DNA of 64,000 nt. Source: Marivirga salinae. GTDB lineage: Bacteria > Bacteroidota > Bacteroidia > Cytophagales > Cyclobacteriaceae. This document shows, one piece after another, positions 1 to 64,000 of this stretch. Positions within the stretch are counted from its first letter, which is position 1; each line of letters starts with the position of its first letter. The translations under genes were made by a program, and so were the position numbers. The stretch covers positions 3,658,001-3,722,000 of the forward strand of contig NZ_CP129971.1 of assembly GCF_030503855.1 (NCBI RefSeq), given 5' to 3'. Under the pieces are notes generated by a model, which was not told where the DNA came from, ran no database searches, and saw nothing but the letters and a program-made list of their open reading frames with translations.

Positions 1-2
1 GG

Positions 3-44
3 GGTAGTTTTAAGTATGCTGCAACCGGTATTAAGAAATTCTAG
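3..44 (+). CDS. Possible 3' end of a gene entering from the left edge
   Basis: The frame starting at base 3 reads GSFKYAATGIKKF and then TAG. A terminal Phe preceded by alternating aromatic residues would suit an outer-membrane beta-barrel C-terminus. Only 13 codons are visible, so this could be chance. It is listed because the next 575 bases hold no convincing gene. Confidence 0.25.
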   Translation, partial: GSFKYAATGIKKF

Positions 45-619
45 AATAAATGGATAAAAATCAGTTTCACTTAATTTAAAACGTAATTTTTTTACTTTTT
101 TTCAACCGAAATTATCAAAATAAATTATTATTCATTTGACTTTACAAATAATACTAATACAAGCTATATCGTTCAACGGAACTATCAATACATAGTTCGA
201 TATTAAAATACCAAGAGAATAAAAATGACTTAATTGAATTAAAAAGCCTATTTCATATATTAAATTGTTAAATTATAAGTGTACCATTTTACAATATTTT
301 TAAATATTAATATTTATATGAGAATATTCTAATTATGGATTTTAAATCGCAGGGGAATTATTGAAGAATTGCACCAGCCTTAGTGTATTTCATCTTGTAC
401 TATATGGATTAAACTTTCGTCTGACTGCTGGAATCGTCTGACTGATAAATGGTTTCCATCTTTGAGATTGGTGATAAGAGGATTCCAACATCTAAAGCCG
501 ATACTATATGAATGGTAAAAATACAAGGCATTAAAAAACCTTTCCCGAAGCTTTAAACTCCAAAAAAGGTCTTTCAAAATAATTTAAGAATTACTAGAGA
601 TTAAAAACCTCTGGTCGGT
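45..619. other. AT-rich intergenic region, no gene recognised
   Basis: Very AT-rich sequence with many short A and T runs. A 65-codon minus-strand frame at 380-577 has no signal peptide, no recognisable motif and no obvious ribosome binding site, so it is not called. No terminator or promoter could be placed with confidence. Confidence 0.5.
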
Positions 620-823
620 TCACTTTTTCTTATTATCGTATATCTTTTTTGCACCAAATGCAGCGCCAGCCGCTATCAGGTATTCAATACCTGTAATGGG
701 CACAGGGTTGTCTGGTTCAGTAGGTGTACCTCCATCTCCCCCACCGCCTGGTTGAGCGCGTAAAGAAAAATACCCCATAAATAAAAAGCTTAATATTAAA
801 GTCGATTTTATAATTTGTTTCAT
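620..823 (-). CDS. Small secreted protein with PID-CTERM-like C-terminal sorting segment
   Basis: A 67-residue protein. A signal peptide (residues 1-23, ending LRAQ) is followed by a Gly/Pro-rich linker (PGGGGDGG, PTEPDNPVP). Then comes PITGIEYLIAAGAAFGAKK, a short hydrophobic segment closed by a Lys-rich tail. This tripartite end resembles the PID-CTERM putative sorting signal of small Bacteroidota proteins, where the motif is usually PIDG; here it reads PITG. After signal-peptide removal very little is left apart from the linker and the anchor. The gene lies 43 bases downstream of the 2025-aa T9SS protein on the same strand and is probably co-transcribed with it. Function unknown; the family link is by motif only. 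Confidence 0.72.
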   Translation of the reverse strand: MKQIIKSTLILSFLFMGYFSLRAQPGGGGDGGTPTEPDNPVPITGIEYLIAAGAAFGAKKIYDNKKK

Positions 824-866
824 CTTGTAACCCCTATTCGTTTAAGCAACAGCTAGTTATTTAACA

Positions 867-3800
867 CTATTGCTTGATAATTCTTTTAGTTATAGTTCCT
901 TTTCCTGATTTCAATTGCAATAAATATGTTCCTTTGGAAAATTTAGACATATCAATTGATTGTTCTTTCTCGGAATTCAAATTCATTTTATCCATGAATT
1001 TTCCAGATAATGTAAAAATAGTAACTTCTATTTCTTTAATATTTTCCATATCAATTTTTAATACATCTTTAACAGGATTAGGATACAAATGAACAGCATT
1101 TGCTAAAGCTTTATTAGCATTCAATACCTCTTCACTAAATGTATAAGCATCACTTATTTTAGTACAATTAGCTTTGCTAACTTCAACGCTATATTCACCA
1201 GACTCTTGTGCTACTAATACTTTACCTCTTTCACCTTCTAAGATCTCTCCATTCAAATACCATTGATAACTGTCTCCTTCAACTGAACTCTCTAGTACAT
1301 TGTTTGAAACCAAAATTCCTGGAGTTGCTAAATCAGTTACTTCAATTGTGAAATTAATAGTATTTACACCGCATCCATTTTCAGGAATTCCAGTCAGGGT
1401 ATAAGTTGTGGTTTCTGAAGGAGTTAAGCTCAATGTTGAAGTGGATGATTCTGTAATCAAATCCTCACCTACATAAAGTTGATAACTATTCATAGCTACA
1501 TTTGCTGATAAGTCGATAACAATACTCTCGTCCTTGCATACATTTTGATTTTCAACTTCCGAAATCACACCAGCTTCAAACAATTCAAATTCAACTATTT
1601 GATTAGCAGTGAGCGTTCCACATTTATCATCAAGAATATTGATAGTCATTGCATGATACCCCATTCCAAAAAGATCAGATGGCAAATTAAAGCTTAAAAC
1701 ATCTTCATTAGTTGCTTTTTCAGTTGCTATCATCGTTCCAGCATCCATCAATCTGTAAGTTTTTCCAGCTTGCGGATTAGTGATTTCTATATTTACCTGA
1801 TCACCTGTACAAACATTAGGAGATTGAATTTCTAAATCAGGATTAATAGGTTCATAAATAGTAAGTACTGCCTGATTTGCAGATAATACAGCACCACAAG
1901 CTTCACCCTCTATTTGAATATCCAATTCATTTAATCCAACACTTAATTGAGATGGATTAAGATTAAATACTAATTCTCCTTTAGTTTCAGCAGTCAAACT
2001 GCTTATCTTTTGACCAGCTGACTGTAAGGTATAAATTTTTCCTGCTTGTGCATTCTCAATAACTACTGATGTATTAGCATCTCCACAGGTATTTTCAGTG
2101 ATCAAGTTAAGATTGGTATTAATATTCTCCTCCACTTCAATTTGAATTGTTTGAGGAAATTCAAATTCTGCACATTCTCCATATTGAGCAATTACAGTAA
2201 ATTTATTATTTCCTAAACTTAAATCAGAAGGAGGAATTGTCACAATCTGCTCACTTCCATCTCCGTTTATACTTTTTAATAATTTAGTACCCTTAAATAT
2301 TTGATACTCTACTCCTGCTTGGCTGCTAAAGCTTAAATCAGAAGAAGATTTCAAACAAGTGTTATTTGCTGAAAAAGTAATGCTTTCATCAATAACAAGA
2401 TCCTGTACTTCAATCTCCAAGTTTTGATTTAAAGTACCACTTTGACAACCATCTTTACTCGCTGCAATTGTGAATTGGTTCAAACCTTCTACTAGTTCAG
2501 TAGAATTTATAAATCCTTGATAAATATTGCCATTTCCTACAAATGATTGAATAGTATCCGCATCATTTAATACATCATAAGATGCATTAACCTGAGTAGC
2601 TACACTAAAGCTTGCTTGATTTGCTTCTTTACAGATAGTAGAACCTTCTACTGCATTATTTAAAGTTAAAGACTCAGAAACTTGCACAGAAGCATTTCCA
2701 ACTTTAACTGTATCACATCCAGCAGCAAAAGCTTTAATCTCAAAATCATTATTAGCTTCACCTAAAAATTCATTTAAAATTTCTATGCTTAATTCAGTAC
2801 CTGTTCCTTCTGCTGAAGCAACTATTTCTTCCCCACTATAAACTAAGTAATTAGCAAAGACATCTGATTGAAGTAAATTAATCACTGCATTTTCTGAAGG
2901 ACAAATATCTTCTGATTCTACAGCCACTTGACTTAGGCTTTCATTGCTGTTGATTATTATTTCAAATCTGGTAGAGCCCTTAGAAGCAGCATCCGAGTTA
3001 ACAGTAAATTGCAAAGAGTTAGAAGAACTCAATTCTAAGGTTTGATCTAAATAATGATCATACAACTCAATGCTTTTAGAACTTAAATTTTGCACGCCTT
3101 CGAACCTCAATGTATATTGCTTAGAATTTACCATCTGTTCAAGATTAATGAAAATGCTGTTTCCACAGGTACCAACATTTTCAAATGGTACTCTATTTAC
3201 TTTCACTACTTTCCCATCAGCAGTCATAGTAGAAATAGTTTCGTAATTATTAAATAACCTACTAGCATCCTCTACGCCATTATAATCAAAAGTTGCACCT
3301 TCTTTTAAACCTATATAAGTATAATCTACATAGCTACCATTATCTAAGCCCACCTTAAAAATTTGATCAGGCTCAGTAGTTCGGTAAAAACTTTTAAAAG
3401 TAGAAACCTTATCCTCCTCGTCAAAAGTTATGGAACCACCAGCTCCACCATTTGGTAAAGAACGAAGAAAAAATGCCTGTCCTTGAGGAATGGTTGCATT
3501 TGATCCACTAGTCAAAGCTTCCCAAGCTCCGGCACCAGGATTCCAAAGCCAACCATCAATTTCCGTATTGTCAGTAAAAACCAAATCCCAATTAATGGCA
3601 GAAGGATACGGGTTACCTATTAAATGCCAGCCTTCATCTTCGACTGGGATATTGCCATTAGCTGTATAAGGTAATGGCTTTGTTACTGAACCTGTAAAAA
3701 CAGTACCAGTAGTGGTAATAGTACCAGGGACATCACCTGCATAGGTAAACATAAAATATCCAGTACCATTCACAAATTCACTTGAACTGCTGCCAGAAGA

Positions 3801-6800
3801 ACCAGGGAAAGCTGTATAACCATTTGAAAAGTCACCTGCTGCTGATTGATCATATGATAAAATCGATGCATTACCATCCCCTTTTCCCCCTGTGGTAGAA
3901 GCCCCCGTAAAACCACCTGTAACTGCAAAACCTGAAGCTTGAACTTCACCCACAGTTGCTCCAGTAACAGGAAAACCAATCATATGAAAACCTTTTCCGT
4001 CACCACTTCTTACATTATATACAGCTCTTTCAACATTCAAAATACCTGATAAGGTTGCATCACTAGGAACTGCGGCAATATAAGCGTCTTTTGTTTGTGT
4101 TGACTTTAAGGTCATTTCCCCTGATCCAGCAGCACCATCAAAATCTATAGTTGTACCTGCTCCCACGGTCAATGCATCTGCTATCGTTACACCTGCAGCG
4201 TTTTCATTTGCAATTGCTACTCCACCGCTAACATTAAGCGTGTATAATTCAAAAGCACCGGTACCTGCTATGTCCCCTGTACCTGTCATATTGACTATAC
4301 CTGAATTATTATTGAATGTACCGCCACTATTTACCGTCAAACCACCAGATAAGTTAAGCGTAGAAGGGGCATTAAAAATGCCATCCACCTGTATGCTAGC
4401 AAAAGTTGGAACAGTACCGGAAATAGTAGTATTCCCACCAAAAATAACAGTACCACTATTGGCATTAAATGAACCATTATTGGTTAAGTTACCATCTATC
4501 TCTAAAGCCTGAGTAGCTGAAGCCGTTACAACACCACTTGTGCCTATGGTAAAATCATTAACTGTAATTGGATTAGACCCACCAAGTTGAGAAGTGGCAT
4601 TAATAGTTAGAGTTCCAGCTGAACTGTTTAATACACCATTATTTGTGATATCACCATTTACAGTTAAACTAGAAGCGGGGTTAAATGTCCCATTAACTGT
4701 TATACTTCCGAAAGTAGGATTATTAGACCCTGTAAGATTAGTAGTGCCATCAAAAGTAATAGTAGAGTTATCTAAAGTTGATCCTGCATTAGCAATCAAA
4801 TCACCATTCAAAGAAATAGTATTAGCTCCAGCATTGAATTCACCATTTGTAAAAGTCAAACTACCATTAGCAGTAAAATCATTTAGAACTGTTAAAACAC
4901 CTGTACCTCTTTTTTCAATATTATTTATAGCAGTTGCAGAATTAGGCAATTCAGCACCAGTGCTAATAGCTGAACTGTGATTATAAATCAAGTTATAACT
5001 ACCTACAGGAGTTAATGCATTTGTAAGCGAACCATTTGTTCTTCTTTCTACAGTACCTCCATCAGCAATACTAATGGCTGTACCATCTAATGTTCCAGAA
5101 AACAAATTAAGGTTAGTTGCAGTAAAGTTGGATGATGCTGTATTTAAAGTAGTTGAAGCTCTGTCCATAGTAATGGTATTAATATCACCTGAAACAGAGA
5201 GCCCAGCTGGAAGAGCACCTGCGCCATTAATGATTAAAGATGAAGTAGCATTTGAAACTAAAGTACCTCCTGTTTGTTCAATATTACCGCTAAGCGTTAA
5301 AGTATTTCCATTGAGTAATAAATCGCCTGCTGTTTGTGTGAAGCCATCTGTTGCTTGTGTAGCTCCACTTACGGTTAAATTTCCATCTAATGTAACTGAA
5401 CCAGTAGATGTTCGATTAAGAGTAAAATTTTGCAACTCTGACGTGCCTACAAAACCTAAAGTACCAAAAGCACCAGTGCCGCCAATTGCTAAATTAGATA
5501 AGGAAGTAACAGATAGACCTCCACTGGTAGTTAAAACTGTACCATTTAATGTTAATGTACTTGAACCTATATTAAGTGTACCCGCTGTAAAAGTCAATGT
5601 TCTACCCGAACTTATTGTAAGATCAGAATTCATATCTACCCCTCCCCCTGAATTATTAATGATTAAATTCACACCAGAAGGAGGAAAACCATTACCTAGG
5701 GATTGTGTTGCTGTTCCATTGTATTCTATGGTAGAACCTGTATTGAATGTTCTTGTTCCTGCTACCTGAATGACTCCTGAAGAAGAAATACCAGCTACGT
5801 TTGAGGTAATCAATTTTGAGCCAGCACCCAAATTAAAATCACCATCTCCTACAAATTCAGAACTACCTGCATCGACAACTGTAGAACCAGTTATTGAGTA
5901 ATTTAAAACTCCATTTAAAGTCCCACCCGTTCTTGAAAAAATGGACGTTGCACCAGATTGAAAATGCAGGGTTTTTGTTCCGGTTCCTGAATTTTGAATC
6001 GTACCTGAACTTTGACTAAAATTCCCACCTACGTATATATTAGTATTCCCAGACCCACCAAGCTCACCACCAAAATCATATGTTCCAGACCCGTTAACAA
6101 TAAAATTATTTACTATATTGAAATCAATAGGAGCGTCCTCTGCAAAATAAGTACTACTTGAAGAACTTAAAATAAAATCATTTCCGATATTGTAGGTAAC
6201 TGCAAGGTCTAAATTAAAGTATACAAATGAGTTCCCATCTACTTGAAAATTTCCATCAATGTTAATAGTGGAGGATGCAAAATCAGAAATTGACAAAGAA
6301 CCAGTCCCTGTAGAAGATATATTTAAATCTCCATCCACATTATTTAAATTTCCACCTAAATTTAAGAATGCAGTGGTCATATTAGGACAGTTCCATGTGA
6401 AGTTGAAAAATGGTTGCGTTAAATTAGTTGGAGGTCCATTACTTGAAGTAAATCCAACTATATTAACATTACTATCAGTGCTCCAAGTTGCAATTGGAAT
6501 TGCACCTTCAGTAGTTGTAAAATTATGATTATAAGCAGAATTTGCTAAAAAGGTCATTTTACTAGTTGTTGCGCCAGATATTATTGAACCTTGATTTGCT
6601 TGAAAAATGCCTGAAACATTTAACTTCCCTGTACTTCTGCCATCTGTTTCTAATATAAACGTACCATTATTTATCAAGGTAGTTGATGAGGAAATATTAA
6701 TTGTATTTCCTGCTGCTATTGTAACGGAGAAACCGCTTTGAAGCTCTATCAAATTTTCAGTACCATCAGGAAAATTAGCATTGTTGACCCACGTACCGCT

Positions 6801-6944
6801 AACGAACTCCTCCCAAGTACTACCAACATTCCAGTTCCCATCTGCTCTACTTCTAAAATCACCTTCAGATTGACCTGATGTAAAATTAACAACCCCAACA
6901 AAAAACAATATCGAAAGTAAAAATCTTTTCATATACATTAACAT
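867..6944 (-). CDS. Giant secreted adhesin-like protein with T9SS type A sorting domain
   Basis: A 2025-residue protein. The start is ambiguous among M1, M3 and M5; M5 (position 6932) gives the cleanest signal peptide, MKRFLLSILFFVGVVNFTSG. Residues about 60-950 are rich in Gly, Ser, Thr and Asn, with endlessly varied short repeats of the type LTVNGDITNNGVLNSS, which suggests a long beta-helix or fibre. Residues about 1100-1180 contain GWHLIGNPYPSAINWD, a block often found after such repeats in Cytophagales surface proteins. Residues about 1330-1930 form several Cys-containing Ig-like repeats of about 90 residues. The last 75 residues (LYPNPVKDVLKID to the end KRIIKQ) are a T9SS type A sorting domain. 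It is expected to be exported and either released or attached to the cell surface. Likely role: adhesion or extracellular matrix. No catalytic motif was seen. Confidence 0.88.
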   Translation of the reverse strand: MLMYMKRFLLSILFFVGVVNFTSGQSEGDFRSRADGNWNVGSTWEEFVSGTWVNNANFPDGTENLIELQSGFSVTIAAGNTINISSSTTLINNGTFILETDGRSTGKLNVSGIFQANQGSIISGATTSKMTFLANSAYNHNFTTTEGAIPIATWSTDSNVNIVGFTSSNGPPTNLTQPFFNFTWNCPNMTTAFLNLGGNLNNVDGDLNISSTGTGSLSISDFASSTINIDGNFQVDGNSFVYFNLDLAVTYNIGNDFILSSSSSTYFAEDAPIDFNIVNNFIVNGSGTYDFGGELGGSGNTNIYVGGNFSQSSGTIQNSGTGTKTLHFQSGATSIFSRTGGTLNGVLNYSITGSTVVDAGSSEFVGDGDFNLGAGSKLITSNVAGISSSGVIQVAGTRTFNTGSTIEYNGTATQSLGNGFPPSGVNLIINNSGGGVDMNSDLTISSGRTLTFTAGTLNIGSSTLTLNGTVLTTSGGLSVTSLSNLAIGGTGAFGTLGFVGTSELQNFTLNRTSTGSVTLDGNLTVSGATQATDGFTQTAGDLLLNGNTLTLSGNIEQTGGTLVSNATSSLIINGAGALPAGLSVSGDINTITMDRASTTLNTASSNFTATNLNLFSGTLDGTAISIADGGTVERRTNGSLTNALTPVGSYNLIYNHSSAISTGAELPNSATAINNIEKRGTGVLTVLNDFTANGSLTFTNGEFNAGANTISLNGDLIANAGSTLDNSTITFDGTTNLTGSNNPTFGSITVNGTFNPASSLTVNGDITNNGVLNSSAGTLTINATSQLGGSNPITVNDFTIGTSGVVTASATQALEIDGNLTNNGSFNANSGTVIFGGNTTISGTVPTFASIQVDGIFNAPSTLNLSGGLTVNSGGTFNNNSGIVNMTGTGDIAGTGAFELYTLNVSGGVAIANENAAGVTIADALTVGAGTTIDFDGAAGSGEMTLKSTQTKDAYIAAVPSDATLSGILNVERAVYNVRSGDGKGFHMIGFPVTGATVGEVQASGFAVTGGFTGASTTGGKGDGNASILSYDQSAAGDFSNGYTAFPGSSGSSSSEFVNGTGYFMFTYAGDVPGTITTTGTVFTGSVTKPLPYTANGNIPVEDEGWHLIGNPYPSAINWDLVFTDNTEIDGWLWNPGAGAWEALTSGSNATIPQGQAFFLRSLPNGGAGGSITFDEEDKVSTFKSFYRTTEPDQIFKVGLDNGSYVDYTYIGLKEGATFDYNGVEDASRLFNNYETISTMTADGKVVKVNRVPFENVGTCGNSIFINLEQMVNSKQYTLRFEGVQNLSSKSIELYDHYLDQTLELSSSNSLQFTVNSDAASKGSTRFEIIINSNESLSQVAVESEDICPSENAVINLLQSDVFANYLVYSGEEIVASAEGTGTELSIEILNEFLGEANNDFEIKAFAAGCDTVKVGNASVQVSESLTLNNAVEGSTICKEANQASFSVATQVNASYDVLNDADTIQSFVGNGNIYQGFINSTELVEGLNQFTIAASKDGCQSGTLNQNLEIEVQDLVIDESITFSANNTCLKSSSDLSFSSQAGVEYQIFKGTKLLKSINGDGSEQIVTIPPSDLSLGNNKFTVIAQYGECAEFEFPQTIQIEVEENINTNLNLITENTCGDANTSVVIENAQAGKIYTLQSAGQKISSLTAETKGELVFNLNPSQLSVGLNELDIQIEGEACGAVLSANQAVLTIYEPINPDLEIQSPNVCTGDQVNIEITNPQAGKTYRLMDAGTMIATEKATNEDVLSFNLPSDLFGMGYHAMTINILDDKCGTLTANQIVEFELFEAGVISEVENQNVCKDESIVIDLSANVAMNSYQLYVGEDLITESSTSTLSLTPSETTTYTLTGIPENGCGVNTINFTIEVTDLATPGILVSNNVLESSVEGDSYQWYLNGEILEGERGKVLVAQESGEYSVEVSKANCTKISDAYTFSEEVLNANKALANAVHLYPNPVKDVLKIDMENIKEIEVTIFTLSGKFMDKMNLNSEKEQSIDMSKFSKGTYLLQLKSGKGTITKRIIKQ

Positions 6945-7006
6945 TTAAATACTTAGGTAGCTAAGTTACTCACCCTCAGTATCTGACATTTCAGTTTTCA
7001 AAATTA

Positions 7007-7034
7007 CAAACATATTTACATAAAAGGTAAGCAA
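7007..7034 (-). promoter_or_regulatory. Bacteroidota-type promoter of the giant T9SS gene
   Basis: On the minus strand TATGTTTG (7007-7014) matches the Bacteroidota -7 consensus TAnnTTTG. It has a TTG element 17 bases upstream (7032-7034). A second overlapping match, TAATTTTG, sits at 6999-7006. The start of transcription would lie near 7000, leaving a leader of about 55-70 bases. Confidence 0.5.
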
Positions 7035-7370
7035 CCGACTACAAAAACTTACATTTAATCGAAAAATACTTAAAATTAAGTATTTCACTGTTGTTTATCA
7101 TTTAAAAGACATACGAAACAGGAAAAGGGTTGGATTGGTTCACGTGTTGAAGTGAGGATGTTTTTAAGTGATTAAGTTATTAGGTTTTTAAGTTTAGATG
7201 TTATCAAGTTTACATGTTGGAAAGTTCATGAATTAAACTCTAATGGCATTACAACTTATATTTCTCTTTATTTCAACCTTACTTCTTCTTTCGATAAACT
7301 GGAAATCTCTATCCTAGGATACAAAAATAGCTAATTGCAGTAACACCCGACACCCTATACCCTACAAAAT

Positions 7371-7402
7371 GAAAAAGCTCCCCATCTCTGAGAAGCTCTT
7401 TC
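7371..7402 (-). terminator. Rho-independent terminator of the acyl-CoA ligase gene
   Basis: On the minus strand AGCTTCTC pairs (two G-T wobbles) with GGGGAGCT around a 6-base loop, flanked by AAAG and followed by TTTTTC. It lies 28 bases past the stop codon of the ligase gene. Confidence 0.6.
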
Positions 7403-7429
7403 AATTATTAATTACTCAATTACTAATTA

Positions 7430-9100
7430 CTAATTCTTTTCACGTAGATGTCTCCTAATAATCTTCCCAACATTCGATTTAGGTAATTCTTTCTCAAAAG
7501 AAACTGATTTAGGGCATTTATAAGCCGTTAAATTTTCCTTACAGAATTCTATCACTTCCTCTTCAGTCAAGCTTTCATCTTTCTTCACCACAAAAGCTTT
7601 CACTACCTCAGTGGATTTTTCGTCTGGAACACCAATAACGGCTACTTCTAGCACTTTTTCCATTCCAGCAATCACATCTTCAATCTCATTAGGATAAACA
7701 TTAAAGCCAGACACGTTGATCATATCTTTTATCCTATCTACTATTTTAAAGAAACCGTCTGCATCTTGTACTCCAACATCTCCTGTACGGAACCACTCCT
7801 TATTAAAGAAAGTAGTTTCGTTTAGTTCTGGTTTATTCCAATATCCTGACATCACTTGAGGGCCTTTACCACAGATTTCACCCGGCTCTCCTAATGGCAC
7901 CTCTTTTCCTTCTTCATCCATGATCTTCATATCAGTACTTGGAGTAGGCATTCCTATAGTGCCAATTCTTTCGGTTCCATCCAAAGGATTTACGCTTAAT
8001 ACTGGGGAAGTTTCGCTTAATCCATAACCTTCTACCAAAGGACCTCCAGTTAATTTTTTCCATTTCTCAGCTACAGATCTTTGCACTGCCATTCCACCAC
8101 CAATTGAACCTTTCAAATGCGAAAAATCTACCTCTTTAATATTAGGTTGATTTAATAGTCCATTAAATAAGGTATTCACACCTGTCATCAAAGTAAATGG
8201 ATGCTTTTTCAACTCTTTTATAAATGCAGGCATATCTCTCGGATTGGTAATCAAAATACTTTTAGCACCAATGCTAAACATTAAGATTCCATTTACCGCA
8301 AGGGCAAAAATATGATAGAGTGGAAGAGCGGTAATCATTTGCTCTTGAAGCCCATCCGTAAACAATGGCTTAAACCATTCTTTAGTTTGCATGGTGTGGG
8401 CCACTAAGTTTCGGTGAGATAATTGCGCTCCTTTACTTACACCTGTTGTTCCTCCAGTATATTGCAAAAACGCTAGGTCAGAAGGTTCAATTTCAGGTTT
8501 TTTGAAAGCATGATTCTTGCCTTTCTTTAAAACTTCTTTCCATTTAATAGCGGTAGGCAAATTGTAACTTGGCACCATCTTTTTGATGTTTTTCACAACA
8601 AAATTGACAATTCCCCCTTTTAATCCGCCTAACATATCTCCTAGCTGGGTGACAATCACAGTTTTAATTTCTGTCTCGTCCAAAACCTTCTCAAGATTGC
8701 TTGCAAAATTAGCTACAATCACGATAGCTTTAGCTCCAGAATCTTTAAACTGATGCGCCATTTCACGTGCGGTATAAAGTGGATTGGTTCCCACTACAAT
8801 TACACCAGCTTTCAATGCACCTATCATAGCAATAGGATATTGTAAACAGTTTGGCATTTGAATGGCCATTCTATCACCCTTTTTCAAACCAGCCTCATTC
8901 TGCAAATAGGCAGCGAAATTATTTGATAATTCATCTACCTCAGCATAAGTCAATACCTTACCCATATTTTCATAGGCCTCGCTGCTCCCATGCTTTTGGA
9001 AGATTTCTTCAAATAATTCTGGGAGGTTTTTATATTGGTCAGGGTTTATCTCTCTCGGCACTCCTTTCGGATAATGATTGTACCACGGAAAATCGCTCAT
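7430..9100 (-). CDS. fadD: Long-chain fatty acid--CoA ligase (AMP-forming)
   Basis: A 556-residue acyl-activating enzyme that converts a fatty acid, ATP and CoA into acyl-CoA. It shows the AMP-binding P-loop YTGGTTGVSKG (residues 214-224) and the A5 motif GYGLSETSP. The hinge region has WFRTGDVG, the linker motif DRIKDMINVSGFNVYP follows, and the catalytic lysine context is KSNVGKIIRR near the C-terminus. The length and motif order match FadD-type ligases. A C-terminal IRRHLREKN end is common in bacterial FadD. It is a single-gene unit with its own terminator at 7371-7402. Fatty-acid degradation or membrane lipid recycling is the expected role; chain-length preference cannot be read from the sequence. 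Confidence 0.92.
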   Translation of the reverse strand: MSDFPWYNHYPKGVPREINPDQYKNLPELFEEIFQKHGSSEAYENMGKVLTYAEVDELSNNFAAYLQNEAGLKKGDRMAIQMPNCLQYPIAMIGALKAGVIVVGTNPLYTAREMAHQFKDSGAKAIVIVANFASNLEKVLDETEIKTVIVTQLGDMLGGLKGGIVNFVVKNIKKMVPSYNLPTAIKWKEVLKKGKNHAFKKPEIEPSDLAFLQYTGGTTGVSKGAQLSHRNLVAHTMQTKEWFKPLFTDGLQEQMITALPLYHIFALAVNGILMFSIGAKSILITNPRDMPAFIKELKKHPFTLMTGVNTLFNGLLNQPNIKEVDFSHLKGSIGGGMAVQRSVAEKWKKLTGGPLVEGYGLSETSPVLSVNPLDGTERIGTIGMPTPSTDMKIMDEEGKEVPLGEPGEICGKGPQVMSGYWNKPELNETTFFNKEWFRTGDVGVQDADGFFKIVDRIKDMINVSGFNVYPNEIEDVIAGMEKVLEVAVIGVPDEKSTEVVKAFVVKKDESLTEEEVIEFCKENLTAYKCPKSVSFEKELPKSNVGKIIRRHLREKN

Positions 9101-9320
9101 AGTCGTATATTTTGTTTCAATTAAATCGTTTCGGGTCGGAAATTACTAAAAAATATTATTCTTCCATAGAGCTATTTCAAACAACATTCATACACTTGTG
9201 ATTAATTTAGCGAAATTATCTGTATATCAGAGGCTTATACTGTATAAGTTTTAAGTAGTAAGTTTTAGATATTAAGTATTTCAGCGATTTGAGAACAATG
9301 CACACTAAAATATGAATATC

Positions 9321-9365
9321 TGCCGCTTGTGTCTCGCGAATGGTAATTACTTGTTCCTCTTGAAC
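9321..9365. repeat. Short dispersed repeat, copy 1
   Basis: Similar to 22411-22455. Both read G-C-C/T-CGCTTG, then a CCCGC/CTCGCG block, and end in ACTTGTTCCTCTxGAAC. Both lie in intergenic DNA in the same orientation. Confidence 0.5.
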
Positions 9366-9665
9366 TTTTACAAAAAGTTGTAAGAACAAGACTTAAAAAG
9401 AGTTTATTTTTATTTAATAGTTGATTCAAATTTTCCTAAAGTTTAAATTTAATATTGCCAATCAGCCTGAAATAAGGTCATTCCTCTGGAACTAAAGCAA
9501 ATTCTCCAGTTATTAACTGAAAAATGGCGATGCTATTTAGGAAAGGACAATCTTCCTACTTCGAGCTTCCTACTTCCAACTTTCCACCTCAACACTCCCC
9601 CACCTCAAAACGTACATACTTTCAATAGCAAACATCTATACTTCTATCACTAAAAAATATAGGAT

Positions 9666-9701
9666 TTTGGTAACATAAGCACACAAATTATGTTAGCTTT
9701 G
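9666..9701 (+). promoter_or_regulatory. Promoter of the suf locus
   Basis: A TAGCTTTG -7 box (9694-9701) fits TAnnTTTG exactly. A TTTG at 9666-9669 could be the -33 element, although its 24-base spacing is at the long end. The transcription start would be near 9707, about 29 bases before the sufB ATG. No SufR or IscR-type operator was identified. Confidence 0.55.
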
Positions 9702-9735
9702 TACCTTAATTGAAATTAGTCTAAATAATTCATAT

Positions 9736-11181
9736 ATGAGTAAAGACGATCAAATACTGGAAGAATTCGCCTCTAAGGAATATGAGCATGGTTGGACAGT
9801 AGATTTTGAAGCAGACTCAGCGCCTCCGGGCCTAAACGAAGATATAGTACGTTTTATTTCTGCAAAAAAAGAAGAGCCAGAATGGCTTCTAGAGTGGAGA
9901 TTGAAAGCATATAGAAATTGGAGAAAAATGGCAGAGCCTAAATGGGCTAATGTTCATTACCCAAAACCCGATTTCGAAAATATAATATACTACTCTGCAC
10001 CTAAAGCAAAGGATAAACCTAAAAGCTTAGATGAAGTAGATCCTGAAATGAGAAAAACCTTCGAAAGATTGGGGATTTCTCTAACGGAGCAAAAAAGATT
10101 AACTGGTGTTGCGGTAGATGCCGTAATGGATTCAGTTTCTGTTGGAACTACATTCAAAAAGCAATTAGGAGAATTAGGAATCATATTTTGTTCATTCAGT
10201 GAGGCAGTAAAAGAGCATCCTGAATTGGTAAAAAAATACATTGGTTCGGTTGTTCCTTCTAATGACAACTTTTACGCAGCTTTAAACTCAGCTGTATTCT
10301 CAGATGGTTCATTTTGTTATATTCCAAAAGGAGTGAGATGTCCAGTTGAGCTTTCAACTTATTTTAGAATTAATGCTGCCAATACAGGTCAGTTCGAGAG
10401 AACTTTGATCGTGGCAGAGGATGATTCTTATGTGAGTTACCTAGAAGGTTGTACAGCCCCTATGCGTGATGAAAATCAATTACATGCGGCAGTAGTGGAG
10501 ATTTACGCAGCTAAAAATGCTGAGGTAAAATATTCTACTGTACAGAACTGGTATCCTGGTGACAAAAATGGTAAAGGTGGTATTTATAACTTCGTAACCA
10601 AAAGAGGAATTTGCGCTGGTGATTACGCGAAAATTGCATGGACTCAAGTTGAGACTGGTTCTGCCGTTACATGGAAATATCCTAGCTGTATCTTAAAAGG
10701 AGATTATTCTCAAGGTGAATTTTACTCTGTTGCAGTTACTAACAACATGCAACAAGCCGATACAGGAACTAAAATGATTCATATCGGGAAAAATACCAAA
10801 AGTAGAATCGTTTCCAAAGGGGTTTCTGGAGGTAAAAGCCAAAACTCATACAGAGGATTGGTTGAAATTCATAAAAGAGCTGAGAATTCAAGAAACTTCT
10901 CTCAATGTGACTCTTTATTAATGGGTGACAAATGTGGAGCGCATACATTCCCATATATAGAAATCAAAAACAAATCTGCGCAAGTAGAACATGAGGCAAC
11001 CACCTCAAAAATTGGTGAAGACCAGATTTTCTACTGTCAGCAAAGAGGAATTGATGAGGAAAGTGCTGTTGCATTGATTGTGAATGGTTACTGTAAAGAA
11101 GTATTGAATAATCTACCAATGGAGTTCGCAGTTGAGGCACAGAAATTATTAGCCTTAACTTTGGAAGGTTCTGTTGGGTAA
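9736..11181 (+). CDS. sufB: Fe-S cluster assembly scaffold protein SufB
   Basis: A 481-residue core subunit of the SufBCD scaffold complex, which builds Fe-S clusters from the persulfide supplied by SufS and SufE. The length and sequence are typical of the SufB family. Characteristic segments are [30 protein letters not shown] N-terminal text (split here: PPGLNED and [12 protein letters not shown]), the central beta-helix with SYLEGCTAP, the VQNWYPGD block and the C-terminal [17 protein letters not shown]. Conserved Cys residues are present in EGCTAP and in FYCQQRG. It is the first gene behind the suf promoter, followed after 50 bases by sufC. Cytoplasmic. Confidence 0.96.
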
Positions 11182-11231
11182 ACAATACAAGGAAATAGAA
11201 GAATAATTTTTTGAAATAAGCATATATCATA

Positions 11232-11987
11232 ATGTTATCAATTAAAAATTTACATGCCTCAATTGAAGGCAAAGAAATATTAAAAGGCATCAACTTGGAA
11301 GTGAAGCCAGGTGAAGTTCATGCTATCATGGGACCAAATGGTTCTGGAAAAAGTACTTTAGCTTCTGTTTTAGCAGGTAGAGAAGATTATACAGTGGATT
11401 CAGGTGAAATCACCTTCAAAGGAAACGATTTATTGGAATTAGAGGCAGACGAAAGAGCTAAAGAAGGTGTTTTCTTAGCATTTCAATATCCAATTGAAAT
11501 CCCAGGTGTTACAACAACCAACTTTATGAAAACGGCTTTGAACAAAATTCGTGAGCATAAAGGATTGGAGCCATTAGACGCTGTTTCTTTCTTGAAAATG
11601 ATGAAAGAGAAAATGAAATTGGTAGAAATTGACCAAGCTTTATTGAGCCGTTCTTTAAATGAAGGTTTCTCTGGTGGTGAAAAGAAAAGAAATGAAATCT
11701 TCCAAATGGCCATGTTAGAGCCTACCCTTTCTATCCTCGATGAAACTGATTCAGGATTGGATATTGATGCTTTGCGCATAGTTGCAAATGGAGTTAATAA
11801 ATTAAAGAATGAGGATAATGCAACAGTCGTAGTAACACATTATCAGAGGTTATTGGATTATATCGTTCCTGATTTCGTTCATGTTTTATTTGACGGTAAA
11901 ATCGTTAAAACTGGCGGAAAAGAACTAGCGCATAAGCTGGAAGAAAAAGGTTACGATTGGATTAAGGAAGAAGCAGGCGTTGCATAA
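11232..11987 (+). CDS. sufC: Fe-S cluster assembly ATPase SufC
   Basis: A 251-residue ABC-type ATPase that drives conformational change in the SufBCD scaffold. It has Walker [10 protein letters not shown] (residues 34-42), the Q-loop [12 protein letters not shown], the ABC signature variant [11 protein letters not shown] and Walker [13 protein letters not shown]. The EKKRNEI form of the signature is the usual SufC version. It has no membrane segments, so it is not a transporter component. It lies between sufB and sufD, only 18 bases from sufD, so the three scaffold subunits are probably made from one message. Confidence 0.96.
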
Positions 11988-12005
11988 TTTTAATCAGCAA
12001 TACAT

Positions 12006-13331
12006 ATGAGTAAATTGATTAAAGAAGATATAGATAAATTTTTCATCGGGCAATTTGATGCTTTTGAAAACTCTTTGAACGGAGAAAGTAAAAAGCCATT
12101 GCATGCCAAAAGGAAACAAGCCATTGATAATTTCAAAGCACTTGGTTTTCCTCACGCAAAGCATGAAGAATATAAATACAGTAATATAGCTAAGATTTTT
12201 GGAAAGCTTTTCAATGTTGAAAATCTGTCTGATGATAGTTTTTCACTAAGCTTAGATGAAGCTTCCAGATATTTTATTCCTGAGTTGGATGCCATTCGTT
12301 TGGTGTTCGTAAATGGAGTATTGGATAATAAATTATCAGATATGGAGACACTCCCAAAAGGAGTGTATATCCAAGCGATCAAAACTGCAGCAGATGATTA
12401 TGCTGAAGATTTTGAGAAGCATTTCAACACACATGAAATCGAAGGCGCTGATAATTTTTCTGAATTGAATACGGCTTTCACCAATGGTGGGGTTTTCGTT
12501 AAGATAGAAGCCAATGCTGTGGTTGAAACACCAATAGCTTGCTACTATTTTAATGATGCGAAAAATGCAGATGTTATCAGTCAGCCGAGAAATTTGGTAA
12601 TTGCTGAGAAGAACAGCCAAGCTTCATTGATTGAGTCTTATGTTACTTTAGGTGAAAATACAAGTTTTACCAATGCTGTAACTGAGATTGTGGTGGAAGA
12701 CGATTGTGTTTTCAATTACTATAAATACCAAAATGAATCTGATCAGGCTATTCAAGTGGGTGCCACTATGGTGCATCAACTAGGAAAGTCTGTTTTTAAT
12801 GGCGTTACTTTAAGTTTAAATGGAGCCATGCTTCGAAACAACTTAAACATTGCCATACATAAGGAGCATTCAGAAACCAATATGTACGGATTGTATCTAT
12901 TGGACGGAAAAACTCATGTTGACAATCATACGGTAGTGGATCATAAAGTACCGAATTGCGAAAGTAATGAGATGTACAAGGGTATTTTGGATGGTCAATC
13001 AAGAGGTGTTTTCAATGGTAAAATATTTGTAAGGCAAGACGCTCAGAAAACAAACGCATTTCAATCAAATAGAAATGTTGTGCTTTCTGATGATGCTGAA
13101 GTGGATACTAAACCACAATTAGAGATTTGGGCAGATGATGTTCAATGTTCTCATGGTGCCACAGTAGGGCAATTGGATTTAGACCAATTATTTTACTTAA
13201 GAGCCAGAGGAATTGACAAGCAAACAGCAAAATCAATGTTATTGAATGCTTTTGCTTCAGATGTTTTAAGCAACATTAAAATAGAAGCTTTCAGAACTTT
13301 AATTGAAGGCAAGATTAACGAGAGATTATAA
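12006..13331 (+). CDS. sufD: Fe-S cluster assembly protein SufD
   Basis: A 441-residue SufB paralogue that pairs with SufB in the SufBC2D scaffold and is needed for iron entry. The C-terminal half holds the conserved family text NAFQSNRNVVLSDDAEVDTKP, split here as QSNRNVVLSDDAEV and TKPQLEIWADDVQCSHGATV, including the conserved HG and Cys in CSHGAT, followed by FYLRARGID. The N-terminal region is divergent, as usual in Bacteroidota. It is the last gene of the first suf block; a hairpin with a T run follows 16 bases after the stop. Confidence 0.95.
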   Translation: MSKLIKEDIDKFFIGQFDAFENSLNGESKKPLHAKRKQAIDNFKALGFPHAKHEEYKYSNIAKIFGKLFNVENLSDDSFSLSLDEASRYFIPELDAIRLVFVNGVLDNKLSDMETLPKGVYIQAIKTAADDYAEDFEKHFNTHEIEGADNFSELNTAFTNGGVFVKIEANAVVETPIACYYFNDAKNADVISQPRNLVIAEKNSQASLIESYVTLGENTSFTNAVTEIVVEDDCVFNYYKYQNESDQAIQVGATMVHQLGKSVFNGVTLSLNGAMLRNNLNIAIHKEHSETNMYGLYLLDGKTHVDNHTVVDHKVPNCESNEMYKGILDGQSRGVFNGKIFVRQDAQKTNAFQSNRNVVLSDDAEVDTKPQLEIWADDVQCSHGATVGQLDLDQLFYLRARGIDKQTAKSMLLNAFASDVLSNIKIEAFRTLIEGKINERL

Positions 13332-13346
13332 ACATTCTATAAACGG

Positions 13347-13390
13347 AACACACCTACCATATCCCCTTGAGGGGATTATAGGGGTGTTTT
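13347..13390 (+). terminator. Terminator-like nested hairpin after sufD
   Basis: An outer stem AACACACCT / AGGGGTGTT (one mismatch) encloses an inner stem ATCCCC-TTGA-GGGGAT, followed by TTTT. It should stop or attenuate transcription from sufBCD into sufS. Confidence 0.6.
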
Positions 13391-13416
13391 AATAGAGTGG
13401 ATTACAATACTATTTA

Positions 13417-13607
13417 GTTAAGAGAATTCCTTTAACAAATTTTTCGCTATAGCGAAAAACCCTTTGTTTTCTTTTGTCTCTTTTGTGGTTAAAAAGCAAA
13501 GTTTGTAAGTAAATACTATCGAAAGCATATTCCAACCACAACTTGTCCCGTATTTATCGGGAAAAGAAACAAGAGAACACAATAGAAAATAACCTTGGTT
13601 ATTTTTG
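13417..13607 (+). repeat. MITE-like element, copy 1 (inside the suf locus)
   Basis: The element starts TTAAGAGAAT, has the palindrome TTTTTCGCTATAGCGAAAAA (13440-13459), then TTTTGTCTCTTTTGTGGTT, a complementary AACCACAA arm with AAGAAACAAGAGAACACA, and ends AAAATAACCTTGGTTATTTT. The same order of blocks occurs in reverse orientation at 48045-48192. It has no ORF of its own and could fold into a long imperfect hairpin. This copy carries an additional CCCGTATTTATCGGG palindrome. Confidence 0.65.
13600..13607 (+). promoter_or_regulatory. Possible promoter box for sufS supplied by the repeat element
   Basis: TATTTTTG matches TAnnTTTG and lies at the right end of the MITE-like element, with transcription expected from about 13613. 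No convincing -33 TTTG was found at the right spacing. A separate promoter would be needed if the upstream hairpin terminates. Confidence 0.3.
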
Positions 13608-13680
13608 TATTTTATTAAAAGATGAGGTTTCAAAGCTAGAGGTTAAAATATATAGATCATAGAATTAAATTCAGCTTAAT

Positions 13681-14919
13681 ATGAGCACAGCAGTAGCACC
13701 AAAATTAGATATTCAAAAAACCAGAAAAGACTTTCCCATCCTTGAGCAAAAGGTGAATGGTAAGCCTTTGATCTATTTTGACAATGCTGCTACTACTCAA
13801 AAGCCAAAGCAGGTTATTGAGGCTATCTCTGAATATTATGAAGGTTACAATGCCAATATTCACAGAGGCTTACATTCATTAGCCGAAAAAGCAACTACAG
13901 CCTTTGAAGAAAGTAGAACGGTTTTTCAAAAGTTCATCAATGCTGCAGAAGTAGAAGAAGTTATTTTCACCAAAGGTACTACGGATGGAATCAATCTGAT
14001 CGCCAATGCTTACGGAAGAAAATTCCTTCAAAAAGGTGATGAAATTTTAATCACAGCCATGGAGCATCATTCTAATATAGTGCCTTGGCAAATGATAGCC
14101 GAAGAAAAAGGTGCTATTTTGAAAGTTGTTCCTGTGAATGCCAAAGGTGAAATTTCACTTGAGGATGTGGATCAACTGATAACTGATAAAACTAAGATTG
14201 TATCGGTAGTGTATGCTTCTAATTCATTAGGGACTGTTAATCCTGTTAAAGAAATTGCAAAACTGGCGCATTCTAAAAATGCTGTAATGGTAGTCGATGG
14301 AGCGCAAGCTTCCTCTCATTGCAAAGTGGATGTACAAGATTTGGATTGTGATTTTTATGCAACCTCTGGTCATAAAATGTACGGCCCCACAGGTTGTGGA
14401 ATTCTTTACGGTAAAAGAGCCATTTTAGAAGAAATGACGCCCTATCAAGGCGGTGGGGAAATGATTCAAAATGTGAGTTTCGAGAAAACCACTTACAATG
14501 ACATTCCTTACAAATTTGAAGCTGGCACACCTAACATAGCTGATGTAGTAGCATTGAAACATGCTGCTGAATACATTGATGCTCTTGGAAAAGATAATAT
14601 TATGGCTCATGAACAAGCCTTGACCCAACATGCTCATGATAGATTATCAGAAGTTCCAGGTATTAATTTTTATGGTACCGCAGCAGATAAGGTAAGTGTA
14701 GTTTCTTTCACAATCAATAACGTGCATCCATATGATGCTGGAATGATGCTGGATGCAAAAGGAATTGCAGTGAGAACTGGACATCATTGTACACAACCTT
14801 TAATGGATCATTTCGGAATTGAAGGAACGATTAGGGCTTCCTTCTCTGTTTACAATACAATAGAAGAAATTGATTTTTTTGCAGATTCATTAAAAGATAT
14901 AGTAGCAAAATTTAGCTAA
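13681..14919 (+). CDS. sufS: Cysteine desulfurase SufS
   Basis: A 412-residue PLP enzyme that releases sulfur from L-cysteine as an enzyme-bound persulfide for SufE and the SufBCD scaffold. The PLP lysine is K232 in SGHKMYGPTG, and the active-site cysteine is C370 in RTGHHCTQP. The RxGxHC context is that of the SufS (group II) desulfurases rather than IscS. The N-terminal FDNAATTQKP and TKGTTDGINLIA blocks are also family-typical. sufE follows after 10 bases. It opens the second suf block. Confidence 0.96.
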   Translation: MSTAVAPKLDIQKTRKDFPILEQKVNGKPLIYFDNAATTQKPKQVIEAISEYYEGYNANIHRGLHSLAEKATTAFEESRTVFQKFINAAEVEEVIFTKGTTDGINLIANAYGRKFLQKGDEILITAMEHHSNIVPWQMIAEEKGAILKVVPVNAKGEISLEDVDQLITDKTKIVSVVYASNSLGTVNPVKEIAKLAHSKNAVMVVDGAQASSHCKVDVQDLDCDFYATSGHKMYGPTGCGILYGKRAILEEMTPYQGGGEMIQNVSFEKTTYNDIPYKFEAGTPNIADVVALKHAAEYIDALGKDNIMAHEQALTQHAHDRLSEVPGINFYGTAADKVSVVSFTINNVHPYDAGMMLDAKGIAVRTGHHCTQPLMDHFGIEGTIRASFSVYNTIEEIDFFADSLKDIVAKFS

Positions 14920-14929
14920 AAATTAGTCA

Positions 14930-15373
14930 ATGGCTGATAATACAATCAACACAAAACAAGACGAAATAATTGAACAGTTTTCCATGTTGGATGGTGACAT
15001 GGAAATGATGATAGGTTATTTGATGGAACTTGGTGAAAAGCTTCCTGAAATGCCCGAATCATTAAAAACTGAAGATAATATAGTAAAAGGTTGCCAATCG
15101 AAGGTATGGTTAACTGCAGAAGAAAATGAGGGGAAACTTCATTTTCAAGCAGATAGCAATACCGCCATTACAAAAGGATTGGTAAGCTTATTAGTTTCTA
15201 TTTTGAACAATGGAAAAATAGATGATGTCTTAAATGCAGATTTATATTTTGTCCATAAAATAGGGATGAATCGTTTTATCGGGACGCAAAGATCAAATGG
15301 ATTTTTATCCATGATTAAACAAATCAAAATGTATGCGTTAGCGTATAAAACAAAATTAGAAAACGAAGCTTAA
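14930..15373 (+). CDS. sufE: Sulfur acceptor protein SufE
   Basis: A 147-residue partner of SufS that accepts its persulfide and passes it to SufB. The acceptor cysteine is C55 in VKGCQSKVW, the SufE signature. The leading helix (QDEIIEQFSMLDG) and LMELGEKLPEMP agree with the family. It lies 10 bases after sufS and 11 bases before the DUF59 gene, so the three are probably co-translated. Confidence 0.95.
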   Translation: MADNTINTKQDEIIEQFSMLDGDMEMMIGYLMELGEKLPEMPESLKTEDNIVKGCQSKVWLTAEENEGKLHFQADSNTAITKGLVSLLVSILNNGKIDDVLNADLYFVHKIGMNRFIGTQRSNGFLSMIKQIKMYALAYKTKLENEA

Positions 15374-15384
15374 ATTGATGCATT

Positions 15385-15726
15385 ATGTCAGAAGAAACAA
15401 AATTTGAAAAGAAAACAGAAGTACCCAATTTAAGAGATAAAGTGCTGGAAGCCATCAAGTCAGTTTATGACCCGGAAATTCCAGTTGATATTTACGAATT
15501 GGGCTTGATATATGAAGTAAATGTATACCCAGTGAATAATGTATATATCCTGATGACTTTAACTTCTCCCTCCTGCCCTGCTGCGGAAGAAATTCCAAGT
15601 GAGGTAGAAATGAAAGTGAAATCTATTGAAGGAGTAAGCGATGTAAAGGTTGAATTGACATTTGATCCACCTTACTCTCAGGAAATGATGAGCGAGGCAG
15701 CGAAGCTGGAATTGGGCTTTATGTAG
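15385..15726 (+). CDS. sufT: DUF59 (MIP18-type) Fe-S maturation protein, SufT-like
   Basis: A 113-residue protein made almost only of a DUF59/MIP18 domain: VYDPEIPVDIYELGLIY near residues 28-43 and TSPSCPAAEEIP with the conserved Cys64. Proteins of this kind help insert Fe-S clusters into target enzymes. Its place directly behind sufS and sufE supports that role. A second DUF59 domain is fused to the Mrp ATPase at 35200. The symbol sufT follows usual practice for suf-linked DUF59 genes and is an inference from position. Confidence 0.85.
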   Translation: MSEETKFEKKTEVPNLRDKVLEAIKSVYDPEIPVDIYELGLIYEVNVYPVNNVYILMTLTSPSCPAAEEIPSEVEMKVKSIEGVSDVKVELTFDPPYSQEMMSEAAKLELGFM

Positions 15727-15970
15727 TAGAAAGTTAAAAGTTTGGAGTTGGAAGTAGGAAGTTGGGTGTAGGATGAGGGATGTTGGATCATTAGGTCGGT
15801 ACCGAAGGTCAGACCAGAAGTAGCTTTAAATTGAAATAAATAGCGAAAAGAAGTTGGAAGCGTGAAGTTGGAAGTTAGAAGAAAATAATTGTACAAATAA
15901 TAAATAGAAATGGTGAAAAATAGATATTTAGTCTAAAGTCTCATCATCTAAAATCTTAAATTGATAAAAT
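15727..15970. repeat. Spacer rich in the GAAGTTGGAAGT dispersed repeat
   Basis: Between the DUF59 gene and the bacilliredoxin gene lie several degenerate copies of (G)AAGTTGGAAGT (15740-15770 and 15850-15880). The same word occurs in intergenic DNA at 22.3 kb, 25.1 kb and 63.2 kb, and its complement at 9.55 kb. No gene is present. Confidence 0.5.
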
Positions 15971-16387
15971 ATGTATCCTGAAGAATTAGTGGCACCAATG
16001 CGTGCAGATTTAACAGAAGTTGGTTTTGAAGAATTCAAAACAGCTGATCAGGTGGCTGAGCACCTAAAAGACCATAAAGGGACTTCTTTAATGGTTATCA
16101 ATTCAGTATGTGGTTGTGCTGCAGGTGCAGCTAGACCAGGCGTTAAATGGGCAGTACAACAAAGCCCGAAGAAGCCTGATAATTTGACTACTGTTTTTGC
16201 TGGGGTTGACCAAGAAGCAGTTGCAAAAGCAAGAGAGTTAACAGCTCCTTATCCGCCATCGTCACCTTCTATCGCTTTATTTAAAGACGGTGAATTGGTT
16301 CACTTTGTAGAAAGACACCACATAGAAGGAAGAACTGCTGAGATGATTGGAAATCATTTGGTGCAGGTTTTTGAAGAGTATTGTTAA
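15971..16387 (+). CDS. Bacilliredoxin, BrxA/BrxB family
   Basis: A 138-residue thioredoxin-fold protein of the YphP/YqiW (BrxA/BrxB) family. The active site is VCGCAAGAARPG with Cys47 and Cys49, the CGC motif that distinguishes bacilliredoxins from thioredoxins (CxxC). Family members remove bacillithiol from mixed disulfides on proteins. Several Bacteroidota make bacillithiol, so that thiol is the likely substrate; the bsh genes are not in this window. Its position behind the suf genes fits a role in protecting Fe-S or thiol proteins. A palindrome and a strong terminator follow. Confidence 0.9.
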   Translation: MYPEELVAPMRADLTEVGFEEFKTADQVAEHLKDHKGTSLMVINSVCGCAAGAARPGVKWAVQQSPKKPDNLTTVFAGVDQEAVAKARELTAPYPPSSPSIALFKDGELVHFVERHHIEGRTAEMIGNHLVQVFEEYC

Positions 16388-16392
16388 GAATA

Positions 16393-16416
16393 ATTCTAGA
16401 ACCTAGGTTCTAGAAT
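16393..16416. repeat. Perfect 24-bp palindrome after the bacilliredoxin gene
   Basis: A perfect inverted repeat with no loop, each arm being ATTCTAGAACCT or its complement. It starts 5 bases after the stop codon and lies before the true terminator. It could be an operator, a recombination site or an mRNA 3' structure. Confidence 0.6.
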
Positions 16417-16431
16417 AAAGAATTGAAATTT

Positions 16432-16470
16432 AAAAAAAGGTTGTTGGATTATTCCAGCAACCTTTTTTTT
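16432..16470 (+). terminator. Strong Rho-independent terminator after the bacilliredoxin gene
   Basis: AAAAAAAGGTTGTTGG pairs with CCAGCAACCTTTTTTT around ATTATT. The U run follows on the plus strand, and the A run on the other side could make it work in both directions. Confidence 0.85.
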
Positions 16471-16530
16471 GTCTGGATAAGTGGTATAATGAAAATACAA
16501 TATCAATTTAACTTCAATCCAAGCTCCTAC

Positions 16531-16558
16531 CGTCATTCCTGCCTTCGCAGGAATGACG
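16531..16558. repeat. Dispersed REP-like palindrome, solo copy
   Basis: A perfect stem of 12 pairs (CGTCATTCCTGC with its complement) around a CTTC loop. The same palindrome forms the ends of the repeated units at 45.4-46.7 kb. This copy stands alone, 14 bases from the end of the amidase gene on the other strand. Confidence 0.8.
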
Positions 16559-16571
16559 ATCTTATCTAACA

Positions 16572-18215
16572 TTACCTATAATCAGCAGGAATCTTTCTAG
16601 CCTTAGTCGCTTTTTCAAAAGCATAAGCAATTTTCAATAACTTCTCCTCTGAAAAAGGCTCCGCAATAAAGGTTATGCCTTTTGGCTGACCATTTTTCTC
16701 ATAACCCATAGGAACCGTTAAAGCCGGATGATGAGCTACAGCTGCATATCCAGCGCTCCAGTTATTAATGGATAATACAGCATCCAAATTATTTTCATTC
16801 ATCATGATTTCAAAATACCTTCTTCCTTCACTCATTAAGCGAGATTTCAAGCTGTCAAAAGCCTCCGCTGAAGTACTATCATTTACGATCCCTAGGAATC
16901 TGGCGTGGCCATAAGGGATTCGCGTAGCTGAATCTGCCAAATTAAAATCAATAATATCCTGAATGGATTCAAATTCCACACTTGGACCAGCGTAGTTTTC
17001 AAAATAATGAGGCAGATCAGCTTTCATATCTAAATTTAGCAAAGTAAGGAAACCAGATAAATCCACTTCTGGAGCTTCAACCTCAACTAACTCTGCACCT
17101 AGCTTTTCAAGTTGTATAATATTGGCTTTGTATAAAGAATCTTCCATAAAACCTTTCATCACGCCCAATCGCATACCTTCCAAATTGCTTTCTGTTAATG
17201 ACTTCCAGTATTCTATATCAGGAGATTTCCCCATAGTTACCTTATCTTTAGCATCCTCACCAGTTAAAGCTGATAGCATGATGGCATTATCCATTACATT
17301 TCTGGTCATAGGGCCAGGTGTGTCTAAAGTGCTTGAAATCGGTACTATCCCTCCCCTGCTTAATAAACCAACTGTTGGTTTTAATCCTACAATTGAATTA
17401 GAACTCGATGGCGATAAAATAGAGCCTGAAGTTTCTGTTCCAATTGCTCCAGCTGAAAAATTTGCAGCAACTGCCGAACCACTTCCTGAACTAGAACCAC
17501 CAGTATCGAACTCTCCTCTTCCATATGGATTTAAAGTTTGTCCACCGATAGCATTATATCCATTCGGACAACCATCACAAAGGAAATTAGCCCATTCACT
17601 TAAGCTGGATTTCCCTAAAATAATAGCGCCACTGTTTTCCAATCGCTTTACGATATGTGCATCATCCGTCATATTATATTGAAGTGCCACTGCTCCAGCT
17701 GTGGTAGGAATCCCTTCGAAATTGATATTGTCTTTTAATAAAATCGGCATTCCATAAATCGGATGAATATCTTCGGATATCTGCTCGTCTCTAGCAATTG
17801 CTTCTTGAACAGCATCCGGATTAATCGATATTATATTATTTAAAGTACTTAAACTATCATTTTCAAAAAGAACAATTCTATACAAATACCATTGGGTTAA
17901 TTCTTTATAGCTTAGTTTTCCTTCAGATATAGCGTTTTGCATGCTCATCATATCTTGCTCAAGTACTAATGGCTTCAAACGCTCATAATCTTCGGCTGTA
18001 AAATCACTGATCTGAGGCTCAATTTGCTTCCATAAATCGTTTCTATCACTCACTTTTGACTGAATCAATTTATAGCGCATGTATTCTGATTCGTGCTCAG
18101 CATTTTTTGATATTATAGCAGTTTCATCATATGGGATCCATGTATCAATCTTTGTATCCGGCTTATTTTCACATGCCCAAAGCCCCAATATCAATAAGTA
18201 GTATAATTTTTTCAT
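16572..18215 (-). CDS. Amidase lipoprotein (amidase signature family)
   Basis: The start is set at 18215, 13 codons inside the longest frame, because it gives MKKLYYLLILGLWAC, a lipoprotein signal with Cys15. The 547-residue protein carries the Ser-cisSer-Lys catalytic set of the amidase signature family: K161 in LLKDNINFEG, the Ser-rich GGSSSGSGSAVAAN at 239-252, and Ser265 in GTETSGSI. It should hydrolyse an amide bond at the cell envelope; the substrate is unknown. Family members act on peptides, aryl amides or Glu-tRNA(Gln), but a lipoprotein form excludes the tRNA role (GatA). No GatB or GatC is nearby. Confidence 0.88.
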   Translation of the reverse strand: MKKLYYLLILGLWACENKPDTKIDTWIPYDETAIISKNAEHESEYMRYKLIQSKVSDRNDLWKQIEPQISDFTAEDYERLKPLVLEQDMMSMQNAISEGKLSYKELTQWYLYRIVLFENDSLSTLNNIISINPDAVQEAIARDEQISEDIHPIYGMPILLKDNINFEGIPTTAGAVALQYNMTDDAHIVKRLENSGAIILGKSSLSEWANFLCDGCPNGYNAIGGQTLNPYGRGEFDTGGSSSGSGSAVAANFSAGAIGTETSGSILSPSSSNSIVGLKPTVGLLSRGGIVPISSTLDTPGPMTRNVMDNAIMLSALTGEDAKDKVTMGKSPDIEYWKSLTESNLEGMRLGVMKGFMEDSLYKANIIQLEKLGAELVEVEAPEVDLSGFLTLLNLDMKADLPHYFENYAGPSVEFESIQDIIDFNLADSATRIPYGHARFLGIVNDSTSAEAFDSLKSRLMSEGRRYFEIMMNENNLDAVLSINNWSAGYAAVAHHPALTVPMGYEKNGQPKGITFIAEPFSEEKLLKIAYAFEKATKARKIPADYR

Positions 18216-18324
18216 TATTATAATATTTCGGTGTTTAATAAAATCAGCTTTCAATATAGCTAATTTATAGACCTTTCTATTAGGACTATTTCAATTTTAC
18301 AGGATTGGTAAATTCGCATGTTAA

Positions 18325-19311
18325 TTAATAAAAATTAGGACTATTTAGAAAAATACCCCAATAAAACTGCCCTTCTCTTAGCTCTTGATTCTCTTTATAA
18401 AGAAATGAATTTCCATCCTGATCTACCATAGGAACATGACGGCTTTTTGCTGTATTCCATTTTCTGGGCCAAATGGGTAAGTCATGCATAAATTTATTTT
18501 GTATTGAATTCCTGATTTTTTCATGATCATATCCAACTGAAAATCTTATCTGATTTGCAAAAGGTAATTGTCTGGAGAAATCAATATCGAGAATTCCATG
18601 AGAGTATTTCCCGAAAGGCGTATCGCTTAAATCGAAATAGCCGTATCGTGAAAATTTAGATGAATTAATTCTTTTGGTATTTGGATGATCCTTATTGCCT
18701 GTCCAGAAAATGAATGAAGTAGCAATACTATGAATTGAGTCTTGATATCCAATTCGCATAGCAGCTGTTCTAAATTTATCGACTGATTTCGCTGCCAATA
18801 GATCATTCTCGTGATGCAGAAAAAAATGGCCAAAATTTAATCCTATTTCACCTGTGGGTTGGTTAGTATTCCACTTATTAAAATAGTATCGGTACTGATA
18901 ATGGAATTCATAGAAAGCTTGACTGCTGAATGGAGAATTTATAATAGGTCGAAAATTAATAAGCTTTTCTTCAAATGCTGTGGCAAATTTTAATCCTACT
19001 ATATGCTGAAATGACTTCTCATAATATCCCAAATCTTTAAAAGTATAAAGCAAATCATATCGAAAACTTATATTAGCATAGGATTGTCCTAAAGAAGTAC
19101 TAAGATTTATACCTACTCTATTTTGATGAGAGCCAAATTGCAAACTTAACCCACCACGGAGGTAGTATTGTAAACTTTTACCCTCACTGTAGTGCTCTTG
19201 AGCAATTGCTGTATTAAGATAAACACTTAAAAATAAGAGTACGAAATAAAAGATGATTGTAGGCCCTGACCCTCCTTTTTTGGAAAAGGAATTTGATTTA
19301 TTGAATATCAT
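18325..19311 (-). CDS. Exported beta-rich protein, tentatively polymorphic-toxin-23-like/outer-membrane type
   Basis: A 328-residue protein with an N-terminal hydrophobic export segment (about residues 17-38, ending IAQ). The rest is dominated by alternating aromatic and polar strands (FEFHYQYRYYFNKW, GLNFGHFFLHHENDLL) and has the segment VDKFRTAAMRIGY. The overall pattern and the D(R/K)FRTAA segment recall the Bacteroidota proteins annotated as 'polymorphic toxin type 23', many of which look like outer-membrane barrels rather than toxins. It lies 62 bases from a DUF481-like gene on the same strand, and no immunity gene is evident. The assignment is tentative. Confidence 0.55.
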   Translation of the reverse strand: MIFNKSNSFSKKGGSGPTIIFYFVLLFLSVYLNTAIAQEHYSEGKSLQYYLRGGLSLQFGSHQNRVGINLSTSLGQSYANISFRYDLLYTFKDLGYYEKSFQHIVGLKFATAFEEKLINFRPIINSPFSSQAFYEFHYQYRYYFNKWNTNQPTGEIGLNFGHFFLHHENDLLAAKSVDKFRTAAMRIGYQDSIHSIATSFIFWTGNKDHPNTKRINSSKFSRYGYFDLSDTPFGKYSHGILDIDFSRQLPFANQIRFSVGYDHEKIRNSIQNKFMHDLPIWPRKWNTAKSRHVPMVDQDGNSFLYKENQELREGQFYWGIFLNSPNFY

Positions 19312-19373
19312 CTTCTTTAATGGATTGAGTAGATCGGCTATTTTCTCTTGCTAACTAAAAAAATAACCTTACA

Positions 19374-20159
19374 CTAAAACTTATAATTAATCCCAGCGGT
19401 AAAGTTATAAATTGTTTGCGTTATGGGTACTATAGGCTCATCTTCATAAGACAAGGTAAAACTATTGTTGATTCCTAATCGCTCTGTAATTTTTGAATTG
19501 ATATTGAGCTCAATGCTATAACGATTTCTCCAGAGCTCAGCATCACTGTCATAAGTAGTTTGATAGTAATTAATGGTATTTATATCCAGAAATTCATTTA
19601 CGTCCCATCGGAAACCAATGTAATTAGTGGATTTCAAAAAGCTAACTTTCACCTCGTCCTCAGTATTTGGGATCATCCATGCTTCATATTCCCACATAAT
19701 TCCCGGGCTAAAAAAGAAACTAAAATCCTCAGTTTTCACTAAATCATGTCTTAGGCCTACACCTGCAATCCAACGTGGAAATAAGCCTCTAAAATTGTCA
19801 TATTGAAATTGAACAAAAGCTTCTGGGTGTACTCTCTTATCTTCAAACATACTATATCGTAAATGCTGAAAGCCAGTATTTAAAAATGGATCTTCATTAA
19901 TCTTTAAGTAAGAAAAATCATTTATAAAAGCGAGTCGTGAATTTTTAAGGAATAAAGCAATGCTTGATTTTAAATTATATCCAAAAAATTCTACAGGTTC
20001 ATTTGCAGCTGCACTTCTATTGTACATTGATAAACTAGCCGTCACATTCCCTTTGATCAAACTACTATCCTTTTCGATTTTAGAATTTTGGAGATTTAGA
20101 ATTTGTGAAAAACCAAAATGTGAAAAACATATAAAAATGGCTAATATGAAATACTTCAT
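19374..20159 (-). CDS. DUF481-like outer-membrane beta-barrel protein
   Basis: The start is placed at 20159 (MKYFILAIFICFSHFGFSQ), 10 codons inside the longest frame, to give a proper signal peptide. The mature part of about 240 residues is a run of amphipathic strands ending in YNFTAGINYKF, with the terminal Phe typical of outer-membrane barrels. The pattern (GNVTASLSMYNRS, RYSIELNINSKITERLGINNSFTLSYEDEP) fits the DUF481 family of YdiY-like outer-membrane proteins. Function unknown. It probably shares a transcript with the exported protein that follows on the minus strand. Confidence 0.65.
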   Translation of the reverse strand: MKYFILAIFICFSHFGFSQILNLQNSKIEKDSSLIKGNVTASLSMYNRSAAANEPVEFFGYNLKSSIALFLKNSRLAFINDFSYLKINEDPFLNTGFQHLRYSMFEDKRVHPEAFVQFQYDNFRGLFPRWIAGVGLRHDLVKTEDFSFFFSPGIMWEYEAWMIPNTEDEVKVSFLKSTNYIGFRWDVNEFLDINTINYYQTTYDSDAELWRNRYSIELNINSKITERLGINNSFTLSYEDEPIVPITQTIYNFTAGINYKF

Positions 20160-20189
20160 TGAACGTTTTAATCTGATTACAAAGGACAA

Positions 20190-20336
20190 AGATTAGTATA
20201 AAATAAGCAGCTACAAAGCTTTCAAGTAACAGATGTGATATAAAATATTTATCTTTTTAAGTTAAAGAATTTTAAAATTCACAAAATATTATTTGGTTAT
20301 TTTTAATAGTATAGTGATTTATCAAAAAAGTATTTA
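20190..20336. other. Divergent spacer upstream of the helicase promoter
   Basis: AT-rich DNA between the DUF481-like gene and the helicase promoter. On the minus strand TAATCTTTG (near 20191) is a one-base-off TAnnTTTG box with a TTTG 18 bases upstream, and may serve the DUF481-like gene. Confidence 0.35.
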
Positions 20337-20344
20337 TACCTTTG
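20337..20344 (+). promoter_or_regulatory. Promoter of the DEAD-box helicase gene
   Basis: TACCTTTG matches the TAnnTTTG -7 consensus exactly. The start of transcription would be near 20350, which leaves a leader of about 144 bases before the ATG at 20494, long for this window. Confidence 0.55.
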
Positions 20345-20350
20345 TGCAAC

Positions 20351-20493
20351 AATTACAATCCTAGGCTGCTCGAAAGGTTCGAAAATGGCTTGGGTTAAGC
20401 CAGGGAATAATTGAGAGTCGCTTAATGCAATAGGCTGCTTAGCAGTCATGTCACAACATATCCCTGATATTGTATTAAATTTTAAAACAACAC
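20351..20493 (+). promoter_or_regulatory. Structured 5' leader of the DEAD-box helicase mRNA
   Basis: The leader is less AT-rich than its surroundings and contains several small hairpins in a row: CGAA-AGG-TTCG (20371-20381), GGCTT-GGGTT-AAGCC (20387-20401) and CTGC-TTA-GCAG (20435-20445). The nonamer TAGGCTGCT occurs twice (20362-20370 and 20431-20439). Helicase mRNAs of this type are often controlled post-transcriptionally, for example by cold or by autoregulation, so a cis-regulatory RNA is plausible. It matches no riboswitch class known to me. Confidence 0.4.
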
Positions 20494-22287
20494 ATGTTAA
20501 CATTTGAAGAATTAGGCCTTAAGCCTGACATCCTAAAAGCAATTTTAGAAATTGGATTTTTAGAGCCTACTCCTATTCAGGAAAAAACTATTCCACATCT
20601 ATTGAACACAAAGCAAGATTTAATTGCTTTAGCTCAAACAGGTTCTGGTAAAACTGCCGCATTTGGATTGCCAGTTTTGAATCAAATTGATGGAGATTCT
20701 AAAAAGACACAATCATTAGTATTATGTCCTACTAGAGAATTAGCAATTCAAATTGCCAATGACTTTAACTCGTACACTAAATATTCTAAGAAATTAGATG
20801 TAGTGCCTGTTTATGGTGGTGCAAGTATAGAAACGCAAATCAAAGCCTTGAACAAAGGAGCTCAGATTGTGGTAGGTACACCCGGTCGTGTAGTGGATTT
20901 GATTAAAAGAAAGAAATTAAAATTAGAAGACATTGAATGGGTGGTTTTAGATGAAGCCGATGAAATGTTGAATATGGGCTTTAAAGACGATTTAGATTTT
21001 ATCTTATCGCATACGCCTGACCAAAGACAAACTTTATTATTCTCTGCGACTATGTCAAAAGAGGTATTAAGGATTTCTAATAACTACATGGACAATCCTG
21101 AAGAAATATCTTCTGGGAAAAGAAATCAAGGTGCTGACAAGGTAGAACATTTCTATTTCGTGGTTAATGGAAGAGATAAATACTTAGCTTTAAAGAGAAT
21201 TGCTGATATCAATCCTGATATTTATGCAATCATTTTCTGTAGAACTAAGAGAGAAACACAAGAAATTTCTGATCAATTAGTATCAGACGGCTATAATGCT
21301 GATTGTTTGCACGGTGATTTGTCACAAGCGCAAAGAGATGCAGTTATGGGCCGTTACAGAAAAAAGCATTTGCAAATGTTAGTGGCTACTGATGTGGCAG
21401 CTAGAGGTTTGGATGTGAATGAAATCACGCACGTAATCAATTACAACATTCCAGATGATTTGGAAACTTATACGCACCGTAGTGGTCGTACAGGTCGTGC
21501 TGGAAAAGCAGGTATTTCAATGGCGATTATCGGCCCAAGAGACATCAATAAAATCAAGCAATTAGAGCGTATTTTAGGTAAAACTTTCACTAAAGCTGAA
21601 GTTCCTGCCGGAGATGCTGTAATTGAAAAGCAATTGATGGCTTTTATTGAAAAAGTAAAAGCATCAGAGGTTGATGAAAAACAGATCGAGCCATTTGTAA
21701 ATAATATTGCTGTCGAATTTGAAGATTTAAGCCGTGAAGACTTAATCAAGAAATTCGTTTCATTGGAATTCAACAAGTTTTTAGATTACTATAAGAACTC
21801 TGCTGACTTAAACCAAAATGCTAAGGCAGGAAGAGATAGAGATTCAAACAGAGGCGAAAGAAGTGATAGAGGAAGAAAAGGTGGTGATTTCACTAAATTA
21901 TTTTTGAACATAGGCGAAAAGGATAATTTAAATGCTGGAACTCTACTAGGTTGGATCAACGGTTTACAAAGCGTTCCTAATGGAATTGAATTCGGTAAAA
22001 TTGATGTTCAAAGAAGCTTTACTTTCATGGAAGTAGAAAGCCAGCATGAGCAAACAATATTAGGCGCATTAAACGTTAGCGAATTTGACGGACGTAAAGT
22101 GGTTGCCGAACCAAAAATGGGCGGTGGACCAAGATCGTCTGACAGATCAAGCCGATCTGACAGATCTGACAGACCGGATAGAAAAAGAGGAAGCGGATTT
22201 AAGAAGCGTCCAAGTGCTGGTGGTGGTGACAGGAAATCTGGTGGAAGAGCGAGAGTGAAAGCTGGTTCTGGCGGAAGAAGAAAATAA
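20494..22287 (+). CDS. DEAD-box ATP-dependent RNA helicase with DbpA-type RNA-binding domain
   Basis: A 597-residue RNA helicase. It shows the Q motif GFLEPTPIQ, motif I AQTGSGKT (47-54), PTRELA, DEAD (153-156), SAT, and HRSGRTGRAG in the second RecA-like domain. Residues about 467-541 (FTKLFLNIGEKDNLNAGTLL onwards) form a DbpA-type RRM, which in E. coli DbpA binds 23S rRNA. Residues 543-597 are an Arg/Gly/Ser/Asp-rich disordered tail with SDRSDRPDRKR, a likely second RNA contact. The role is ribosome assembly, mRNA unwinding or cold adaptation, as for DeaD/CshA. The long leader upstream and the terminator downstream make it a single-gene unit. Confidence 0.95.
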   Translation: MLTFEELGLKPDILKAILEIGFLEPTPIQEKTIPHLLNTKQDLIALAQTGSGKTAAFGLPVLNQIDGDSKKTQSLVLCPTRELAIQIANDFNSYTKYSKKLDVVPVYGGASIETQIKALNKGAQIVVGTPGRVVDLIKRKKLKLEDIEWVVLDEADEMLNMGFKDDLDFILSHTPDQRQTLLFSATMSKEVLRISNNYMDNPEEISSGKRNQGADKVEHFYFVVNGRDKYLALKRIADINPDIYAIIFCRTKRETQEISDQLVSDGYNADCLHGDLSQAQRDAVMGRYRKKHLQMLVATDVAARGLDVNEITHVINYNIPDDLETYTHRSGRTGRAGKAGISMAIIGPRDINKIKQLERILGKTFTKAEVPAGDAVIEKQLMAFIEKVKASEVDEKQIEPFVNNIAVEFEDLSREDLIKKFVSLEFNKFLDYYKNSADLNQNAKAGRDRDSNRGERSDRGRKGGDFTKLFLNIGEKDNLNAGTLLGWINGLQSVPNGIEFGKIDVQRSFTFMEVESQHEQTILGALNVSEFDGRKVVAEPKMGGGPRSSDRSSRSDRSDRPDRKRGSGFKKRPSAGGGDRKSGGRARVKAGSGGRRK

Positions 22288-22351
22288 TCGGGAGTTTTAG
22301 AAGTCTGAAGTTGGAAGTCTGACTCAAAGATTTAATCCTAACAAATATTAG

Positions 22352-22387
22352 AAAAGCCTTTTTGCAGTGATGCAGAAAGGCTTTTTT
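22352..22387 (+). terminator. Rho-independent terminator of the helicase gene
   Basis: AAAAGCCTTT-T-TGCA pairs with TGCA-G-AAAGGCTTTT around GTGA, followed by TTTTTT. Confidence 0.85.
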
Positions 22388-22410
22388 GTTATATTTCTAT
22401 TAAGCTGTGC

Positions 22411-22455
22411 TGTCGCTTGCCTCCCGCAAGTGATTTTCACTTGTTCCTCTGGAAC
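22411..22455. repeat. Short dispersed repeat, copy 2
   Basis: Similar to 9321-9365. This copy has an internal dyad (CTTGC/GCAAG and AAGTG/CACTT), so it could form a small stem-loop. Confidence 0.5.
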
Positions 22456-22682
22456 ATTTCTATGGTAAAATCACGAAGTTTTAAAAAAAGCTGTTTCAAA
22501 GTAAACATCTCCCTACCTAAGTGTAAAATTTACACTATCTTTTTTATCAAATTAAACCCTGTATTTCAGATAGTTAGCAGTATTCTGAATTTAAACATTT
22601 AACCTTTCACCAAATATTTTTATGTTTTATTCAATAGATTTCCTAATTTCATTCTACTTAAAACATCACAAAACTTTCTATT

Positions 22683-24173
22683 ATGGACGACTCAAATAAA
22701 GAAAATCATTTAAACAGGCGTAAATTTTTACGCAATATGGGGCTGGCAGCTGCCGGAATCACCATTGTGCCAAGCAATGTTATTGCTGGCTTAGGACATA
22801 CTGCACCTAGTGACAAACTCAATATCGCGGGCATTGGTGTTGGTGGAATGGGCCGTACTAACCTGCGCAATATGAAATCGCAAAACATTGTAGCCCTAGC
22901 TGATGTAGATTGGAAGTATGCAAACCGAACTTTCAATGATTATCCTAATGCTAAAAAATACAAGGATTACCGCAAGATGCTGGAGGAAATGGACAAAGAC
23001 ATTGATGCAGTAATGATCAGTACTCCTGACCATACTCATTATGTTTCTGCAAAAGATTCTATGACTGCAGGTAAGCATATCTATTTACAAAAACCTTTGA
23101 CTCATTCCGTTTATGAATCAAGGAAACTGAGAGAATTAGCTGATAAAACTGGAGTAGCCACTCAAATGGGTAATCAAGGAAACTCTTCAGATGATATGCG
23201 TAAAGTTTGTGAGTGGATTTGGAATGGAGAAATTGGTGAAGTAACCAAGGTAGATGCTTGGACGGACAGACCAATCTGGCCTCAAGGATTGGAAAGGCCA
23301 AAAGAGAAAATGGAAGTGCCAAGCACTTTGGATTGGGATTTATTCTTAGGCCCAGCAGCTGAAAGGCCATATCATGAAGCTTATACTCCTTGGAACTGGA
23401 GAGCATGGTGGGATTTTGGTACTGGTGCTTTAGGTGATATGGCATGTCATATCATGGATCCAGTATATAAAGCATTGGAACTAGGTTATCCATATGCATT
23501 TGAAGCAAGTTCTTCTCAGGTAAACACTGAAAGTGCTCCAATGGCTGAAAAAGTAACTTATTACTTTGGTGAGCGACCTAAAAAAGGTAAGATCAATATG
23601 CCAGCTGTAGAATTCACTTGGTATGATGGCGGATTAAAGCCTGACAGACCAGAAGGACTAAAAGAAGGTTTGTATCCTGGAGATCAAATGGGCTGGGGTG
23701 GTGCCATTTTCTATGGAACTAAAGGAACTCTAATTTGTGGTACTTACGCTATGGAACCTTTCATTATTGGTAGAGAGGATAATCCACCTCCTGTAACTAA
23801 TGAATTGAGAAGAATTCCTAATGCTATGGAAGGTGGTCATGAAATGGACTTTGTAAGAGCTGCAAAAGAAAATAAAAAATCAAGAGTGGAATGTAGCTCT
23901 AATTTTGCTTATGCAGGCCCATTAAACGAAGTTGTAGTTGCAGGGAATTTAGCTGTAAGATTACAAGACTTAAGAAGAAAATTGGATTGGGATGCTGAGA
24001 ATATGGAAATAACCAATATCGGTGCTGATGAAGAAATCCGAGTTGTATCTTCTGATGAATTCACTGTAGTTGACGGAGATCCTAAATTTAATACTCAATA
24101 TAAAACCATTAATGCGAAAAAAGCCTCTGAAGAATATATCAAGAGGACTTACCGTGAAGGATGGGAGTATTAA
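22683..24173 (+). CDS. Gfo/Idh/MocA family oxidoreductase with Tat signal
   Basis: A 496-residue NAD(P)-dependent sugar or cyclitol oxidoreductase. The N-terminus NRRKFLRNMGLAAAG (11-25) is a twin-arginine signal, so the enzyme is exported folded with its cofactor. The Rossmann fold opens with IAGIGVGGMGRTNLRN (48-63). The family motif EKP appears as QKP (K137, P138), with the catalytic Lys kept. The C-terminal domain has the WNWRAWWDFGTGALGDMACH block typical of the Tat-exported subgroup. It is followed by a DUF1080 lipoprotein and, convergently, a sugar isomerase-like gene. Together they suggest oxidation of glycosides at C3 before cleavage. The substrate is not readable from the sequence. 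Confidence 0.92.
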   Translation: MDDSNKENHLNRRKFLRNMGLAAAGITIVPSNVIAGLGHTAPSDKLNIAGIGVGGMGRTNLRNMKSQNIVALADVDWKYANRTFNDYPNAKKYKDYRKMLEEMDKDIDAVMISTPDHTHYVSAKDSMTAGKHIYLQKPLTHSVYESRKLRELADKTGVATQMGNQGNSSDDMRKVCEWIWNGEIGEVTKVDAWTDRPIWPQGLERPKEKMEVPSTLDWDLFLGPAAERPYHEAYTPWNWRAWWDFGTGALGDMACHIMDPVYKALELGYPYAFEASSSQVNTESAPMAEKVTYYFGERPKKGKINMPAVEFTWYDGGLKPDRPEGLKEGLYPGDQMGWGGAIFYGTKGTLICGTYAMEPFIIGREDNPPPVTNELRRIPNAMEGGHEMDFVRAAKENKKSRVECSSNFAYAGPLNEVVVAGNLAVRLQDLRRKLDWDAENMEITNIGADEEIRVVSSDEFTVVDGDPKFNTQYKTINAKKASEEYIKRTYREGWEY

Positions 24174-24198
24174 TTAAGAATTATTTAATTAAGAATTG

Positions 24199-24243
24199 AA
24201 ACCTGTTGGATTTTGTTAATTCAAAATTCAGCAGGTTTTGGTT
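24199..24243 (+). terminator. Stem-loop between the oxidoreductase and DUF1080 genes
   Basis: AAACCTGTTG-G-ATTTT pairs with AAAAT-T-CAGCAGGTTT around an 8-base loop. The T run is short and interrupted (TTTTGGTTTT), so it may only attenuate, letting part of the transcript continue into the DUF1080 gene. Confidence 0.55.
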
Positions 24244-24291
24244 TTAACATAATCAAGAATATTTTTTTTAAAATTTTAAATAAAGAGAACA

Positions 24292-25110
24292 ATGAAAAAA
24301 TCATTATTTATCGGTTTTATCGCTTTAACGGCAATTTATGCCTGCAATAGCGAAAAAAAAGGGAACTCTGAGGAGAGTGCAGATTCAACATCCACTGAAG
24401 AAGTAGTAGAAGAAGTTGCTGTAGAAGAAAAAGCAGGACCTAACACTTTAACTGCAAAAGAAAAAGAAGACGGCTGGAAGCTTTTATTCGATGGTAAAAC
24501 TACTGAAGGATGGCGCGGATATCAAAAAGAAAGTTTTCCAGCAGCCTGGAATATAGACAAAAACGCGATCCATATTCAGGGTTCAGGTAGAGGAGAAGCT
24601 GGCGCTCAAGATGGAGGAGACATAGTTTATGAGAAAGAATTTGCAGACTTCCATCTTAAATTAGAATGGATGGTAGATAGTGCAGCAAATTCAGGTATTC
24701 TATATCGTGGTAAAGAAAAGTTCGATTATATCTGGAAGACTGCTCCTGAAATGCAGGTATTAGATAATAAGCACCATCCTGATGCTAAATTAGGAAAGAA
24801 TGGAAATAGAAAAGCAGGATCATTATATGACCTAATTGCAGCAGATCCTCAAAATTTCAAAGGACATGGAACTTGGAATCAAGCTGAGGTTATTGCAAAA
24901 GGAAATGATATTGTTCACATACAAAATGGAGACACTGTAGTTCAATATACTATTGGTTCAGATCAAATGGCAAATCTAATTGCTAACAGTAAATGGGCTG
25001 ATATTGGTAATGATGATTGGGGTAATATTGCGTCAAAAGGCTTTATTGCCCTTCAGGATCATGGTGATGACGTATGGTTCAGAAATATTAAGATTAAGGA
25101 AATGAAGTAG
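24292..25110 (+). CDS. DUF1080 (3-keto-disaccharide hydrolase-type) lipoprotein
   Basis: A 272-residue lipoprotein: signal MKKSLFIGFIALTAIYAC with Cys18, then an acidic linker rich in Glu and Ser (residues 19-50). The DUF1080 domain starts at DGWKLLFDGKTTEGWRGY (60-77) and includes the jelly-roll strands DFHLKLEWMVDSAANSGILY and ending GFIALQDHGDDVWFRNIKI. The family (PF06439) contains enzymes that cleave 3-keto-glycosides made by a Gfo/Idh/MocA partner. That partner lies just upstream (22683). The domain also resembles concanavalin-like lectins, so a binding role cannot be excluded. Confidence 0.88.
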   Translation: MKKSLFIGFIALTAIYACNSEKKGNSEESADSTSTEEVVEEVAVEEKAGPNTLTAKEKEDGWKLLFDGKTTEGWRGYQKESFPAAWNIDKNAIHIQGSGRGEAGAQDGGDIVYEKEFADFHLKLEWMVDSAANSGILYRGKEKFDYIWKTAPEMQVLDNKHHPDAKLGKNGNRKAGSLYDLIAADPQNFKGHGTWNQAEVIAKGNDIVHIQNGDTVVQYTIGSDQMANLIANSKWADIGNDDWGNIASKGFIALQDHGDDVWFRNIKIKEMK

Positions 25111-25171
25111 GTTAGAAGTCAGAAGTTGGAAGCTCGAAGTAACTTCCAACTTCTGACTTCCCACTTCTAAC
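25111..25171. repeat. Long inverted repeat made of the GAAGTTGGAAG family
   Basis: The left arm (25111-25132, GTTAGAAGTCAGAAGTTGG and on) pairs with the right arm (25143-25171), apart from a small insertion. It begins directly after the DUF1080 stop codon and contains the TAG stop of the convergent TIM-barrel gene (25167-25169). It probably works as a bidirectional terminator for the two genes. Confidence 0.75.
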
Positions 25172-26063
25172 TCCTCTTAATTCCCTTCAAATACTTATAA
25201 CTCTTTGTTATTTCTTCAAAAGGTTTTCCACTTTTAGTATCATCTTGTTCTACAAAGAATTGCTTTAAACCTGCGGTGGATGCGTGATTAAAGATTTTTT
25301 GCCAGTCGATTACGCCTTCTCCAACTGCTGAGAAAAACTGCTCCTCTCCTGCTCCCATATCTTTCACATGCCATAAAGGAAATCTTCCTTCATTATTTTT
25401 GAAATATTCCACAGGGTCTACCCCAGCTCTAGCTGTCCAATATAAATCCAATTCAAATTTCACTAGATTTACATTGCATTGTGAAAGCAATAAATCATAA
25501 GGAATTTTACCGTCCAACCTCTGGAATTCAAAATCATGGTTATGATAAGCCATTTGTACTCCATATTCTTTGGCCGTTTCTCCACATGAATTTAATAAAT
25601 CCGACAACTTCTTATAATCATCGATGCTTTCACGCTCAGAGTCAAAGAGATAAGCACAAGCTATATGTGTTTGTCCTAACTCGGCAGCATCAGCTACTGT
25701 TCTTTCCCAATCGTTGGTCATGGTCCCTACATTATCAGGCATTGCCCAACCAGTTAAAACATGACTACTTTTAGCTTTTAAGCCAAATTCATCCAAAATG
25801 GATTTCACATCTTTAATGCTATTTCCAAAATACTTCCCATCAGAATAATTAAAGAATTCCAGATTTTTATAACCAATATTCGCTGCTTTTTCAATAGTGC
25901 CTTTGAAATCTTTTTCTAATGCTTCTCTTAATGTATATAATTGCAAACCTGCTTCTTTTGCAACACCTTGATTTTGAGGTGAGCAAGCCGAAAGAATAGA
26001 TGTTGGAATAAATGCCAGTGAAGACAGCATTCCAGCCTGTTGTATAAATTTCCGTCTCTTCAT
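25167..26063 (-). CDS. Sugar phosphate isomerase/epimerase-like TIM-barrel protein (exported)
   Basis: The start is placed at 26063 (MKRRKFIQQAGMLSSLAF), 20 codons inside the longest frame, because it gives a twin-arginine-like export signal that ends in a lipobox-like ILSAC (Cys27). The 298-residue protein is an xylose isomerase-like/AP endonuclease 2 TIM barrel: GLQLYTLREAL, YKNLEFFNYSDG, MAYHNHDFEFQ, KFELDLYWTARAGVDP and WHVKDMG carry the usual His, Glu and Asp metal ligands. It is convergent with the Gfo/Idh-DUF1080 pair, and members of all three families commonly cluster in Bacteroidota glycoside catabolism. Likely role: isomerising or further processing the released keto-sugar. Confidence 0.88.
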   Translation of the reverse strand: MKRRKFIQQAGMLSSLAFIPTSILSACSPQNQGVAKEAGLQLYTLREALEKDFKGTIEKAANIGYKNLEFFNYSDGKYFGNSIKDVKSILDEFGLKAKSSHVLTGWAMPDNVGTMTNDWERTVADAAELGQTHIACAYLFDSERESIDDYKKLSDLLNSCGETAKEYGVQMAYHNHDFEFQRLDGKIPYDLLLSQCNVNLVKFELDLYWTARAGVDPVEYFKNNEGRFPLWHVKDMGAGEEQFFSAVGEGVIDWQKIFNHASTAGLKQFFVEQDDTKSGKPFEEITKSYKYLKGIKRS

Positions 26064-26129
26064 AGTGTTATAGTTTTGATATTGGAATTTAGCAATTATT
26101 GTACATACATGGAAGTAAGTCAAGAAAAA

Positions 26130-26558
26130 CTAGCGTTGATTTTTTTCTTTTAGCAAATCTCTAATCTCAGATAGTAACTCAATATTTTTAGGCGTTACTA
26201 CTGAACTATCTTGCTCATTTTCAGATTTCTTTCTCAACTTATTAAACATCCTCACCACTATATAAATACAAAAAGCAATGATCAGAAAATCAACAGTGGT
26301 TTGAATCAGATTGCCATAATTAATAGTTATAGCAGCTTTGACTACATTACCTTTTTCATCTAAGACAGCTTCTTGGAATACATAAGCTAAATCTTTAAAA
26401 TTAATTTGACCAATGAAAATGCTTAAAACAGGCATAATAAAATCAGCCACTATAGAATTCACAACTTTAGTGAAAGCTGATCCGATAATAATACCTACGG
26501 CCATGTCAAACACATTTCCTTTTATGGCAAATTCCTTAAATTCTTTGAAGAAAGTCAT
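26130..26558 (-). CDS. mscL: Large-conductance mechanosensitive channel MscL
   Basis: A 142-residue inner-membrane channel that opens on hypo-osmotic shock. It has the N-terminal amphipathic helix MTFFKEFKEFAIKGN, the pore helix VFDMAVGIIIGSAFTKVVNSIV, a periplasmic loop with FKDLAYVF, the second membrane helix TTVDFLIIAFCIYIVVRMFNKL, and a charged C-terminal helix (LLSEIRDLLKEKNQR). The length and order are typical of MscL. It is apparently a single-gene unit. Confidence 0.96.
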   Translation of the reverse strand: MTFFKEFKEFAIKGNVFDMAVGIIIGSAFTKVVNSIVADFIMPVLSIFIGQINFKDLAYVFQEAVLDEKGNVVKAAITINYGNLIQTTVDFLIIAFCIYIVVRMFNKLRKKSENEQDSSVVTPKNIELLSEIRDLLKEKNQR

Positions 26559-26669
26559 AATGAATAAATATTGAGTGAGGTTATATTTAACTCAAATTAG
26601 TATAAAACAGAAAAAGCTACAAGGAATTTAGTCCTTATAGCTTTTCAATTAATTAAATTAATATGCTCT

Positions 26670-27215
26670 CTAAAATTCAATCGGAATACTCACCATTGTA
26701 TTAGCCCAAATCATTTGAAGACTTACTTCCCCATTTGCTTGATCAAAACGAATAGTGAAAGGTTCAAACATATCTTCTGACTTATTTACAGGAACTTCAA
26801 ATCTTATCAAATCATTTTCTTCATCATATTTATAAGCTCCCCATTGTCCAACATCTTTGTTAAGAATAATAGTCCAACTTTTAGCACCTGGAATTGTGAA
26901 AAGAGAATAAGTACCAGCAGGAACCGTCTCTCCAGCCATTTTTATTTCTTCAGTAATTGTAATTTCAGTCGCCTCATTTGCTCCTGTTCTCCAAATTTTA
27001 CCTAAAGGAGCTAGTTCAGCTGTTTCAGTAAATGCCTCTCTACCTCTTAAATGAGGTCTTCCGTAGGTTACTTTCACATAAGTATCTTCAAAAGTGTAAG
27101 TCACCATCCCTAATGGACTAGGTTTCTGTTTCAAAGCTTCTTGAGCCTCAGCATCAAAACTTATTAAAGCTATCAATGCAAAGCAAGCAAAAATAGATGT
27201 GATTAATTTTTTCAT
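26670..27215 (-). CDS. DUF2911 domain protein, exported
   Basis: A 181-residue protein with a signal peptide (MKKLITSIFACFALIALISF, ending DAEAQE). The rest is the DUF2911 domain: VTYTFEDTYVKVTYGRPHLRGRE, LAPLGKIWRTGANEATEI, VPAGTYSLFTIPG, WTIILNKDVGQWGAY. This family is widespread in Bacteroidota, secreted, and without a known biochemical role. A short TA-rich leader and a TCCCGA/TCGGGA palindrome (27250-27265) lie upstream. Confidence 0.9.
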   Translation of the reverse strand: MKKLITSIFACFALIALISFDAEAQEALKQKPSPLGMVTYTFEDTYVKVTYGRPHLRGREAFTETAELAPLGKIWRTGANEATEITITEEIKMAGETVPAGTYSLFTIPGAKSWTIILNKDVGQWGAYKYDEENDLIRFEVPVNKSEDMFEPFTIRFDQANGEVSLQMIWANTMVSIPIEF

Positions 27216-27249
27216 AATTTCATGTATTTATAGTTGTTTTAAAATGCCA

Positions 27250-27265
27250 TCCCGATAAATCGGGA
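27250..27265. repeat. Perfect 16-bp palindrome upstream of the DUF2911 gene
   Basis: TCCCGATAAATCGGGA has six-base arms around TAAA. A related form (CCCGTATTTATCGGG) sits inside the MITE-like element at 13.5 kb, so this is probably a dispersed genomic palindrome rather than a gene-specific operator. Confidence 0.5.
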
Positions 27266-27419
27266 CAGGCTAAGGAATAGTCTAAGTTCAAAAGCCTAGG
27301 TAACCAACCTTCAATGTCCTGTTATTTTCATTTCGGTTGTTATGCTGGGTTTATAACTATTTCCCGTTATTATTTTAAAAGCAATTTACAATTTTATTAC
27401 GCATGACACCATAATCCAT

Positions 27420-27427
27420 TATATTTG
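27420..27427 (+). promoter_or_regulatory. Possible promoter of the dCMP deaminase gene
   Basis: TATATTTG matches TAnnTTTG. It ends 4 bases before the ATG at 27432, so transcription would begin at or very near the start codon, giving a leaderless or almost leaderless mRNA. No clear -33 element was found. Confidence 0.35.
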
Positions 27428-27431
27428 TTTT

Positions 27432-27914
27432 ATGGAAAAACCACAATTTGATGATATTTTCATGGAACTGGCTGTTAACCTTGCCAAACGCTCTCATTGC
27501 ATCAAAAGGCATGTTGGCGCAGTACTTACAAAAGAGACTAGGATTATCTCTATTGGTTATAATGGCCCCCCTGCAGGAACACACAACTGTGATGAAGAAT
27601 TTCCAGGAAAAGGCTGTGGTTTAGATTCCAAAGGTAGTTGTATGTTGGCTATTCATGCCGAGCAAAACGCCATTATGTATGCCGTGAAAAACAATGCTTC
27701 CGTTGAAAATTCCACGCTTTATGTCACCCTGTCCCCTTGCCTATCTTGTGCCCGTATAATTTTCAGCATGGGGATTAAGAAAGTAATCTATCTCAATTCT
27801 TATGCTCATTACAAAGGCTTGGAGAGAGATGAAGGATTAGACTTTTTGGAGAAATTTGGTGTGGAAGTCGAGAAATATCACGGGAATTTGGAGAATGTAA
27901 CACATATGATTTAA
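27432..27914 (+). CDS. dCMP deaminase / ComE-type cytidine deaminase family
   Basis: A 160-residue zinc deaminase. The zinc and catalytic site is AIHAEQNAIMYA (His, and Glu as proton shuttle) with PCLSCARII (the two Cys). The N-terminal LAKRSHCIKRHVGAVLTKETRIISIGYNG is the segment typical of deoxycytidylate deaminases (split here for length: HCIKRHVGAVLTK, SIGYNGPPAGTHNCDE). It should convert dCMP to dUMP for thymidylate synthesis. A lipocalin-like lipoprotein gene starts 5 bases after its stop. Confidence 0.92.
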   Translation: MEKPQFDDIFMELAVNLAKRSHCIKRHVGAVLTKETRIISIGYNGPPAGTHNCDEEFPGKGCGLDSKGSCMLAIHAEQNAIMYAVKNNASVENSTLYVTLSPCLSCARIIFSMGIKKVIYLNSYAHYKGLERDEGLDFLEKFGVEVEKYHGNLENVTHMI

Positions 27915-27919
27915 TAGCT

Positions 27920-28432
27920 ATGAAACAGTTATTTTTAATTATCATACTATTCTTCGTGGCTTTAACAGCTTGCGTTGATGAAAATGATTTAAAGAAAAAC
28001 CAAAGCCCCATTGTTGGTAAGTGGACCTATGACACTATAGAATATGATATCAAAATAAATAACCAAAACATTTATTCCTATTTTGATAGCTTAGGATTAC
28101 CCGCTGAAAACATAGCCTTAATTAATTTATTGATAGAATCTGAAATTAAATCTGAATTGGAAGGACTTTCTATAGATTTCAATGCTGACAATTCTTATGA
28201 AATGATTAATGAGGATGATGAAATCGAAAGTTCAGGAACTTACAAGTTAAATTCCAATCAAAATGAAATCTCATTGACAGATGAAAATAATGAGAACTTT
28301 GTACTTGAAATATTAACGCTGAATGAAAATACACTAACACTATCGCTAAGTGAAAAAATCGAAAGTCCAGACGAAATTAGCATCCTAAATGGTGATTTGG
28401 AGGCTGATATAATAATTTATCTATTCAAATAG
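27920..28432 (+). CDS. Lipocalin-like lipoprotein, paralogue A
   Basis: A 170-residue lipoprotein with Cys18 in the lipobox LTAC. The mature protein reads like a small lipocalin-type barrel: IVGKWTYDTIEYDIKINNQN, then LSIDFNADNSYEMIN and SGTYKLNSNQNEISLTDEN. It shares order and motifs with the next gene (28610). Both have G(K)W, a DI(K/T)IN strand, a bipartite middle helix, (I/F)xxxGSY or NSYE, and GT(Y/W)xLN. It begins 5 bases after the deaminase stop, so it is likely co-transcribed although functionally unrelated. Function unknown. Confidence 0.72.
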   Translation: MKQLFLIIILFFVALTACVDENDLKKNQSPIVGKWTYDTIEYDIKINNQNIYSYFDSLGLPAENIALINLLIESEIKSELEGLSIDFNADNSYEMINEDDEIESSGTYKLNSNQNEISLTDENNENFVLEILTLNENTLTLSLSEKIESPDEISILNGDLEADIIIYLFK

Positions 28433-28570
28433 ACCATTATTATAAATTAAGAGGCATCAACTAAAGCCTGATATCTATATTTTAAATACATTAAAAAACA
28501 AAAACCGTAATGAATAATATAATTTTTTAAATTATTTTTATAATATACTTTAGTTTATATATAAATGTAT

Positions 28571-28578
28571 TAGTTTTG
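28571..28578 (+). promoter_or_regulatory. Promoter of lipocalin-like paralogue B
   Basis: TAGTTTTG matches TAnnTTTG; a weak TTTA lies at the -33 distance. Transcription would start near 28584, about 26 bases before the ATG. Confidence 0.5.
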
Positions 28579-28609
28579 CCTTAATTAATAAACCCTATAA
28601 AAATAAAAC

Positions 28610-29110
28610 ATGAAAAATTTAAGATTTTTATTAATTCTAGCGATTGGTGCATTTATGTTCCAATCATGTAACGATGATGAAACAGCAAAAGAAGGCGATG
28701 TTGAAGGAAAATGGGATGTAACAGGCTTGGCCTTTGACATTACAATTAATGGTGAAAGCTTAAGTAGCTTTTATTCAGATGCAGATCAAGCAGATTCATT
28801 TGAAAGTTCAATTGAAGCTTTATATGGAGCAAGTTTCGAAGGCGCTTCCATTGAATTCAAATCAGATGGTAGTTATTCATCAACGGACACTGACGGTTCC
28901 AATGATACAGGAACTTGGTCGCTAAATTCTGATGGTACATTACTTACAATGGACGGTGGTACACCAAATGAATTTAGTTTTGATATAATAACTTCAACGA
29001 AGAATAGTCTTGTTATAGGATATTCTGAATCTAACAGTACTCAAGATCTTAATCAAGATGGATCTAATGATGAGTTGAAAATCTCATTCGATATAACTAT
29101 GTCGAAATAA
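28610..29110 (+). CDS. Lipocalin-like lipoprotein, paralogue B
   Basis: A 166-residue lipoprotein with Cys20 in MFQSC. The mature protein starts NDDETAKEGDVEGKWDVTG and continues FDITINGESLSSFYSD, IEFKSDGSYSSTDTDGSND and TGTWSLNSDGTLLTMDGG. This is the lipocalin-like pattern of a G-W motif followed by antiparallel strands. It is a diverged copy of the upstream gene but has its own promoter. Its last 14 bases overlap the end of murB on the other strand. Confidence 0.72.
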   Translation: MKNLRFLLILAIGAFMFQSCNDDETAKEGDVEGKWDVTGLAFDITINGESLSSFYSDADQADSFESSIEALYGASFEGASIEFKSDGSYSSTDTDGSNDTGTWSLNSDGTLLTMDGGTPNEFSFDIITSTKNSLVIGYSESNSTQDLNQDGSNDELKISFDITMSK

Positions 29111-30128
29111 AATTCACTTCAGGACTTAATTCAACACCAAATCTGGAATGAATTGAGTCCTGAATTTTTTTTGCCAAATTCAAAATGTCTTTCCCGCTTC
29201 CTTCACCGTGATTTACTAAAACCAGAGCTTGTCTTTGGTGAACTCCTACTCCATTTTCTTGATGGCCTTTCCAGCCTGCTTTTTCAATTAACCAACCTGC
29301 AGCTAGTTTAATTTTACCCTCCTCCAATTCATAAAATGGCATTTCCGGAAACTCACTTTTCAACTTTTCAAATTCTGAAGACTCAATAATGGGATTTTTG
29401 AAGAAACTACCGGAATTCCCAATCTCAACAGGATCAGGAAGTTTCGATTGTCTTATTTCTATTACAGCATTACTCACATCTTGTATAGTAGGATTTTCAA
29501 TTTTTTTATCTTTCAATACATTTTTAATAATGCCATAATCAAGATTCAAGTGATGAAAACCAGGTTTATCTAATCTAAAACTAACTGAAGCAATTAAATA
29601 TTCTCCTTTGAATTTGTGTTTAAAAATACTTTCCCTATAACCAAATTCGCATTCGTCTGGGAAAAACACCACTAGCTTTGCAGTTTTTAAATTAATAGCC
29701 TCAAGCGAATGAAATGTATCTTTTATTTCTACTCCATAAGCACCAATATTCTGCATGGGTGCAGCGCCTACCGTCCCGGGTATTAGTGATAAATTTTCCA
29801 GTCCACCCAAATTTTGTTGTAAGGTATAAAGAACAAATTGATGCCAATTTTCACCTCCACCGCATTTTACAACCACCGATTTGTCATCCTCTTCTAAAAT
29901 ATTGGTTCCTGAAATTCTATTGATAATTACTAAACCATGATAATCATCAGTCAGCAATATATTGCTACCTCCACCTAGAATTAAGTGTTGGTTTTCATTC
30001 CATTCAGGCGTGTGCAATAACTCTTGAAATTCCTCAACACTGTTGATCTCAACAAATAATTCAGCTTTAACATCAAAACCAAAGGTATTGTAATCAGCTA
30101 AAGATTGAGATTGTAAGAATTTCAGCAT
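29097..30128 (-). CDS. murB: UDP-N-acetylenolpyruvoylglucosamine reductase MurB
   Basis: A 343-residue FAD enzyme that reduces UDP-GlcNAc-enolpyruvate to UDP-MurNAc in peptidoglycan synthesis. The FAD-binding text is LILGGGSNILL, and SLIPGTVGAAPMQNIGAYGVE surrounds the conserved GxxPxxxG. The proton-donor serine lies in GNSGSFFKNP. The extra C-terminal region and length match the longer E. coli-like (type I) MurB. It is the last gene of a minus-strand run after ribBA, surE and xseB. Its stop codon lies inside the convergent lipoprotein gene. Confidence 0.96.
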   Translation of the reverse strand: MLKFLQSQSLADYNTFGFDVKAELFVEINSVEEFQELLHTPEWNENQHLILGGGSNILLTDDYHGLVIINRISGTNILEEDDKSVVVKCGGGENWHQFVLYTLQQNLGGLENLSLIPGTVGAAPMQNIGAYGVEIKDTFHSLEAINLKTAKLVVFFPDECEFGYRESIFKHKFKGEYLIASVSFRLDKPGFHHLNLDYGIIKNVLKDKKIENPTIQDVSNAVIEIRQSKLPDPVEIGNSGSFFKNPIIESSEFEKLKSEFPEMPFYELEEGKIKLAAGWLIEKAGWKGHQENGVGVHQRQALVLVNHGEGSGKDILNLAKKIQDSIHSRFGVELSPEVNFIST

Positions 30129-30179
30129 TAGAAATTAGATATGAAATTTTATTAATTTATTAAAAATGAGAACCGAACT

Positions 30180-30383
30180 TTATTCTTCCATTTCATTAAA
30201 GGCATCCTCTACTCTTTTCTCTGTCCCTTTCAGCATGGCCTTACAATTTTTCAGAAGCTCCATGGATTCGTTCACCAATTCAGTAAGCTGATCGATAGGA
30301 ATTTCCTCATTTTCTACTCTATTCAAAATCTCTTCTAGTTTGTGAAGAGACTCTTCATAGCCTAATTGTTTCTTTTTCGCCAT
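30180..30383 (-). CDS. xseB: Exodeoxyribonuclease VII small subunit XseB
   Basis: A 67-residue coiled-coil protein. YEESLHKLEEILNRVENEEI and PIDQLTELVNESMELLKNCK are the XseB signature; the length is normal. It binds the large subunit XseA to form exonuclease VII, which degrades single-stranded DNA. xseA is not next to it here. It lies 6 bases after surE and 51 bases before murB on the same strand. Confidence 0.92.
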   Translation of the reverse strand: MAKKKQLGYEESLHKLEEILNRVENEEIPIDQLTELVNESMELLKNCKAMLKGTEKRVEDAFNEMEE

Positions 30384-30389
30384 AATTAA

Positions 30390-31172
30390 TTAATCAATTT
30401 TAATGTTCCATTCGTCATTCAGCATGCTGATGGTATGATGTGCCGTCATATCAAACTGGCAAGGAACAACTGAAACATAATTATTAGCAATTGCCCATTC
30501 GTCATTATCCTCACCTTTGTCAAAATTCACGAAGTTTCCAGCCATCCAGAAATATCTTCTACCATTTGGATCGAATCTTTGATCAAATTCTTCCTCCCAT
30601 TTGGCTCTTGCTTGTCTGCAGATTTTAACTCCTTTTATTTTTTCATTTCTCTTTGGTGGGAAATTAACATTCAAGGTAGTGTATTTAGGCAATCCACTAT
30701 CGAGCACTTGCTTTGCAATAGCTTTTACATAAGGCAATGTATGTTCAAATTCAGCGTCTTGCGCATAATCACATAATGAAAAACCTATGGAAGGACAGCC
30801 TTCTATTGCACCTTCAATAGCCGCAGACATGGTCCCCGAATAAAGAACACTTATGGATGTATTACTTCCATGATTAATGCCACTAACAATTAAATCGGGA
30901 GTTCTATCTTTTAAGACATGATGCTTTGCTAGTTTCACGCAATCTGCAGGCGTTCCTGAACTTTCATAAGCCACTACATCCTCTCCGAAAATATCAGTTC
31001 TGTCTAATCTAAGCGTATTACCAATGGTGATAGCATGCCCCATACCTGATTGAGGACTATTAGGCGCAACCACAATTACTTCACCTAAATCTTTCATTGT
31101 TTCTATCAAATTGCGGATTCCTTTGCTGGTCACCCCATCGTCATTACTCACTAAAATTAGAGGTCTAGTCAT
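30390..31172 (-). CDS. surE: 5'/3'-nucleotidase SurE
   Basis: A 260-residue metal-dependent nucleoside monophosphate phosphatase. The metal site is built from VSNDDGVTSKGI (Asp11 and Asp12), the SGMGHAIT loop with its Ser, and VSGINHGSN with Asn. TPADCVKL and SIGFSL are also family text. The length is normal. It acts in the cytoplasm on stationary-phase nucleotide pools. It lies between a hypothetical secreted gene and xseB in a tight minus-strand run. Confidence 0.95.
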   Translation of the reverse strand: MTRPLILVSNDDGVTSKGIRNLIETMKDLGEVIVVAPNSPQSGMGHAITIGNTLRLDRTDIFGEDVVAYESSGTPADCVKLAKHHVLKDRTPDLIVSGINHGSNTSISVLYSGTMSAAIEGAIEGCPSIGFSLCDYAQDAEFEHTLPYVKAIAKQVLDSGLPKYTTLNVNFPPKRNEKIKGVKICRQARAKWEEEFDQRFDPNGRRYFWMAGNFVNFDKGEDNDEWAIANNYVSVVPCQFDMTAHHTISMLNDEWNIKID

Positions 31173-31196
31173 AATAATTTCTTCTGATGATAAATT

Positions 31197-31820
31197 TTAA
31201 TTATTTATTTGATTATAATAGTTTATGATCTTAATTAAATCAGCTTGTCTATCAACTTTCAGTCTGTTTTCCTTAATATAATCTTTCAAAAGGTCTTCAT
31301 GTCTTCCAAAATATGGATATAAATCCTTTCTTTTTTCCGAAAACTTAGTGATATCACCGTTTTCTGTCAATAAAAAATAATTATAAGTTAAAATTTCACG
31401 ACCGGAAAAGTTTCTACCAGTATTATACAATGGATTTCCAAACCTATTATTACTTTCTGTTATGACATATTCCCTAGCCATAAGTGTGATTTTTCCTTCT
31501 GAAAGAATTTCAAAAAAGATAGGGACATTCATTCTTCCTTTCAATTGATAAGGTAGTGAATATACATATCTATATCTTTTGAAAAACTGGCAATGAAAAC
31601 TAAAATAAAGGACATTTTGAGAGCTAAATGTTTTTATTCTTTCATCAACAGAATATTGCAAGAGATTAGCTTCAAAATCGTATTGAATTTGGCCTTTTAG
31701 TGTGTCTTCTGAGTCTAAAACTATCATTCCTGGATGCCACATTTCATGAGGCAAATCCTGCGAAAGTAACGGAGGATTAATTAAGATGAATAATAGTGTT
31801 AGAAGAGAAAAAACCTTCAC
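31197..31820 (-). CDS. Hypothetical secreted protein, GTG start preferred
   Basis: The longest frame starts at 31883 and would overlap ribBA by 62 bases, with 21 residues ahead of the signal peptide. A GTG at 31820 instead starts exactly at V-KVFSLLTLLFILINPPLLS, a clean signal peptide, and overlaps the ribBA stop region by only a few bases, so it is chosen. The mature part (about 190 residues) has WHPGMIVLDSEDTLKGQIQYD, which resembles the opening of a Cytophagales family of small secreted proteins of unknown role, then alternating strands rich in Tyr and Phe. No catalytic motif. It lies between ribBA and surE and is probably co-transcribed. Confidence 0.62.
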   Translation of the reverse strand: MKVFSLLTLLFILINPPLLSQDLPHEMWHPGMIVLDSEDTLKGQIQYDFEANLLQYSVDERIKTFSSQNVLYFSFHCQFFKRYRYVYSLPYQLKGRMNVPIFFEILSEGKITLMAREYVITESNNRFGNPLYNTGRNFSGREILTYNYFLLTENGDITKFSEKRKDLYPYFGRHEDLLKDYIKENRLKVDRQADLIKIINYYNQINN

Positions 31821-31821
31821 A

Positions 31822-33045
31822 TTAGCTGTTTTTAAGAATACTGTGCCCCATTTTATCTCTTTTAGTTCGCAAATAGTTTTCATTGTGCTTATTTGGTGGA
31901 ATTTCTAATGCAACATTTTCTACAATTTCCAAGCCATAACCTAATAAACCTGCTCTTTTTGTTGGGTTATTTGAAACTAATCTAATTTTTCTAACGCCTA
32001 ATTTCCTTAAAATTTGAGCTCCAACACCATAATCACGTTGATCCATTTTAAAACCTAAAGCCACATTTGCTTCTACGGTATCCATTCCTTGCTCTTGCAA
32101 TTTATAAGCTTTCAGCTTATTCATCAAGCCGATTCCTCTACCTTCTTGGTTCATGTAAACAATCACGCCTTTCCCTTCTTTTTCAATCATTTCCATAGCT
32201 TGATGAAGTTGAGGACCACAATCGCATCGGCAGGAACCGAAGATATCTCCAGTTAAACAAGAAGAATGCACTCGAACCAAAACAGGCTCATCTTCTTTCC
32301 ATTCACCTTTAACTAAAGCCAAGTGGTTATCTTTTGTAGTAGTTTGCTCGAAAGCTACCAATTTAAAATCACCATAATCTGTAGGCATTTCAACGTCCAC
32401 CTTTTCTTCCACTAATGACTCATTATTTAATCTGTATTCGATTAAATCTTTTATCGCCACTAATTTTAAATTGAATTTGTCCGCTACTATTCTCAAATCC
32501 GGTAGACGAGCCATAGTACCATCTTCATTCATGATTTCAACTAAAACCCCACCAGGAGTTAAGCCTGCTAATTTTGAAAAATCAACTGCAGCTTCTGTAT
32601 GTCCTGTTCTTCGCAAAACTCCACCTTGCCTGGCTTTTAATGGAAAAATATGACCAGGCTTACCTAATACCTCAGGTTTGGTATTTGGATTTACTAAAGC
32701 TTGAATGGTTTTCGATCTATCACTAGCGGAAATCCCTGTAGTGGTTCCCTCTCCTATTAAATCAACCGAAACGGTAAATGGTGTTTCAAACTGAGCGGTA
32801 TTTTTACCTACCATCAATTCTAAACCTAATTCATTACATCTATCTTCAGGAAGAGAGGCACAAATTAATCCTCTTCCGTGCTTGGACATAAAGTTTATAA
32901 TTTCGGGAGTTACTTTTTCGGCAGCACAAATGAAGTCACCTTCATTCTCTCTATCTTCATCATCTACAACAATGATGATTTCTCCTTTTTTAATCGCTTC
33001 AATAGCTGACTCTATAGTATCTAATTGAATTCTTTCTGACGACAT
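31822..33045 (-). CDS. ribBA: Bifunctional DHBP synthase / GTP cyclohydrolase II RibBA
   Basis: A 407-residue fusion that supplies both precursors of riboflavin. The N-terminal domain (1-205) makes 3,4-dihydroxy-2-butanone 4-phosphate from ribulose 5-phosphate: [10 protein letters not shown] (28-37) and [12 protein letters not shown]. The C-terminal domain (206-407) opens the imidazole ring of GTP: zinc Cys263, Cys274 and Cys276 in [18 protein letters not shown], then NQEGRGIGL. Both active sites look intact. It has a good promoter (33070-33104) and a short leader without any FMN riboswitch. It leads the minus-strand run to murB. Confidence 0.96.
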
Positions 33046-33069
33046 AAATCTTTGAAAAATAATAAATCA

Positions 33070-33104
33070 CAAAGGTAGCCAATATTTCATGATTACCCGA
33101 CAAA
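33070..33104 (-). promoter_or_regulatory. Promoter of the ribBA run
   Basis: On the minus strand TTTG (33101-33104), 23 bases, then TACCTTTG (33070-33077) fit the Bacteroidota -33/-7 consensus well. Transcription would begin near 33063, 18 bases before the ATG. Confidence 0.7.
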
Positions 33105-33139
33105 AATTAAAACGAATACATGCTTTAAGTGTTTGAATA

Positions 33140-35062
33140 TTATTTCACTACCACCATTCCTAATAAATTGCCAATTTCTAGTTTAGCCTGATTGAGCTGC
33201 ATTAAATACTGTAATATCGTTTCTTCATCTTCTTGGGAGTCAGTATCCTTCAGTTTTTCTGTGTTTTTCTCCATCAGATGAAGAATAGAGCGATGCTTTA
33301 ATCTCAATACATGAATATAAATGGAATCGTTTAAAATATGGCGTTCGTGGGGAGTGTAAATTTCAAATTTCTTCTCCCAATTTTCACTCAATTCATATCG
33401 ATCGGTATATAATGAAAATATTACTTTTCTAACTTCTTCTGAGCCATTCTTAATAAAATAAGCTTCATTTAAAATTTCCCCATCCTTCAAGTGAGAAACA
33501 AAATCTTTGAGTATTTCAGCATAAACAGGATGAATAAATTCCGTATCGGCTAGTTCTTGTAATAAATAATCTATTACCAATTTATCATCCGCCAGCGGTA
33601 ATTCAGCATAAGTAAGCAATAATCGTATGCTTTCTCTCTCTTGCAAAGCTGCTACATCAAACGGACTATATTGCTTTTGAATTTGCTCAGGCGCTTGGTT
33701 ATAATTTTCGCTTAAATAATTAGCTTGACGCTTAGTTATATCTCCTTTGCTCTGCTTGTCTCGAAGAACAACTTTATTCTGTTCAGCAATTAATAGCGCT
33801 TCATCTATTTCCAGAATATCACTGCATTCCTTAATGTAAATTGCTCTTTTTACAGGGTCAGGAATTTTTGAAATGGAGCGCACAATATCCTGAATGGTTT
33901 CCGCTTTCTTGATTGGATCCTGTTTGGTCTCTTCCAATAAAAGATCAGATTTAAAGCGAATGAAATCCTTAGCATTGTCTTCTAAAAAGCTTTTGAAAGC
34001 TTCATCTCCCATTTTTCGAGAATAACTATCAGGATCTTCCCCATCAGGAAAAATAACAACCTTTACATTTAAGCCTCCTTCTAAAATCAAGTCGATTCCT
34101 CGCATTGCAGCTTTTAAACCTGCGGCATCACCATCGAATAAAACAGTGACATTCTGAGCATATCTCCCAATCAGTTTAATTTGTTGCGTGGTCAGAGATG
34201 TTCCTGAAGAAGCTACCACATTTTCCACTCCTGATTGATGCAGTGAAATAACATCCGTATAACCTTCTACCAAAAAACAATTTTCTTCATCCCTGATGCT
34301 TTTTTTCGCTTGAGCTATTCCATAAAGAACTTCACTTTTATGGTAAACATCCGTTTCAGGTGAGTTTATATATTTCGGCTGCTTTTTATCATTTATTAAT
34401 ATTCTGGCACCAAAGGCAATCGGCTTTCCGGAAATGGAATGAATAGGAAAAATGACTCTGTTTCTGAATCTATCGTAGGTTTTATCTTCCTTTTTGATGA
34501 TTAAACCTGCTTTTTCAAGTAATTCTTCAGAATGACCAGCTGTTTTAGCTGCTTTTATTAAGCCATCCCATTGATCTAAAGTATATCCTAGATCAAACTT
34601 ATCAATAGTAGCATTTGAAAAACCTCTTTCTTTGAAATAGCTTAGACCAATAGATTTTCCTTGCGGGTGATTATGTAATAAATCTTTAAAATAATCGGAA
34701 GCGAAATTTAAAACGATATAAAGGCTTTCTCTTTCATTATAAGCCTCTTGCTGTTCAGGAGAAGATTCGGTTTCTTCAATTTCAATCTGGTACTTATCGG
34801 CTAGCTGACGAATAGCCTCAGGGAAATTAAGCCCTTCCAAATCCATAATAAATTGGATGGAATCACCGGCCTTTCCACACCCAAAGCATTTGTAAATCCC
34901 TTTGTTTGGCGCAACCGAAAAAGAAGGTGTTTTCTCCTCATGAAAAGGGCAACATGCCCACATATTCTGACCTTTCTTTTTAAGTGGCACATAGTCTCCT
35001 ACCACCTCTTCTATATCGGCTCTATCTTGAACTTCTTGTATGGTTTTTGGACTTAACCCCAC
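33140..35062 (-). CDS. dnaG: DNA primase DnaG
   Basis: A 640-residue primase that lays RNA primers at replication forks. The N-terminal zinc ribbon uses Cys38, His41, Cys59 and Cys62 (CPFHEEKTPSF and YKCFGCG). The Toprim catalytic domain shows FLVEGYTDVISLHQ and VLFDGDAAGLKAA. The central text FGARILINDKKQPKYINSPE is standard DnaG. The C-terminal region (about 450-640) is divergent and helical, as expected for the helicase-binding domain. It is divergent from mrp with a 137-base spacer, and ribBA begins 94 bases beyond its stop. Confidence 0.96.
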   Translation of the reverse strand: MGLSPKTIQEVQDRADIEEVVGDYVPLKKKGQNMWACCPFHEEKTPSFSVAPNKGIYKCFGCGKAGDSIQFIMDLEGLNFPEAIRQLADKYQIEIEETESSPEQQEAYNERESLYIVLNFASDYFKDLLHNHPQGKSIGLSYFKERGFSNATIDKFDLGYTLDQWDGLIKAAKTAGHSEELLEKAGLIIKKEDKTYDRFRNRVIFPIHSISGKPIAFGARILINDKKQPKYINSPETDVYHKSEVLYGIAQAKKSIRDEENCFLVEGYTDVISLHQSGVENVVASSGTSLTTQQIKLIGRYAQNVTVLFDGDAAGLKAAMRGIDLILEGGLNVKVVIFPDGEDPDSYSRKMGDEAFKSFLEDNAKDFIRFKSDLLLEETKQDPIKKAETIQDIVRSISKIPDPVKRAIYIKECSDILEIDEALLIAEQNKVVLRDKQSKGDITKRQANYLSENYNQAPEQIQKQYSPFDVAALQERESIRLLLTYAELPLADDKLVIDYLLQELADTEFIHPVYAEILKDFVSHLKDGEILNEAYFIKNGSEEVRKVIFSLYTDRYELSENWEKKFEIYTPHERHILNDSIYIHVLRLKHRSILHLMEKNTEKLKDTDSQEDEETILQYLMQLNQAKLEIGNLLGMVVVK

Positions 35063-35199
35063 TATTTTCTAAGGATTTTTAATATTTATTTAAACTAATT
35101 CCAACTAAATTACCGTATGAATTGTTAGCTAAATTGATAAAGTTTAACTTGCAACAATTTCAATGCAAAACTACGATTTTTAAATCATAAAATTTATAT

Positions 35200-36294
35200 A
35201 TGGCTGTTACTAAAGATAGCATAATTAAAGCATTAAGCACAGTAGATGATCCGGATTTCAAAAAAGATCTGGTAACGCTGAATATGATACAAGATGTGAG
35301 CATTGATGGAAATGCCGTTTATTTCACTGTTGTATTAACCACTCCAGCTTGTCCGCTTAAAGAAATCATCAAAAATGACTGTATTAATGCCATTCATCAG
35401 CAAGTAGACAAAGATTTGCAGGTATTTCCAAATATGACTTCTAATGTTACCTCAACCAGAAGTACCGCGCCTTTATTGCCCAATGTAAGAAACATCATTG
35501 CCATTGGATCTGGTAAAGGAGGAGTAGGAAAATCTACTGTCACGGCTAATCTTGCAGTATCTTTAGCACAACAAGGTGCAAAAGTGGGATTAATTGATGC
35601 AGATATTTTTGGTCCTTCAATTCCTACCATGTTCAATTGTGAAGCAGAGCAACCAGAAGTAAAGCAAGTTAATGGTAAAAATATTATCGTACCTATTGAG
35701 CAATATGGTATAAAGCTTATTTCCATTGGGTTTTTAACTCCACCGGATAATGCGGTGGTTTGGAGAGGACCAATGGCAAGTTCTGCTTTAAAACAATTCA
35801 TAGGAGATACGGATTGGGGAGAATTAGATTATTTATTAATTGATTTGCCTCCAGGAACTAGTGATATTCATTTAACCTTGGTACAGACCATTCCTGTTAC
35901 AGGTGCTGTGGTAGTGACAACACCACAAAAAGTTGCTTTGGCGGATGCTAAAAAGGCTATTGGAATGTTCAAGCAACCACAAATTAATGTCCCTATTCTG
36001 GGATTGGTTGAAAATATGGCTTACTTTACACCAGCAGAATTACCAGATAATAAGTACTTTATATTTGGAGAAGGCGGTGGTTATAAAATGAGTGAGGAAT
36101 ATGATATTCCATTTCTTGGCCAAATGCCTTTAGTGCAATCTATTCGTGAAAGCGGAGATTCTGGTTATCCTACCGCAATGAAAGAAGGTCCATCAGCAGA
36201 TGCTTTTAAGGATTTAGCACAAAAATTAGCCCGTCAGGTTGCTATAAGAAATGCAAGCATAGCGGGTACCAAAACAGTTGAAATGACGAGTTGA
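35200..36294 (+). CDS. mrp: Mrp/NBP35-family Fe-S carrier ATPase with DUF59 domain
   Basis: A 364-residue cytoplasmic P-loop ATPase that carries Fe-S clusters to target proteins. An N-terminal DUF59 domain (about 1-85, with TTPACPLKE, Cys51) is followed by the deviant Walker A GSGKGGVGKST (103-113), DADIFGPSIPTMF and YLLIDLPPGTSD. The region that carries a cluster-binding CxxC in E. coli ApbC and yeast Nbp35 reads AYFTPAELPDNKYFIFG here and has no cysteine. The same replacement is, as far as I recall, normal in Bacteroidota. A NifU C-terminal gene follows after 12 bases, making a Fe-S carrier pair. Confidence 0.93.
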   Translation: MAVTKDSIIKALSTVDDPDFKKDLVTLNMIQDVSIDGNAVYFTVVLTTPACPLKEIIKNDCINAIHQQVDKDLQVFPNMTSNVTSTRSTAPLLPNVRNIIAIGSGKGGVGKSTVTANLAVSLAQQGAKVGLIDADIFGPSIPTMFNCEAEQPEVKQVNGKNIIVPIEQYGIKLISIGFLTPPDNAVVWRGPMASSALKQFIGDTDWGELDYLLIDLPPGTSDIHLTLVQTIPVTGAVVVTTPQKVALADAKKAIGMFKQPQINVPILGLVENMAYFTPAELPDNKYFIFGEGGGYKMSEEYDIPFLGQMPLVQSIRESGDSGYPTAMKEGPSADAFKDLAQKLARQVAIRNASIAGTKTVEMTS

Positions 36295-36306
36295 AATTAA
36301 TAAAAT

Positions 36307-36582
36307 ATGGATATTTTAAATAGAGTTGAAAAAGCATTAGATTCCATAAGACCTTATTTAGAGGCAGATGGTGGTAATGTACGCGTATTGGATTTTAATG
36401 AGGGATTATTACGTTTAGAGTTATTAGGCGCTTGTGGCAATTGCCCCATGTCCACCATGACTTTAAAAGCTGGCGTTGAAGAAGCTGTTAAAAAATCTGT
36501 TCCAGAAGTAACTGCAGTGGAAGCAATAAATATAACCTCGGCTGATGACCCTAATGCTGAATTACCGCAAACAATGCGCTAA
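36307..36582 (+). CDS. NifU C-terminal domain Fe-S scaffold/carrier (Nfu-type)
   Basis: A 91-residue stand-alone NifU C-terminal domain. It has IRPYLEADGGNVRVLDF and the cluster-binding CxxC in GACGNCPMSTMTL (Cys43 and Cys46). Proteins of this size hold a 4Fe-4S cluster between two monomers and pass it to client enzymes. It lies 12 bases after mrp and is most likely its partner, downstream of the SUF pathway encoded at 9.7-15.7 kb. Confidence 0.93.
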   Translation: MDILNRVEKALDSIRPYLEADGGNVRVLDFNEGLLRLELLGACGNCPMSTMTLKAGVEEAVKKSVPEVTAVEAINITSADDPNAELPQTMR

Positions 36583-36702
36583 TTATAATATTTTGAATTT
36601 ATATTATTTTCGAAAGAAAATTTTAAACTCAATTCTGTTGCAACTTAATGCTTGGTTTTAATTTTAGGTATATTTAAATTTAGACAAAAGTATTTAGACC
36701 CA

Positions 36703-39654
36703 ATGAAAAAACGATACCACTCTTATTTGAAATTCCTCATCAGGAGTGGTATTTTTATTTCCCTATTATTTAATATTCTTAATCTTTCAGCGCAAGAAAA
36801 ATGCGCAGTACCAAAAATATTAGAAGAGAGAGAAAAGAAATATCCTGAACTAAGCACACAAAAGTTCGAAAACTGGATAGCTGAAAAACAGAAATTAAAA
36901 AATACCACTTCCCAAAGAAATCAGAAAGTACTGGTACAAATCCCCGTAGTTTTTCATATCATTCATAATGGTGAACCAGTTGGAATTGGAGGAAATCTAC
37001 TTAAAAGTAGAATTGATCGCCAATTAGAAGTATTAAATGAGGATTTCAATAGGCTTAATGAAGACGCATCTGAAACCTTAGAAGAATTTCAGGATTTGGC
37101 TGCCTCGCTTGAAATTGAGTTTATTTATGCCAAACAAAGTCCAGATGGAACAGAAACAGATGGAATAGTCAGAATACCTGGAAGCCAATCAAGCTACAGC
37201 TATCAAGATCGAGGAATTTTAAGTGCAGAAAGTTACTGGCCTGCAGAAGAATATTTAAATATTTGGGTTACTGATTTAGCAGGCGGAAGTTTAGGATGGG
37301 CTGAATTTCCTGTCTCAAATTTAGCAGGATTAGATGCTGCTAGTAATAATAGATTAATTGATGGAGTATCTTTAGACTACGTATATTTTGGAGATAATCC
37401 AGAAAGTCCTTCTTTCGAAAGTAAGGGAAGAACAGCTACTCATGAAATGGGGCATTTTTTAGGCCTAAGGCATATTTGGGGTGATGGTGGATGCACTGTG
37501 GATGATTTTTGTGCAGACACACCCAGTGCAAGCGGTTCAAGTACAGGATGTAATATCACTAAGACCAGTTGCGAAAGTTTAGACATGGTCCAAAACTTCA
37601 TGGATTATACCAATGACGCATGTATGAACCTCTTTACCCAAGACCAAAAATCCAGAGTAAGGACGGTAATTGAAAACAGCCCAAGAAGAAAAAGCCTGAC
37701 CGAATCAAAAGGACTAGAAGAACCGCCTGTTTTCAATCGTGATTTAGGACTGACTGAAATAAACTCACAATTCACCGGTAGTTGTAGTGGGAATTTTAGT
37801 CCACAAATTACCATCAAAAATCAAGGCCTGTTCATGATTAAAGAATATAGTATTGATTTATATGTGAATGAGCTTTTAACAGAAACCTTGGAATTTACCG
37901 ATACCTTGGAGAGTGGAGATGAAAAAGTAGTTTATTTTCCACTTTTAAATTTTATAGAAACAGCTGAGTATTCTATTTCCTACAGCCTCAACCTAGAAGG
38001 AGCTTTTGAGGATGATCGCTTAGAAAACAATCTAAAAACGGAATATTATCAAAAACTTCAAGAGGGAAATCTACCATATAAAAAGAAGTTTCAAAATAAT
38101 TTCGATTCTTGGTTTATCAGAAATGCCGATCAAGAAGAAACATGGCAACAATTTAATGATGCAATAGGAGTTCCTTTTTATGAAAACCGTCAGAATTTTG
38201 GGCAAAAAGAAGAAATCATTTCACCAATATTTGATTTCACGACTATAGATGTTCCCGAATTAAGTTTTGTATTTGCACAAGTGGCAGATTCTATCCCAAA
38301 CAGGGTAAGTATTTATGCTTCTTATGATTGCGGAAGAACTTTCAATGATTTGATTTTTTCTAATAATATAACTGATTTATCTACAGCCTACCAAGTTGAT
38401 TCCATCTTTACCCCTCAATTTCGCTTGGATTGGGATACCGTTAAAATAGACCTAAATCGATTAAGAGATCAAGAATCTGTTTGTTTTAACATAGTGGCTG
38501 AAAATAGACTCGGCAATAATTTCTATATAAGTGAATTTAATGTAGAAGAATCAACGAAAAAAAATAAAGAAATTGACGTTTTAAACTGGAAAAACATTAA
38601 CCCTCTATTTTGTGATGAAGAATTAGAGGGAATACTTACCGTTAAAAATATAGGTAGAGAAAATATTAGCAACTACAAACTAGAGATATTAGACAATGGT
38701 AAACTTATAAAAGAATATATTATAAATGATGAAGTAATAGTTTCGGGACAAAATTCAGAGGTAGATATTATAATTCCTCAACCACAACGGGAGAATGGAG
38801 AATTTGAGATAAGAGCTATAATCAACAATGAGGAAGAAGAAATTATCAACAATATTTATGTGCCATTTCAGATTAATTGCCTTGAGGAACTTCCACCATT
38901 AAGATTAATTCTAAAAAATGGTAATAGTGATAATTGGTTTGAATTCAACCCTGATAAAGATGCAGGCTGGACTTATAGTTCGAATAATTTTGCTGTCAAC
39001 AGCAACTCTTCTTATATCACTAAAGAATCCTCCGAAGATTGGCTCCTAAGCCCTTTGATGGATGTTAGTAATACTAATTACCTAGGATTAATTTTTGATC
39101 TTTCTTACAGAAAAGCATTAAGACAATCCGAGAAGTTTGAAGTTTATATATCCAATGATAATGGTAAAAATTTCAACACTTTAATTTACTCTAAATCAGG
39201 AGACTCTTTAGCTACCTCATATGGAAATGATATAACAGATCACTTGACATGGAGAAATGAATTCATAGATCTTTCGCCTTATGTTAACAGAGATAAAATA
39301 AGACTAGCTTTTAAGGTCACACATGATAATGGTCAAAACATCTATTTAAAAAACATTTCATTTTTTGTTGGGCAGTCTCCACCTCCGCCCTTTCCAAATG
39401 TTAGGAAATCAATTGTCATCTATCCAAACCCGGCTAAAAATGACGTGAATTTACATCTAAATTTGGATGTTGCAGAAGAAGGGTTTTTCCAAATTTTAGA
39501 TATGAAAGGAAATGTAATATTAGAATTTAAAGAACCTAAAATCCTTAATCAATTCATTAGTTTTGATGTTTCTCAATTAGCAGAAGGAATGTATATATTG
39601 AGGCTTAGAACGAATAGATTTTCTGCTACTGAAAGATTCATGATTCAGAAATAG
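36703..39654 (+). CDS. Secreted M43-family zinc metalloprotease with T9SS sorting domain
   Basis: The start is placed at 36703, 17 codons inside the longest frame, giving the signal peptide MKKRYHSYLKFLIRSGIFIS ending LSAQ. In the 983-residue protein, residues about 75-320 form the pappalysin/cytophagalysin-type protease. The metal site is HEMGHFLGLRH (247-257), with His247, His251, His257 and catalytic Glu248, and a Met-turn QNFMDYTNDACMNLF (Met300) follows. Paired Cys flank the active site (GGCTVDDFCAD). The middle has two jelly-roll-like modules and a CARDB-like segment (ITIKNQGLFMIKEYSIDLY). The last 80 residues (IVIYPNPAKNDVNLHL to the end RFMIQK) are the T9SS type A tail. Extracellular protein degradation is the likely job. 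Confidence 0.92.
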   Translation: MKKRYHSYLKFLIRSGIFISLLFNILNLSAQEKCAVPKILEEREKKYPELSTQKFENWIAEKQKLKNTTSQRNQKVLVQIPVVFHIIHNGEPVGIGGNLLKSRIDRQLEVLNEDFNRLNEDASETLEEFQDLAASLEIEFIYAKQSPDGTETDGIVRIPGSQSSYSYQDRGILSAESYWPAEEYLNIWVTDLAGGSLGWAEFPVSNLAGLDAASNNRLIDGVSLDYVYFGDNPESPSFESKGRTATHEMGHFLGLRHIWGDGGCTVDDFCADTPSASGSSTGCNITKTSCESLDMVQNFMDYTNDACMNLFTQDQKSRVRTVIENSPRRKSLTESKGLEEPPVFNRDLGLTEINSQFTGSCSGNFSPQITIKNQGLFMIKEYSIDLYVNELLTETLEFTDTLESGDEKVVYFPLLNFIETAEYSISYSLNLEGAFEDDRLENNLKTEYYQKLQEGNLPYKKKFQNNFDSWFIRNADQEETWQQFNDAIGVPFYENRQNFGQKEEIISPIFDFTTIDVPELSFVFAQVADSIPNRVSIYASYDCGRTFNDLIFSNNITDLSTAYQVDSIFTPQFRLDWDTVKIDLNRLRDQESVCFNIVAENRLGNNFYISEFNVEESTKKNKEIDVLNWKNINPLFCDEELEGILTVKNIGRENISNYKLEILDNGKLIKEYIINDEVIVSGQNSEVDIIIPQPQRENGEFEIRAIINNEEEEIINNIYVPFQINCLEELPPLRLILKNGNSDNWFEFNPDKDAGWTYSSNNFAVNSNSSYITKESSEDWLLSPLMDVSNTNYLGLIFDLSYRKALRQSEKFEVYISNDNGKNFNTLIYSKSGDSLATSYGNDITDHLTWRNEFIDLSPYVNRDKIRLAFKVTHDNGQNIYLKNISFFVGQSPPPPFPNVRKSIVIYPNPAKNDVNLHLNLDVAEEGFFQILDMKGNVILEFKEPKILNQFISFDVSQLAEGMYILRLRTNRFSATERFMIQK

Positions 39655-39844
39655 CTTTCTTCAAAAATATTCCACTTTTTAAATTCACAAATTACAAATC
39701 ATGGGTAGAATTCTTAATTGATATGTTATTTTTACATTTCGTTTAATAATACTTTGCTAATTAATGTATAAGAACAAACTTATCAGATTTTGAGATTAAA
39801 AAGTTTGTCTTCATACAGTTCAATAAAATCCATATAAAATAAAT

Positions 39845-42529
39845 ATGAGAATCGGAATATTTTTTGGAGGGCAGTCAAGAGAAAGAGAAATATCATTTGC
39901 AGGCGGAAGAACGGTTTATGACAACCTTAATAAATCCATATTTGAAGCTGTTCCTATTTTTATAGATAGCAAAGGACATTTCATATTGTTAGATTGGCAA
40001 TATATTTACAAAGGGACTATCCGCGATTTTTATCCACCGGTTGATTTCTTGCCAAAATCAAATCTGCCTGTTCAGATTTATGCAGAATCTTTGAAAAATT
40101 TATCAGACAAAGAGTGGGATCAATTAATTGCTGAGGTTGGACAAAAACTCAATCCTGCTGACTTCAAAAAATATATAGATTTTGCTTTCTTATCACTCCA
40201 CGGGCCTTATGGGGAAGATGGTAATATTCAAGGGATTTTAGAATGGTATGGAATCCCTTTTAGCGGGGCTGGCATCCTACCTTCTTCTATAGGAATCAGT
40301 AAAATTGCGCAAAGACAATTCTTAAAACAAGCTGGATTTGAAGGGCCAAAAAGCCATATTCTCAATAAATACGATTGGAATAAGCAACCTCATGAAAATG
40401 TTTATAACAGCTTAAAAAAGGAATTAGGATTGCCTTTGGTTATAAAAGCTCCTCATCAGGGATCCTCCATTGGGGTTAGCATTTTAAGCGATGATAATTT
40501 AGAAGAATTTGAAAAACTGGTTCAAAAAAGTTTCTTTGAATTAGAAATTCAGAAAAGCGATTGGAAAAACTACAGTCAAGAAGACAAAATTAGTTTTATT
40601 GCCAGATTAGTAGATATAAGAGAAGGCATTGGCTTGCCTGTAATTATTGAGGATGACATTCTTTACACCCCTGATGAATTATTGGACTTCCTTAATGATT
40701 CTTTTGCAGAGCAGAAAGAAAGCATAAAATTAAAAGCCATCGACTCAGAGAATTCTCTTTTGATTGAGTCATTTATTGAAGGAAAAGAATTTTCATGTAT
40801 TGTCATTCAAGATGAGATTGAAAGACCGATTGCATTGCCTCCTACCGAAATCAGAAAAGGTAAAGATGTATTTGACTATCGTTCGAAATACTTACCCGGT
40901 ATAAGCAGAAAAATCACACCAATTGATGCACCACAAGACATCATTGAAAAAATCAGAACTCAATGTGCTGCTTTATTTAAAGCGTTGCAAATTGATGTTT
41001 ATGCAAGAATAGATGGTTTCATCACCAAAGAAGGGAAAGTATTCCTGAATGATCCGAATACAACATCAGGCATGTTACCTTCTTCATTTTTCTTTCATCA
41101 AGCAGCTGAAATTGGCTTGAATCCTTCGCAATTCTTGAGCTATATTATTAGAACTTCCTTAAAGGCAAGGTTAACTACAGGAAAGCATCATTTTGAATTG
41201 CAAAAAATGATAAAACAGCTGGATAATGCTTTGGAGGGATTAAAAAAGGAAGCAAAAAAGAAAATAAATGTTGGCGTAATTATGGGCGGATTTTCTACCG
41301 AAAGGCATATCTCAGTAGAGAGCGGTAGAAATATTTATGAAAAGTTATCTTCCTCAGAAAAATATTTACCTATTCCGATTTTTTTAAGTGGAAATGAAGA
41401 TCAGCATGAGCTATATGTATTGCCAATCAACATTATGTTAAAAGATAATGCAGACGATATTAAAGAGAAAGTTCAGAATTACCAGATCCATCCAATTATT
41501 TCTCAAATCAAATTTGAAAGTAATGAGATTACAGAAAAATATTCAGGCATAGGAAACACTCAGTTACAGAAAATATCTTATTCCGATTTACCAGAATTAA
41601 TTGATGTGACCTTTATTGCACTTCACGGAAGGCCAGGAGAAGACGGGGCGGTTCAAACTGAACTGGAGAAATTGAATATCCCTTATAATGGTTCAGATGT
41701 AGAAAGTTCAAAAATCACCATCAATAAGTACGATACGAATGAAATACTGAAAAATGCTGGCATATCAGTAGCCGATCATCGATTGGTTTATGAAGACAAA
41801 TGGCAAAGCAATAAGGATGCGGAAATTAAGGCTATTGAAAAGCAATTAAGCTATCCATTGATTGCCAAACCTGCTGATGATGGTTGCAGTTCGGCAGTAA
41901 AGAAAATAAAAACCAGAGCTGAACTCGAAGCTTTTGCAGGTATGATGTTCCGACCGCAAGCTGAGTTTATAGAGGATTTAGCCAATATTTTGAAACTCAA
42001 GAAAAATGAGGAGTTTCCTCAGAAGAATTTCTTTTTATTGGAAGAATTGATTGAAAAGAAAGATGCAAAACACTTTTTAGAAATAACTGGCGGACTTTTA
42101 ACACATTTCAAAGAAGATGGAAGCATCGAATATGAAATATTTGAGCCCTCAGAAGCGTTAGCAGGAGGTGAAGTTTTAAGTCTGGAGGAAAAATTCTTGG
42201 CAGGGGAAGGTCAAAATATAACACCTGCAAGATATACACCTGATGCCGGCAATTACAGTAAAGTAGCGGAGCAAGTGAAAGCCACATTGAAAAAAACAGC
42301 TGAAGTACTCGATATCACAGGTTATGCAAGAATTGATGCTTTTGTAAGGGTTTATGAGGATTTGAGCGTTGAAACCATTATTATTGAAGTAAACTCATTG
42401 CCAGGCATGACACCGGCAACTTGTATTTTTCATCAAACAGCAATCAATGGCTACAAGCCCTATGATTTTATTGATAAAATACTTTCTTTCGGAACTGAAA
42501 AAATGAAAAAACAAACCATTGCAAAATGA
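39845..42529 (+). CDS. Tandem D-alanine--D-alanine ligase fusion protein
   Basis: An 894-residue protein made of two consecutive Ddl-like ATP-grasp modules. Module 1 (about 1-440) starts IGIFFGGQSREREISFAGG and has HGPYGEDG (119-126), KAPHQGSSIGV (201-211), an insert of about 85 residues, ARID (387-390) and NDPNTTSGM (402-410). Module 2 (about 474-894) starts NVGVIMGGFSTERHISVESG and has HGRPGEDG (594-601), KPADDGCSSAV (675-685), ARID (828-831) and EVNSLPGMT (848-856). The magnesium ligands Glu and Asn are intact in module 2. In module 1 Glu is replaced by Asp403 and LPG by TSG, so its activity may differ. Ordinary Ddl is about 300-360 residues. Its stop overlaps the start of the PASTA gene (ATGA). 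Likely role: making D-Ala-D-Ala or a related dipeptide. Confidence 0.88.
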   Translation: MRIGIFFGGQSREREISFAGGRTVYDNLNKSIFEAVPIFIDSKGHFILLDWQYIYKGTIRDFYPPVDFLPKSNLPVQIYAESLKNLSDKEWDQLIAEVGQKLNPADFKKYIDFAFLSLHGPYGEDGNIQGILEWYGIPFSGAGILPSSIGISKIAQRQFLKQAGFEGPKSHILNKYDWNKQPHENVYNSLKKELGLPLVIKAPHQGSSIGVSILSDDNLEEFEKLVQKSFFELEIQKSDWKNYSQEDKISFIARLVDIREGIGLPVIIEDDILYTPDELLDFLNDSFAEQKESIKLKAIDSENSLLIESFIEGKEFSCIVIQDEIERPIALPPTEIRKGKDVFDYRSKYLPGISRKITPIDAPQDIIEKIRTQCAALFKALQIDVYARIDGFITKEGKVFLNDPNTTSGMLPSSFFFHQAAEIGLNPSQFLSYIIRTSLKARLTTGKHHFELQKMIKQLDNALEGLKKEAKKKINVGVIMGGFSTERHISVESGRNIYEKLSSSEKYLPIPIFLSGNEDQHELYVLPINIMLKDNADDIKEKVQNYQIHPIISQIKFESNEITEKYSGIGNTQLQKISYSDLPELIDVTFIALHGRPGEDGAVQTELEKLNIPYNGSDVESSKITINKYDTNEILKNAGISVADHRLVYEDKWQSNKDAEIKAIEKQLSYPLIAKPADDGCSSAVKKIKTRAELEAFAGMMFRPQAEFIEDLANILKLKKNEEFPQKNFFLLEELIEKKDAKHFLEITGGLLTHFKEDGSIEYEIFEPSEALAGGEVLSLEEKFLAGEGQNITPARYTPDAGNYSKVAEQVKATLKKTAEVLDITGYARIDAFVRVYEDLSVETIIIEVNSLPGMTPATCIFHQTAINGYKPYDFIDKILSFGTEKMKKQTIAK

Positions 42530-43314
42530 AGCTAACAGCTAATTCTTTAAAAGATGTATTCATTCACTTAGGTATTATTATTGGGCTAGGTGTCATAATC
42601 GTATTAACTTTTTTCTATATCTATTTACCAGTAACTACCCATCATGGCGAAAGCATCACAGTTCCACAGTTGGAAGGTGTTCATTTGGATGAATTAGATG
42701 AATTTTTATTGGAAAGGGATTTGAGATTTGAAGTAACTGCGGACTCAGGCTACTCTGCTGAATATCCAGCTTTAACAGTATTAAGCCAAAACCCTAAAGA
42801 AGGTAAAAAAGTAAAAGAAAATAGAAAGATTTACGTCTCGCTGAATGCGACAAGCCCACCAGATGTAAAAATGCCAAAATTAGTAGATGGCTCATTAAAA
42901 AATGCGCAGATGGTTTTAGAAAGCTATGGACTTTTATTAGGTGAGATCACTTATGAACCTCATGAATTTCAAAATGCCGTTTTAAAGCAAAAATTAGATG
43001 GGAAAGAAATTGAACCAGGGGAAGATATAGCCAAAGGTTCTACCATTGATTTAGTAATTGGAAACGGATTAGGAAGACCATTTCCTACACCCGATTTAGT
43101 GGGGAACAATCAAGAAGAAGCAGAATTTATTATTATTGGCAGCGGTTTACAGATTGGTAAAGTGAGAACGCGCGAAGATGATGAAAAGGCAGCTGGCATT
43201 GTTTTACAGCAATATCCTGAAGCTGGAACTTCAGTTAGAACTGGTAATCATGTAGATATCTGGGTTGTGGCACCAAAAAATCAAGATGAATTATTGACAC
43301 CAGAAGAGATATGA
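42526..43314 (+). CDS. Membrane-anchored PASTA-domain protein
   Basis: A 262-residue protein. One membrane helix (about 13-35, LGIIIGLGVIIVLTFFYIYL) anchors three extracytoplasmic PASTA domains at about 43-107, 113-179 and 186-249. Each shows the family pattern of VPQLEGVHLDELDEFL or MPKLVDGSLKNAQMVL, followed by VLSQNPKEGKKVKEN or VLQQYPEAGTSVRTG. PASTA domains bind peptidoglycan stem peptides or beta-lactams; here there is no kinase or penicillin-binding domain attached. It is coupled by ATGA overlaps to the Ddl fusion upstream and to the T9SS gene downstream, which fits a wall-sensing or wall-synthesis role. Confidence 0.9.
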   Translation: MKLTANSLKDVFIHLGIIIGLGVIIVLTFFYIYLPVTTHHGESITVPQLEGVHLDELDEFLLERDLRFEVTADSGYSAEYPALTVLSQNPKEGKKVKENRKIYVSLNATSPPDVKMPKLVDGSLKNAQMVLESYGLLLGEITYEPHEFQNAVLKQKLDGKEIEPGEDIAKGSTIDLVIGNGLGRPFPTPDLVGNNQEEAEFIIIGSGLQIGKVRTREDDEKAAGIVLQQYPEAGTSVRTGNHVDIWVVAPKNQDELLTPEEI

Positions 43315-45233
43315 GGTCAAGCTGGCTGAAAATATTTTTTATTATTGGATTCTTTTTTCAATCAATGCTTTTTTATGGGCAAATAACTGAAAGCCCTATT
43401 GGTCATCTTTATAAAAAGAATTCTAACATACAAATGAGGCTGTCTGTAAGTCAAGACACCATCAGTATGCCAATTTGGGATGACTTTACATATAATAGTC
43501 AAGAACCCGATTCAAACATTTGGCTTCATGGGGAACATGTGTTTGTCAATAATGGATTTGCCTACCTCCCTCCTTCCTTTAATGTGGCTACCTTAGATGG
43601 TTTTGATGGCAATGGTATAGCCTATAACACAGAAGAAAATGCAAATGGGATTGGAGATAGTTTGGTATCCAAACCAATAGATTTATCTGCCTATGATGAA
43701 AATTCCAATATTAATCTTAGTTTTTTTTGGCAAGAAGGATTTGGAGGAAATGCTCCTGATGCTCAGGATTCACTAAAATTAAGCTTCAGGAATGCGGAAG
43801 GAGAATGGATACTGGTTCATGGTTTTGGCGGTAGCGGAAACATAGAAAGAACTTTATTTTCCCAGCACTTTGAAAGAGTAAATGATAGTAGCTTCTTGCA
43901 TGCAGGTTTTCAATTTAAATTTGAATCAGCAGGTAGTTTAGCTGGCGATTTTGATACTTGGAATTTGGATTACATTTATCTGAATGCTGGAAATACGCCA
44001 GTTAATACGCAAGGTAATGCCTATGATTCCTATGAGGATCGAACTTTTTCTGAAAAGCCTAAAAGCCCTTTTGCTGATTATTATGCTCTACCCTTAAAGC
44101 ATTTGAATGAAAGTTGGTTAGAAGAAAATATCGATACCGCAACATTCATTTACAATAATCTATGGGCTGGCAATGCCAATAATTTCTCCTTTGGTACTGA
44201 ATTTTTCAGCACAGTATATGATACTCTAAAACCCAACCAAATCATTGATTCATTAGAAGTAGATGGAGTGTTCTTAACTGATTTACAGGATACTGCTCAA
44301 TTTATCTATCACCCAGAAAACAAAAGTCAATTTATAAACCACTTATTATCGGAAAAAGAAAATGAAGATTCCGTTTATCTGAATTTTCAATTCAATTTAG
44401 GTACTAATGATAGTTTATTCTTTGAAACCATTGATGGTGTTGCGGTCTATTATCCTGAACTGAGCTTTCGTCAAAATGACACGGTATCGACCATCATTCC
44501 ATTACATGATTATTATGCATTTGATGACGGTTCTGCAGAATCCAGAGTGCAGTTAAATTCAAGAAACTATCAATTAGCCCAATCATTTGATGTAATTGGC
44601 GAACAATTTTTAACTGGTATTGAAATTTACGCTCCTAATATTGGCCAAAACGCCTCAACTCAAAACATAACACTATTAGTTTGGAATAATTTAACTTCTA
44701 ATACAGATGATATATTAAGAGCACAAAATGTGCTGATAAATCAAAGTGTGTCATTAAACCAATTTCAACGATTTACTTTTGATAGACCAATATTGCTAAG
44801 TGGTGAATTTTTTATAGGCTACAGAGAAGAAAATGATGCCCCACTTTCAATAGGTTTTGATAAAAACACCAATAGCGCAACAAGATTATTTTACAATCAA
44901 GGTGGTGATTGGGAACCTAATATTACGCTTGAAGGGAGTGTGATGATACGACCAGTATTTGATACAAAAGAAATACAGGTTTCCAATGACAAAAGGATCA
45001 ACCCAAAACTTGATATTAAAGCCTATCCTAATCCAAGCAGAGGAGTTTTAAAATTCACAAAGCAAGTAGATCAAATTGAAATATATGATCTACAAGGCAG
45101 CTTAAAAGTAAGTGAAACAAATATTGAAAGCAGTCAATCGATTGACATTTCCCATCTACCAAATAATTTGTATCTGATTAAATTAAGAAAGGGGAATCAA
45201 TATTCCACTTTGAAGGTAATGTTGAGGAAATAA
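43311..45233 (+). CDS. Secreted T9SS type A protein coupled to the PASTA gene
   Basis: A 640-residue protein with a signal peptide (SSWLKIFFIIGFFFQSMLFY, ending GQ). A jelly-roll or MAM-like first half (LHGEHVFVNNGFAYLPPSFN, WNLDYIYLNAGNTPVN) and a second beta-rich region (AQSFDVIGEQFLTGIEIYAP) follow. The C-terminal T9SS type A domain runs from IKAYPNPSRGVLKF to LKVMLRK. Its ATG overlaps the PASTA stop by four bases (ATGA), so it is translated with the Ddl-PASTA pair. Why a secreted T9SS protein is coupled to wall enzymes is unknown. No enzyme motif was seen. Confidence 0.85.
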   Translation: MRSSWLKIFFIIGFFFQSMLFYGQITESPIGHLYKKNSNIQMRLSVSQDTISMPIWDDFTYNSQEPDSNIWLHGEHVFVNNGFAYLPPSFNVATLDGFDGNGIAYNTEENANGIGDSLVSKPIDLSAYDENSNINLSFFWQEGFGGNAPDAQDSLKLSFRNAEGEWILVHGFGGSGNIERTLFSQHFERVNDSSFLHAGFQFKFESAGSLAGDFDTWNLDYIYLNAGNTPVNTQGNAYDSYEDRTFSEKPKSPFADYYALPLKHLNESWLEENIDTATFIYNNLWAGNANNFSFGTEFFSTVYDTLKPNQIIDSLEVDGVFLTDLQDTAQFIYHPENKSQFINHLLSEKENEDSVYLNFQFNLGTNDSLFFETIDGVAVYYPELSFRQNDTVSTIIPLHDYYAFDDGSAESRVQLNSRNYQLAQSFDVIGEQFLTGIEIYAPNIGQNASTQNITLLVWNNLTSNTDDILRAQNVLINQSVSLNQFQRFTFDRPILLSGEFFIGYREENDAPLSIGFDKNTNSATRLFYNQGGDWEPNITLEGSVMIRPVFDTKEIQVSNDKRINPKLDIKAYPNPSRGVLKFTKQVDQIEIYDLQGSLKVSETNIESSQSIDISHLPNNLYLIKLRKGNQYSTLKVMLRK

Positions 45234-45456
45234 TTTCTCAGATTAATCCTTAAAAGCAATCTCCCATAATTTTAAAAAGTTAAATTATTACTGCTCAAAA
45301 GTATCTCAATACCAAATGGTAACATTCTGTCAATAGATCATTGAAATACAGTAATAATTACTTCTCACTAAATTCAGGGCGTCATTCCTTAATTAAACCA
45401 TTATAGTCCTAGATTACATCAGATGAAATTAATAAATCTGAAATATATTTTCCGTG

Positions 45457-45620
45457 CGTCATTCCTTTGAAGAAAGGAATCTAATGATTTTAACCTATGG
45501 TTAAAATATCCAGAAAGCTAGAGACAAATCTAATTACCAATCAATTCCTCTATGCCAGTTTTAAGTTAAGAGTATTGAAATTTCGTTTCAATAGGACTAG
45601 ATCCCTTTCTTCAAAGGGAT
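45457..45620. repeat. Four-palindrome repeat unit A
   Basis: Order: P1 (45457-45480, CGTCATTCCTTT with GAAAGGAAT), P2 (45487-45507, ATTTTAACC-TAT-GGTTAAAAT), P3 (45574-45592, ATTGAAA with GTTTCAAT), P4 (45601-45620, ATCCCTTT with AAAGGGAT). P1 and P4 are degenerate relative to the other units but keep paired arms, i.e. compensatory changes. Confidence 0.8.
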
Positions 45621-45738
45621 AGCCTGTCCCGCACTATAAGTCGAGAACGTTCTAATCTTGTTTTTTAGTTTAATGGAAACATTCCTATTCTAGATTAAAA
45701 TAAACGAAGTTAATAAATTTGAAATCGTGTTTTCTGTG

Positions 45739-45925
45739 CGTCATCCCTGCGAAGGCAGGGATCTGTTGATTTTAACCTATGGTTAAAATACTATGAAAAC
45801 AGGCTATCGAACTATCTAGTTGAGTAATCTACCATACACTTGGGTTAAGAGAATTGAAACTTTGTTTCAATAGGACTAGATCTCTGCTTCTCGACTAAAG
45901 AACCGGACAGGTTGCGTAGAGATGA
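45739..45925. repeat. Four-palindrome repeat unit B
   Basis: P1 at 45739-45762 (CGTCATCCCTGC-GAAG-GCAGGGAT), P2 at 45769-45789, P3 at 45853-45871 and an interrupted P4 whose arms ATCTCTGC and GTAGAGAT (45880-45887 and 45915-45922) are separated by about 27 bases. Confidence 0.8.
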
Positions 45926-46051
45926 TGGTTCTAGCCAAGATTGAAGTTAAATTATTAAATGATTCTCCAGTAAAATTCATTTCTAAAATATTTTGCTTTG
46001 AATTAAACTTCACATACTTTAGTTAATATTTCACCAAAAAAACTAACCCAA

Positions 46052-46354
46052 ATGACTGCAAAAGGAGGATATGTATATATCCAAAGTAATTTCTCTCGGT
46101 CCGTTTTATATGTAGGCTCTACTTCCAATTTATGTAATAGATCTTTCCAACATAAAAATGGAGAAGGTTCCGAATTCACTACTACTTATAAATGCACTGA
46201 TCTAATTTATTATGAATTTCACAAAACTATTGATAAAGCCATATTAAGAGAAAGAAGAATTAAAAAATGGAAACGAGAATGGAAAATTAACCTAATTAAA
46301 GAAATGAATCCTACTTTTAGGGATTTATATGATGAGGTTGCTGATATGAAATAA
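46052..46354 (+). CDS. Small stand-alone GIY-YIG nuclease
   Basis: A 100-residue protein that is a GIY-YIG domain and little else (UPF0213/YhbQ-like size). It has GYVYI (6-10) and LYVGS (19-23) as the two halves of the name motif, then Arg30, His34, Glu55 in YYEF, and the Lys/Arg/Glu-rich helix AILRERRIKKWKREW (63-77). The expected catalytic Tyr, Arg and Glu are present. There is no DNA-binding domain fused to it. It is embedded between palindromic repeat units (45457-45925 upstream, 46366-46673 downstream), so repeat processing or mobility is a possible job. No other gene shares its transcript. Confidence 0.9.
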   Translation: MTAKGGYVYIQSNFSRSVLYVGSTSNLCNRSFQHKNGEGSEFTTTYKCTDLIYYEFHKTIDKAILRERRIKKWKREWKINLIKEMNPTFRDLYDEVADMK

Positions 46355-46365
46355 TGATTAATATT

Positions 46366-46416
46366 ATTGAACCTTCGTTTCAATAGGACAAGATCCCTGC
46401 CTCCGCAGGGATGACG
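46366..46416. repeat. Half repeat unit (P3 plus P4)
   Basis: P3 (46366-46384, ATTGAACC-TTC-GTTTCAAT) and P4 (46393-46416, ATCCCTGC-CTCC-GCAGGGATGACG) start 12 bases after the nuclease stop codon. P1 and P2 are missing; the nuclease gene occupies the place where they would be. Confidence 0.8.
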
Positions 46417-46505
46417 TTCTAATCTAGTTTAATGCTTTAATTAAAATATTACTGTTCTAAATTAAAACAGATGAAGTAAATAAACTTGAAAAAGTGTTTT
46501 CCGGG

Positions 46506-46673
46506 CGTCATCCCTGCGAAGGCAGGGATCTAATGATTTTAACCTATGGTTAAAATATCAAGAAAGCTAGAAAATAATCTAATCAACTATTAATCCATCT
46601 ATGCCTTTGCTAGGATAAGAGTATTGAAACTTCGTTTCAATAAGACAAGATTCCTGCCTTCGCAGGAATGACG
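46506..46673. repeat. Four-palindrome repeat unit C
   Basis: The best-preserved unit: P1 46506-46529, P2 46536-46556, P3 46623-46641 (ATTGAAAC-TTC-GTTTCAAT), P4 46650-46673 (ATTCCTGC-CTTC-GCAGGAATGACG). P1 opens with CGTCAT and P4 closes with ATGACG, so the unit has terminal inverted repeats. Confidence 0.85.
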
Positions 46674-46707
46674 ATCTATTCTAGCTAAGTATTTAATTGA
46701 AATATTA

Positions 46708-47800
46708 TCAATCCACAGTTTCATCACTGCCCATTAAATAAGCTTTGATGTAATCATTCAAATCACCATCCAATACGTTTTGAACATCTGTTCTCTCTAC
46801 ACCCGTTCTGGCATCTTTAATTAATTTGTATGGATGCAATACATAATTTCTGATCTGAGATCCAAAGTCAATTTTCTTTTTACCTGCTTCTACTACATTT
46901 CTTTCAGCGCTTCTCTTTTCTACTTCAATTTGATATAGCTGGGATTTCAACATTTTCATGGCCTCTTCCCTATTCGCTAATTGCGTTCTGTTGGCTTGAC
47001 AAATCACCACTATTCCAGTTGGCTTGTGCGTTAACTGCACCTTAGTCTCCACTTTGTTTACGTTCTGACCACCTGCACCACCAGAACGAGATGTATGCAA
47101 TTCTACATCATTAGGGTGGATATCAATTTCTATGGTATCATCCACAACCGGATAAACATATACAGAAGCAAAAGAAGTATGTCTCCTTCCACCACTATCA
47201 AAAGGTGAAATGCGGACTAAGCGATGTACGCCATTTTCAGATTTCAGGAATCCATAAGCTTGGGCACCATCAAATTCCAAAGTAACAGACTTAACACCCG
47301 CAACATCGCCTTCTTGAAAATCTACTTCTCTTACTTTATAACCATTGGCTTCTCCCCACATGATGTACATTCTCATCAAGATTCCGGCCCAATCATTACT
47401 TTCAGTGCCGCCAGCTCCAGGAGTGATCTGTAACATAGCTGAAAGTTGGTCTTCTTCAGAAGAAAGCATCTTTTTCAACTCCAATTCTTCTGTTTTGGTA
47501 AGCGCTTTCTTATAGGCTTTATCTACTTCTTCTTCAGTAGATTCTCCCATTTCTAGAAATTCATAATAGGTCTCTACCTCACCATATAATTCACTCAGCT
47601 CTTCGAAATGTCTAGTCCAATCCTTCAAACCTTGAATGACTTTCATGGTTTTTTCAGCCTCATCCGAATCATTCCAGAAATCAGGTTGAGAAGATACTAA
47701 TTCCAGTTCTTTTATTTCTTCAACTTTCTTGTCGTAGTCAAAGATACCCCCGAAGTGCTTCCACTCGGGCCTTTAAGTCTTTTAAATCGTCACTAGTCAT
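46708..47800 (-). CDS. prfB: Peptide chain release factor 2, with programmed +1 frameshift
   Basis: The gene starts at 47800 (ATG ACT AGT) and reads 20 codons to an in-frame TGA at 47740-47738. The bases around it, GGGGGTATCTTTGAC, are the classical RF2 frameshift site: a Shine-Dalgarno-like G run, a CTT slippery codon and a TGA-C stop. Skipping one T puts the ribosome into the long frame ending at 46708, giving 363 residues, normal for RF2. The product recognises UGA and UAA; the GGQ loop is [16 protein letters not shown]2 thereby controls its own synthesis by reading its own UGA stop. Without the shift, the longest frame would seem to lack its first 51 residues. Confidence 0.96.
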
Positions 47801-48044
47801 TAGGACTTTGTTTTATGTTGTTTTAAAATTTTAAAATTAAGAAGCTTTATTAGTTTAAAATCTCTTAAATTCAAAGTTATGTTTTTTATAGCTCAATTGC
47901 TTTCCTTTTTTCTACTATATAAAAGAACGTACGCTAGGCGTCTTTTACGCTAAAAAATTCTCGCAAAGCCGCAATGGCGCAAAGTTTTCGCAATGAGAAT
48001 ATTTTGTCATCTCTTTTGAAGCCTCATTGTTAACTACAACCTAA

Positions 48045-48192
48045 AAAAATAACCCTGGTTATTTTCTTATGTGTTCTTTTGTCTCTTTTGTGGTGGGGAT
48101 ATTACCGATTGTACATATTAAAAACAGTATTTTTAACCACAAAAGAACACAAAAGGGTTTTCGCTAAAGCGAAAAACTAGTTAAGAGAATTT
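48045..48192 (-). repeat. MITE-like element, copy 2
   Basis: Reversed and shorter copy of 13417-13607. It begins AAAATAACC-CT-GGTTATTTT, has TTTTGTCTCTTTTGTGG and a complementary TTAACCACAAAAGAACACAA arm, then TTTTCGCTAAAGCGAAAA, and ends with GTTAAGAGAAT. No ORF. Confidence 0.65.
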
Positions 48193-48238
48193 AACTTAAC
48201 TTAATTGCATTGACACCCTTTTGGAAAATAAAGGGGGC

Positions 48239-48271
48239 AAAAAAAAGCCGCACAATCATTCATCGTACGGC
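48239..48271 (-). terminator. Rho-independent terminator of ilvE
   Basis: On the minus strand GCCGTAC pairs with GTGCGGC (one wobble), followed by eight T. It begins 24 bases after the ilvE stop. Confidence 0.75.
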
Positions 48272-48294
48272 AAAGTCAATATTTTTGATATAAG

Positions 48295-49359
48295 TTAAAG
48301 CTTAAAAATCCAATCAAATTTATCTTCTGCTTCGCCTAATTTAATAGCGTCCATTGCTTTTAGTACTTTGTTTGAAAATGCTCTCTCTGCAATCGGAGGT
48401 AATTTATAATCCACTCCATCATGACCGATTAATTCGATATGCGCAATAGTAGCCGCTGTTCCAGCTCCAAAAGCATCTTGCAATGTGCCGTTTTTGGCTG
48501 CTTCAATTACTTCTTTAATGCTGATTCTTCTTTCCTCCACTTTCATTCCCCAGTCTCTGGCTAATGTCAATACAGAATCGCGAGTAATCCCTCTTAAAAT
48601 AGTAGAGCTTGCTTCAGGTGTGATAAGAGTGTCATTAATCACGAACATAATGTTCATGGTACCTGATTCTTCAATGTATTTATGCTCTGTAGCATCTGTC
48701 CAAACTAATTGGTGATAGCCTTGCTTCTGAGCTAATTTTGCTGGATATAATGAAGCAGCATAATTACCAGCTGCTTTTGCATAGCCTGTACCGCCTTTGG
48801 CTGCTCGGGTAAATTCTGTTTCGATTTTCACTTTCACTGGCTCGCTATAGTAAGCGCCAACAGGACAAGTGATAATCATAAATCTGTATTTTTCAGATGG
48901 CTTAATGCCGATATAATCATCCATTGCAAAAACAAAAGGACGGATATATAGTGCAGTATTTTCCTTGTTCGGAATCCATGCATTATCCAAATTCAATAAT
49001 TCGGTCATAGCCTGAATGAATAGCTCTTCCGGAACTTCTGGAATGCACATTCTCTCGGCTGATTTGTTCAATCTTTTGGCATTCGCCTCCGGACGGAAAA
49101 CTACTGCCTCGCCATTCTTATTTTTATAAGCTTTTAAGCCTTCAAAAACAGACTGACCATAATGAATAACACTTGAAGCCGGAGCCATAGAAAGCTTTTC
49201 GTAAGGCACGATTCTTAAATCGCTCCACTGACCATCTTCATAGTCCGCAATAAACATATGGTCAGAATATACTCTCCCGAAAGGGATGTTGTTAAAATCC
49301 ACCTCATTTATTCGGGAATTTTGAACTTTCTGTATAGAAATATCTAAAGTATCTAACAT
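48295..49359 (-). CDS. ilvE: Branched-chain amino acid aminotransferase IlvE
   Basis: A 354-residue fold-type IV PLP aminotransferase that transfers the amino group between glutamate and the keto acids of Val, Ile and Leu. The substrate and PLP text includes HYGQSVFEGLKAYK, RPEANAKRLNKSAERM, GTGYAKAAGNYAAS (with the PLP lysine region) and YIEESGTMNIMFV, and the GITRDSVLTLARDWG block. The length fits the longer (type II, eukaryote-like) IlvE group. It stands alone between the cobalamin adenosyltransferase gene and a terminator. Confidence 0.95.
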   Translation of the reverse strand: MLDTLDISIQKVQNSRINEVDFNNIPFGRVYSDHMFIADYEDGQWSDLRIVPYEKLSMAPASSVIHYGQSVFEGLKAYKNKNGEAVVFRPEANAKRLNKSAERMCIPEVPEELFIQAMTELLNLDNAWIPNKENTALYIRPFVFAMDDYIGIKPSEKYRFMIITCPVGAYYSEPVKVKIETEFTRAAKGGTGYAKAAGNYAASLYPAKLAQKQGYHQLVWTDATEHKYIEESGTMNIMFVINDTLITPEASSTILRGITRDSVLTLARDWGMKVEERRISIKEVIEAAKNGTLQDAFGAGTAATIAHIELIGHDGVDYKLPPIAERAFSNKVLKAMDAIKLGEAEDKFDWIFKL

Positions 49360-49385
49360 GATGGTCGGTTTAGTTTAAAATTGCA

Positions 49386-49393
49386 CGAAAGTA
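49386..49393 (-). promoter_or_regulatory. Possible promoter of ilvE
   Basis: On the minus strand TACTTTCG is one base off TAnnTTTG and has a TTG 20 bases upstream. Transcription would start about 20 bases before the ATG. Confidence 0.35.
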
Positions 49394-49416
49394 CAAAAAA
49401 AAGGGGGTATTTCCAA

Positions 49417-49965
49417 TTACTTTTTTGGTACCCAAGGCACTTCGCTTGCATTCAATTCCTGCGTTAACTTACGGCTCAACATGAATAAATAGTCGGATAA
49501 GCGATTTAAATAAGTGATTATCAAATCATTGACATCCTCATGTTCTTTCAAGGCTACCACTCCCCTTTCGGCTCTTCTACAAACAGTACGCGCCACATGA
49601 GTGAAAGAAACCAGCTGATGACCGCCCGGTAAAATGAAATTTTTCATAGGCGGTAAGCTTTCGTTCATTTCATCTATCGTCTTTTCCAAGCGCTCTACAT
49701 CCGATTCTGAGATATCTGGAATAGGAAATTTGCTTTCCCCCGGCTCTTTAGCAAGCTGTGAACCAATGGTAAATAATCGATCTTGTATTTCAATAAAAAG
49801 CAGGTTACGAGAAGTGTTTTCCTTATGGTCACGCAATACGCCCATCCAAGAATTCAGCTCGTCCACATTGCCGTAAGCATCTATGCGCAAATGCGCTTTA
49901 GATACCCGTGAACCACCCAATAAAGAGGTTTTTCCTTTATCTCCGCCTTTGGTATATATTTTCAT
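49417..49965 (-). CDS. Cob(I)alamin adenosyltransferase, PduO type
   Basis: A 182-residue ATP:cob(I)alamin adenosyltransferase that makes coenzyme B12. Diagnostic text: MKIYTKGGDKGKTSLLGGSR (ATP site), AYGNVDELNSWMGVL, LFTIGSQLA, FILPGGHQLVSFTHVART and VCRRAERGVVAL, YLNRLSDYLFMLSR. All residues usually conserved in PduO proteins appear present. A B12-dependent enzyme such as methylmalonyl-CoA mutase would be the client; none is in the window. It has its own promoter at 49990. Confidence 0.95.
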   Translation of the reverse strand: MKIYTKGGDKGKTSLLGGSRVSKAHLRIDAYGNVDELNSWMGVLRDHKENTSRNLLFIEIQDRLFTIGSQLAKEPGESKFPIPDISESDVERLEKTIDEMNESLPPMKNFILPGGHQLVSFTHVARTVCRRAERGVVALKEHEDVNDLIITYLNRLSDYLFMLSRKLTQELNASEVPWVPKK

Positions 49966-49989
49966 TTCTTATAGTCTTTTGTAGTGCTG

Positions 49990-49997
49990 CAAATATA
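49990..49997 (-). promoter_or_regulatory. Promoter of the cobalamin adenosyltransferase gene
   Basis: On the minus strand TATATTTG matches TAnnTTTG. The start of transcription would lie near 49983, 18 bases before the ATG. The -33 element is weak. Confidence 0.5.
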
Positions 49998-50216
49998 GGG
50001 GAAATGGATGGAAGAAATTAGGGGTTTGGGGGTAGAAGTTGGTGGAAAGGATGATAATATAGGAAAATATTATTTTGAAGGTTAACGGTAAATTGTATGA
50101 GTAGTGGCAGGTTTTGATTGTATGTATGAACTGCTAATAAGGGTGAAAAATCAGGGTTTTGGCATGGAAATTTCACTATTCATCGAAAAGTTTGATTAAA
50201 TCTCATTGATTTGGTA

Positions 50217-50249
50217 CCAAAAGCCCAAGCGGAGGCTTGAACTATTCGG
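50217..50249. repeat. Hairpin repeat flanking the 133-aa lipoprotein gene, copy 1
   Basis: AAGCC-CAAGCGGA-GGCTT followed by GAACTATT. The second copy at 50779-50810 keeps AAGCGGA and TTGAACTATT while its stem changes to GTCC/GGAC, so the pairing is preserved. Confidence 0.6.
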
Positions 50250-50267
50250 AAGCTTTCTTTATGCAGT

Positions 50268-50669
50268 TTATTGTTTTGTCATGCGATAGGTGTCATAAGT
50301 CTCCTCGCCATAACTTCTTTGAATGATTATTTCTTCTCCTTCTTTATATATATCAAACTCTCCAGTTAAGATATAAGTCCAATCAAACTCTGCAGTCCAT
50401 GGGCATTCGTTGGTAAATTCAATTTTATTACCCTTCATTGTAAAAGTTCCTCTGCAAATTGCTGGATATTTCTGAATACTACTTTGACCTTGATAAGTAT
50501 TTCCTTTGAAAATTAAGGTCACATCGGATGCTTGATATTTGGCATTTGGGCTAGATCTGCCGAAAAATCCAGTATAGGTTCCATCTGTTATTATAACTGG
50601 CTCAAGATCATTTAATTGGCAAGAAGCTGAAATTATTAAAATTATAACAAATAAAAATTTAGCTTTCAT
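50268..50669 (-). CDS. Small lipoprotein, lipocalin-like
   Basis: The start is placed at 50669 (MKAKFLFVIILIISASC, Cys17), 48 codons inside the longest frame, because the extra N-terminus has no coding character and runs into a repeat. The 133-residue product has TDGTYTGFFGRSSP, VTLIFKGNTYQGQSS and CRGTFTMKGNKIEFTNECPW, the short-strand pattern of lipocalin-like or META-like domains, with two Cys that could pair. Function unknown. Hairpin repeats lie on both sides of the gene. Confidence 0.65.
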   Translation of the reverse strand: MKAKFLFVIILIISASCQLNDLEPVIITDGTYTGFFGRSSPNAKYQASDVTLIFKGNTYQGQSSIQKYPAICRGTFTMKGNKIEFTNECPWTAEFDWTYILTGEFDIYKEGEEIIIQRSYGEETYDTYRMTKQ

Positions 50670-50778
50670 ATTTATTAGAGGATTCATGCTACATAGACAC
50701 TCATTTGCTTTAAAAGGTTGGTCATTTATCTTTAATTGATTTTTAAAAAAAGAAGTGAAAATGAGGTGGATTGATAAA

Positions 50779-50810
50779 TCAAAAGTCCAAGCGGACATTT
50801 GAACTATTGG
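50779..50810. repeat. Hairpin repeat flanking the 133-aa lipoprotein gene, copy 2
   Basis: Same orientation as 50217-50249: GTCC-AAGC-GGAC followed by ATTTGAACTATT. Confidence 0.6.
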
Positions 50811-50895
50811 CATGTACTAAAGGATAGAAATGTCTAACATAAGCATAGTTGATTCTTTGAAGTATAAACTCAATAAATGCTATAAGAATTAAAAA

Positions 50896-52122
50896 CTAGA
50901 AAGCCCGTATAGCTCTCACATTTCGAGGTACGTTCTTATTAAAACCTAATTGCACACCTGCATTGAACTGTTGAGCTGAAGCGGCATTATTTTTTATTTC
51001 GGTGGAACTCCAATAAAAATCGGAAGCAAAAGCATCCCCTCCATTACTTGTAGCTGTCGCATCAATTATAGTTTTATTCAAAAACATTAAATTTAATTCA
51101 CTTTTAGAAGGTAAATACCAATCACCATAGGTTTTTTCATCTTCTGTAATTTGCAATTCATTGCAAATTCTTGCAGCATAGGTATCTCCATCATCTCCAA
51201 TTGCAACTTGAGCAGCAATTATTATTGTGGTGTTTGATTTACCAGCAAATGGACCATCTCCTTTTGCTTGAGTACTACCAAATGTACCAGCATACCATCT
51301 GGTACCAGAACTTTGGTCTTTTTTGGCACATACAAGACCATGCTGCCCCGTTTCATCCAACCAAAAAACAATACCACCATGTACAAAATCGCCTATGCTG
51401 TATTCAATATCGTTAGATATAAATCCCATATTCGCTATAGCTGTGGAATCAACATGCTCACCCGTTACATAACCAAAATTTGCTATATCTGTAGAATCAA
51501 GGTGGGCTCCTGCTACATATCCAAAATCAGCTATATTTGTAGAATCTGTATGCGGTCCTTCAACAAAACCAAAGTCAGCGATTTCAGAAGCATTAAGCTT
51601 TGTATCGATTGTATGATTATTCCAATTTATAGTATCTGATTCAGTTATACCACTAGCTAAGGAAGCATTAAATATGGGATCAGTTTCTTTACTACTTATT
51701 CCTCCAACAATACTATCTGTAGTAGTTGCTCTTAAAGCAAAAGGTACACTCAATAATTCACTAATTCCTTCGATAGTGTAATTTTCACCACCTTCAGGAT
51801 CTGTTTCCGTTTTAATAAAAAATGGACCAGCACCCCAATCTATATTAGAAAAAGTACCAGAAATAATATTTCCTTCTCCAATCTTAACACTCACTAAACC
51901 ATTTCCATTTGTAGAAAGCTGATGTGATTCAACATAAACAGCAGGACCCGACACCGAAGCCCGAATAATGCTTATTTGAATACCTACAGATTGATCCTTT
52001 ACTATTTCATTTTCCGCATTTCTGATCACTGCCTGAAAGCTAAATTTTTCAGGAGCTTGGCCCATTGCCATTTCAGTAATCAATAAGACAACTACTAATA
52101 CCAAAATATTTTTCATAATCAC
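50896..52122 (-). CDS. Secreted protein with exact 16-residue repeats and Lcl/DUF1566-like C-terminal domain
   Basis: A 408-residue protein (start M1 or M3; M3 at 52116 gives MKNILVLVVVLLITEMAMGQ). Residues 25-135 (KFSFQAVIRNAENEIVKDQS onwards) are a beta-rich N-terminal domain common in Bacteroidota surface proteins. Residues 181-228 are three 16-residue repeats, IADFGFVEGPHTDSTN, IADFGYVAGAHLDSTD and IANFGYVTGEHVDSTA, plus half of a fourth. The C-terminal domain (about 240-408) has GGIVFWLDETGQHGLV, DWYLPSKSELNLMF, FYWSSTE and the end NVRAIRAF, typical of the Lcl/DUF1566 fold. It lies 28 bases after a T9SS-tail gene on the same strand. Confidence 0.8.
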   Translation of the reverse strand: MIMKNILVLVVVLLITEMAMGQAPEKFSFQAVIRNAENEIVKDQSVGIQISIIRASVSGPAVYVESHQLSTNGNGLVSVKIGEGNIISGTFSNIDWGAGPFFIKTETDPEGGENYTIEGISELLSVPFALRATTTDSIVGGISSKETDPIFNASLASGITESDTINWNNHTIDTKLNASEIADFGFVEGPHTDSTNIADFGYVAGAHLDSTDIANFGYVTGEHVDSTAIANMGFISNDIEYSIGDFVHGGIVFWLDETGQHGLVCAKKDQSSGTRWYAGTFGSTQAKGDGPFAGKSNTTIIIAAQVAIGDDGDTYAARICNELQITEDEKTYGDWYLPSKSELNLMFLNKTIIDATATSNGGDAFASDFYWSSTEIKNNAASAQQFNAGVQLGFNKNVPRNVRAIRAF

Positions 52123-52150
52123 ATTTCATTTAATTTCAATTTGGATATCA

Positions 52151-52624
52151 CTAATCTTTTATGATTTTGAATTTTTTTACTAGACTACCTGAACTTATCA
52201 CATTCAAAATATAGATTGCTTGAGGAAAGTCTTTCATATCTATTATTACACTTTTCCCTCTCACATGCTGAGTATGTATTATGTTCCCCTTTATATCAAA
52301 AAGTTGGTATAAAAAACCATTCAAATTATCAACTTCTAACTTCAAATCTGTAGAAGTAGGGTTTGGGTAAGCAGTTGATTTAATTTGAATACCAGAATTT
52401 TCTATTCCTGAAACTACAGAGCTTATTATATTCAGTTGTTGGATTCCTTGTTCTACTGTTCCATTTGTCCCAGAAGCAGTAGAATACATCAGCTGTCCTA
52501 CTGAAAAACTGACTGTACCTCCGGTACCATTGGCGTCACCCCCAGAAGTATTCATGCTTTCTTGAGCCTTAAGTTCTTCTAAAGCAAAAAATACAAGTGC
52601 TATATATAATATTATTCTTTGCAT
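52151..52624 (-). CDS. Small secreted T9SS type A protein
   Basis: A 157-residue protein: signal peptide MQRIILYIALVFFALEELKA, a Gly/Thr-rich conserved stretch (GGDANGTGGTVSFSVGQLMY, then EQGIQQLNI) and a T9SS type A tail (STAYPNPTSTDLKLEV to FKIIKD). The GGxxxGxGGTVSYSVGQ pattern is very frequent in Bacteroidota proteins encoded next to Lcl/DUF1566-like or tail-fibre-like partners, as here. The two probably form a secreted pair. Function unknown. Confidence 0.82.
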   Translation of the reverse strand: MQRIILYIALVFFALEELKAQESMNTSGGDANGTGGTVSFSVGQLMYSTASGTNGTVEQGIQQLNIISSVVSGIENSGIQIKSTAYPNPTSTDLKLEVDNLNGFLYQLFDIKGNIIHTQHVRGKSVIIDMKDFPQAIYILNVISSGSLVKKFKIIKD

Positions 52625-53041
52625 CTTTAAAAGCTTAATTGATTAAAATGAATTGCTCTGTTTAGTTGTTCAGCATCAAGTTTTAAATCAATATTCATTA
52701 TTATTAATCACTGCAAAATCAAAACGAGAATACAGTGCGAATTGCAGGTTTTGATGTCATTTATAAAGTTAAATTAAATAATATGAATTTGGACATCAAA
52801 ATCTAGCTGTTCATCGAAAATATGGCCTGTAAAATATACAATTAATGGGTTTATTTAAGGCAATGGTTAAACTATGTGCTTTATATAATTATATTAAGAG
52901 GATTTTAAACACACTACTCAAATTATCTTTTGAATGCTCGGACTAGTAACAAATACTTAGTTCAAAACCTAAATATTAATTCTGCTCTGACTTAGGTTAC
53001 TACCAAAATTTAGATTTTGTAATATAGGTCTTCACATTCCC
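52625..53041. other. Intergenic region, no gene recognised
   Basis: 417 bp, AT-rich. Part of it (52743-52825, GCAGGTTTTGAT and TTCATCGAAAA) loosely resembles 50107-50195. No terminator or promoter with a good match was found. Confidence 0.45.
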
Positions 53042-56000
53042 TTACTTCGCTTTTTTAACTGCTAAAAGCGGAAAAAAGAAAAAGACCCCTATCATGGAGA
53101 ATATAAGACCTCCAATTGTACCAACCGCTAAGGAAAACCAGAAAACTTCATTTTGGCCACTCATCACGAATGGAATTAAACCAAAGCAAGTAGAAAAAAT
53201 GGTTAGTAAAATTGGGGCCGCTTTAGTACTGACTGATTTCAGGAAACCTCTGCTGTCCTGAATTTTTCTATTTTTAAAATCATACAATATATAAATCCCT
53301 GCATTGACGGTTAACCCGCCCAACATCACAAAAGCAGCATAACCACCTTGGTCAAAATAAAATTCGAACCAACCGAAGGTAAGGAACAAGCCGATAAAAG
53401 AGAGTGGAATCAATAGTAAAATGTAGAATGGAAGCTTAAAGCTTTCAAACAAAATACTGCAAATAAAGAATATTGCTACTATCAATAATAACAATAAGGA
53501 ATATTGCTTTTTGGCAGCATCTGAACCCCAGCTAAAACTTTGCTTTTCAGCGCTATAGCCCAATGGTTTAACTTGGTCATAAGTACCCAAAACTTCATCC
53601 AAATATTTACTCCCAAAGCGGGAAGAACCATAATATTCGAAGCTTAAAACCCTTATATAGCTTCTGTTTTCCTTATAAATCGCATTGACGGTGTTTTCCA
53701 ATTGGAGTTTACTCAAATTACCGGTTGGAATTCTTTTGCCATCATAATCCAAGCTGTATTGCTCTAAAGCAAATTTATTGAAATTATCTGCTTGGGCTGA
53801 GGCTAAAACTACTGGGAATTGCTCTCCACCGATGGGTAAATAGGCAGTGGCTCCATTTGCAGGAGCGTGCATTCGAATAGCATTGGTGAAATCCGATAGA
53901 CTGATATTATTAAAAGCCAACTCTTTCAAATCCGGTCGAATGATATACTCTTTACTTTTTTGATCGCGCCAGCTCATCCTTTCATTGGTATTCACTTCTT
54001 GAATTCGAGGATGCTCCAACAACATCTCAGCAAATTTATCCGCTTGATTTTCCAATTCGAAATAATTATAGCCTTTCAAAGCAACTCTAAAAGATGGGAT
54101 TCGGTCTCCCGATCCAGTTGAGAAACCCTGTCCTACTCCATAAACAGTCCAATTTACGCCACTCCAGTTTGTGCTTCTAGAAGATAATCTAGCTTTCAGC
54201 TGATAAGGAAATGCTGATTTCTCATATTCTTCCTTAAAGATGATTTCAATGCTCCCATATTGACCAGAATAAATTTGGGTAGTAAAAATATCGATTCCTT
54301 CTTGCTGGAGCAGAAAATCCTCGAAATCCTGCATAATGGTATTCATTTGATCCAGCGTATTGCCATAAGGTAATTTACCATTGATATAAAGCCTTGTTTT
54401 TTCATTTTGTCTGTAGCTAGAGCGCTCATAAACATTGCGCACAAAAAGCCTTAAGCTGCCGCCCAACCATTTATCAGATATTGGTCGAATATCATCTTGG
54501 TAAATATCAGAACCTATGACTTTATTGTACCATTCGTGATCTTCCCATTTAGCGGGAAGCATAAATATTGGTAACCCAAAAGCAAATAAAAGTAATACAA
54601 AAAAGGATTTTCGATACTTTGCTGACCAATGAATGGCATTGGAATAACGGTTAAACCAGCGCACCTTTCTGCGCAACTGCTTCATGGAATTGCCTTTTCG
54701 CGTCTGGTTTTGAGCGTTAAAAAGCAATGCGTAAAGTGATGGTGTAAAAAACAAAGCCACCAATAAAGAAACACCCAACAGCAAAGCTACTACTTTGGAG
54801 AAATCCACCAGATTCATTTTCTGTTCTTCCGGCAAAAGGAAAACCAATAATAAAGCAGCAATAGTCGTTAAAGAAGCCGCTAAAAGTGCCAAAAACAGAT
54901 GTCTGTTTTTATATTTATGAATATGGTCGATCATGACAATGGCATTATCCACAATCAATCCAAAGGAAATGGTCAAGCCAGCCAATGAATACAGATGGAT
55001 TTCTATATCCAAAGCCCAAACACCAATGATGGCCAGCGAAACATTCACTAAAATACCAGCAAAAAGCACCAGTAAATAGCGCCAATTACGGTTAATCAGA
55101 AATATAAAAAGTATGAGAATGCTGATGGAAAGAATGGAGCGTTCGTAAAGTTTATCCAGCTCTTTTTCCAGGTATTCGGTATCATCATACACCAAACGGA
55201 GTGCTACACCTTCAGCCAAATTATCATCGATCTGATTTAATCGAGACTTTACTTCTCTGGCCAAGTTGATTCGATTTACGCCCTTTCTAGCCTCCACTAC
55301 CAGCGTGACAAAGTTTTCACCATTGATTCTGTAGTGACTAGTAGCTTCCTGTTCTTCTAAATTGATTTCCGCTAAATCTTTTAATCGATAGCTTTTTCCT
55401 GATTCAGGTTGCGTAATTTTTAATTCCCCAATTTGCTGAATGTCAGAGAACCTCTGATCGAGCACTAAAACATATTTTTCATTGCCCGCACTCTGTGCCA
55501 AGCCCGGATAGCGCAACTGCCCACTTTGCTGTAAAGTCGTTCTTAAATCTGCAGGACTCAAACCATAGGCTTCCAATTTTTTAGGATGAAAATTGATGCT
55601 GATTTGCAAATTATTAGCTCCATAAACCGGTAAAGATTCAATTCCAGCAATATTCTGCAAGGGTTTTACAATGGATTCCTGCGCAATTTCTTTAATTCTA
55701 TAGGATGCGAAAGGCCCTCGTACCGTATATCTTAGAATGGTTTTGTTTTCCTCCTCTTCATCATCTCCCCCACTGCTTTGCAAAATGGGGTAGCTCACTT
55801 TTTCATCCAATTGAGGATAGACCTGCCGAATTAAAGTGGCTACTTCAAAGCGTTTATAGGCTAAATCTGCATTTTTGGAAAAGCGAAGGGTAATATTTCC
55901 GCTTCCATAACGCGATTGGGAATTCAGTTCATCCAAATCTCTGAGCTGAGATAAAATGTTTTCCAATGGTGCTGTAGCCAGTTTCTCCACTTGTGTTGGA

Positions 56001-56140
56001 TCCGCATTGCGCACACTAAATTGCAAACTGATCTCAGGTGTCTGATAAGTAGGATTCAGGTTGACTGACAGTTTGGGAATAAGCGCCAATCCCATTAAAC
56101 TGACGACTAAAAATGTGATAATAATTCGAAATGGGGTCAT
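53042..56140 (-). CDS. RND-family efflux permease (divergent partner)
   Basis: A 1032-residue inner-membrane proton antiporter of the AcrB/HAE1-type superfamily. It has TM1 at the N-terminus (FRIIITFLVVSLMGLALIP), a periplasmic porter domain, a TM2-TM6 block (RSILSISILILFIFLINRNW and on) with Asp398-Asn399 in GLIVDNAIVMID, a second porter domain, and TM7-TM12 ending VFFFFPLLAV. AcrB has two Asp at the TM4 site; Asp-Asn is common in Bacteroidota members. It is a single gene without adaptor or TolC beside it. The only adaptor in the window (59122) lies 3 kb away, divergently, with another permease. The two permeases may work together. Confidence 0.9.
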   Translation of the reverse strand: MTPFRIIITFLVVSLMGLALIPKLSVNLNPTYQTPEISLQFSVRNADPTQVEKLATAPLENILSQLRDLDELNSQSRYGSGNITLRFSKNADLAYKRFEVATLIRQVYPQLDEKVSYPILQSSGGDDEEEENKTILRYTVRGPFASYRIKEIAQESIVKPLQNIAGIESLPVYGANNLQISINFHPKKLEAYGLSPADLRTTLQQSGQLRYPGLAQSAGNEKYVLVLDQRFSDIQQIGELKITQPESGKSYRLKDLAEINLEEQEATSHYRINGENFVTLVVEARKGVNRINLAREVKSRLNQIDDNLAEGVALRLVYDDTEYLEKELDKLYERSILSISILILFIFLINRNWRYLLVLFAGILVNVSLAIIGVWALDIEIHLYSLAGLTISFGLIVDNAIVMIDHIHKYKNRHLFLALLAASLTTIAALLLVFLLPEEQKMNLVDFSKVVALLLGVSLLVALFFTPSLYALLFNAQNQTRKGNSMKQLRRKVRWFNRYSNAIHWSAKYRKSFFVLLLFAFGLPIFMLPAKWEDHEWYNKVIGSDIYQDDIRPISDKWLGGSLRLFVRNVYERSSYRQNEKTRLYINGKLPYGNTLDQMNTIMQDFEDFLLQQEGIDIFTTQIYSGQYGSIEIIFKEEYEKSAFPYQLKARLSSRSTNWSGVNWTVYGVGQGFSTGSGDRIPSFRVALKGYNYFELENQADKFAEMLLEHPRIQEVNTNERMSWRDQKSKEYIIRPDLKELAFNNISLSDFTNAIRMHAPANGATAYLPIGGEQFPVVLASAQADNFNKFALEQYSLDYDGKRIPTGNLSKLQLENTVNAIYKENRSYIRVLSFEYYGSSRFGSKYLDEVLGTYDQVKPLGYSAEKQSFSWGSDAAKKQYSLLLLLIVAIFFICSILFESFKLPFYILLLIPLSFIGLFLTFGWFEFYFDQGGYAAFVMLGGLTVNAGIYILYDFKNRKIQDSRGFLKSVSTKAAPILLTIFSTCFGLIPFVMSGQNEVFWFSLAVGTIGGLIFSMIGVFFFFPLLAVKKAK

Positions 56141-56463
56141 GCGGTAAAGATAGGAATTATTGGGGGATGGGAAAGAAGGGAACTAGGGTTTTAGGTTATT
56201 GATGAGGTTCCTATAACTCTATTTTATATAAACATATTAGATTCATTCCTTTACAGCTTCTGCCTTTTCCTTTTCCATATGGCAGGACTCTAAAGTATTA
56301 TTTTTTTCAGGATATAATTTTGATAGAAACTTAGCCAATTATGTTTTTCGCTAATCGAAATTAACGTGAAATAAAAAATAAGACTAAACAGATATTAAAT
56401 ATTGTTTAGTCTTAAATAACATATAAATTAATTTTAAGAATACTTTAGTTTAATACAATAAAT
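56141..56463. other. Intergenic region between the RND gene and the CxxC lipoprotein gene
   Basis: 323 bp. The only structure recognised is the terminator at 56380-56413. The rest is AT-rich without ORFs. Confidence 0.5.
56380..56413 (-). terminator. Terminator of the small-peptide/lipoprotein cassette
   Basis: Perfect 11-bp arms AAGACTAAACA / TGTTTAGTCTT around 12 bases; on the minus strand it is followed by ATTTTTTATTT. It lies about 50 bases beyond the stop of the CxxC lipoprotein gene. Confidence 0.75.
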
Positions 56464-56910
56464 CTATTCAATTAAATGGTCTTTTAGATTTTTAAGTTCA
56501 CTATTCAAATTGTCTGGTGAAAGGGTGATTTGATTATTTATATAACCAGATTCCACCTCAAATAAAACAGGATAACTATCTATTTCACTGTTTAAAACAT
56601 TTAATGAATCGATGATAAAATTTTCTAAAAATTTTTCATCATAATCTCTCTCTATTTGCCGTTTATTTTTCAATTGAGTCCAAACAACATAAAAATCATT
56701 TTTATTTTTAATACTAGCATGATTGCTTTCTACAAATTCATAAGTTTTTTTAACACAACCATCACAACCATAAAGTAATGGGATTATCAAATATTTACCA
56801 TCATTTTCAAAAATCGGTGAATCCAAAAGCAGTTTATTGGATTCACTATTTTTTGAATTACAAGAAGATAAAATCATCAAACTTAGAAGATAAAACACAA
56901 ATTTATTCAT
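56464..56910 (-). CDS. CxxC-containing lipoprotein of the small-peptide cassette
   Basis: A 148-residue lipoprotein with Cys17 in MILSSC. After a short linker comes KYLIIPLLYGCDGCVKKTYE, with a CxxC (Cys49 and Cys52) at the start of a helix after a beta strand, as in thioredoxin-like proteins. DFYVVWTQLKNKRQIERDYD and SYPVLFEVESGYINNQ would supply further strands, the Pro in SYPVL being where thioredoxins carry the cis-Pro. Strict family membership cannot be proven by eye. Its ATG overlaps the end of a broken small ORF (stop at 56903). It is the last gene before the terminator at 56380. Likely a periplasmic-side thiol-disulfide protein. Confidence 0.68.
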   Translation of the reverse strand: MNKFVFYLLSLMILSSCNSKNSESNKLLLDSPIFENDGKYLIIPLLYGCDGCVKKTYEFVESNHASIKNKNDFYVVWTQLKNKRQIERDYDEKFLENFIIDSLNVLNSEIDSYPVLFEVESGYINNQITLSPDNLNSELKNLKDHLIE

Positions 56911-57139
56911 AATGCATTAAATTAAAAAAACCTTGTGATGAGGCCACACTCTGTGTATTAATCACAACCGTACTCAAACCCCATGTCATCCCAATTGCAC
57001 CCAATTTGAAAACATAATAACAACGTTCTGGTTCTTTCAAAACTTCTTATCTCGTAATTGCTTCAGTTGAATAAGATTCTAAAAACAGAAAAGCTGTAAC
57101 AATATATACTAAAAATCTCAATTACATTTTTGCTTTCAT
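56903..57139 (-). pseudogene. Remains of a small secreted-protein gene
   Basis: One frame from ATG at 57139 reads MKAKM, stop (57124-57122), LRFLVYIVTAFLFLESYSTE, a second stop (57049-57047), then EVLKEPERCYYVFKLGAIGM and on to FFNLMHYE and a final stop at 56903. The middle piece looks like a signal peptide and the last piece like a short mature domain. The final stop overlaps the next gene's ATG, as in a coupled operon. Two in-frame TAA codons make an intact product unlikely unless translation restarts internally. It could also be chance, though coding-like sequence over 75 codons in an AT-rich region is notable. Confidence 0.4.
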
Positions 57140-57163
57140 TTCTATCAATTTTAAATATTTACT

Positions 57164-58297
57164 CTAATGATTTATTTCATAAACATGAACAATAAATTTA
57201 TCCTCTACAGTGTCATCATTAGATTTATTATGAAACGGCATATACAATAATCCATCGTGGTAGAATAGGCTTTCTGAACTAAATTGTTTCGCATCAAACC
57301 TTTCATAGCCAACGTAATTGTAATCTGAATCAAATACTTGAATATATAAATCTTTCTCCCACCAATTTCGATCAACTTCAAGTTTTTCATTTGTCATACC
57401 ATCATGAACCACCCTTATTGTATTCCCAGATTTTTCATCAGTATATAATTCAAGAAATTGTGATCTTTTCATAAAATATTCTAGTTGCTCATTAAATGTG
57501 GCTTCTTCCGATATTGGAGACTTATCACCCTCTCTTAAATCCGGTATCTTAGTAGATACTACATTAATCATTTTGGACTGATCAAACACATATAAATTTG
57601 GGTCATAATTGAAACTGTATAAAAAATGACCCTTTTTGTTAATAGTCCTGCTAAAGTTCCAACTACTAACACCAAAACTATCGCCTTGTCGCATAAAATC
57701 CGGGTAATGGCTAGGTATAGTTTGAAATTTATTCTTATCAAAATCGTATTTAATCGTCAAGTTTCTTTCATAGTACCCATCCCAATTAATAGGTATAGTT
57801 TCCATTATGAAATATTCTCCAAATCTCTGAAGTTTTGCGAATTCTTTTACCTCAGGCCTTTTAATGCTATCAGGCATCATAATTTTACTTTTTTTAATAA
57901 TTTCACCTTTGCCGTTGAATTGGATAAATTCTGAATTTGTATTTAGCGCAAAAAAGGCATCCGGTGACTCAGGAAGTATGGGTAAATTTAATTTACCCAC
58001 TCCATCAGGACCTTCTTTGAACAGCTTTAAAGTAAAGTCTTTGGTGGAATCATTTAAACTGTAGAAAAAGCATTCGTAAAAATTATCAAAATCTTCAACC
58101 GAATAAATATAAATACCATTATCGTGAATAAAAAAATCTACATTCTTAGTGTTGATCACCGAATCATCGATAGAAATTTTTTTTATTTCCTTTAAAGAAA
58201 AATTTAATTTACTATGTTTTTTTTCAACATCTTTATTTCCGGTTGTACAAGAATATAAAGTAAAAATAATTGCCAGGTATAGTACAGACTTATTCAT
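57164..58297 (-). CDS. DUF4221-like lipoprotein, probable beta-propeller
   Basis: A 377-residue lipoprotein with Cys17 in FTLYSC. The mature protein is a series of beta blades: NVDFFIHDNGIYIYSVEDFD, FKEGPDGVGKLNLPILPESP, FFALNTNSEFIQFNGKGEII, KGHFLYSFNYDPNLYVFDQS and LFYHDGLLYMPFHNKSNDD. The GPDGVG turn and blade spacing agree with DUF4221 and 6-bladed-propeller-like lipoproteins that, in Bacteroidota, often accompany genes for tiny secreted peptides (NVEALA type). Here such a peptide gene (58357) lies just upstream, separated by a hairpin. The function is unknown; binding of the peptide or its product is conceivable. Confidence 0.68.
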   Translation of the reverse strand: MNKSVLYLAIIFTLYSCTTGNKDVEKKHSKLNFSLKEIKKISIDDSVINTKNVDFFIHDNGIYIYSVEDFDNFYECFFYSLNDSTKDFTLKLFKEGPDGVGKLNLPILPESPDAFFALNTNSEFIQFNGKGEIIKKSKIMMPDSIKRPEVKEFAKLQRFGEYFIMETIPINWDGYYERNLTIKYDFDKNKFQTIPSHYPDFMRQGDSFGVSSWNFSRTINKKGHFLYSFNYDPNLYVFDQSKMINVVSTKIPDLREGDKSPISEEATFNEQLEYFMKRSQFLELYTDEKSGNTIRVVHDGMTNEKLEVDRNWWEKDLYIQVFDSDYNYVGYERFDAKQFSSESLFYHDGLLYMPFHNKSNDDTVEDKFIVHVYEINH

Positions 58298-58328
58298 AAA
58301 TTTTAATCCATTAAAAAAGAAACATGAA

Positions 58329-58351
58329 AACAGGGGAATTTATCCCCTGTT
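58329..58351 (-). terminator. Intercistronic hairpin between the small peptide gene and the lipoprotein gene
   Basis: Perfect 9-bp arms AACAGGGGA / TCCCCTGTT around a 5-base loop, 5 bases past the small gene's stop. On the minus strand it is followed by TTCATG and then TTTCTTTTTT. It should act as a partial terminator or 3' stabiliser, giving much more peptide mRNA than lipoprotein mRNA. Confidence 0.6.
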
Positions 58352-58356
58352 ATTAT

Positions 58357-58548
58357 TTATTCGCAAGAACAATTTAATTTTGCCTTAGGCATGGAACAGC
58401 CTTCTTGTAAGTCCCAAGCACATAAATCACCTACAGGCGCAATCAATCTTTGCTGAGTAGTAAATGCATCAAATGAATACATCCCCAATGCAAATACTCC
58501 CATTATAGCTGGTATTAATACTTTCTTTTTAAAAATTTTCTTTCTCAT
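58357..58548 (-). CDS. Tiny secreted-type peptide with four cysteines (NVEALA-like arrangement)
   Basis: A 63-residue protein: a very basic start MRKKIFKKK, one hydrophobic segment (about 10-24, VLIPAIMGVFALGMY), then a short polar domain with Cys43, Cys51, Cys60 and Cys62 (DLCAWDLQEGCS and LNCSCE). The size, basic leader and C-terminal cysteines recall the NVEALA and related small-protein families of Bacteroidota. The NVEALA motif itself is absent, so it is not assigned to that family. It is the first gene of a minus-strand cassette with a DUF4221-like lipoprotein and a CxxC lipoprotein. Its cysteines could be oxidised outside the inner membrane. Confidence 0.68.
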   Translation of the reverse strand: MRKKIFKKKVLIPAIMGVFALGMYSFDAFTTQQRLIAPVGDLCAWDLQEGCSMPKAKLNCSCE

Positions 58549-59121
58549 AACTAAATAAAGTAAAAGGTTAAAAATAAATTAAACATCAACCCTAAAAACT
58601 AAATCATGAAAAAAACCTTCATTGAACTACCAAAGGCCTAATAAGGTGGGACAAGTCAAATTTCTTCACTCTGCAGGTTTTGCTCAAAACAGCTGTAGCT
58701 AGCGGGTGCTGTTCTGAATCAGTTACTACATTTAATAGTATTACTGAGTTGATGGTACAAGTGTAGTCAGAAAAATAAAAAAAACCAAACTTATTACATT
58801 AGTTTTTAACCGTAACTAAAACTTATGTAAATAATTATATAATTCTAAAAATATCAAAACCCTATTTTGAAGGGTTACAGGATGACTAATGGAGACACAC
58901 ATGCATTCTTTGGCTGTTAAAACAATATTAAAGGTAGCCAGAGTTGTTAAATAGTCCTCAATCCATTACATCAATTTTTTCATCAAACCCATAATACTCA
59001 CTAACCATAAATAGAATAGTGAATTCCCTAAACCTATAACAAAATTTTCATTAGTTTTAATCCTATTTCTTTTGATATTAAACTACCAAAGTAGTAGTTT
59101 TAATTTTGAACCAAAATCGAT
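58549..59121. other. Divergent intergenic region between the peptide cassette and the efflux operon
   Basis: 573 bp. It holds the operator-like palindrome and promoter of the efflux genes (59071-59108) and an imperfect AACAGC/GCTGTT dyad near 58689-58714. No promoter box with a good match could be placed for the peptide gene on the minus strand. No ORF of note. Confidence 0.5.
59071..59108 (+). promoter_or_regulatory. Promoter with operator-like palindrome for the RND efflux operon
   Basis: TAATTTTG (59101-59108) fits TAnnTTTG; a TTTG lies at 59071-59074. Between them is a perfect inverted repeat AAACTAC-CAAAGTA-GTAGTTT (59080-59100) that would place a repressor exactly between the two promoter elements. 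A TetR- or MarR-type regulator would suit; none is encoded nearby. The spacing between the boxes is long (26 bases). Confidence 0.5.
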
Positions 59122-60183
59122 ATGTCAAAAAAATTATTTTTACTGCTTATTCCTATCCTTTCCTGGGCTTGTGGTAGCGAAGAAAAAATAGATGAAGAAA
59201 CGGCTACTGAAAACGTTAAAAATACAGCTCCCAATACAATGGTGAAGGTGGATACAGTGGTTTCAGCACCTTTCTATTTATTGATTGAAAGCGCTGGAAA
59301 GGTTAAAGCCCACAAAGACGTGAAAGTCTTAGCCGAAACTACTGGCACTATCCAGCAAGCCAATATCAAATCAGGACAGAAAGTTTCGGCAGGAGAAGTT
59401 TTAATTCGCTTAAATCCTGAAGAAGCACAATTGAAATTGCAATCGGCAGAAATCAATTATGAAAAAGCTAAACTGGAATTTGAAAACAGCCTCATTGGTT
59501 TCCCGAAACTATTAGCTCAGGAAAATCCAGAACAAGACAGTCTTTATCAAAAACTGAAAATAGGTAGTGGAATGCAAGAAAGCAGTATTCAGTTACAAGA
59601 AGCCAAAATAGCACTGCAAAAAACCGTGATTCGGGTACCTTTTTCGGGTACACTATATGATGTAAAAGCTTTTAAGGGAAAACACATTACTTCTGGGGAT
59701 GAATTATTTTCTGAATTTAACCACCGCCTTTTGGTAGAAGTGAATTTATTGGAATCCGAAGCCTTAAACCTAAAAGAAGACATGCCTGCCGAGATTCGTA
59801 ACCCTGCTAAGGACACTAGTTTTCAAGGAGAAGTTTTCAGCATTAATCCTAAAGTGGATGAAAATGGATTAGTGCAAACTCATATTTTAATAAAAGGAGA
59901 ACATGCACTTTGGCCTGGCATGAATGTGTATGTAGAAATCAAAATTCCAAAAGGCGAAAGATTGCAAGTACCTAAAAGCAGTTTGGTATTGCGCTCTGGC
60001 AAACCAGTAGTTTTTTCCATCGAAAAAGATCTGGCAAAATGGAATTATGTGGAATTCGGATATGATAATGGCAAAATGGTGGAAATCACGGATGGCTTGA
60101 AAGCTGGAATGTTGGTGATTACCAATAACAATTTGCAATTGGCACATGATGCCCCTATCAGCATCCAAAATTCTGACAACTAA
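59122..60183 (+). CDS. RND efflux membrane-fusion (adaptor) lipoprotein
   Basis: A 353-residue HlyD/AcrA-type adaptor anchored as a lipoprotein (Cys17 in LSWAC). It has the biotinyl-lipoyl halves SAGKVKAHKDVKVLAETTGT and KKVIRVPFSGTLYDVKAF-like text (ALQKTVIRVPFSGTLYDVKA), split by a coiled-coil hairpin (about 110-165, EAQLKLQSAEINYEKAKLEF). The beta-barrel follows with MPAEIRNPAKDTSFQGEVFS, and the membrane-proximal domain ends VEITDGLKAGMLVITNNNLQ. It links the permease to an outer-membrane channel. Its stop codon overlaps the permease start (TAATG), so the pair is translationally coupled. Confidence 0.93.
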   Translation: MSKKLFLLLIPILSWACGSEEKIDEETATENVKNTAPNTMVKVDTVVSAPFYLLIESAGKVKAHKDVKVLAETTGTIQQANIKSGQKVSAGEVLIRLNPEEAQLKLQSAEINYEKAKLEFENSLIGFPKLLAQENPEQDSLYQKLKIGSGMQESSIQLQEAKIALQKTVIRVPFSGTLYDVKAFKGKHITSGDELFSEFNHRLLVEVNLLESEALNLKEDMPAEIRNPAKDTSFQGEVFSINPKVDENGLVQTHILIKGEHALWPGMNVYVEIKIPKGERLQVPKSSLVLRSGKPVVFSIEKDLAKWNYVEFGYDNGKMVEITDGLKAGMLVITNNNLQLAHDAPISIQNSDN

Positions 60184-63100
60184 TGACCCGCTATTTCATC
60201 CAAAGGCCCATAGCTGTTATTATGACTTTTGTTGCGCTCATTGGACTGAGCGTATTAGCTTGGCTGAACCGACCTGTTTCCCTCCTACCCGATATTGATG
60301 TGCCCGAAATGGCCATTCGAGTTGATTATGCTAATGCCTCTCCTGAAGCCATTGAAAACAACATCCTTAAACCCATGCGGGAATCTTTGGCTACCATGCA
60401 GGGATTGTCCGATTTACAGTCCACCGCTTCCAATGAGAATGGTTTGTTGCGCTTACGGTTTGTCTATGGACAAAGAATGGATTTGGCTTTTGTGGAAGTC
60501 AATGAGAAAATTGATCGGCTGACGGATCAATTTCCGGCTGATATGTCTCGACCTAGGGTGATTAGGGTCAATTATACGGATATTCCCATTGCAAAAATTC
60601 AGTTGATTCCAAAGGACGCTTCCAATATGGTGGAAAGCTCTAGGCTGGCAGAAAATGTGATTAAAAAGCGAATCGAGCAAATAGAAGGTATTTCATTAGT
60701 CGATTTGAACGGAACGGTAGATGAACAAATCAAAATCATTCCTGACTTAAAGGCCCTAGAAAGAGCAGGGCTAGAAATAGAAGCCATTTCTCAGGCTATT
60801 CAATCTGCCAATCAGGAATTGGGCGGTGTGGAAGTAAAAGATGGGCAATACCAATATTATATGCGCATGGCAGGAAGATTGAATAATGCGGAAGACATTG
60901 CGCAAATTCCAGTCAAAATTAATGAAGAAAAATACATTCCGATACATCAGTTAGCAGAAGTAATAACCGGAGAAGAGAAAGTCAGTGGTTTCCACTTTTT
61001 CAATCAGAACAGAGGCATAGTGATGAATATTCACAAGCAACCACAAGCGGTAATGACGGAATTAATGCCTAAAATTGAAGAATCCATTGATCTGTTTAAA
61101 AAGGATTACCCGACTTTGGATATTGCCATCACTCAAGACCAATCTGTTTTTTTGAAAGCAGGCATTAATAATCTACAAGGAAGTTTGCTCTTTGGTGGAT
61201 TGTTTGCTTTTGGAGTTCTCTTCCTATTCATGGGTTCTTTTCGCTTGCCCGTTATCATGGGAATTAGCTTGCCATTATCACTGATTTTATCCTTTCTGTT
61301 TTTTGAAATATTTGGTTTAAGCATCAATATCATTTCGTTAAGCGGCTTAGCTTTAGGTTTGGGAATGCTGATTGATAATGCTATTATCGTATTAGAAAAC
61401 ATCAGCCGAAAACGCATGGAAGGTCTAAACTTATTGGATGCTTGCGTGGCTGGAGTGGCAGAAGTGCAGGGAGCTTTAATCAGTTCGGTTTTGACTACCT
61501 TGGCAGTATTTGTCCCTTTGATTTTCTTAAGCGGTGTAAGTGGAGTGCTATTTTTCGACCAGGCCGTTTCTGTGGGTATTATCTTGACAGTTTCTTTGGG
61601 TGTTTCTTTTGTATTGCTTCCACTGCTCTATCGTCTGTTCTTTGAAAATAAAAAAGATTTCAAGAAAGAGGACAGCCGCTTTTTTAAAAGCATTGTCAGC
61701 GGATTTGAAAAATCACATCATTGGTCATTCCGAAATAAAGGCTTGAGCTTATTCCTAATCATTTTAATTATTCCTTTTGGGATTTTGGCTTTCTGGAATA
61801 TGGAGCAAAAGGGCTTACCTGAAATCACCAGAAATGATGCGGTAGTTAAAATCAATTGGAATGAACCGATTGATGTCATTGAAAATGCAAACCGCAGTCA
61901 GGAATTATTAGATAATTTAAATAAACAACTTCAGTTTAGCGAAACAGATGCCGGCATCCCTCAATATCTGCTAAGTTTGGAAAATGCTGAATTGCAAGAA
62001 AGCTTGATTTACCTTCAATTTGAAAGTGAGGAAGTTAAAAATGAGCAATTGAATTTTCTGGAAAATCAAGTAATACAATCTTATCCCAAAGCTTCATTTG
62101 AAAAAGAAAATGCTAAGAATGCTTTTGATATGCTGTTTGCCAGTGAAGAACCCTATTTCAGGGTGCAATGGCAAGACCCAAGCTTAAAAAATGCCAATCC
62201 AGAAAGCGTGAAACCTGTTCTGGAAAACTTCCCTACTGATAATTTTCAAGCGGGACCTTCTTTGGAAGAAGAAAGTAGCATGATTATGACCATAAAGCAG
62301 AAGGAATTGTTGAGATACAGCATTGCTCCAGAGCAAATCATTAGTCAACTACAAAGAGTATTAGGCAATTATAAGATTTCAGAATTAAAGCAGTTCGCCA
62401 TCATCACCCCAGTGGTTTTAGAGACTGATGAAAAAGCTTTTGCTGATTTATTGAAAATTGCCAAAGTAAAAAATAGCGAAGGCAAAAGCTATGCCTTGCA
62501 AAATTTTGTGGATTATGAATGGGGCACAAGATTAAAGAAAATTACTGCTGATGTTTCAGGGACTTATTTTTCGATAAACTTAAGTCAAGATGCAGTTTTA
62601 GAAAAGAACCCTGAAAAACTGACTACGAAAATCAATCAATGGGCTAATGACAACAGCTTGATCCAAAAGATATCAGGAAGGTATTTTACCGATCAGGAAA
62701 ATTTAAAGGAGTTAGCTTTTATATTGTTGATTTCTGTAGTGCTTTTGTATTTCATTTTATCGGCTCAGTTTGAAAGTTTTTGGCAGCCTTTAATCGTAAT
62801 TTTTACATTGCCTTTCGGGATTTTGGGTGCTATGATAATGCTTTGGATTGGCGGAAGCAGTATCAATATTATGTCGGCTATTGGGATGGTCGTAATGCTG
62901 GGAATTATGGTAAATGATGCCATTTTGAAAGTAGATACCATGAACCGCAATTTAAAAGCCTTAGAAAAGAAAGATAAAGAAAGCGTTTATGAAGCCATCT
63001 TTTCAGCTGGAAAAATCAGATTGAAACCTATTCTGATGACTTCCATCACAACGCTCTTGGCCCTAAGTCCGGTATTGCTTTCAGGTGGATTGGGAGCTGA

Positions 63101-63206
63101 ATTGCAAAAACCATTAGTATTAGCCGTTATGGGCGGTTTGACAATAGGGACTTTTACGGCATTGTATTTTGTGCCTTTGGTTTATTATCAGGTGCGGAAG
63201 TTTTGA
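60183..63206 (+). CDS. RND-family efflux permease
   Basis: A 1007-residue inner-membrane proton-driven exporter. TM1 is IAVIMTFVALIGLSVLAWLN; the porter domain has SLLPDIDVPEMAIRVDYANA and STASNENGLLRLRF; TM4 carries Asp398-Asn399 in GLGMLIDNAIIVLEN. The second half repeats the layout and has QFESFWQPLIVIFTLPFGIL, MVVMLGIMVNDAILKVDTMN and RLKPILMTSITTLLALSPVL. The length is typical of HAE1-like pumps. It is coupled to its adaptor by TAATG. No TolC-type channel gene is in the window, so a shared one elsewhere must be used. Substrate unknown. Confidence 0.94.
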   Translation: MTRYFIQRPIAVIMTFVALIGLSVLAWLNRPVSLLPDIDVPEMAIRVDYANASPEAIENNILKPMRESLATMQGLSDLQSTASNENGLLRLRFVYGQRMDLAFVEVNEKIDRLTDQFPADMSRPRVIRVNYTDIPIAKIQLIPKDASNMVESSRLAENVIKKRIEQIEGISLVDLNGTVDEQIKIIPDLKALERAGLEIEAISQAIQSANQELGGVEVKDGQYQYYMRMAGRLNNAEDIAQIPVKINEEKYIPIHQLAEVITGEEKVSGFHFFNQNRGIVMNIHKQPQAVMTELMPKIEESIDLFKKDYPTLDIAITQDQSVFLKAGINNLQGSLLFGGLFAFGVLFLFMGSFRLPVIMGISLPLSLILSFLFFEIFGLSINIISLSGLALGLGMLIDNAIIVLENISRKRMEGLNLLDACVAGVAEVQGALISSVLTTLAVFVPLIFLSGVSGVLFFDQAVSVGIILTVSLGVSFVLLPLLYRLFFENKKDFKKEDSRFFKSIVSGFEKSHHWSFRNKGLSLFLIILIIPFGILAFWNMEQKGLPEITRNDAVVKINWNEPIDVIENANRSQELLDNLNKQLQFSETDAGIPQYLLSLENAELQESLIYLQFESEEVKNEQLNFLENQVIQSYPKASFEKENAKNAFDMLFASEEPYFRVQWQDPSLKNANPESVKPVLENFPTDNFQAGPSLEEESSMIMTIKQKELLRYSIAPEQIISQLQRVLGNYKISELKQFAIITPVVLETDEKAFADLLKIAKVKNSEGKSYALQNFVDYEWGTRLKKITADVSGTYFSINLSQDAVLEKNPEKLTTKINQWANDNSLIQKISGRYFTDQENLKELAFILLISVVLLYFILSAQFESFWQPLIVIFTLPFGILGAMIMLWIGGSSINIMSAIGMVVMLGIMVNDAILKVDTMNRNLKALEKKDKESVYEAIFSAGKIRLKPILMTSITTLLALSPVLLSGGLGAELQKPLVLAVMGGLTIGTFTALYFVPLVYYQVRKF

Positions 63207-63359
63207 GGTTTTTAAGTGTTGAGGTTTTCAGGTTCATAAGGCTAGAGTTGGAAGTAGAAAGTGAGGTCGATTTTTTCTAGATACTAGATACTTGCTACTT
63301 TAGTCTAATTAGGTCAAGTAACGCAGATTGGACCGGTAGTTATTTGGAACTACCATTTC
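63207..63359. other. Spacer after the efflux operon with dispersed repeat
   Basis: Contains the AGTTGGAAGTAGAAAGT word of the GAAGTTGGAAGT family (63247-63262) shortly after the permease stop. No strong terminator. Confidence 0.4.
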
Positions 63360-63611
63360 TTAATGATTCCTCAATGCGTCAATCAATTCTGCTTTATTCA
63401 TTTTAGAACGTCCTTCAATACCTACTTTTTGAGCTTGTTCCTGTAGTTCGTCTACTGTCCACTCTTCGTAAGGTGGTGCTTGTCCCCCTTTTTTACCTGA
63501 ATCTGGTGTATTGGCAATACGAGCAGCTTTTTCCTTGCTCATGCCTTTGTCCCTTAAAGCTTCGTATTGCTCTTCATTTTTTACGGTTGGTATGTCATTC
63601 TTTTTAGCCAT
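63360..63611 (-). CDS. Small Rho_N-domain protein
   Basis: An 83-residue protein. The first half (VKNEEQYEALRDKGMSKEKA, then ARIANTPDSGKKGG) is a conserved helical segment found in many short bacterial proteins. The second half, WTVDELQEQAQKVGIEGRSK and MNKAELIDALRNH, is a Rho termination factor N-terminal (SAP-like) helix-extended-loop-helix motif, often a nucleic-acid-binding element. The protein is strongly charged and cytoplasmic. Possibly a stress or DNA-associated protein; the exact function is unknown. Confidence 0.8.
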   Translation of the reverse strand: MAKKNDIPTVKNEEQYEALRDKGMSKEKAARIANTPDSGKKGGQAPPYEEWTVDELQEQAQKVGIEGRSKMNKAELIDALRNH

Positions 63612-63664
63612 TTCTTTGTCGATTTTACTTAATATAACCGCTATAAAATGGAAATGTTACTAAT

Positions 63665-64000
63665 TCAGTTTGTTGAATCTGCTTCTAAATATTCTTCCCC
63701 AGTCATAGTAGGTTCTAATTTTTCCATTTCCTCCATGGTGAAAATTCTGGATCGAATGATGAAACGAACTCCCATCGGGATTTCCAATGAAAAGCTTGAG
63801 CCTCGGCCTTCTGTAACATCTAGAGTGAGATGGGTGTGTTTCCAATATTCAAATTGATCTTTGCTCATGAAGAAATCACAACCGTAAACCTGTCCTAGCC
63901 ATACATCTCCTCCACCGACTTTGAAATCTCCTTTTTCAAAGCACATAGGCGAAGAACCATCGCAACAGCCTCCACTTTGATGAAACATCAGTTCACCAAA
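63665..64000 (-). CDS. DUF779 protein, 5' end beyond the window
   Basis: The frame stays open to the window edge (the codons before ATG 63988 read FGEL), so the true start lies outside. The visible 111 residues are DUF779: MFHQSGGCCDGSSPMCF with vicinal Cys, VWLGQVYGCDFFMSKDQFEY, WKHTHLTLDVTEGRGSSFSL and GVRFIIRSRIFT. ATG 63988 must be an internal Met because the family has text upstream of MFHQSGGCCDG. DUF779 genes usually sit beside an aldehyde dehydrogenase gene, which would lie to the right. The conserved Cys suggest a metal or thiol role. Confidence 0.88.
   Translation of the reverse strand, partial: FGELMFHQSGGCCDGSSPMCFEKGDFKVGGGDVWLGQVYGCDFFMSKDQFEYWKHTHLTLDVTEGRGSSFSLEIPMGVRFIIRSRIFTMEEMEKLEPTMTGEEYLEADSTN

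Follow-up and report, generated by a model that had tools for sequence, protein, structure and literature searches.

What is a small stand-alone nuclease gene doing in the middle of an array of palindromes, and do the two belong together? The question is raised by a stretch of 64,000 nucleotides of the Marivirga salinae genome (the window; the genome is G000 below), in which an ORF for a 100 aa GIY-YIG protein (46052-46354, + strand) lies among repeat units built of four palindromes, P1 to P4. The original prediction described three full units and a half unit with the order P1-P2-P3-P4 around this ORF, and our reading of the sequence and its repeats bore this out with small corrections. In unit 1, P1 is a CGTC-tagged hairpin with a stem of 8 and a loop of 4 (45457-45482, +; sequence and hairpin scan), followed on the same strand by P2, the second hairpin ATTTTAACCTATGGTTAAAAT (45487-45507), and P3, the right half unit's second hairpin (45574-45592), both from the hairpin scan. 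The corresponding + strand positions are 45739-45764, 45769-45789 and 45853-45871 in unit 2 and 46506-46531, 46536-46556 and 46623-46641 in unit 3, where P1 was recognized from repeats as well as by the scan; all three P1 copies start with CGTCAT. A unit consists of two inverted half units (P1 with P2, P3 with P4), each made up of CGTCAT, a hairpin, ATCT and a second hairpin, with a core of 66-79 bases between them (16 cores), and all units seen in this array lie in intergenic DNA.

Of the inverted CGTCAT/ATGACG ends that had been claimed, the ATGACG end is intact only in P4 of unit 3 (46648-46673, -) and in P4 of the half unit, a CGTC-tagged hairpin in reverse orientation (46391-46416, -), both identified from repeats and hairpin scan, whereas P4 of units 1 and 2 is in each case interrupted by a short second palindrome. 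In unit 1 a short foreign palindrome, CCTGTCCCG..TCGAGA (45621-45646, no strand assigned), sits at the stem/box junction and separates the CGTC-type hairpin (45599-45620, -) from its box; in unit 2 the second palindrome (about 45890-45912) lies in the loop of P4 (45878-45927, -). The nuclease does lie within the array, but by eye the stretch from 45928 to the ORF start contains no P1-P2 that would belong to it. A decayed scrap of P1, comprising the CGTCAT box and half an arm, is found at 45380-45390 (+; repeat family D6 and sequence), and the half unit starts about 10 bases past the ORF stop with a P3-type hairpin (46364-46385, +; sequence and repeats). The predicted solo palindrome of the P1/P4 type is real and has the form CGTCATTCCTGC-CTTC-GCAGGAATGACG (16531-16557, no strand assigned; hairpin scan), its left arm being that of P1 and its loop and right arm those of P4. 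Counting GTCAT hairpins with a stem of at least 7, a loop of at most 12 and one mismatch allowed, we found 5 in 45201-46710 (mean 0.064, maximum 2 in 500 dinucleotide shuffles) and 9 in the whole window (mean 2.17, maximum 6 in 30 shuffles).

The repeat family is dispersed, as proposed: searching the genome (4.49 Mb, a single contig) with unit 3 gave 84 matches at E values up to 10; 52 of the 84 fall below E 0.001, partly overlapping, and 15 span at least 145 aligned bases. Among 32 distinct P1/P4 copies (38 hairpins from 24 loci) 98.0% of cells are paired, a figure that, like the constancy of the box, is partly built in by the rule of GTCAT plus at most one mismatch by which the rows were chosen. 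In hairpin 1, 36 cells were changed on both sides, giving a covariation score of 0.398 against 0.166 in shuffles, and since the changes come as paired changes the pairing of this hairpin is conserved.

In Di Nocera 2013 (PMC3733652), CGTC REPs are defined by a terminal box, CGTC (or TGTC/CCTC), a stem of 8-9 bp with AT in the first two positions, a loop of 4-5 bases and a short unpaired tail, mostly CCA; they are intergenic, dispersed mainly as inverted dimers and found in phyla including the Bacteroidetes, the Neisseria members being dRS3. The paper states that these repeats "lack a dedicated transposase", no RAYT or IS200 transposase gene having been found flanked by CGTC units; it reports no dedicated enzyme and holds 0 occurrences of GIY-YIG. 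In G000, CGTC is present in 32 of 32 aligned P1/P4 copies (GTC is set by the selection rule, the first C is not), a stem of 8 and loop of 4 in 38 of 38 hairpins (the A-T start being imposed by the rule), and the family forms dispersed inverted pairs. Our array shares with the published REPs the CGTC box, the 8-bp AT-starting stem, the 4-base loop, the opposite orientation and the intergenic location, and differs from them by having a further hairpin (P2 or P3) towards the inside of either half unit and CTx tails in place of CCA; G000 tails are mostly CTA or CTT, and CCA tails occur in relatives such as those at L076 and L293. The tail difference does not decide the matter, the published definition giving CCA for most tails only. 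Judged on their sequence, P1 and P4 match the published CGTC-tagged REPs.

The protein has a single Pfam domain, GIY-YIG (PF01541, E 8e-15). Residues G6, Y7, Y20, G22, R30, H34, E67 and N86, among others, are invariant in 46 homologues, and we take these columns to be the usual GIY-YIG active-site positions (compare I-TevI and UvrC). The predicted structure has a mean pLDDT of 91.2, and the best solved matches in a fold search with it were 1zg2 (UPF0213), 7cq3 and 6seh (Slx1-Slx4) and 1yd6 (UvrC), at E 0.0065 and weaker and with 18-24% identity in the first 14 alignments; profile searches also matched 1zg2 and 1ywl. The predicted fold is thus like that of the GIY-YIG domains of UPF0213, SLX1 and UvrC, from which this nuclease is distinguished by its REP context. 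PDB profile matches to Duffy-binding proteins (E 8e-4 to 0.02) were taken as spurious. PADLOC returned no match that would mark the nuclease as a defence gene, the only hit among named NCBI families was a sub-threshold match to a group I intron endonuclease, and the window protein had no match in 50,697 phage records. G000 encodes a second member of the subfamily (3948389-3948685, 72% identity), likewise within a REP array, and here the ORF replaces the core, lying between P1-P2 and P3-P4 with both sides present.

Homologous loci were selected by protein similarity alone, and among the best 80 of the 511 confirmed the association is pronounced. With a strict rule (GTC+AT, stem of at least 7, loop of at most 20, at most one mismatch; flanking windows of 300 bp) a hairpin was found in 113/149 flanks of these best 80 of 511 loci compared with 67/1765 distant windows, on any side of 68/80 loci and on both sides of 45/69. 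A wider rule (GTCA before a stem of 8, with a loop of up to 70 and one mismatch) raised this to 123/149 flanks versus 151/2043 distant windows, with 73/80 of the same best 80 of 511 having a hairpin on any side within 300 bp and 50/69 on both. Twelve loci were negative by the strict rule; in four of these (L065, L070, L071, L091) the sequence breaks off no more than about 250 bp from the ORF, leaving one side unscorable. In the nearest pair the boxes face outward in 33 of 50 cases, the other three arrangements accounting for 7, 6 and 4 (again for the best 80 of 511). GTCAT precedes 138 of 354 perfect hairpins near the ORF among the 64 possible NNNAT boxes; the next most frequent, TGGAT (44), is the GTCAT hairpins' side on the other strand. 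Within 250 bp of the ORF there are 4.08 hairpins per kb, whereas at a distance of 500-750 bp the density is down to 0.22. The hairpin-flanked loci come from about a dozen phyla by record titles, many of them MAGs. Two Sinorhizobium homologues (L287, L298) are flanked by CCTCAT-box inverted repeats, which the GTCA rules miss and which match the CCTC box variant mentioned in the excerpts of PMC3733652. Flanking hairpins are thus a specific and recurrent feature of this nuclease subfamily; their box is constant (GTC and a stem starting with A), the rest of the stem varies by genome, and the enrichment suggested as a check in the original prediction is both strong and specific, a sister group discussed below having 0/58 flanked sides by the strict rule.

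Within the window's own family (98 genomes, at least 75 with a match; 85 stronger-match loci and 24 weaker-group loci taken from part of the matches listed) the pairing is weaker than in the 80-locus set. Among the matches listed, the strict rule gave 52/185 sides and 33/95 ORFs for the stronger group against 5/239 control windows, counts in which two G036 ORFs appear twice because of overlapping stretches, and 0/58 sides and 0/30 ORFs for the weaker GIY-YIG group against 2/58. The wider rule gave, again among the matches listed, 63/179 sides versus 19/241 control and 41/92 ORFs for the stronger group, and 1/56 versus 5/59 for the weaker one. Many of the 24 family loci negative by the strict rule have longer-looped GTCA-type inverted repeats, as judged by eye.

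The presence of REPs and of the nuclease is also correlated between genomes. We surveyed 296 genomes of the window's phylum for one stem class by pattern (61 positive; the reversed control pattern gave 0 throughout) and for the nuclease at E 1e-12 (151 positive, with at most 16 candidates scored per genome, so that some may be missed). The nuclease is present in 55/61 REP-positive and 96/235 other genomes (p 1.2e-12, a statistic that ignores kinship), in 32/33 genomes with at least 5 copies and in 30/30 with at least 10. Copies of the counted stem class number 1181 in nuclease genomes versus 20 in nuclease-free ones, and in nine nuclease genomes, chosen because this stem class occurs in their flanks, the copy number ranges from 6 to 409. 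Of six exceptions two were searched: G182 has two GIY-YIG domains in long frames and G282 a stand-alone-sized one. The outcomes that the original prediction named as refuting it, an even scatter without enrichment near the nuclease or equal occurrence in genomes lacking it, are contradicted in this phylum; the picture is less clear in 115 Alphaproteobacteria (the class of Paramagnetospirillum), where 15/25 REP-positive and 20/90 other genomes carry it (p 5e-4, ignoring kinship), or 14/24 (p 1.1e-3) without the centre genome, which was chosen for carrying both. Among Alphaproteobacteria with at least 10 copies the nuclease is found in 8/11 (7/10 without the centre genome), one exception having 80 copies. 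Five of the ten REP-positive Alphaproteobacteria without the nuclease (G447 included) were searched, and each has one GIY-YIG domain in a frame of 630-720 aa (UvrC-like).

Our main reading, to which we would assign a probability of roughly 0.55, is that the palindromes are CGTC REPs in inverted pairs and that the ORF encodes a REP-associated nuclease which belongs inside such a pair and spreads in the manner of REP/RAYT. In REP/RAYT systems (REPINs, REPtrons) a small gene lies between inverted REPs, and the genome holds many ORF-less inverted pairs; both features recur here, with the difference that RAYT is a Y1/HUH transposase and its REPs have a GTAG box, in place of a GIY-YIG domain and a CGTC box. 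The nuclease would recognise the hairpin together with its GTCA box, probably when replication or DNA uptake exposes them as single strands, and would nick close to where box and stem meet; the break would then be repaired against another copy, which would spread the autonomous, ORF-bearing unit, ORF-less units would be moved in trans by the nuclease and repair, and solo palindromes would be left when two hairpins collapse into one. The system would then work like REP/RAYT with a GIY-YIG enzyme replacing the tyrosine transposase. Hairpin recognition is likely in view of the association, the constant box and the reported work on Ssn described below. That the nuclease drives the spread of the REPs is plausible, and it is the best candidate for what spreads the hairpins, as the pairing recurs in many distant bacteria. 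The idea that ORF-less units derive from the nuclease unit fared less well: 16 ORF-less cores were compared with the nuclease region and did not clearly resemble it (z averaging -0.01 and 0.25, the highest single value being 3.44). They do not look like deletion products of a unit with an ORF, and we rejected that origin.

The strain comparison suggested in the original prediction did reveal sites without the units in relatives, in Marivirga, Azospirillum and Sphingobium, with units, ORF-bearing ones among them, present in one genome and missing from another at corresponding sites. G105, the closest relative (81-86% identity in the flanking genes), lacks the window array and has in its place another palindrome pair, of the GGTCGGTGTGCCACCGACC type (L260); G098 has no unit there, and G103 keeps a decayed P1-like half, so REPs at this site may predate the G000 array. 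In 400 kb of G105 no unit was seen by eye at five G000 REP sites for which both flanks were found (L003, L011, L012/L023, L017, L018/L025), and at the site of the second nuclease copy there are two half units without the nuclease. Since global alignments of intergenic regions yielded meaningless blocks, we claim presence or absence only; no target duplication or exact insertion point was fixed at the compared sites. Homologues also occur in 34 plasmid records. On an Azospirillum lipoferum plasmid the nuclease and two REP pairs lie between sufB and sufC, where the four Azospirillum relatives examined have neither. In Sphingobium, 11 plasmid records cover both flanks of one site, 7 with and 4 without a homologue, and of the eight alleles examined four are filled, two have a solo palindrome and two have neither. 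The filled form of TomMM7A reads CGTCACCCCGGGCTTGACCCGGGGTCCCGC - ORF - exact inverse of CGTCACCCCGGGCTTGACCCGGGGTCCCGC; the solo of TomTYG64 corresponds exactly to the left arm from one TomMM7A end followed by the loop and right arm from the other, and the solo in the window is composed in the same way. These states fit two scenarios, in which either two hairpins collapsed into a single one or the ORF entered a palindrome. TomTYG73 (L305) has an allelic nuclease with a one-base deletion, its frame shifted and no gene annotated.

Entry of the ORF is what the main rival to nuclease-driven spread supposes, namely a selfish homing endonuclease that inserts itself into pre-existing CGTC palindromes, the REPs being spread by other means. 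The solo and filled Sphingobium alleles at one site, the half units of G105 at the second copy's site, the REP-rich genomes without a nuclease and the occurrence of other short palindromes within REP loops and junctions all suit this explanation. Against it, REPs of the counted stem class are nearly absent from nuclease-free genomes of the phylum (20 versus 1181 copies), and we regard it as unlikely, if worth serious attention.

The nuclease might instead be a resident enzyme that serves the cell and recognizes REPs as its sites, for example in the control of DNA uptake or recombination, with mobility incidental. The two G000 copies differ by a dN of 0.17 and a dS of 1.93 (near saturation), values that indicate purifying selection on the nuclease. 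A gonococcal homologue (NZ_CP119140.1), 58% identical to the Undibacterium protein and nested in the hairpin-flanked group of our tree, lies amid 16 dRS3-type CGTC hairpins in 3.3 kb. This homologue may be Ssn itself, of a Neisseria GIY-YIG family that reportedly, in a 2025 paper in Nat Commun, cuts repeated single-stranded NTS sites; that work is said to be framed around repeat recognition affecting transformation, not around a mobile element enclosing the gene or a CGTC-REP enzyme. Like Ssn, the window nuclease is a small GIY-YIG protein that stands alone and is associated with many-copy repeats; its motif residues are intact. The purifying selection, the gonococcal cluster and the Ssn work speak for a resident enzyme, but the patchy distribution between sister species and plasmids and the several nuclease copies often present per genome make this explanation improbable.

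Movement of the REPs by RAYT transposases, with the adjacent nuclease a bystander, was set aside as very improbable: G000 does encode RAYT-like genes, but by eye its three Y1 matches (L048, L049 and L050, the last containing an in-frame stop) are flanked by different, unrelated palindromes (e.g. GCACGCG..CGCGCTAG), no RAYT or IS200 gene was found flanked by CGTC units according to the excerpts of PMC3733652, and the nuclease link recurs across phyla. Chance neighbourhood with hairpins that are merely transcription terminators, to which the intergenic placement of the units would lend itself, is scarcely credible against the fall in density beside the ORF, the box and orientation preferences and the 0/58 of the sister group.

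That no description of such a pairing exists, as had been supposed, is doubtful in view of the reported Ssn/NTS work and the gonococcal homologue, and the pairing of GIY-YIG with repeats is probably not wholly new. The palindromes themselves were known before, since they fit the REPs on record since 2013 (PMC3733652). What does seem new is the proposal that the pair forms a mobile element and that the nuclease is the enzyme CGTC REPs were missing. A literature search at listing level found no paper pairing GIY-YIG with CGTC REPs; in the excerpts of PMC6006769 and PMC12306157 "CGTC" occurs in the reference lists only, and a gonococcal sequence in the excerpt of PMC7593972 contains an inverted pair of CGTC-type hairpins.

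The weaker group of the window's family forms a sister group with a different context. In a tree of 98 proteins drawn from 198 (proteins with stops or too short were left out), 26 of 30 weaker-group rows are separated from those flanked by hairpins (fork 99/97); the remaining 4, from loci lacking a tRNA gene, fall at the base of the hairpin group. A same-strand tRNA gene is present in 18 of the 24 weaker-group loci (L037, which is G000 2576020-2577003, L040, L046 and L216-L239), upstream of the ORF at 36-220 bases in 16 and downstream only in 2, and in 7 of those 16 the ORF is followed by 15-33 bases that repeat the 3' end of the tRNA. G000 has three tandem copies 384 bp apart, with a tRNA-Glu end after each. 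This group looks like an element targeting tRNA ends.

More tentatively, at somewhat short of even odds, GIY-YIG proteins of 90-100 aa enclosed by CGTC REPs could constitute a transposase-free kind of mobile DNA that cuts its own hairpins at GTC/A and is copied by repair; they would be the missing mobiliser of CGTC REPs in about a dozen phyla, and a sister group would have specialised on the ends of tRNA genes. A specific enzyme inside CGTC REP pairs in many phyla makes the origin of these REPs directly testable, and matched pairs of nuclease and hairpin with different stems offer material for work on specificity. Breakage and repair by a minimal nuclease, and not a transposase, might generate a repeat family and disperse it.

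Lastly, the second short palindrome, of the CCTGTCCCG..CGGGA type, was found nine times inside CGTC REPs, placed either within the loop or where box and stem meet: at 45621-45646 and about 45890-45912 in the window, at L004, L007, L008, L014 (two) and L017, and in G105 (L280, 12600). These loci were mostly picked for their REPs; 2 of 4 such palindromes are nested in the 64-kb window and one in 400 kb of G105. The nested palindromes sit as if the REP loop and the box/stem junction were break points.
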